Virus record (IMG/VR): IMGVR_UViG_3300050821_001891
Coordinates: 1-20,365 of that record
Strand: one strand, 5' to 3'
DNA length: 20,365 nt
Source of the DNA: a virus
Shown: piece after piece, positions 1-20,365 of the stretch
Numbering within the stretch: the stretch's first letter is position 1
Layout: each line of letters starts with the position of its first letter
Made by a program: the position numbers and the translations under genes
Notes under the pieces: model-generated
Database searches by the model: none
Told to the model about the DNA's origin: nothing
What the model saw: only the letters and a program-made list of their open reading frames with translations

Positions 1-78
1 TGGCGAAATTGGTAGACGCATGAGACTTAAAATCTCAAGACGGATGTCGTGTGGGTTCGACTCCCACCGTCCGCACCA
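1..78 (+). tRNA. tRNA-Leu (anticodon UAA), 5' end cut off by the window
   Basis: The sequence shows a D-arm, an anticodon stem TGAGA/TCTCA around the loop CTTAAAA (anticodon TAA), a long class II variable arm and a T-arm GTGGG/CCCAC around TTCGACT. The 3' acceptor strand ends in an encoded CCA at 76-78. The 5' acceptor strand, about 7 nt that should pair with CGTCCGC, lies before base 1. The tRNA would read UUA, a codon the neighbouring AT-rich phage genes use heavily. The first protein gene begins only 13 nt downstream. Confidence 0.95.
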
Positions 79-91
79 TTAGGAGAAGATA

Positions 92-661
92 ATGAGTAAT
101 CGTATATGTGGTACCTGTTCATTATGCTGTAAGCTATTGCCAGTAGTATCATTATCTAAAGGTGCCAATACTAAATGTCAATATCAACGTTATAGCCAAA
201 AAGGCTGTTGCAAAGTATATAATGATGCAAATAAATTTCCATTAGAATGCGGTGTTTGGAGTTGTAGATGGTTAACTAAAAATGACACAGAAGACATGTT
301 TAGACCAGATCGAGTTCATTACGTGATAGATACATTTCCAGATCATCTTACAGTGCGAGATGATAATACTGGAGAAGAACAAGTATGGGAAGCAGTCCAA
401 ATTTGGTGTGACCCAAACTATCCTGATGCGCATCGTGATCCTAAGTTGAGATCATATTTGGAAAGACGTGCCAAAGAACATATAATTGGGATGGTGCGCT
501 ACAATTCATATGACTCTACCATCATAATTGCACCATCATTAAATAAAGAGCGTAGATGGATAGAAATTCCAAATAGAGCTACTAATTGGAGCAAAGAACA
601 ACTTTTGGCAGATGCGGTTGTTAAACAACTGTATGAGGAGAAGAACAGTGACAGAAAATGA
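92..661 (+). CDS. YkgJ/UPF0153-like cysteine-cluster protein
   Basis: This 189-residue protein opens with a CxxCxxCC cluster (C6, C9, C12, C13). More cysteines follow at C29, C39, C40, C53 and C58, the last two in an EC-x4-C-x-WL context. The pattern fits the YkgJ/UPF0153 family, which is thought to chelate zinc or an Fe-S cluster; its biochemical role is not established. The rest (about residues 62-189) is a soluble, charged region without a motif I recognise. The start is well supported by AGGAGA 8 nt upstream of the ATG. The gene follows the tRNA directly and overlaps the next gene by 14 nt, so the two are probably co-transcribed. Family assignment is good; function is unknown. Confidence 0.72.
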   Translation: MSNRICGTCSLCCKLLPVVSLSKGANTKCQYQRYSQKGCCKVYNDANKFPLECGVWSCRWLTKNDTEDMFRPDRVHYVIDTFPDHLTVRDDNTGEEQVWEAVQIWCDPNYPDAHRDPKLRSYLERRAKEHIIGMVRYNSYDSTIIIAPSLNKERRWIEIPNRATNWSKEQLLADAVVKQLYEEKNSDRK

Positions 662-881
662 AGAATATAATTTGCCATCAAATTATGGTATTAAAGAAAT
701 AATTCAAGGAAGATATTATGAAATCTATAAATTTGACGCCCATCATGGGGATATTTCCAAAACGTATATAGTCAAAATGTCTGTTGGTAAATGGCGTTGC
801 GATTGCCCAGCAAATTCAAATAAATGTAAACACATCGCAATGGTTAAAAACTTTCAAAATCCAAAGAAAGAGCTATTCTAA
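648..881 (+). CDS. Small SWIM-type zinc-finger protein
   Basis: I place the start at the GTG at 648 because a strong GAGGAG ribosome site lies just upstream, inside the end of the preceding gene. An in-frame ATG at 612 has no such site. The 77-residue product carries a SWIM-like CxCx6CxH motif (C51, C53, C60, H62), preceded by beta-strand-like sequence typical of these fingers. SWIM domains bind zinc and contact DNA or proteins in transposases, SNF2 helicases and recombination factors. Here the finger is nearly the whole protein, so it may be an accessory DNA-binding factor. The protein ends in KKELF, resembling the DLF tails of the phage ligase and polymerase. Confidence 0.75.
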   Translation: MTENEEYNLPSNYGIKEIIQGRYYEIYKFDAHHGDISKTYIVKMSVGKWRCDCPANSNKCKHIAMVKNFQNPKKELF

Positions 882-923
882 TTGATAGTATATCCCTGGC
901 TATCAATGTGTTGCGTACAGGGA
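882..923 (+). other. Overlapping inverted repeats in the 881-981 intergenic gap
   Basis: TTGATAG at 882-888 can pair with CTATCAA at 900-906, and TCCCTG at 893-898 can pair with CAGGGA at 918-923. The two stems interlock, so only one could form at a time in RNA unless they form a pseudoknot. No T-run follows either stem, so this is not a classical terminator. It could be an attenuator-like leader or an operator ahead of the gene at 981. No convincing promoter was found here; TTGCGT at 911-916 has only poor -10 partners. Confidence 0.3.
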
Positions 924-980
924 TGTTTTGGCGACTATGACGATAGAGTTGTGGCTCGCTAAACAAATAGGAGTAGACTA

Positions 981-1415
981 ATGAATGACGAAAATAAAGC
1001 CATCAGACCGAAACCCGTACCACTCCCTGCCACTATTGCTGATTGGGATGCTGCGCGTAAGGTCAAGCTGGATAGAACTCTCAATGATCATATTGAGGTT
1101 CTTCATCGGGACTTGCTAGTTCATCCTGATGACAAAGTCCGCTCTATGTATGAAGCATATCTCGATGCTGTTTATGATGAAGATGCTGTTGAGGGTTCAC
1201 TCTCAGCAGATAATATCGAAGCTTCGAGAATGATTCGCGATCATGCTAGAGAAGTAATTGGCGAAAACGATACTGTGCGCGATGACTATGTTGCCAGTAA
1301 GAAATTGGCGACTATTGTCAAAGCACTCAATGTCGTTCTTCGTCGCTATGGGGCAAGCCGTAATCAACGTGCTGTTACCATTGATGGCCATCCGGTGCCT
1401 AACGGCAACGAATAA
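981..1415 (+). CDS. Hypothetical phage protein, 144 aa
   Basis: Not recognised. The product is acidic to neutral, largely helical by eye, and has no membrane segment, signal peptide or cysteine motif. Its N-terminus is proline-rich and is followed by regularly charged segments. AGGAG precedes the ATG with good spacing. The gene has richer GC content and codon use than its neighbours (GCT, CGC, GTC and CTC are frequent). It is followed at once by a compact hairpin, so it may be its own short transcription unit and fairly strongly expressed. A virion-associated or host-interaction role is possible, but nothing in the sequence tests that. Confidence 0.7.
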   Translation: MNDENKAIRPKPVPLPATIADWDAARKVKLDRTLNDHIEVLHRDLLVHPDDKVRSMYEAYLDAVYDEDAVEGSLSADNIEASRMIRDHAREVIGENDTVRDDYVASKKLATIVKALNVVLRRYGASRNQRAVTIDGHPVPNGNE

Positions 1416-1422
1416 TAACTTT

Positions 1423-1448
1423 GAGGCGGGGAAACCCGCCTCATTTTC
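1423..1448 (+). terminator. Probable intrinsic terminator
   Basis: A perfect 8-bp stem GAGGCGGG/CCCGCCTC closes a GAAA tetraloop, followed by ATTTTCT. The stem is strong but the T-run is short. It lies between the stop at 1415 and the ribosome site of the next gene, so some read-through is likely. Confidence 0.7.
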
Positions 1449-1462
1449 TAAGGAGAATTAAG

Positions 1463-1942
1463 GTGAGAAATCCTGTAGAAATCAACAAAGCAAAAGAAAT
1501 TGTTCGTCAATATAAAATTAAACATAATAAATATCCAACACGTAAACAAATAGAAAAACTAAGTGGATATTCAAGTATTGTTGCCGCTCAAGCACTTATT
1601 GCAATTAAAACTGAACATAAAATGATATTTATAAGAGAAGCAGAAGACGAAGAAACAATTAATCAAGCTAATGCGCTTCTAATGCGACAATGGTCAAGAC
1701 CATTTACAGCATTAGAATATGTGAGTATTATGCGTGCGCTTCATCCAGATACATCAACAATAGATAATAGAATAGAAGCTTTTAAACTCATAAATAATAG
1801 AAAACTTTTATTGAGAGAAGAAGGTCGAATTGAACTTCGCGGTCGTAGAATACCACGAACACAAGAAGAATGGGAAGCAGCCAAAAAAGCAGTATTTGAG
1901 GCACGTTCTGAAGCAGCACGAAAAGCGAAAGTAGGAGGATAA
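1463..1942 (+). CDS. Hypothetical helical/HTH-like phage protein, 159 aa
   Basis: The start is taken at GTG 1463, where AAGGAGA stands at good spacing. An upstream in-frame ATG at 1421 would lie inside the terminator hairpin. The product is basic and helical. Residues near 14-45 (a YPTRKQIEKLSGYSS segment) look like a small helix-turn-helix, and the C-terminal 40 residues form an Arg/Lys/Glu/Ala-rich helix. I do not recognise the family. The stop is followed by the next ATG after one base (its GGAGG lies inside the end of this gene), so the two are translationally coupled. A DNA-binding role is a guess from the HTH-like helices and basic tail. Confidence 0.65.
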   Translation: MRNPVEINKAKEIVRQYKIKHNKYPTRKQIEKLSGYSSIVAAQALIAIKTEHKMIFIREAEDEETINQANALLMRQWSRPFTALEYVSIMRALHPDTSTIDNRIEAFKLINNRKLLLREEGRIELRGRRIPRTQEEWEAAKKAVFEARSEAARKAKVGG

Positions 1943-1943
1943 A

Positions 1944-2318
1944 ATGCCATGGAGAGTTACAATAGATGTAGATCTATCTGAAAAACTTGATGCTATAAGT
2001 TCGTTACTCAAAAATGCTGGATATACTAAAATTGTAGCACATCAATTTGATGCACAGCAAACTCAAACAAAACCAACTCCAAAAGAACCCACACCTATTG
2101 TGACACAGGATAGAAATCCAAGTTCACAATTGGAAAGAATGGCTAAATATTGTAAAGAACAACATCCAAGAGTAGTATATCCTGATGATATGAAGAAATG
2201 GTTAGTAAGTCAAGGTTGGTCTGCAGCTTCAATTAGCCAAATGGCTCTTCTAAGACCATTTGGTATTACTTCAAATGGAAAAGGCAGAGGATATTCATGG
2301 AGACCATCTGGCCATTAA
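1944..2318 (+). CDS. Hypothetical protein with winged-helix-like C-terminus, 124 aa
   Basis: GGAGG precedes the ATG, within the end of the upstream gene. Three parts are visible: a short beta-like N-terminus (1-35), a Thr/Pro/Gln-rich linker (about 40-62), and a compact C-terminal domain (about 65-124) with alternating helices ending in an aromatic GYSW strand, as in small winged-helix folds. The family is not recognised. The gene converges on the minus-strand primase operon and the two stop codons overlap by 4 bp, leaving no room for a terminator. The opposing transcripts must therefore overlap. Confidence 0.62.
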   Translation: MPWRVTIDVDLSEKLDAISSLLKNAGYTKIVAHQFDAQQTQTKPTPKEPTPIVTQDRNPSSQLERMAKYCKEQHPRVVYPDDMKKWLVSQGWSAASISQMALLRPFGITSNGKGRGYSWRPSGH

Positions 2319-3553
2319 CTGAAATCATCCTTATCAACTTGAGAAGCACTCTGTTTCTTCTCAAGCTCTTCTTTTTGTCTCAAATAATCTTCTTCCCACA
2401 TAACCTCTGCAACCCAAGGCAATTTCATTCCAGCTTCCTTAGCTGCCCATATGAGACCGCCTAATGATTTAGTTCCATTTCTCTGAAACTCAGGTCGATG
2501 GGAGCGCCACTGTCGCATAAAATAACCTTGCCCGCGCCCCATAGTACCATACCGTTCACCACCTGAAACTGCTTCTAAGAAACATTCAGCAGCTTCGTCA
2601 ATAGTTAATTGATTAGATGGATTATCATCATGTATAGCCCCTATTAATGGTAACATTACATGTAAAGTGTACCACTCATTAGAGTCAGCGAGTCCTTCAT
2701 CGCGTATAAACTCACAACATGCAAGTGCTTTCTTGTATGCTGTCCATCTAGAATTCTTACGAGGGACAAATGGCTGCTTCGAATGTTTTGATCTTACGGG
2801 TTGTATTTGAGGTATTTGTGATCTTAAACTTTCTATATTATATTTATGACCGTAATTTTTGGCGATATGCGCTAATGCTACTATTTGTCCTTTGGCTATT
2901 TTTTCTGCTTTTGGATAATTTACTGTTCCAGGCAGCCTCATTACACGATCAACATTCGACATATTATCCACCTTAATTGGTAAGTGTTCTAGTTTGGAGC
3001 GCAACAGAGATTCAAAATCGTGCCCTAGAGTTGTGATAAAAGAACGGACCTTTATTGAGTCAGCATTTTCTTCTTTCTTTTTATCAGTATCTGCTGGATT
3101 AAATAATTTGATCCGTATTCTTTCATCAATTAAATAGATTAAATGAAATCCTCCGCCAGTATTTATAACTAATGATGGTTTTAAATTATCGAGATTATCT
3201 ATAAATGATAAAACAGCTTCTTGATCTCTTTCAAAAGATGTGAAATCTATATCAAATGCTAAGGCTCTAAGAGCAACAATATCATCAATATTATTCTTAC
3301 CACCAGCACCTTTATGTTCAGTAATAGAACATGGCTTATTTACACTATAATAAACATTTGACCCGCGTGCTTGTCTCTTTCTGATATCTTTTATAAGCTC
3401 ATCACGCTGATGCGCCTCGAACGTCGCGCCAGATTCCCAAACGGGATTGCCGTTTTTACCGAAAGGATTTTCAGATGCGATTGTATGTCTTCCATCTTTA
3501 TCAAGTATATCAAGAAAAGAGATCGCGGCTTCTATATCCAACTTGAGTTCCAT
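2315..3553 (-). CDS. Archaeo-eukaryotic-type (AEP/prim-pol) DNA primase
   Basis: I choose the ATG at 3553 because GAGGAT stands 8 nt before it; an ATG at 3568 is also in frame. The 412-residue protein has the three AEP motifs: FDIDF with D101 and D103 (metal binding), NTGGGFH with H137 (nucleotide binding), and NVDRVMRLPGTVN with D202. The C-terminal part (about 270-400) resembles a PriCT-type domain, including a KSLGGLIWAAKEAG segment. It should make RNA or DNA primers for phage replication. There is no fused helicase domain, unlike many phage primase-helicases. It is last in a minus-strand operon and its start overlaps the HNH gene by 44 bp. Confidence 0.85.
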   Translation of the reverse strand: MELKLDIEAAISFLDILDKDGRHTIASENPFGKNGNPVWESGATFEAHQRDELIKDIRKRQARGSNVYYSVNKPCSITEHKGAGGKNNIDDIVALRALAFDIDFTSFERDQEAVLSFIDNLDNLKPSLVINTGGGFHLIYLIDERIRIKLFNPADTDKKKEENADSIKVRSFITTLGHDFESLLRSKLEHLPIKVDNMSNVDRVMRLPGTVNYPKAEKIAKGQIVALAHIAKNYGHKYNIESLRSQIPQIQPVRSKHSKQPFVPRKNSRWTAYKKALACCEFIRDEGLADSNEWYTLHVMLPLIGAIHDDNPSNQLTIDEAAECFLEAVSGGERYGTMGRGQGYFMRQWRSHRPEFQRNGTKSLGGLIWAAKEAGMKLPWVAEVMWEEDYLRQKEELEKKQSASQVDKDDFS

Positions 3554-4013
3554 TTTGTTCATCCTCATTTAGATAAGCCCAAGTTTCTCTACTAATAATT
3601 TGATTTATAGTTCTTTTCTTAACTTTATAAATTTGAGAAATTTTTCTTGAACTCATAGTAATAGATAATTTTCTAATATTCAACACATCTTTTGAAGTAA
3701 GTTTTTTCCCATAAGTTTCATGTATTTTTTTATCTTCTTCATTTTCCATGTGAGTTGCCCATCTTAAATGTTTTTTATTGATACAGCTTAAATGACCATT
3801 ACCGCAAGAATGAGCAACTTCATACTCTATTGATGGTCTTGGACCATAAACTTTCTCACAATAAATATGACAAATATATAATGTTTTCTTTTCAATAGTA
3901 ATTTTGGCAGATCCATGTCTTCCTGTACTATAAGGCCAAAATATACATTCATTTGTTTCTACATTAAAAGCTTTTTCAAAGAATCTTCTAGGATCTTTTG
4001 GATAACCTGTCAT
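3510..4013 (-). CDS. Free-standing HNH homing endonuclease (HNH_3 type)
   Basis: The 167-residue protein contains an HNH_3-like core: CIFW at 23-26, a GRPSIEYEVAHSCGNGHLSC-type stretch near 57-77, then N79, H82 and WAT at 85-87, with catalytic H68. Residues 105-145 form a helix-turn-helix-like DNA-binding segment that usually directs site recognition. The enzyme would nick or cut DNA and spread itself between phages. Its start overlaps the stop of the upstream gene (TAATG), and its 3' end runs 44 bp into the primase gene, which is unusually deep. The C-terminus reads RSRDLFS, similar to tails on the replication proteins. The catalytic residues appear intact. Confidence 0.85.
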   Translation of the reverse strand: MTGYPKDPRRFFEKAFNVETNECIFWPYSTGRHGSAKITIEKKTLYICHIYCEKVYGPRPSIEYEVAHSCGNGHLSCINKKHLRWATHMENEEDKKIHETYGKKLTSKDVLNIRKLSITMSSRKISQIYKVKKRTINQIISRETWAYLNEDEQNGTQVGYRSRDLFS

Positions 4014-4249
4014 TATTTTGTCTCCTTTCGGATAGATTTGATGTGTGTAGAGCTGAATTTCTTAGTAGTAGTGACGACTAAAGATTGTTGTATTTGAAAT
4101 GCTCTTGTTGCTTCCTCAAATTCTCTATGTTGATGTTTTAATAGAATGTGTATTGCTTCAAATAATCTAGTGGCTTCAAGATAAGTTTCTCTAGCACGTT
4201 CCCATTTGGCTTTAGCAGTTTCGTATTCATCAGTAAACAGATCTGGCAT
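4013..4249 (-). CDS. Hypothetical coiled-coil-like protein, 78 aa
   Basis: The start at 4249 is supported by AAGGGA 7 nt upstream; a longer reading to 4354 would cross the predicted promoter. Residues 6-50 are a highly charged helix with heptad-like spacing, so a coiled coil is plausible, and the C-terminal 20 residues are basic. The N-terminus is MPDLF, which shares DLF with several replication proteins here. It is the first gene of the minus-strand operon and overlaps the HNH start by one base. The family is not recognised. Its position suggests a role in primase expression or as a primase partner. Confidence 0.62.
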   Translation of the reverse strand: MPDLFTDEYETAKAKWERARETYLEATRLFEAIHILLKHQHREFEEATRAFQIQQSLVVTTTKKFSSTHIKSIRKETK

Positions 4250-4265
4250 TTTTTGTCCCTTTTTA

Positions 4266-4313
4266 TTGCTTGCTTTCTTAAGAATAGCATAGTATAGTCG
4301 AGCGCGCAAGCAA
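4266..4313. repeat. 8-bp inverted repeat over the divergent promoter region
   Basis: TTGCTTGC at 4266-4273 is the exact reverse complement of GCAAGCAA at 4306-4313, with 32 bp between. The right arm contains the -35 box of the minus-strand promoter. The left arm could be the -35 of a weak plus-strand promoter (TAGTAT at 4290-4295). It is a natural operator candidate for the XRE regulator encoded at 4366, but could also simply reflect two facing -35 boxes. Confidence 0.45.
4286..4313 (-). promoter_or_regulatory. Sigma70-like promoter for the primase operon
   Basis: On the minus strand, TTGCTT (4313-4308) is followed by a 16-bp spacer and TATGCT (4291-4286). Transcription would start near 4279, about 30 nt before the ATG at 4249. 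The spacer begins with GCGCGCTCGA, a 10-mer repeated in the ligase promoter at 5748-5757. Confidence 0.6.
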
Positions 4314-4365
4314 GTAATTGTCTTTTTCCGAAAGGTAAACAGGCAACCTCTCACAGGAGACTAAA

Positions 4366-4719
4366 ATGTCAGGGTTCACCTACAAAAGCTACTCATTCAT
4401 AGATAAAGATCCCATTATTGATGAGATCAGAACAAAGATCAACGACAGTGGCGCCACATACAAATGGATTTCTGAAGGATCTGGCGTTAGTACAGTAACC
4501 ATTAGAAATTGGTTAGATGGCAATACTAAAAAACCACAAGCTGCTACCATTAATGCAGTGTTAAGAGCCATCGGTTACAAATTGGAGATAGTTAGATTTG
4601 GGGAAGAAGTCAAACTTGTTAGGACTTTTGAGCCAAAAAAGTCTGACTCAGAAAAGACTTCAGTTAGACACGTTGTTCAAATGCACAAATACAAAAATAA
4701 AAGCTCCCACCGAGGATAG
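4366..4719 (+). CDS. XRE/Cro-type helix-turn-helix transcriptional regulator
   Basis: This 117-residue protein has a classic HTH around residues 30-72: a helix, then GVSTVTIRNWLDG as turn and recognition helix, then a TINAVLRAIGY helix, as in Cro/C1-type regulators. A short basic tail (85-117) follows. CAGGAGA gives a good ribosome site. The gene diverges from the primase operon and the gap contains a symmetric operator candidate, so autoregulation and control of the primase operon are likely. It lacks a peptidase or ligand domain, so it is more Cro-like than CI-like. Its last codons contain CCCACCGA, which can pair with downstream RNA. Class is confident; the target is inferred. Confidence 0.8.
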   Translation: MSGFTYKSYSFIDKDPIIDEIRTKINDSGATYKWISEGSGVSTVTIRNWLDGNTKKPQAATINAVLRAIGYKLEIVRFGEEVKLVRTFEPKKSDSEKTSVRHVVQMHKYKNKSSHRG

Positions 4720-4941
4720 TGCCTCCAGCAGCGGAAGCGGATTACCGGCTAGTGAGATGGTTATGTGCGGAAATGTTGATGGAAATTGTGCTCGTTACAT
4801 CAACATAGTACAGCGTAGCCTTTGGCACTACAAGATGCGGCTCGGGTCTTCGGTGGGTTTTGACATTGCCCGCGAAGCTGCATAACATCCGCATGGGCGC
4901 GGCATCGTCGGAATGAACCGATGGTCGCGCCCATTCTTTTA
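4720..4941 (+). other. GC-rich structured non-coding stretch (candidate ncRNA or 3' UTR)
   Basis: No convincing gene lies here, although a weak 42-codon frame at 4757-4885 exists. The stretch is richer in GC than its neighbours and holds several helices. GCGGCT+CGGG at 4837-4846 pairs with CCCG+AGCTGC at 4869-4881, with a 3-nt bulge. The loop of this hairpin contains TCGGTGGG (4850-4857), complementary to CCCACCGA (4706-4713) in the last codons of the XRE gene. A terminator hairpin closes the region. It could be a stand-alone small RNA, a regulatory 3' UTR, or a relic of a gene. Confidence 0.4.
4893..4941 (+). terminator. Long intrinsic terminator hairpin
   Basis: ATGGGCGCG at 4893-4901 pairs with CGCGCCCAT at 4926-4934. 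An inner stem ATCGTCGG/CCGATGGT, with two wobble pairs, extends it around an AATGAA loop, with a 2-nt bulge between. TCTTTTAT follows. It ends the XRE unit and lies 20 bp before the next gene. Confidence 0.8.
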
Positions 4942-4959
4942 TCAATATAGGAGAGTAAA

Positions 4960-5379
4960 ATGGCAGTTAAATTCAAAATAGCGTTCACTATTGATGCAAA
5001 GACATTATTCGCATATCTATCACAAGCTCTACCAACTCTTCAAGATCTTCATGTTGAAGAAGTTATTGAGAGACCAATACAAGAAACATTTGGAAATTTG
5101 GTTAAACCAAAGATAATAAAGAAAACAATTAAATCAAAGACAAAAACATTCAATTTAACTGAAGGTCTCAATAAAATATTAATATCAGTTCTATCTGATG
5201 GAGAAGTGCATTATACAAATGATTTTAATGAGCAAGTATTAAAAACCAAATATGCAATAAATTCAATACAGTCAAGATTAGCAAGTCTCAAAAAATATGG
5301 AGTTGTTATGCAGCCAAGAACAGGACATTGGCAACTTACTAAAGAATATCAAGATACTTTCACACATAAAGAAAGTTAA
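4960..5379 (+). CDS. Hypothetical winged-helix-like protein, 139 aa
   Basis: AGGAGAG precedes the ATG with good spacing. The N-terminal half (1-65) is beta-like and then Lys/Thr-rich. The C-terminal half (about 66-135) has the order helix, short strand, helix, and a basic helix with [15 protein letters not shown], then a TGHWQLT strand, which is the usual look of a winged helix-turn-helix. It may be a DNA-binding regulator. The family is not recognised. The stop overlaps the start of the HNH gene (TAATG), so the two are probably co-translated, or the HNH gene inserted at this stop. Confidence 0.65.
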
Positions 5380-5729
5380 TGGATAGAAGATTAAGACATG
5401 GTGAATATATTGGCGGAAAATCTTCGCCAGAATATAAAATATGGTCAGCTATGATTCATCGTTGTTATAATCCTAAAAATGAAGCATATAAACATTATGG
5501 AGGAAGAGGAATTATTGTTTGTGATCGATGGTTAAATAAAAATGATGAAATTTTAAATTATGGTATTATAAATTTCATCAAAGATATGGGACGTAGACCA
5601 GCAAAAAATCTTTCAATAGAAAGAATTAATAATGATGGTAATTATGAACCTAGTAATTGCAAATGGGCAACAAAGAAAGAACAAGCCAATAATTCAAGAT
5701 CAAATAAAAAATACAAAAATAAAATGTAA
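5379..5729 (+). CDS. Free-standing HNH endonuclease (AP2-like phage type)
   Basis: This 116-residue protein matches a very common small phage HNH endonuclease pattern: W-x2-M-x2-RC at 22-29, YGGRGI at 40-45 with CDRW at 48-51, DMGRRP at 69-74, and the catalytic stretch [18 protein letters not shown] at 81-98. A basic tail ends the protein. It would cut or nick DNA and act as a selfish element. The ribosome site is poor (only AAAG before TAATG), so translation probably depends on coupling to the upstream gene. It appears intact. It is the second HNH gene in the window and is not closely similar to the one at 3510-4013. Confidence 0.87.
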
Positions 5730-5742
5730 TATATGAAAGCGC

Positions 5743-5771
5743 TTGCCGCGCGCTCGAAACCCTGCTATACT
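5743..5771 (+). promoter_or_regulatory. Sigma70-like promoter for the ligase operon
   Basis: TTGCCG at 5743-5748, a 17-bp spacer, and TATACT at 5766-5771. The predicted start near 5778 leaves a leader of about 20 nt before the ATG at 5799. The spacer holds GCGCGCTCGA, also present in the primase-operon promoter. Confidence 0.72.
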
Positions 5772-5798
5772 TAAAGAAAGCAAAAGAAAGAATAAACG

Positions 5799-6932
5799 AT
5801 GGAATTGGATAAGATCTATCAACTCGATGTTTCTGGAAATCCCAGAGTATGGTGGGCAGAAGTTGGAGAAGGCGAATGGGAGGGATATTGGCGAACACAT
5901 TCAGGTCTTGGTGGAGGCGCAATAACCACATCAGCTTGGAAGCAAGTAGAGTTAAGATCACAATCATCTATAAGGGAACAAGCTATATTCTATGCCAACG
6001 CTGAAATGCAAAAGAAACTCAAAAAAGATTATAGAAGATCAATCAATGATCTTGATGTGTTGCGCAACAGTATTATTCGTCCAATGCTCGCAAAAGAATA
6101 TGTAGGTTGGCAAGGTCCATGCTTTGCACAGCCTAAATTTGATGGCATGCGCTGTTTGGCAAATAAATCTGGTTTATGGTCGCGCGAAGATCGTCAAATC
6201 ATATCTTGTCCTCATATTGAGGGAGCATTGAAGCAATTCTTTAAAGAATATCCAGAAATGATTATTGATGGAGAATTATATAATCATGAATTAAAGAATT
6301 TTAATGCTATAATGTCTATGGCAAGGAAGACAAAGTTGGAATTTGCAGATTTGGAGAGATCAAAACAATACATTCGATATTGGATATATGACTGTTTTGA
6401 TACAGAACAAGAACCTGTTTTTGAAGAAAGATGGAATTTCATAGCAACACAATGGGAATATGATCTTCCAGAATGTATAGTTTTAGCCCCAACTTTCTTT
6501 ATGACAACTCAAGAAGAATTGGATATGCTTAATATTGAATTATTACGGCAGGGATATGAAGGGCAAATTGTGCGCCTCAATAGACCGTATGAACAGAAGC
6601 GCTCATATAATCTTTTGAAGCGCAAAGAGTTCAAAGATGAAGAGTTTGAGCTTGTTAATATTGAAGAAGGACAAGGGAATTGGGAAGGCTATGCAAAAAT
6701 AGCCACTTGTCGTCTACTTGATGGAAGAACATTTGGAGCAGGCATATCTGGAACGCAAGAATTTTGTGTTCAATTATTAAGAGAGAAAGATAAGTATCAT
6801 TCTGTTACAATTAAGTATCAAGCTTTAACGCCTGATGGAATACCAAGATTTCCTATTGCGATTAAGTTCTATGAAGAAATGTTTGACGGATTGGAAGATA
6901 TTATCAAACCGAAACGTGACCTCTTCGCATAA
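5799..6932 (+). CDS. ATP-dependent DNA ligase
   Basis: The 377-residue protein seals nicks in phage DNA using ATP. Visible ligase motifs are motif I KFDGMR at 113-118 (K113 takes the AMP), motif III IIDGEL at 155-160, motif IV YEGQIVR at 253-259 and motif V LLKRKEF at 272-278, followed by an OB-fold region to about 360. The first 50 residues are rich in Trp and Gly, with a WWAEVGEGEWEGYW stretch, resembling a WGR-like domain; this is unusual at the front of a phage ligase. The C-terminus reads KRDLFA, close to the polymerase tail HKDLFA. It is first in an operon with the SSB-like protein. The ribosome site is weak (AAGAAAG), but the promoter is good. Confidence 0.93.
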   Translation: MELDKIYQLDVSGNPRVWWAEVGEGEWEGYWRTHSGLGGGAITTSAWKQVELRSQSSIREQAIFYANAEMQKKLKKDYRRSINDLDVLRNSIIRPMLAKEYVGWQGPCFAQPKFDGMRCLANKSGLWSREDRQIISCPHIEGALKQFFKEYPEMIIDGELYNHELKNFNAIMSMARKTKLEFADLERSKQYIRYWIYDCFDTEQEPVFEERWNFIATQWEYDLPECIVLAPTFFMTTQEELDMLNIELLRQGYEGQIVRLNRPYEQKRSYNLLKRKEFKDEEFELVNIEEGQGNWEGYAKIATCRLLDGRTFGAGISGTQEFCVQLLREKDKYHSVTIKYQALTPDGIPRFPIAIKFYEEMFDGLEDIIKPKRDLFA

Positions 6933-6942
6933 GGAGCGCACC

Positions 6943-7758
6943 ATGACAAATAATGTAACAGCACCCAAAGAAACAGCAGTCGTTATAGATGATGAATTAC
7001 GTTCCTTGCAGAGCATGGGAGCAGAAAATGTCACTTCTGCTAATGTTCTTATTCCTCGTTTGACTATATTACAAGGACTATCTCCTCAAATCAATAGGAA
7101 GAAAGCAGAGTATATTGAAGGATCAGAAGTTGGTGATTTCTGTAACGTTGCTACAGGTGATCTTTATAAGGATCAAATATTAGTTGTTCCTTGTCATTTT
7201 GCGACAGCATATATCGAATGGACAAAGAACCGCGGTGGGTTAGCAGCAAATCACGGTGATGATCCTTCTATTTTAAAAAAATGTATGAGAAATGAAAGAA
7301 ACGAAAATGTTTTGCCAAATGGCAATATTGTTCAGGAAACCGCACAATGGTATTGCTTGTTGCAAGATGGCAATTCTTGGAATCGTATTTTCTTTCCTTT
7401 GAAAGCAACAAATCTCAAACACTCCAAAAAGTGGATGACGCTTGTTATGACAGAGGCTGTCGAAATGCCTGATAAAACAATTTGGAAGCCGCCGTTGTTT
7501 TGGCGTTCTTGGCATCTTATTATTATTGACGATAGCAACGATCAAGGAGATTGGGCAACATTTAGACCAGAAAAAGGCGAGAAAATCTTGGATTTGGATC
7601 CAGATCGCAGACTTCTCAGAATGTGCAAATCATTTTATGAGGATATCAAGAAGAATATCGTCCGTCCTGATCTTGAGACACAACAAGACGAAGGCAGACC
7701 ATCTACTATTGATGGAACAACTGCTAAAGACCCAACAAAAGCAGACATACCGTTTTGA
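6943..7758 (+). CDS. Probable single-stranded DNA-binding protein
   Basis: I do not see a canonical bacterial SSB sequence. The 271-residue protein nevertheless ends in KADIPF, the DIPF tip by which SSBs bind partner proteins, after a Thr/Lys/Asp-rich disordered tail (about 240-267). The body (about 40-235) is beta-rich and holds a LIPRLTILQGLSPQ segment near 46-59 that I associate with phage ssDNA-binding proteins. AAGGAG stands 6 nt before ATG 6943. An upstream in-frame ATG at 6835 lies inside the ligase gene and is rejected. Position between ligase and a nucleotide hydrolase supports a replication role. Family is inferred mainly from the C-terminal tip and context. Confidence 0.7.
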   Translation: MTNNVTAPKETAVVIDDELRSLQSMGAENVTSANVLIPRLTILQGLSPQINRKKAEYIEGSEVGDFCNVATGDLYKDQILVVPCHFATAYIEWTKNRGGLAANHGDDPSILKKCMRNERNENVLPNGNIVQETAQWYCLLQDGNSWNRIFFPLKATNLKHSKKWMTLVMTEAVEMPDKTIWKPPLFWRSWHLIIIDDSNDQGDWATFRPEKGEKILDLDPDRRLLRMCKSFYEDIKKNIVRPDLETQQDEGRPSTIDGTTAKDPTKADIPF

Positions 7759-7769
7759 GGAGATAAAGC

Positions 7770-8231
7770 TTGAGTCACATCAATGATAAAGAAACTGAAG
7801 CGCATCTCGAAGACGCGCTTCAAGAAATGGAAACCGTGATAAGGGAGCCACATCGCAGGAAATTATTCAAGGAAACTCCGCCATCTCCAGCTCCTGCACT
7901 GGATCTCAATTCTAATCTACCTTCATATATCTCGAATGAGCCAGAACAGCTGGACTATACTCTCATGCCACTCGATACTCTTGAAGAGGTCACGCGTGCC
8001 CTCATGTATGATAGAGATACGAATGGAGAGTTTGTTTGGGCAAGTAATCCACGACATTTCAGAGAAATTCTGGCAAGAGTACAAAGTCATATCTATGCAT
8101 TCTCGCGCGGAGAGGATATTGATCCTAGTAGTGGGCAATCGCACATTGCCTGTGCTATCATCGATCTGATGTTTCTCCAATCGCACTTAATTCAAGGTGC
8201 GGGGCATCTAGACAATCGCTTCAAGCGATAA
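7770..8231 (+). CDS. DUF5664-type dATP/dGTP pyrophosphohydrolase-like protein
   Basis: The start is TTG at 7770, with GAGGAG overlapping the upstream stop. The 153-residue protein has a variable, Pro-rich N-terminus (1-58) and a C-terminal part matching my memory of DUF5664: a LDYTLMP...LEEVTRAL helix (61-78), PRHFREIL at 94-101, and the GEDIDPSSGQSHIACAIIDL core at 114-133, whose Glu/Asp/His residues would bind metal. This family belongs with the MazG-like all-alpha nucleotide pyrophosphohydrolases and includes MazZ of 2-aminoadenine phages. The gene is last in the ligase operon, before a hairpin. There is no PurZ or DatZ in this window, so a Z-genome cannot be claimed. Confidence 0.75.
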   Translation: MSHINDKETEAHLEDALQEMETVIREPHRRKLFKETPPSPAPALDLNSNLPSYISNEPEQLDYTLMPLDTLEEVTRALMYDRDTNGEFVWASNPRHFREILARVQSHIYAFSRGEDIDPSSGQSHIACAIIDLMFLQSHLIQGAGHLDNRFKR

Positions 8232-8238
8232 GAAAATG

Positions 8239-8268
8239 AAGGATATTATTCGCTATGATAATATCCTT
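8239..8268 (+). terminator. Hairpin between operons, possible terminator
   Basis: A perfect 11-bp stem AAGGATATTAT/ATAATATCCTT (8239-8249 and 8258-8268) encloses an 8-nt loop. It is AT-rich and followed by CTACTTCTTA rather than a T-run, so it may be a weak terminator or an mRNA-stabilising 3' end of the ligase operon. Confidence 0.55.
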
Positions 8269-8322
8269 CTACTTCTTATATTGATAACAGAGTTAGTTGA
8301 CACGTACCATCATTGGTGAGTT

Positions 8323-8913
8323 ATGTCGGAAGATGTGAGAGATCTTTTCGGATTTGTTGCGCCATCAGAAGGGCAATTGTCCACTATATCTAAGTGGGCA
8401 AGTGATGCGCTTGCATTGCAAGCTGAGATAGATGAAGCTGAAGCACACCTTAAAGAATTGAATAAGGAACTTGCCAAAATAATTGAAACAGAATTACCAA
8501 AAGCTATGATGGCTGCTGGGTCAGAAGAATTTACAATGACAAATGGCGGTAAAATATCTATTGATGATGTTATTCAAGGTAGCTTAGCCAAATCAGCCGA
8601 TGAAGAAAAAAGAGATTTTGCCATTCAATGGGTAGCAAATAATGGAGGAAAAGATAATATCAAAAGACATTTTGAAATTGATTTTACAAGAGGGCAAATT
8701 TCATATGCTACGGCATTTCGTGAATTACTTCAAAAAAATCAGGTACATTTTGATGAATTTGAAAGCATACATACTGGTACATTTAAAGCATTTCTTTTTG
8801 AGAAATTAAAAGAATTTTCTAAAACTGGAGAAACAGTACCATTCGATAAAATGGGATTTCGCTTCTTTAAGAAGGCTATAATCAAGCCAGGAAAGAAAGA
8901 TGGCGACTATTAA
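8323..8913 (+). CDS. Conserved phage protein of unknown function, coiled-coil N-terminus
   Basis: This 196-residue protein begins SEDVRDLFGF, continues with a strongly charged coiled coil (about 28-62, LQAEIDEAEAHLKELNKELA) and an alpha/beta body of about 130 residues with WVANNGG near 104-110. The overall layout resembles a family found in many phages near replication genes, but I cannot name it. GGTGAG gives a modest ribosome site. It opens the long operon that runs to 16860 and overlaps the FAD gene by 14 nt. The N-terminal DLF matches the DLF tails seen elsewhere and may bind the same partner. No catalytic motif is seen. Confidence 0.7.
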   Translation: MSEDVRDLFGFVAPSEGQLSTISKWASDALALQAEIDEAEAHLKELNKELAKIIETELPKAMMAAGSEEFTMTNGGKISIDDVIQGSLAKSADEEKRDFAIQWVANNGGKDNIKRHFEIDFTRGQISYATAFRELLQKNQVHFDEFESIHTGTFKAFLFEKLKEFSKTGETVPFDKMGFRFFKKAIIKPGKKDGDY

Positions 8914-9784
8914 CGTTATTGGCGCAGGTATGTCTGGGTTGTTAGCAGCCAACATGCTGCGACGACACAATATCACTGTGTATGAGAAACAAGAAGGATT
9001 GCCTAATAATCATCATGCTGTATTGCGTTTTAGAACGCCTGAAGTTGGCAATGTATTAGGAATACCATTTCGCAAAGTCAATATGATTAAGACTTATGTC
9101 CCTTCTGGGAATGTAGTATCAGATACTCTTACATATTCTAAAAAAGTAACTGGAAAATATCTATCAGATAGATCTATTACTTCTGGAACTACTATAGCTG
9201 AACGATACATTGCGCCGCCAAATTTAATAGAACAAATGGCAAAAAATGTTAATGTTGAATTTAATATGTATGATTTTGATGCAGAAGGACCAAAACATCC
9301 GACTATTTCTACAATACCAATGCCAATATTAATGGCATTATTACAATATCCAAATAAAATTAAATTTGATAATTTTCCAGGCTCTGTTCTATCTGCCACA
9401 ATCGAAAATTGTGATGCATATGTTTCTGTATTATTTCCAGGACAAAATAGGTTTAGTCGCGCAACAATAACTGGAGATCAATTAATAGTAGAGTTTCCCA
9501 ATTTAAAAAGAATTAATCCAAATAGTTTTGAATTAAATAGAATTGTTTGGGAATTAGGTATAGCTGCTGCCAAGATAAAAGATATTCAATTTAAGAAACA
9601 AGAGTATTTCAAAATAACAGAGATTGACGAAGCAGAACGCAAAAAATTCCAAAGATGGGCGACAGTTCATCATAACATCTTTTCTCTAGGTAGATATGCC
9701 ACGTGGCGTCCTAAGTTACTTTTAGATGATTTAATACAAGATGTGAAGAAGATCGAAGGCTGGATCATAAGCGTGGAGCAATAA
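8900..9784 (+). CDS. FAD-dependent oxidoreductase-like protein
   Basis: The N-terminus has a clear dinucleotide-binding Rossmann motif: INVIGAGMSGLLAANML (residues 4-20, GxGxxG at G8, G10, G13), then VYEKQ with the ribose-binding acidic residue about 18 residues on. The remaining 260 residues are not recognisable by eye but are plausible for a flavoprotein. It is shorter than typical amine oxidases. AGGAAAG precedes the ATG and overlaps the upstream gene. It lies two genes before ThyX, itself a flavoenzyme, and among nucleotide-pool genes, so a role in thymidine or modified-base chemistry is possible but unproved. The substrate is unknown. Confidence 0.72.
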   Translation: MATINVIGAGMSGLLAANMLRRHNITVYEKQEGLPNNHHAVLRFRTPEVGNVLGIPFRKVNMIKTYVPSGNVVSDTLTYSKKVTGKYLSDRSITSGTTIAERYIAPPNLIEQMAKNVNVEFNMYDFDAEGPKHPTISTIPMPILMALLQYPNKIKFDNFPGSVLSATIENCDAYVSVLFPGQNRFSRATITGDQLIVEFPNLKRINPNSFELNRIVWELGIAAAKIKDIQFKKQEYFKITEIDEAERKKFQRWATVHHNIFSLGRYATWRPKLLLDDLIQDVKKIEGWIISVEQ

Positions 9785-9785
9785 G

Positions 9786-9992
9786 ATGACATTCGAGCAA
9801 CTAATGGCAAAAGCAGCAGAAGAAGCCAACGAACATGAATTATTGGTATTAAATGTTGAAGAAATAAGAAACTATGTTGATAGTACAGAAAATCAATTAG
9901 AAGATCTTGATAGTATCTTAGATTGGGCTCAAGGTGATGTACATTCTGGAAAAAAGAAAGTCAATTGGATACTCATAAAGGTGATACCATGA
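9786..9992 (+). CDS. Small acidic hypothetical protein, 68 aa
   Basis: GGAG precedes the ATG, which follows the previous stop after one base. The protein is strongly acidic and helical over residues 1-55 and ends in a hydrophobic NWILIKVIP strand. No family is recognised. Its stop overlaps the ThyX start as ATGA, and the ThyX ribosome site lies inside its last codons, so it may serve translational coupling. It sits between the FAD enzyme and ThyX and could be a small partner of either; the sequence does not decide. Confidence 0.6.
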   Translation: MTFEQLMAKAAEEANEHELLVLNVEEIRNYVDSTENQLEDLDSILDWAQGDVHSGKKKVNWILIKVIP

Positions 9993-10732
9993 AAGTCACA
10001 TTGCTAGACTATACTGGCGCAGGTAATCTTGATCCTGCGCGTTATGCTGCCAATATTCTTGTTTATACAAGATCAACACGTCTTAAAATGTCTCCAGGAC
10101 TGCTAGATGAAATAAAAATGAAATCTTATGTAGAAATTATGGAAGAACTTAGACAGATGGCAGATACCTTACCATCTTCTTGGGAATTTATACACTTCAC
10201 CTTCTTAATTGAAGAAGTGACGAGGGCATTCACACATCAACTGGTGCGTACCAGAACCGCTTCATATGCGCAACAGGCCATGCGTATTGTGCCGATGGAA
10301 GGTTTTACTTATGAAATAGGACCATCAATAGCAAAAGATGAAGATTTATCTAGTATATATAATGCTACAATGGGAGCAACAAATGCATCATATCAAATGC
10401 TTCTCAAACGAGGCGCAAAAACAGAAGATGCTCGTGGCATTCTTCCTACCAATATACATACAAATATCAATATGTCTATCAACATGCGCAACTTCATTAA
10501 TATGGCAAGGAAGCGCGCCAGTATTCGTGTTCAAGATGAATATAAATCTGTAGTTGATGCAATGCTAATTGAAATACAAAGAGTATATCCTTGGTTTCAT
10601 ATCTTCTATAAGAACGATGAAGTCCAAGGAATGCGCGATTTGCAAGATATGATTAATGATAACAAGAAGTTATCAGAAGAGGAAAAGATGGCAATGTTCA
10701 AGAAAATTGACTTGTTGCGCACAGAAAAATAA
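9989..10732 (+). CDS. thyX: Flavin-dependent thymidylate synthase ThyX, variant signature
   Basis: ThyX makes dTMP from dUMP with FAD, NADPH and methylene-tetrahydrofolate. The start is ATG 9989 after AAGGTGA; an ATG at 9965 has no site. The 247-residue protein carries the ThyX signature region at 87-99 as RTRTASYAQQAMR. The family pattern is RHRxxSxNxxSxR, so here His becomes Thr (88), Asn becomes Ala (94) and the second Ser becomes Ala (97). The second conserved block, ARGILPTNIHTNINMSINMR (148-167), and the following VQDEY are present. Fold and FAD binding are therefore likely, but substrate or chemistry may differ. It lies in an operon with the FAD enzyme and HAD phosphatase. A dUMP hydroxymethylating variant is one alternative. 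Confidence 0.88.
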   Translation: MKVTLLDYTGAGNLDPARYAANILVYTRSTRLKMSPGLLDEIKMKSYVEIMEELRQMADTLPSSWEFIHFTFLIEEVTRAFTHQLVRTRTASYAQQAMRIVPMEGFTYEIGPSIAKDEDLSSIYNATMGATNASYQMLLKRGAKTEDARGILPTNIHTNINMSINMRNFINMARKRASIRVQDEYKSVVDAMLIEIQRVYPWFHIFYKNDEVQGMRDLQDMINDNKKLSEEEKMAMFKKIDLLRTEK

Positions 10733-11176
10733 ATGATTATTCTTATCGACATAGATCACACAATAGCCAACTCATATTGGCGTGACTCAATGATTGGTAC
10801 TGTTCCTTGGGATGATTACTACGCAGAAGGCAAATATGATAAACCATTTAAAAACGTTGCTAATTTAATAAACTCATTATCAAGTATGCAGTACGAGATT
10901 ATAGGATTCACAGGACGACCAGAAAAGTTCCGGTCTATGACAGTAGAATGGCTTGTAAAGAATAGAATTGACATAGATATTATTCTGATGCGCCCAGATG
11001 ATGTGTTTCTCAAGAATAGCGAAATGAAATTAGTATTAGTCAAAGACTACTTTAAGGATGATTTTAAAAAAATACATTTTGTGATAGATGATAATGAAGA
11101 AACAATATTGGAGTTTTATAAGCTAGGCATACCAACACTACAGATAAGGAATATAAATGTCAAAAACGGAAACTGA
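10733..11176 (+). CDS. HAD-superfamily phosphatase (PNK 3'-phosphatase-like)
   Basis: The 147-residue protein has the HAD motifs: motif I DIDHT (nucleophile D6, acid D8), motif II FTGRP with T60, a lysine region KNSEMK near 94-99 for motif III, and motif IV IDDNEET with D119 and D120. The layout and the GRPEKFRSMTVEWL stretch resemble the phosphatase domain of T4 polynucleotide kinase. It may remove 3'-phosphates from nucleic acids or act on nucleotides. There is no kinase domain. The ATG directly follows the ThyX stop, and the ribosome site is weak, so translation is probably coupled. Superfamily is confident; substrate is inferred. Confidence 0.82.
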   Translation: MIILIDIDHTIANSYWRDSMIGTVPWDDYYAEGKYDKPFKNVANLINSLSSMQYEIIGFTGRPEKFRSMTVEWLVKNRIDIDIILMRPDDVFLKNSEMKLVLVKDYFKDDFKKIHFVIDDNEETILEFYKLGIPTLQIRNINVKNGN

Positions 11177-11486
11177 ACGAGCAATAGAACTTGCTTATGA
11201 ATTAATAGAAATTATGAAAGAACGCGGGGAAGCATATGGAAGTAATGAACATAAAACTGCTCAAATAATGTTGATCCTTTATCCTGAGGGAATTAATAAT
11301 TGTACATTTGAAGATCTAGTAAGACAAAAATTCATAACATATATTATTGATAAATTATCTAGATATGTCAAAGGAGGTCATGAAGATAGCCTGTTAGATA
11401 TGGCAGGTTATGCGCTGCGATTAGCAGCATTTAATCAATGGCAAGGAGAGCAAGATGGCAAAGAAGTACACACGCGACAGAGCTGA
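11157..11486 (+). CDS. MazG-like/DUF6378-type protein, 109 aa
   Basis: AAGGAAT precedes the ATG, which overlaps the HAD gene by 20 nt. The protein is all-helical. An ERGEAYGSNEHK segment near 21-32 is followed by two helices with IIDKLSRYVKGGHEDSLLDM (about 63-82) and AGYALRL. These match phage DUF6378, a MazG-superfamily group: the first block replaces the usual GEAHGD-type motif and the Asp/Glu residues of the second would bind magnesium. It is probably a nucleotide pyrophosphohydrolase or an inactive relative. With the DUF5664 protein, this gives two such proteins in one phage. Family assignment is by eye. Confidence 0.65.
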   Translation: MSKTETERAIELAYELIEIMKERGEAYGSNEHKTAQIMLILYPEGINNCTFEDLVRQKFITYIIDKLSRYVKGGHEDSLLDMAGYALRLAAFNQWQGEQDGKEVHTRQS

Positions 11487-11736
11487 GTTTATTCTAGCTG
11501 TTGAGAAGATGCCTTTTTGGCAACAAGTTATGTATTTGGAACAGGAAAATAGACGCTTCTTAGCTGTCATTATTGACGAATGGATAGAGAAAGCCATAGA
11601 GGATAAATTGAGTCTATTTGATTGGCTTGAGAAACAGTTCAAAACAGGAGGACCAAGACCAAAAATACAACTGAGCTTACATGAAGAAAATCAAGCAGGA
11701 ATACCAAGGGCGTTAAGACCTGACTTAAAGAAATGA
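11455..11736 (+). CDS. Hypothetical phage protein, 93 aa
   Basis: AGGAGAG gives a good ribosome site and the gene overlaps its upstream neighbour by 32 nt. The first 60 residues are helical with an aromatic-rich MPFWQQVMYLEQENRRF stretch; the last 30 are Pro/Arg/Lys-rich. The tail includes IQLSLHEEN, in which QLSLH resembles the QLxLF clamp-binding peptide but has His instead of Phe. The stop overlaps the DnaQ-like start as ATGA. The family is not recognised. Its place just before the exonuclease and polymerase suggests a replisome accessory protein, as inference only. Confidence 0.62.
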   Translation: MAKKYTRDRAEFILAVEKMPFWQQVMYLEQENRRFLAVIIDEWIEKAIEDKLSLFDWLEKQFKTGGPRPKIQLSLHEENQAGIPRALRPDLKK

Positions 11737-12266
11737 TAGCAACTATCTTCGATACAGAAACAACTGGATTAATAATTAATCCAGCACGCTCTCTTGACTC
11801 GCAGCCAGAGATTATATCTTTGGCTGCGCAAGAAGTCAATTTGGCGACAGGTGAGAAATTAATTTCTTATTATCAAGAATTTAAGCCAATTAAGCCTGTA
11901 TCTGAGGAAATAACAAAGATCACAGGATTTACTAATGAGCATCTAAGTACACGCCCATCTATTTCTATGCATCTAAATGAAATAGTTTCTTTCTTAGAAA
12001 GTGCAAAATTGATAATCGGTCAAAATATTACATTTGATAAAGGCATGTTAGATTTGGAATGCAGACGCTACGGTCCAAATATCAGATGGCCCAAGTCGTT
12101 AGATTTAGTTGAGAATAGTATATTCATTAAAGGCTACCGTTTATCATTAACTAAGCTTCATATGGAGTTATTTGGGAAAGGCTTCGAGGACGCGCATCAA
12201 TCAGATGTAGACGTTGACGCAACAGTCAGATGCGCAGTAGAAATGTTCAGACGAGGTTGGCTATGA
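11733..12266 (+). CDS. dnaQ: DnaQ-like 3'-5' proofreading exonuclease
   Basis: The 177-residue protein shows the DEDDh exonuclease motifs: Exo I FDTETTG with D7 and E9, Exo II QNITFDKGML with D102, and Exo III AHQSDVDVDA with H155 and D160. It removes mismatched 3' nucleotides. It consists of the catalytic domain only, shorter than E. coli epsilon (243 aa), which has a C-terminal tail that binds DnaE. The gene overlaps the upstream gene and the polymerase gene by ATGA junctions, so exonuclease and polymerase are probably made in fixed ratio and form a proofreading pair. The polymerase PHP domain looks degenerate, which fits. Confidence 0.9.
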   Translation: MIATIFDTETTGLIINPARSLDSQPEIISLAAQEVNLATGEKLISYYQEFKPIKPVSEEITKITGFTNEHLSTRPSISMHLNEIVSFLESAKLIIGQNITFDKGMLDLECRRYGPNIRWPKSLDLVENSIFIKGYRLSLTKLHMELFGKGFEDAHQSDVDVDATVRCAVEMFRRGWL

Positions 12267-15145
12267 GAATTCGATCTGAATATAGCTTCAGATATGTTTA
12301 CGGGAAAATATCTGAGGTCCATAATCGAGTTCTTCAACTCGGTTGGGGCGCAGCACCAATATCAGATAGATTATCTACTTTTTCTTTTACAAATTGGGAT
12401 GTTCTGTGCAAAGAAACCAATATTAAACCAATATTTGGTGTAGAAATTGGCGTATCTAGTATGTTAGGGCAAAGCAAGCCTTCAATATCATATTGGACAT
12501 TCTTTGCCATAGATAAGTTGCGCTCAGTTAATGAGTTAGTATTTCAAGCTACAAGCAAATCTGGATCTTATCCATTGCTTACATACGAAGAGGCTATGAA
12601 TGCGAAAGATGTCATTAAGATTGCGGATCACAAAGTTCTTCTTTCTGAGATTAACGAAGGTGACAATTTCTTCATCGCGCTATCGCCGTCAACTCCTATT
12701 GGTCTATTCAGAGCAGCAAAAGAAAAAGGGTATAGATTCATTGCTTCGTCAGATAATGTATTCACTAATGCTGAAGATAAACTTCCTTATCATACTTTGT
12801 TATATAAGAATGCTGAGACTGCTTCTTATCCACAGTATATCTTAGATGATACAGAGTGGCGAGAGGCACTCCCATATGTCGTAACTGACGAAGATGCAGA
12901 ATTGGCTATTGTACATAGAAACTTAATGATGAATATATGCAATGCGAAATTGTTAAAAGCTGATGTATTTGTACCACAAGATAAATTCTCATTAAAGCAA
13001 ATGTGTATTGAAGGCGCATGGAAACTTGGAGTAAATTTAAAAGATCCAATTTACGAAGATCGAATGAAAAGAGAATTAGACTTAATTTATGAGAAAGGAT
13101 TCCAAGATTATTTCTATATCGTTGCAGATTTGGTTGCACATGCAAAGAAACATATGATCGTAGGACCGGGCCGTGGATCATCTTCTGGATCATTACTATG
13201 CTATCTCACTGGTATTACTACTATTGATCCTATTCGATTTGGGCTTTTATTTGAGCGATTCATTGATATCACGCGTGCTGATTTGCCTGATATTGATCTG
13301 GACTTTAGTGACCTTAAACGTCATCTAGTCTTCGATTATATCAAAGAAAAATATGGCGTAGGTCATGTTGCGCGTCTAGGGTCTGTGTTGACTTATCGCC
13401 CAAAATCTATTCTCAATACAGCAGGAATGTCATTAGGAATACCAAAATGGCTAACTGACAAGGTAGCAGATACACTCATAGAGCGATCATCAAAAGATTC
13501 GCGTGCGCTTCAATCATTTGAGGAAACATTCTCAGATACTGAAATAGGAAGGAAACTTCTCAGTGAATATCCTGAAATATCGACTGTATTCGATGTTGAG
13601 GATCATGCGACTAACGCCGGTCAACACGCCGCTGGTATTGCTATTACTAGCGGGGATGTTCTTGATTATGTTGCTATTGACGGCAGAACTGGAGCCATCA
13701 TGGCAGACAAATATGACGCAGAAATTCTAAATATTCTCAAAATAGACATACTTGGATTATCACAACTATCTGTGTTTGAACGTTGTCTAGAACTCATAGG
13801 CAAAGAACCAAGAAATGGCTTTTTAGAATCACTTCCGTTAGATGATCAATCAGCATACGATGTTCTCAATAAGAAGAATTTCTCAGGAATATTCCAAGCA
13901 AATGGTAAGTCATTGCAGATCTTATTTCAATCTATACATACAGATAGATTTGATGATTTAGTAGCGATCACTTCTTTGTCGCGCCCAGGGCCAGTCGCTG
14001 CCGGTGGAGCAGTGCGTTGGACGCGTAAGCGTATGGGCACAGAACCTGTCAGCTATCATCATCCGCTATTAAAGGAATATTTGGAAGTTACATACGGAGA
14101 AGTTGTTTATCAAGAACAAGTTATGAGTATATGCCGTGACATAGGAAAAATGGACTTTCGCGGCATTACCAAAATCAGAAAGGCTATGTCTAAGTCATTA
14201 GGTGTAGAAGAAATGAAGACATTAGGCGAGCCATTCAAAGCAGGTGCGCTCCAAACTGGTTTATCAGAAAGAACTATAGATACGATTTGGGCAGAACTAA
14301 TTCAAATGGGTGCCTGGTCATTTAATCTTAGTCATGCAGTCTCGTATTCTTTGATCACATATTATTGCTGTTGGCTAAAGGCACATTATCCAGTAGAATT
14401 TGCCGCTGCAACATTAGATAATGAATACGATCCTATGAAGCAGCTAAGGCTTCTCAGAGAGCTAGATATAGAAGGTATCAAGTATAAGTCATTAGACATC
14501 GAACATTCCACAGATAAATGGAACATTAAGGTGGAAAACGACAAGAAAATCCTTGTAGGCCCATTAACGAATATCAAAGGCGTCGGACCTGTTACAGTCA
14601 GAAAGATACTTGACTCGCGCAAACCTGGTGGCGCTCCATTGTCGCCTGCCATTCTAACAAAGCTGGAAGAGGCATCAACGAAGATAGATTCATTAACACC
14701 TATTCGTGACGCAATAAATAAATTGCATCCAGATCTAACTAAGATTAAAATAATCTCAGAACCAGAACCCATCTGTGATTTATATCAAGGATTAAGGGGA
14801 GAACATATGATATTCGGATTAGTCAAAAGAATACAGCCTCGGGATTGGAACGATCTACATTCAATTGCAAAGAGAGATGGACGACGAATACAGGGTCAAT
14901 CTTGGGTGTTAAACCTATTCATGCATGACGATACAGACGAAATATTATGTGTTATCAATAGAAATGACTATTTAACTTCAGGCAAGAAAATTGAGGAGAT
15001 TGGTGGGCAAGGCGACGCCTTGTATGCAATCAAAGGATATATTCCGCCGACATTTAGAATGATAGATATTACAGGCATTCGTTATTTGGGTAAGATGTCA
15101 GAACTAAAGGAGCCTAAATTGAAGCATAAGGATCTTTTTGCGTGA
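12263..15145 (+). CDS. dnaE: DNA polymerase III alpha subunit (phage DnaE-like)
   Basis: The start is ATG 12263 in an ATGA overlap, with GAGG upstream; an in-frame ATG at 12230 lies inside dnaQ. The 960-residue protein replicates phage DNA. In order: a reduced PHP domain (1-about 230), the C-family polymerase core with VGPGRGSSSGS from 300, PDIDLDF with catalytic D343 and D345, and D495 in KIDILGL, an SRPGP finger region near 575, a helix-hairpin-helix (IKGVGPVTVRKIL, about 772-784), and an OB-like domain (about 890-940). E. coli DnaE has about 1160 residues; the tau-binding C-terminus is missing. The PHP metal ligands look lost. The protein ends HKDLFA, a candidate clamp-binding tail. Confidence 0.95.
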   Translation: MRIRSEYSFRYVYGKISEVHNRVLQLGWGAAPISDRLSTFSFTNWDVLCKETNIKPIFGVEIGVSSMLGQSKPSISYWTFFAIDKLRSVNELVFQATSKSGSYPLLTYEEAMNAKDVIKIADHKVLLSEINEGDNFFIALSPSTPIGLFRAAKEKGYRFIASSDNVFTNAEDKLPYHTLLYKNAETASYPQYILDDTEWREALPYVVTDEDAELAIVHRNLMMNICNAKLLKADVFVPQDKFSLKQMCIEGAWKLGVNLKDPIYEDRMKRELDLIYEKGFQDYFYIVADLVAHAKKHMIVGPGRGSSSGSLLCYLTGITTIDPIRFGLLFERFIDITRADLPDIDLDFSDLKRHLVFDYIKEKYGVGHVARLGSVLTYRPKSILNTAGMSLGIPKWLTDKVADTLIERSSKDSRALQSFEETFSDTEIGRKLLSEYPEISTVFDVEDHATNAGQHAAGIAITSGDVLDYVAIDGRTGAIMADKYDAEILNILKIDILGLSQLSVFERCLELIGKEPRNGFLESLPLDDQSAYDVLNKKNFSGIFQANGKSLQILFQSIHTDRFDDLVAITSLSRPGPVAAGGAVRWTRKRMGTEPVSYHHPLLKEYLEVTYGEVVYQEQVMSICRDIGKMDFRGITKIRKAMSKSLGVEEMKTLGEPFKAGALQTGLSERTIDTIWAELIQMGAWSFNLSHAVSYSLITYYCCWLKAHYPVEFAAATLDNEYDPMKQLRLLRELDIEGIKYKSLDIEHSTDKWNIKVENDKKILVGPLTNIKGVGPVTVRKILDSRKPGGAPLSPAILTKLEEASTKIDSLTPIRDAINKLHPDLTKIKIISEPEPICDLYQGLRGEHMIFGLVKRIQPRDWNDLHSIAKRDGRRIQGQSWVLNLFMHDDTDEILCVINRNDYLTSGKKIEEIGGQGDALYAIKGYIPPTFRMIDITGIRYLGKMSELKEPKLKHKDLFA

Positions 15146-16860
15146 TTCTCATCACAACCGAAAGCAGAAAGCTCACTGTTCATGCCGTCGATGAATCATT
15201 CTCAAATGAATTCTTAAGAGTATTATCATATCTTAAAGGACCAAAAATTAGATATTCATCCAAATCAATAAGATATGAGAGTTCTCCTTGGAATATTAAA
15301 GTTCTCAAAGAATGCGGACTGCCATTAGAATGGCAAGAAATTACAAGCGATATACAAGAAATTGAGCAAATTGAACATATTAGAGCTATGTTTGATTACG
15401 AACCCATAAAGCATAATTATCATCCTAAATATAAGCTTTTAGATCATCAAACAGAGGCGCTTAATATCAGTTGTAATAGTCCAGCGTTTGCTTGGTATTT
15501 AGAAATGGGCTTAGGCAAAACGGCATTAGCTATTGCCAATTTTTGTATTCTATATATGGAACAAAAAATTGAAGCTGTCCTTATTTTAGCACCAAAAGGC
15601 GTACACAAACAGTGGATAGCAGAAGAAATTCCAAAACATATAGATCCATCTATTCCTTTGAATATGACACTCTGGTCTAGTGGCGCATCATACGAATCCA
15701 GCTATCTCAAAAATTATGGAAAATTAAATATATTTGCTCTGAATATAGATGCTGTCAATACTAAAGATGGTGAATTTGCAATTGCTCAATTTCTTCGTTT
15801 ATTTGGAGCTAAATTTGATGTAAGATATACCAAGAAAGGCGTTAAAAAATACGATATATTCAGTAGAGGCAAAGTATTGATGATTATTGACGAGTCTCAT
15901 CAAATTGGTAATTACGGTACTGGTAGAACAACAGAGACAATTGACTTAGGCGCGTTAGTCAATTATAGAAGAATATTGACAGGAACTCCAATTGCTACTA
16001 GTCTACTCAATATTTGGTGTCAATTTATGTTTCTTGACCCGGCAATTATTGGTATCAATTATATTACAGCATTCAAATCTCGCTTCTGCGAAATTGGCGA
16101 TTATAGAGAAGTTGTTGGTAGTAAGAATGTTGAAGAGTTCTATCAAATCATAGCTCCTTTCTGTTATAGAAAAACCAAAAAAGAATGTCTCAATTTGCCA
16201 GAGAAGATATATGCTGAAAGAATATATGTGCTAGGAAATGCAACACGTTGGCATTATGAGAATATTAAAGAGTCCTTTATGACTCAATTAAAATCTGGAA
16301 CTATAGTAGACACGCCAAATGCTCTAGCAGCATTGGTGCGCCTCCAGCAAATCTGTTCTGGATTCTTGCCGGATGATCTGGATGAAGAAGGAAATAAGAA
16401 ATCATATGAAATTTTTTCTTATGAGCGAGCAGAAATAGCATTAGATATGGTTAAACAAATCGAAGGTCAAGTTATTATTTGGGCGCGCTTCATCCCAGAT
16501 ATCAGATGTATAAAACATATATTCAAAAAAGATTATGATAAAGATATAGCTGTAATGGGCGAAGTAGATATTTGGAAAACTGGTAAGAAAAAGATTTTGA
16601 TTTCTAATCAAGCAAAAGGAATTGGCGGTAATCTACAAGAATCAGGTTGTACTAGTATGATATACTACAATAACAGTTTCAATTTAATACATAGGCTGCA
16701 ATCTGAAGACAGAATCCATCGTATGGGTATGCGCGGCGCGCTTACTATTTGGGATATAGTCGCAGATAAAACAATTGATTTAAATATTGCAGAAAATTTG
16801 AAGGATAAGAAAAATTTGGCTAGTTTTGTTCTCGACGAAATTAGACAATTAGTAGAGTGA
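15142..16860 (+). CDS. SNF2-family DNA helicase/translocase
   Basis: The start is GTG 15142, overlapping the dnaE stop as GTGA, with AAGGAT 8 nt upstream. The 572-residue protein has the SF2/SNF2 motifs: Q-like LLDHQTEAL (99-107), motif I MGLGKT (122-127, K126 binds ATP), motif II DESH (250-253), motif III LTGTP (279-283) and motif VI QSEDRIHRMG (520-529). The first 90 residues form a separate domain that I do not recognise. Phage SNF2 proteins are thought to remodel protein-DNA complexes, stalled forks or recombination intermediates. It is last in the replication operon. No SWIM finger is fused to it, though a free SWIM protein is encoded at 648-881. Confidence 0.92.
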   Translation: MILITTESRKLTVHAVDESFSNEFLRVLSYLKGPKIRYSSKSIRYESSPWNIKVLKECGLPLEWQEITSDIQEIEQIEHIRAMFDYEPIKHNYHPKYKLLDHQTEALNISCNSPAFAWYLEMGLGKTALAIANFCILYMEQKIEAVLILAPKGVHKQWIAEEIPKHIDPSIPLNMTLWSSGASYESSYLKNYGKLNIFALNIDAVNTKDGEFAIAQFLRLFGAKFDVRYTKKGVKKYDIFSRGKVLMIIDESHQIGNYGTGRTTETIDLGALVNYRRILTGTPIATSLLNIWCQFMFLDPAIIGINYITAFKSRFCEIGDYREVVGSKNVEEFYQIIAPFCYRKTKKECLNLPEKIYAERIYVLGNATRWHYENIKESFMTQLKSGTIVDTPNALAALVRLQQICSGFLPDDLDEEGNKKSYEIFSYERAEIALDMVKQIEGQVIIWARFIPDIRCIKHIFKKDYDKDIAVMGEVDIWKTGKKKILISNQAKGIGGNLQESGCTSMIYYNNSFNLIHRLQSEDRIHRMGMRGALTIWDIVADKTIDLNIAENLKDKKNLASFVLDEIRQLVE

Positions 16861-16895
16861 TAATTACACTGACCAATTTTGCATTAATTTTTCTG

Positions 16896-16924
16896 TTGCT
16901 TTTCTCGCGCGATTATGCTATGTT
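16896..16924 (+). promoter_or_regulatory. Sigma70-like promoter
   Basis: TTGCTT at 16896-16901, a 17-bp spacer and TATGTT at 16919-16924 (an alternative -10, TATGCT at 16914, gives too short a spacer). It is placed 42 bp before the ATG at 16966. The spacer holds the palindrome TCGCGCGA, reminiscent of the GCGCGCTCGA element of two other promoters. Confidence 0.62.
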
Positions 16925-16965
16925 AGGGACAGGCACTGATTCCAGTGCCACACAAGGAGCGCATG

Positions 16966-17775
16966 ATGAGTAAAATTTTCCAGGTTCGTTACACAGTGGG
17001 TGACAAAACTGTAGCGCACGAACACTATACTGAAAAAGGCGCACGGTCAGATGCCAAGGGACTTTCCAAGTCAATTGGAAATGCTATGATCGGCGAAATT
17101 GAAGTTGCAGACGATGGAACAAGAGCCCTTTTAAGGGTCTGGGAATTTTCCGGCGGCGAAATGGGCAAGCCTATCAAGAAGGACGGTGAAGTTCCTTCAC
17201 ATACGGAAGTTATCAAAACTGCCGACGAAACGAGACTGCCAGAAGTTACGACAGAGAAGAAGCCCAAGGCTCCAAAGATGACAGAGGCGGAGAAGATCGC
17301 CAAAGTCAAGGCGGATGCCGAAGAGAAGTTGGCGCAGATCGCCGCTGGTACGTTCGTTCTCAAAACTCCGGGCAAGAAGCCCAAAGATCCGAACGCGCCC
17401 AAGAAAGAGAAAATTGAAACAGACAAAGCAGCCAAGATCAAAGAGGCTTTGGATTGTTCCGACGAAACAGCTGAAATCCTCAGCAATATGGGCACTACGA
17501 CAGTCAGTCGTCGCGCCAAGGTTGCCGCTTTGATCATGGACCACGATGGTCCGATCTTAGCGTCCGAGATTATGACAAGTCTCAACGCTGATGTCAAGGA
17601 GGACGATCTCACCTTGAAGAAGGTGATTTCGACGGCAAACTTCGTCAACTATCTCTTCTCTAAGCATGAGCAGCCTTATCGGTTCACCGTTAAGGAAAAG
17701 GCTGAAGGCGACAAGAGCTTCAACTTCGTCCCTGTCAAGATCGAGTATCAAGGTTCAGAAGAAACCGCTGCGTAA
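16966..17775 (+). CDS. GC-rich, Lys/Ala-rich protein with winged-helix-like C-terminus
   Basis: The second of two adjacent ATGs (16966) has AAGGAG at ideal spacing. The 269-residue protein has an N-terminal alpha/beta domain (1-about 75), a low-complexity Lys/Ala/Pro/Glu hinge (about 85-160, with repeated KPKAPK and KPKDPNAPKK), and a C-terminal domain (about 175-260) of helices and strands like a winged helix. The C-terminal part resembles the whole small protein encoded next, sharing a TAN-hydrophobic helix and an aromatic strand. Codon use is GC-rich, and the gene has its own promoter and strong terminator, so high expression is likely. An abundant nucleic-acid-binding protein is a reasonable guess. 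The family is not recognised. Confidence 0.72.
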   Translation: MSKIFQVRYTVGDKTVAHEHYTEKGARSDAKGLSKSIGNAMIGEIEVADDGTRALLRVWEFSGGEMGKPIKKDGEVPSHTEVIKTADETRLPEVTTEKKPKAPKMTEAEKIAKVKADAEEKLAQIAAGTFVLKTPGKKPKDPNAPKKEKIETDKAAKIKEALDCSDETAEILSNMGTTTVSRRAKVAALIMDHDGPILASEIMTSLNADVKEDDLTLKKVISTANFVNYLFSKHEQPYRFTVKEKAEGDKSFNFVPVKIEYQGSEETAA

Positions 17776-17799
17776 TAAAGTCAGTGTGAGCACACAACT

Positions 17800-17828
17800 A
17801 GGGGCGCCACAAAGCGCCCCTTTCTTTA
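17800..17828 (+). terminator. Strong intrinsic terminator
   Basis: GGGGCGC at 17801-17807 pairs with GCGCCCC at 17814-17820 around CACAAA; the flanking A-T pair extends the stem, and TTTCTTT follows. It isolates the gene at 16966 from the next one. Confidence 0.9.
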
Positions 17829-17844
17829 TCAGGATGGGATCAAC

Positions 17845-18108
17845 ATGAACGATGAGAAAATCAGATATTCACCATTAGAATTAAAAATATTGGAAGCCAT
17901 ACCAAAAGATGGAAGACGTATCAGTACAATTGAATTAGCAGGAAAAGTTTATGAGCCTGGAAAGTCACCTAGATATGCAAGACAATCAGTTTTGCATACG
18001 GCCAATTATTTAATACAGAAAAGCGACGATAACAACGAACCATGGGAAATTTTCAAATCAGGAAGTAAGCCTATATGTTTTTGGTATCAACTTCGTGAAA
18101 CTAAGTAA
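17845..18108 (+). CDS. Small winged-helix-like protein, 87 aa
   Basis: AGGATGGGA upstream of the ATG serves as the ribosome site. The protein is a single domain: LELKILEAIPKDGRRIS (10-26), a second helix, a basic RYARQSVLHTANYLI recognition-like helix (about 42-56) and two aromatic strands ending FWYQLR. This is the layout of a winged helix. It resembles the C-terminal domain of the preceding protein and could be a paralogue of it. Codon use returns to the AT-rich phage type. It lies only 17 nt after the terminator, so it depends on read-through. DNA binding is likely; the target is unknown. Confidence 0.65.
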   Translation: MNDEKIRYSPLELKILEAIPKDGRRISTIELAGKVYEPGKSPRYARQSVLHTANYLIQKSDDNNEPWEIFKSGSKPICFWYQLRETK

Positions 18109-18180
18109 TCAAAATCAGTATCAGTGCCTGAAAGGGCTAAGTCCTTGTAATCGTTAAGAAAAAATAAATAAAAATAACAC

Positions 18181-18209
18181 TTGCTTCCCTTTTCTTTTCG
18201 TGCTTACAT
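18181..18209 (+). promoter_or_regulatory. Sigma70-like promoter with A-rich upstream tract
   Basis: TTGCTT at 18181-18186, a 17-bp spacer and TTACAT at 18204-18209. The preceding 18152-18178 is almost pure A/T and could act as an UP element. Transcription from about 18217 would give a 110-nt structured leader before the first secreted-protein gene. Confidence 0.5.
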
Positions 18210-18222
18210 AGGGACATAAACC

Positions 18223-18305
18223 GCAACGGGGACACATTGTTGCCGGAATGCGGTCGTCATTCCAGTTTAAGAAACTGGGGTCCGGGGAAGGCGACGGTTT
18301 TCGCC
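18223..18305 (+). other. Hairpin-rich 5' leader
   Basis: Four small stems follow one another: GCAAC/GTTGC (18223-18243), GGAATG/CATTCC (18245-18263), CCAGTTT/AAACTGG with an AAG loop (18262-18278) and GGCGA/TCGCC (18290-18305). The second and third share bases at 18262-18263, so they compete at their ends. The stretch is GC-rich and has no credible gene. It may be a regulatory or stabilising leader; no known riboswitch was recognised. Confidence 0.45.
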
Positions 18306-18326
18306 ACAATTGAGAAAGCACACCAA

Positions 18327-18611
18327 ATGAAGAAGATCCTTCTGGCTACCGCGTTGATTTTCGCGGTTTCTCCTGCGTTCGCTCATGCGGGCTTTGGCGT
18401 TGGGCATACGTCCAGCAACTCGGCTGCGGCCTCGGTTGGGCACGCTGCTGCGTTCGGAACTGGCGCGGCCATCGGCGCTGGCGTTTCCGCGAACGGTAAT
18501 GCCGCTTCCATTGGCGCGGCCACCTCGTCCTCGGGCGCGGCTTCGGTTGGTAACGGGGCAGCGGCTGGCTCGAACAGCGCGACGGGCGTTGGCGCAGCGG
18601 CCGGTTTCTGA
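18327..18611 (+). CDS. Secreted Gly/Ala/Ser-rich protein 1, 94 aa
   Basis: The ATG at 18327 follows GAGAAAG at 8 nt. The first 20 residues are a textbook Sec signal peptide (KK, then a hydrophobic core, then AFA before HA). The mature 75 residues are almost only Gly, Ala, Ser, Asn, Val and Thr, with short repeats such as NGNAASIG, SSSGAASVG and NGAAAGSNSATG. The spacing recalls the beta-roll head repeats of YadA-type adhesins, though no anchor or stalk is present. It would be exported to the periplasm or beyond. GC-rich codons differ from the phage core, which suggests acquisition from a host. It is first in a three-gene cassette. Function is unknown. Confidence 0.75.
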   Translation: MKKILLATALIFAVSPAFAHAGFGVGHTSSNSAAASVGHAAAFGTGAAIGAGVSANGNAASIGAATSSSGAASVGNGAAAGSNSATGVGAAAGF

Positions 18612-18624
18612 TCGCTTGAAATTG

Positions 18625-18657
18625 CCCGCGTGAGTTAACCCTCACGCGGGTTTTTCT
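18625..18657 (+). terminator. Strong intrinsic terminator
   Basis: A perfect 10-bp stem CCCGCGTGAG/CTCACGCGGG around TTAACC, followed by TTTTTCT. It lies between the first and second secreted-protein genes, only 24 nt before the next ATG, leaving no room for a separate promoter. Confidence 0.93.
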
Positions 18658-18680
18658 GACTCTACAAGGAGTTATAAGCG

Positions 18681-19025
18681 ATGAGAAATGTCTTCAATAT
18701 CAGTGTGTTAGCGTTGACGCTGTTCGCAGCGCCAGGCGCTTACGCGCTTCCTTCAGCGCCAGCTGCTCCTGGCGTTTCGACAAGTTCTCATGGAGCCTCG
18801 GCTCCTGGCGTCACAACTGGTGGATCCAATGGTCACTCGACTTTTGGGTCTGTCAGTACGGCGACAGGGAAGGGGAATCCATCTGCGACTTCTTTCGGCA
18901 TGTCAACAACTAATGGCGCTCCTGCTGTTGGAAGTGCTGGCACTGCGGCGGCCGCCACTGGCGGGAATGGCGCTGCGGCGGCCGGTTCTGTTGGCAGTAC
19001 CTCTGGGGCAACTACGTCGCCCTAA
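18681..19025 (+). CDS. Secreted Gly/Ala/Ser/Thr-rich protein 2, 114 aa
   Basis: AAGGAG precedes the ATG. A signal peptide covers residues 1-22, with cleavage expected after AYA. The mature part starts with a Pro/Ala-rich segment (SAPAAPGVS) and continues with Gly/Ser/Thr/Ala repeats such as ATGGNGAAAAGSVGSTSG. There are no cysteines, no membrane segment and no recognised domain. It is similar in style and size to protein 1 and is probably a diverged paralogue. An intrinsic terminator follows directly, so transcripts through all three genes would be graded. A role at the cell surface, such as altering phage or host adhesion, is only a guess. Confidence 0.73.
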   Translation: MRNVFNISVLALTLFAAPGAYALPSAPAAPGVSTSSHGASAPGVTTGGSNGHSTFGSVSTATGKGNPSATSFGMSTTNGAPAVGSAGTAAAATGGNGAAAAGSVGSTSGATTSP

Positions 19026-19029
19026 AATG

Positions 19030-19060
19030 AATGGGGGTCCCAAGCAAGGCCCCCATTTTC
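19030..19060 (+). terminator. Intrinsic terminator
   Basis: AATGGGGG-type arm at 19030-19037 pairs with CCCCCATT at 19050-19057 around a 12-nt loop, followed by TTC and TT. It sits between the second and third secreted-protein genes, 24 nt before the next ATG. Confidence 0.85.
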
Positions 19061-19083
19061 TTCCCAAAAAGGGACATAATTCA

Positions 19084-19755
19084 ATGAAAACGGCATTCGC
19101 AATTGCGCTCTTGCTCACATGCAGCGCCCCAGCGATGGCCATGGGAGTTGGCCACAATGGTAGTGGCCATAATGGTGGCACTGTTACATCAACAGTAGGT
19201 GGAACAGGAGAGCCAACAGATGGCACTCCAGGTACTGGCGTTAGCGTAAGTGTTGGTGGGTTTAGCGCCACAGCAGGTTGCTGCACTTCTGGGCCAACAT
19301 CTGCGAGTATGGGTGGTGGCAGCGCGTCAGGCATCTCCGGTTCTGGTCCAGCGGCTAGCGTTGGATCGCCAGGTGGCAACAATGGAGGAGGCGGTGGTAC
19401 AGGGCCAGGTGGCGGAGGTGGAACGGGACCGGGAGGTGGCGGTGGTACAGGACCGGGTGGTGGAGGTGGAACGAGCCCAGGTGGTGGGACAAGTCCTGGC
19501 GGCGGCAGCGGCAGCAGTCCTGGCGGTTCTTCTAGCTCCAGTTCTTCTTCCGCTTCTAGTAGTTCTGGCTCACCAGGACACGTGAGTGCAAGCGCATCAG
19601 CAAGTCCAGGTTCAACAGCTAGCGCTACAGCAACTAATGGGCATGTCTCAGTTACTGCTTCGGCGCCACCAGGATTGAGCCCATCGACCGGCAAGCATCT
19701 ATATCCCAATTTAGATTGCGGTCTATTCCCATTTTTGACGCAGTGTTATAAGTAA
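19084..19755 (+). CDS. Secreted Gly/Ser/Pro-rich protein 3, 223 aa
   Basis: The start at 19084 follows AAGGGAC; a longer in-frame reading begins inside the previous gene and is rejected. Residues 1-19 are a signal peptide ending PAMA. The mature protein has a His/Gly N-terminus (HNGSGHNGG), a region with a CC pair (about 78-79), four GGGGGTGP-type octapeptide repeats and related units (101-146), a poly-Ser tract, a Ser/Ala/Thr-rich stretch and a distinct C-terminus with two cysteines (CGLFPFLTQCYK). The C-terminal Cys pair could form a disulfide after export. It is the largest of the cassette. It looks like a surface or matrix protein, but no family is recognised. Confidence 0.75.
   Translation: MKTAFAIALLLTCSAPAMAMGVGHNGSGHNGGTVTSTVGGTGEPTDGTPGTGVSVSVGGFSATAGCCTSGPTSASMGGGSASGISGSGPAASVGSPGGNNGGGGGTGPGGGGGTGPGGGGGTGPGGGGGTSPGGGTSPGGGSGSSPGGSSSSSSSSASSSSGSPGHVSASASASPGSTASATATNGHVSVTASAPPGLSPSTGKHLYPNLDCGLFPFLTQCYK
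19384..19521 (+). repeat. 24-bp coding minisatellite
   Basis: Four 24-bp units (from 19384, 19408, 19432 and 19456) encode GGGGGTGP three times and GGGGGTSP once. A shortened 18-bp unit (GGGTSP, 19480-19497) and a 24-bp variant (GGGSGSSP, 19498-19521) follow. The units differ at third positions, so they are not fresh copies, but the array could still vary in length. Confidence 0.85.
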
Positions 19756-19761
19756 TAGAAT

Positions 19762-19929
19762 TCTCAACGCATCAACAGCCCCCCGATGACGTTGAGATAC
19801 GGGCGGATGAAGGGTTGTCCCCTATCCTCATCCGTCCGGTTCCTTCTGGCGTACGTCACCGACTTGACCTGGCGCTAGAAGAGACGGACGGCGAACTTCC
19901 TGCCATGGTTGATCGCCGTCCGTTTTTTG
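19762..19929 (+). ncRNA. Candidate structured RNA with four hairpins
   Basis: This 168-nt gene-free stretch folds almost end to end. Hairpin 1 is TCTCAACG+CATC paired with GATG+CGTTGAGA (19762-19797), with six consecutive C in the loop. Hairpin 2 is GGGCGGATGA/TCATCCGTCC (19801-19837) with an inner AGGG/CCCT stem. Hairpin 3 is CTTCTGGCG/CGCTAGAAG (19843-19881). Hairpin 4 is the terminator. The C-rich loop could pair with ribosome-binding sites. It may be a small RNA or the stable 3' end of the cassette mRNA. No promoter directly before 19762 is clear. Confidence 0.55.
19884..19929 (+). terminator. Very strong intrinsic terminator
   Basis: A perfect 11-bp stem ACGGACGGCGA (19884-19894) / TCGCCGTCCGT (19913-19923) is followed by a run of six T (19923-19928). 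It ends the secreted-protein cassette or the candidate RNA. Confidence 0.95.
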
Positions 19930-19942
19930 TTATTTTGATATT

Positions 19943-19961
19943 TCACATAAAAAATATGTGA
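19943..19961. repeat. Palindrome TCACATA-A5-TATGTGA
   Basis: Seven-base arms at 19943-19949 and 19955-19961 flank five A. It stands just after the terminator and could be an operator or a short hairpin. It resembles a CRP/FNR-type site only loosely, because the half-sites are in the opposite order. Confidence 0.4.
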
Positions 19962-20033
19962 TCGGTTTTAAGCTCGAATCGGAGTTTCGACCCGGACCCG
20001 AAAAATTCCCTAATAAAAACAAAGACTTAGCAA

Positions 20034-20206
20034 CCGTTTTTTACGGCTTAAACCGTTAAGAACGCTAAACCCTAGTCGAGGACGGCTAATCTTGTAATTA
20101 CGCTAGCAAACGTAAATAACGTGAATAGTCTCGTAACCTATTGTAATTATTAAAGAATTTTAGCGTTTTTAACCTTTTCGCCTTACTTTCGCCCCGTTTT
20201 TAACGG
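20034..20206. promoter_or_regulatory. Array of four degenerate 13-bp palindromes
   Basis: Two near-identical palindromes, CCGTTTTTTACGG (20034-20046) and CCGTTTTTAACGG (20194-20206), differ at one base. Two weaker copies are CCGTTAAGAACGC (20053-20065) and GCGTTTTTAACCT (20163-20175). The last perfect copy lies in the spacer of the promoter at 20183-20211, the usual place for a repressor. Further AACG/CGTAA half-sites lie between 20090 and 20145. The 19930-20232 gap has no gene. An operator cluster is the simplest reading; iterons of a replication origin are an alternative. Confidence 0.55.
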
Positions 20207-20211
20207 ATAAT
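20183..20211 (+). promoter_or_regulatory. Sigma70-like promoter for the terminal gene
   Basis: TTACTT at 20183-20188, a 17-bp spacer and GATAAT at 20206-20211, ending 21 bp before the ATG at 20233. The -35 differs from the TTGCTT used elsewhere by one base. The perfect palindrome at 20194-20206 covers most of the spacer. Confidence 0.5.
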
Positions 20212-20232
20212 AGATAACAAAGGAGACTAATA

Positions 20233-20365
20233 ATGGGAAGACCCAGAAATAAACGAGAAGGTGAATGCAAATTTTGCAGTAAGAAATTGGTTCTCAATAG
20301 AAAAAATAAACTATTTTGTAGTGATTCTTGTAGAGTAAAATCCCATAATCGCAATGAAAAATTAA
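20233..20365 (+). CDS. Small zinc-finger protein, 3' end outside the window
   Basis: AAGGAG precedes the ATG, and 44 codons are visible with no stop before the window ends. The N-terminus is basic (GRPRNKR), followed by a four-cysteine finger: CKFC at 12-15 and CSDSC at 29-33, then RVKSHNRN. This CxxC-x13-Cx3C form with CSDxCR is typical of small zinc-ribbon proteins common in phages and plasmids, which are usually DNA-binding or unknown. It lies behind a promoter with a palindrome in the spacer and may be autoregulated. Full length cannot be judged. Confidence 0.7.
   Translation, partial: MGRPRNKREGECKFCSKKLVLNRKNKLFCSDSCRVKSHNRNEKL

Follow-up and report, generated by a model that had tools for sequence, protein, structure and literature searches.

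Why a soil phage should carry, beside its replication genes, three consecutive genes for apparently secreted proteins of low complexity is the question raised by one locus of a complete virus record from a metagenome collection. The whole record of 20,365 bases, referred to here as the window, was analyzed; its replication genes encode a ligase, a ThyX-type thymidylate synthase, a DnaE-type polymerase and an SNF2 helicase. Sister phages were found by a helicase search, and the DnaE proteins of those members that cover the slot of the three genes are 67-79% identical to that of the window. A terminase search with phrog_2, intended to place the phage by its relatives, gave no match. Elsewhere in the window, the phage protein encoded at 8900-9784 begins with an FAD/NAD-binding Rossmann segment and matches phrog_4828 (unknown function) and Pfam NAD_binding_8.

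Organization of the cassette and its predicted products

The three genes form a compact plus-strand unit (18181-19935) that consists of a promoter, a leader, the genes P1, P2 and P3, and hairpins after each gene. The promoter match (18181..18209) is followed by a structured 5' leader of about 117 nucleotides (18210..18326; z = -2.7 for 18211-18335). An intrinsic terminator (18624..18651) separates P1 (18327..18611, 94 amino acids) from P2 (18681..19025, 114 amino acids), and a terminator-like hairpin with a T tract (19029..19058; z = -2.9) lies between P2 and P3 (19084..19755, 223 amino acids). Behind P3, four stable hairpins stand in tandem (19756..19935), the fourth of which is an intrinsic terminator. 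This 3' block (-86.8 kcal/mol, z = -7.8) was not equaled in stability by any of 200 dinucleotide shuffles and ranks third among 16,476 GC-corrected segments of the window and the sister phages. An Rfam search with the hairpins at 19756-19935 returned no meaningful match; they possibly represent a stable 3' end or a separate small RNA. The preliminary description had treated 18181-19929 as a three-gene cassette. Three open reading frames do lie inside this range, but it begins with promoter and leader, and its last approximately 170 bases are structured RNA and terminator and thus non-coding.

The characterization of the products as signal-peptide-like starts followed by Gly/Ala/Ser/Thr-rich repeats, encoded by three consecutive plus-strand genes, was confirmed for all three reading frames. 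Each N-terminus has a short basic n-region that leads into a hydrophobic core and then an AxA-type site, with cleavage predicted by eye at AFA-HA, AYA-LP and AMA-MG (the hyphen marks the cut) for P1, P2 and P3, respectively. AxA-type sites after a hydrophobic core are typical of signal peptidase I substrates. A rule-based scan agreed with the reading by eye on export and shifted some of the cleavage sites. Export of P1-P3 is thus a well-supported prediction. Their mature parts contain 69-75% Gly, Ala, Ser and Thr, and only 0, 1 and 5 charged residues in P1, P2 and P3, respectively. Six [SAG][VI]G motifs follow each other in P1 at spacings of 12, 12, 13, 12 and 14 residues, a regularity matched by none of 20,000 composition shuffles for a motif that was picked post hoc from the sequence itself. 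P2 is an Ala/Gly/Ser/Thr-rich chain with loose repeats (period of approximately 13-18 residues). P3 contains GGGGGTGPG repeats, with a 24-bp tandem DNA repeat encoding GGGGGTGP, as well as a Ser-rich stretch and four cysteines in its mature part. Transmembrane, lipobox or enzyme features were not seen in any of the three proteins. Common ancestry of P1, P2 and P3 is unsupported, as their pairwise alignment scores were equaled in 37 to 411 of 500 composition shuffles.

Searches of Pfam, PHROG, NCBIfam and PADLOC with P1-P3 yielded no family at a meaningful score. No relatives were detected, on the DNA or the protein level, in phages, plasmids, viral contigs and genome contigs, a negative that is weakened by low-complexity masking. 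The absence of homologues in the searched sets precludes a selection test and any assignment of function by homology; it also means that no homologue is a known virion protein, a finding that had been named in advance as one that would speak against a new system. The proposal that P1 resembles a YadA-type head received no support: Pfam gave no YadA match up to E = 1 and no match for a C-terminal beta-barrel anchor in this protein of 94 amino acids, there was no sequence match in the PDB, and the AlphaFold model reached a pLDDT of only 39. This value, like the pLDDT of 41 for a sister-phage PEP-CTERM protein (see below), makes the models too poor for a fold search.

Promoter class and flanking phage genes

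The cassette promoter (TTGCTT-N13-GTGCTTACAT) differs by one mismatch from a promoter class of the phage lineage, TTGCTT-N13-RTGCTA-N3-T. Exact sites of this class number 16 in the sister contigs and the window, compared with 0-1 per Markov-shuffled set; 13 of them are intergenic and the other three precede a conserved structured leader. When up to two mismatches are allowed, 48 sites are obtained against 31-43 in shuffles, and because the enrichment fades into noise at this level, the promoter claim depends on exact and one-mismatch sites. The class resembles a sigma-70 type and could also be a consensus of the host. Some bacterial genes for PEP-CTERM proteins, the class found in the sister phages (see below), have sigma-54 promoters; a search for such promoters 5' of the cassette and of the sister PEP-CTERM genes found none. 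The lineage promoter class also drives a highly structured leader of 280-320 nucleotides that is 85-95% conserved across three sister contigs (L032:17798-18075, L040:15007-15284, L046:4905-5222), lies upstream of a gene for a protein of 137-140 amino acids and has no Rfam match.

Phage genes flank the cassette on both sides. Upstream, an exact and intergenic copy of the lineage promoter (16896..16924, plus strand) precedes a gene for a conserved phage protein of 276 amino acids (16945..17775, plus strand; the ATG at 16966 is the likelier start), which is 49-67% identical to its sister-phage counterparts with a single exception at 36%. It is followed by a terminator (17800-17821) and by a gene for a conserved phage protein of 87 amino acids with a weak winged-helix match (17845..18108, plus strand), which forms the upstream boundary of the cassette. 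The downstream boundary is a small zinc-finger-like phage gene with a CxxC...CxxxC pattern, of which only the 5' part (20233..20365, plus strand) is present before the record ends. Its product shares 30-46% identity with small phage ORFs; the best match (E = 6e-5) is to an ORF elsewhere in the genome G006 (contig L046), and matches to ORFs at the homologous place are weak (E = 0.01-0.4). With a lineage-type promoter inside and phage genes on either side, control of the cassette by the phage appears well supported at the level of sequence.

Between the 87-amino-acid gene and the cassette promoter, a 20-nucleotide intergenic sequence (18137..18156, plus strand) is identical to that at the corresponding place in sister contig L022 (236-255), and near copies occur in intergenic regions of other sisters. 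The underlying motif, CTAAGTCCTTGTAATCGTTA, was located at L040:10286 and 10412, L032:12100 and L036:8079 in addition to these two places. It occurs in few copies per genome, often adjoined by GGACA repeats, and is a possible operator or recombination site.

Exported PEP-CTERM proteins in the sister phages

The three-gene order is absent from the sister phages: none of those with the same neighboring genes has P1-P3. Instead, eight of the nine sister records that reach sufficiently far beyond the 87-amino-acid gene each encode a single protein that combines a signal peptide with a PEP-CTERM signal above the Pfam cut-off. As some of these records are near-duplicates, they represent about six independent cases. 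In the remaining record (L009), a tail-like gene is found at this place. The PEP-CTERM genes (among them L002:14040-14615, L003:11036-11683, L004:13694-14344, L007:14031-14765, L008:12591-13325, L011:14269-14922 and L022:1239-1889) sit at the junction between the replication genes and the lysis and tail genes that converge on them, and the adjoining lysis genes encode an M15 peptidase and a GH19-like protein. Exact copies of the lineage promoter were found at sister PEP-CTERM genes at L034:7923, L042:6998 and L047:15528. Six of the PEP-CTERM genes share a partly conserved leader with a hairpin in which covariation is limited to two base pairs that have both partners exchanged. The PEP-CTERM proteins encoded behind a shared promoter or leader are nevertheless of two or three different types at the least, as if the cargo were exchangeable. 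The cassette lies between the 87-amino-acid and zinc-finger genes, whereas the sister PEP-CTERM gene follows the zinc-finger gene, at a place beyond the end of the window. The two loci are thus neighbors with a common promoter class and exported products, and are not proven equivalents.

No exosortase was detected in the seven phage records searched, so that sorting of the PEP-CTERM proteins would need a host enzyme. PHROGs contained no match for these proteins, the one that was searched against cultured phages had none there, and a genome scan with a sister PEP-CTERM protein found no match either. None of the papers found in the literature collection searched links PEP-CTERM to viral accessory genes, and the sister proteins are possibly the first described phage-encoded exosortase substrates. 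Among 46 other DnaE-bearing virus records, a single one (G019) has a PEP-CTERM protein above the cut-off. In this more distant phage, the protein is encoded beside a NusG/RfaH-like protein, recognized by eye (L139:1039-1764 and 1845-2360). RfaH-type factors are frequent regulators of polysaccharide operons. Small proteins with signal peptides, some with short repeats, are also encoded elsewhere in the lineage (L033:5812-6102, L032:11449-11724, L046:13581-13820 and L075:20021-20272); none of them matched Pfam at the cut-off, and those of L033, L032 and L046 were also without a PHROG. In bacteria, PEP-CTERM proteins have been tied to exopolysaccharide (PMC1569441) and to flocculation (PMC9850573).

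A proposed role in the host envelope, its rivals and known systems

These observations can be read as an accessory (moron) cassette, whose exported proteins are expressed from a phage promoter and act in the envelope or exopolysaccharide layer of the infected host, a reading to which we would give an even chance. Two marks of a moron are present, namely absence from close relatives and, as far as the bases tell, an own promoter and own terminators. In this respect, the preliminary description of a moron cassette with predicted exported products beside the replication genes has stood up, and the exported PEP-CTERM protein near the same place in eight sisters fits a change of the host surface or matrix. 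A single phage-type promoter would transcribe the structured leader together with P1, P2 and P3. No match to the promoter class precedes P2 or P3, where there is little room for one, and we therefore infer that the two internal terminators may grade output in the order P1 > P2 > P3, before the message would terminate in the very stable hairpin array. The proteins would be exported by the Sec pathway of the host, and the mature chains, mostly uncharged hydrophilic repeats, may stay in the periplasm, at the cell surface or in the exopolysaccharide layer. The resulting change of surface or matrix could reduce adsorption of competing phages or alter the aggregation of infected cells. The sister phages appear to act likewise through a single PEP-CTERM protein that would need the host exosortase.

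The alternative that deserves the most attention, unlikely as we consider it, is passenger DNA, meaning genes of small secreted proteins that the phage recently took over from a bacterium together with promoter and terminators and that bring it no benefit. The confinement of the cassette to this phage among its sisters would be expected in that case, there is no sign of long residence, and the contents of the slot differ among relatives. Base composition speaks on both sides. The total GC of P1, P2 and P3 (0.66, 0.59 and 0.57, compared with 0.34-0.39 outside) upholds the reported contrast between a GC-rich cassette and AT-rich replication genes, but the Gly/Ala content accounts for part of it. 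Gly and Ala codons raise GC, and the third-position values (P1 0.67, P2 0.46, P3 0.37) indicate that much of the GC of P3 and part of that of P2 derive from amino-acid composition. Third-position GC was determined for six further genes; it is 0.25-0.31 in five of them and 0.56 in the 276-amino-acid gene. P1, far above most phage genes, looks foreign, whereas P3 lies near them and need not be. Against mere passengers stand three intact frames, each with a start, signal peptide and terminator, a promoter that belongs to the class of the phage lineage, and the recurrence of exported cargo in that lineage.

That P1-P3 are instead accessory proteins of the virion or tail, with Gly-rich or collagen-like particle repeats and an N-terminal hydrophobic stretch that is not an export signal, is improbable. 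Phage tail fibers are known to contain such repeats, and sister L038 has a collagen-like one in a gene of its tail region (near 12140-12340, minus strand). This explanation has to contend with three clear signal-peptide-like N-termini, with the plus-strand position of the cassette beside replication genes when the tail and lysis genes of the sisters are on the opposite strand, and with a promoter class common to the 276-amino-acid gene and the PEP-CTERM genes. Slightly less probable still is a function in lysis, in which exported chains would jam or loosen the envelope late and thereby aid release. Predicted export suits it, as does the proximity of the M15 peptidase and GH19-like genes to the PEP-CTERM gene in sisters, but no transmembrane, lipobox or enzyme feature and no family match was seen in P1-P3, and the cassette itself adjoins replication genes. 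An artefact, either misassembled host DNA or chance ORFs in a GC-rich non-coding stretch, is very improbable despite the jump in GC at approximately 18181 and the drop at approximately 19930. Phage coding sequence on both flanks and the lineage promoter inside show the cassette to be phage-borne and not misjoined, so that the misassembly named in advance as a refutation was not borne out; sister intergenic DNA at that place is often GC-rich as well (45-55%), and chance would hardly give three successive signal peptides with separate terminators.

The favored reading of an accessory envelope cassette can tentatively be extended to the lineage, which may maintain a region, expressed from a promoter class of its own, for proteins that remodel the host surface or matrix; in most members this would be a PEP-CTERM protein that depends on the host exosortase, and here three free secreted repeat proteins. 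If so, phages would contribute to the host surface besides recognizing it, through exported matrix or surface proteins of which some are sorted by the host exosortase. Soil phages would thereby be connected with biofilm structure, and infected cells would have a means of repelling rivals or staying clumped. The recurrent phage-borne PEP-CTERM gene was unexpected; it is the result likely to surprise a specialist most and may be new.

Among known systems, Llp of phage T5 is a superinfection-exclusion moron whose product, a folded lipoprotein, has a known receptor as its binding partner. Morons of this type share with the cassette an accessory phage gene with its own expression signals and a product exported to the host envelope; unlike Llp, P1-P3 are repeat chains from three genes, without lipobox or homologues. 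The short Gly/Ala/Val-rich repeats of P1 recall the head repeats of YadA-type trimeric autotransporter adhesins, but P1 is too short for a stalk and beta-barrel anchor and, as noted, has no Pfam YadA match. Collagen-like or Gly-rich tail-fiber repeats are resembled by the GGGGGTGPG repeats of P3, and the cassette differs from tail-fiber genes in its signal peptides, genome position and strand. Compared with the PEP-CTERM/exosortase proteins of Gram-negative bacteria (PMC1569441), P1-P3 lack the C-terminal PEP-CTERM signal (Pfam, NCBIfam) and the phages lack exosortase. What they have in common is the signal peptide, as judged by the rule-based scan; the bacterial proteins show little homology outside their tag and a link to exopolysaccharide and aggregation (PMC1569441), and true examples of them are encoded next door in the sister phages.
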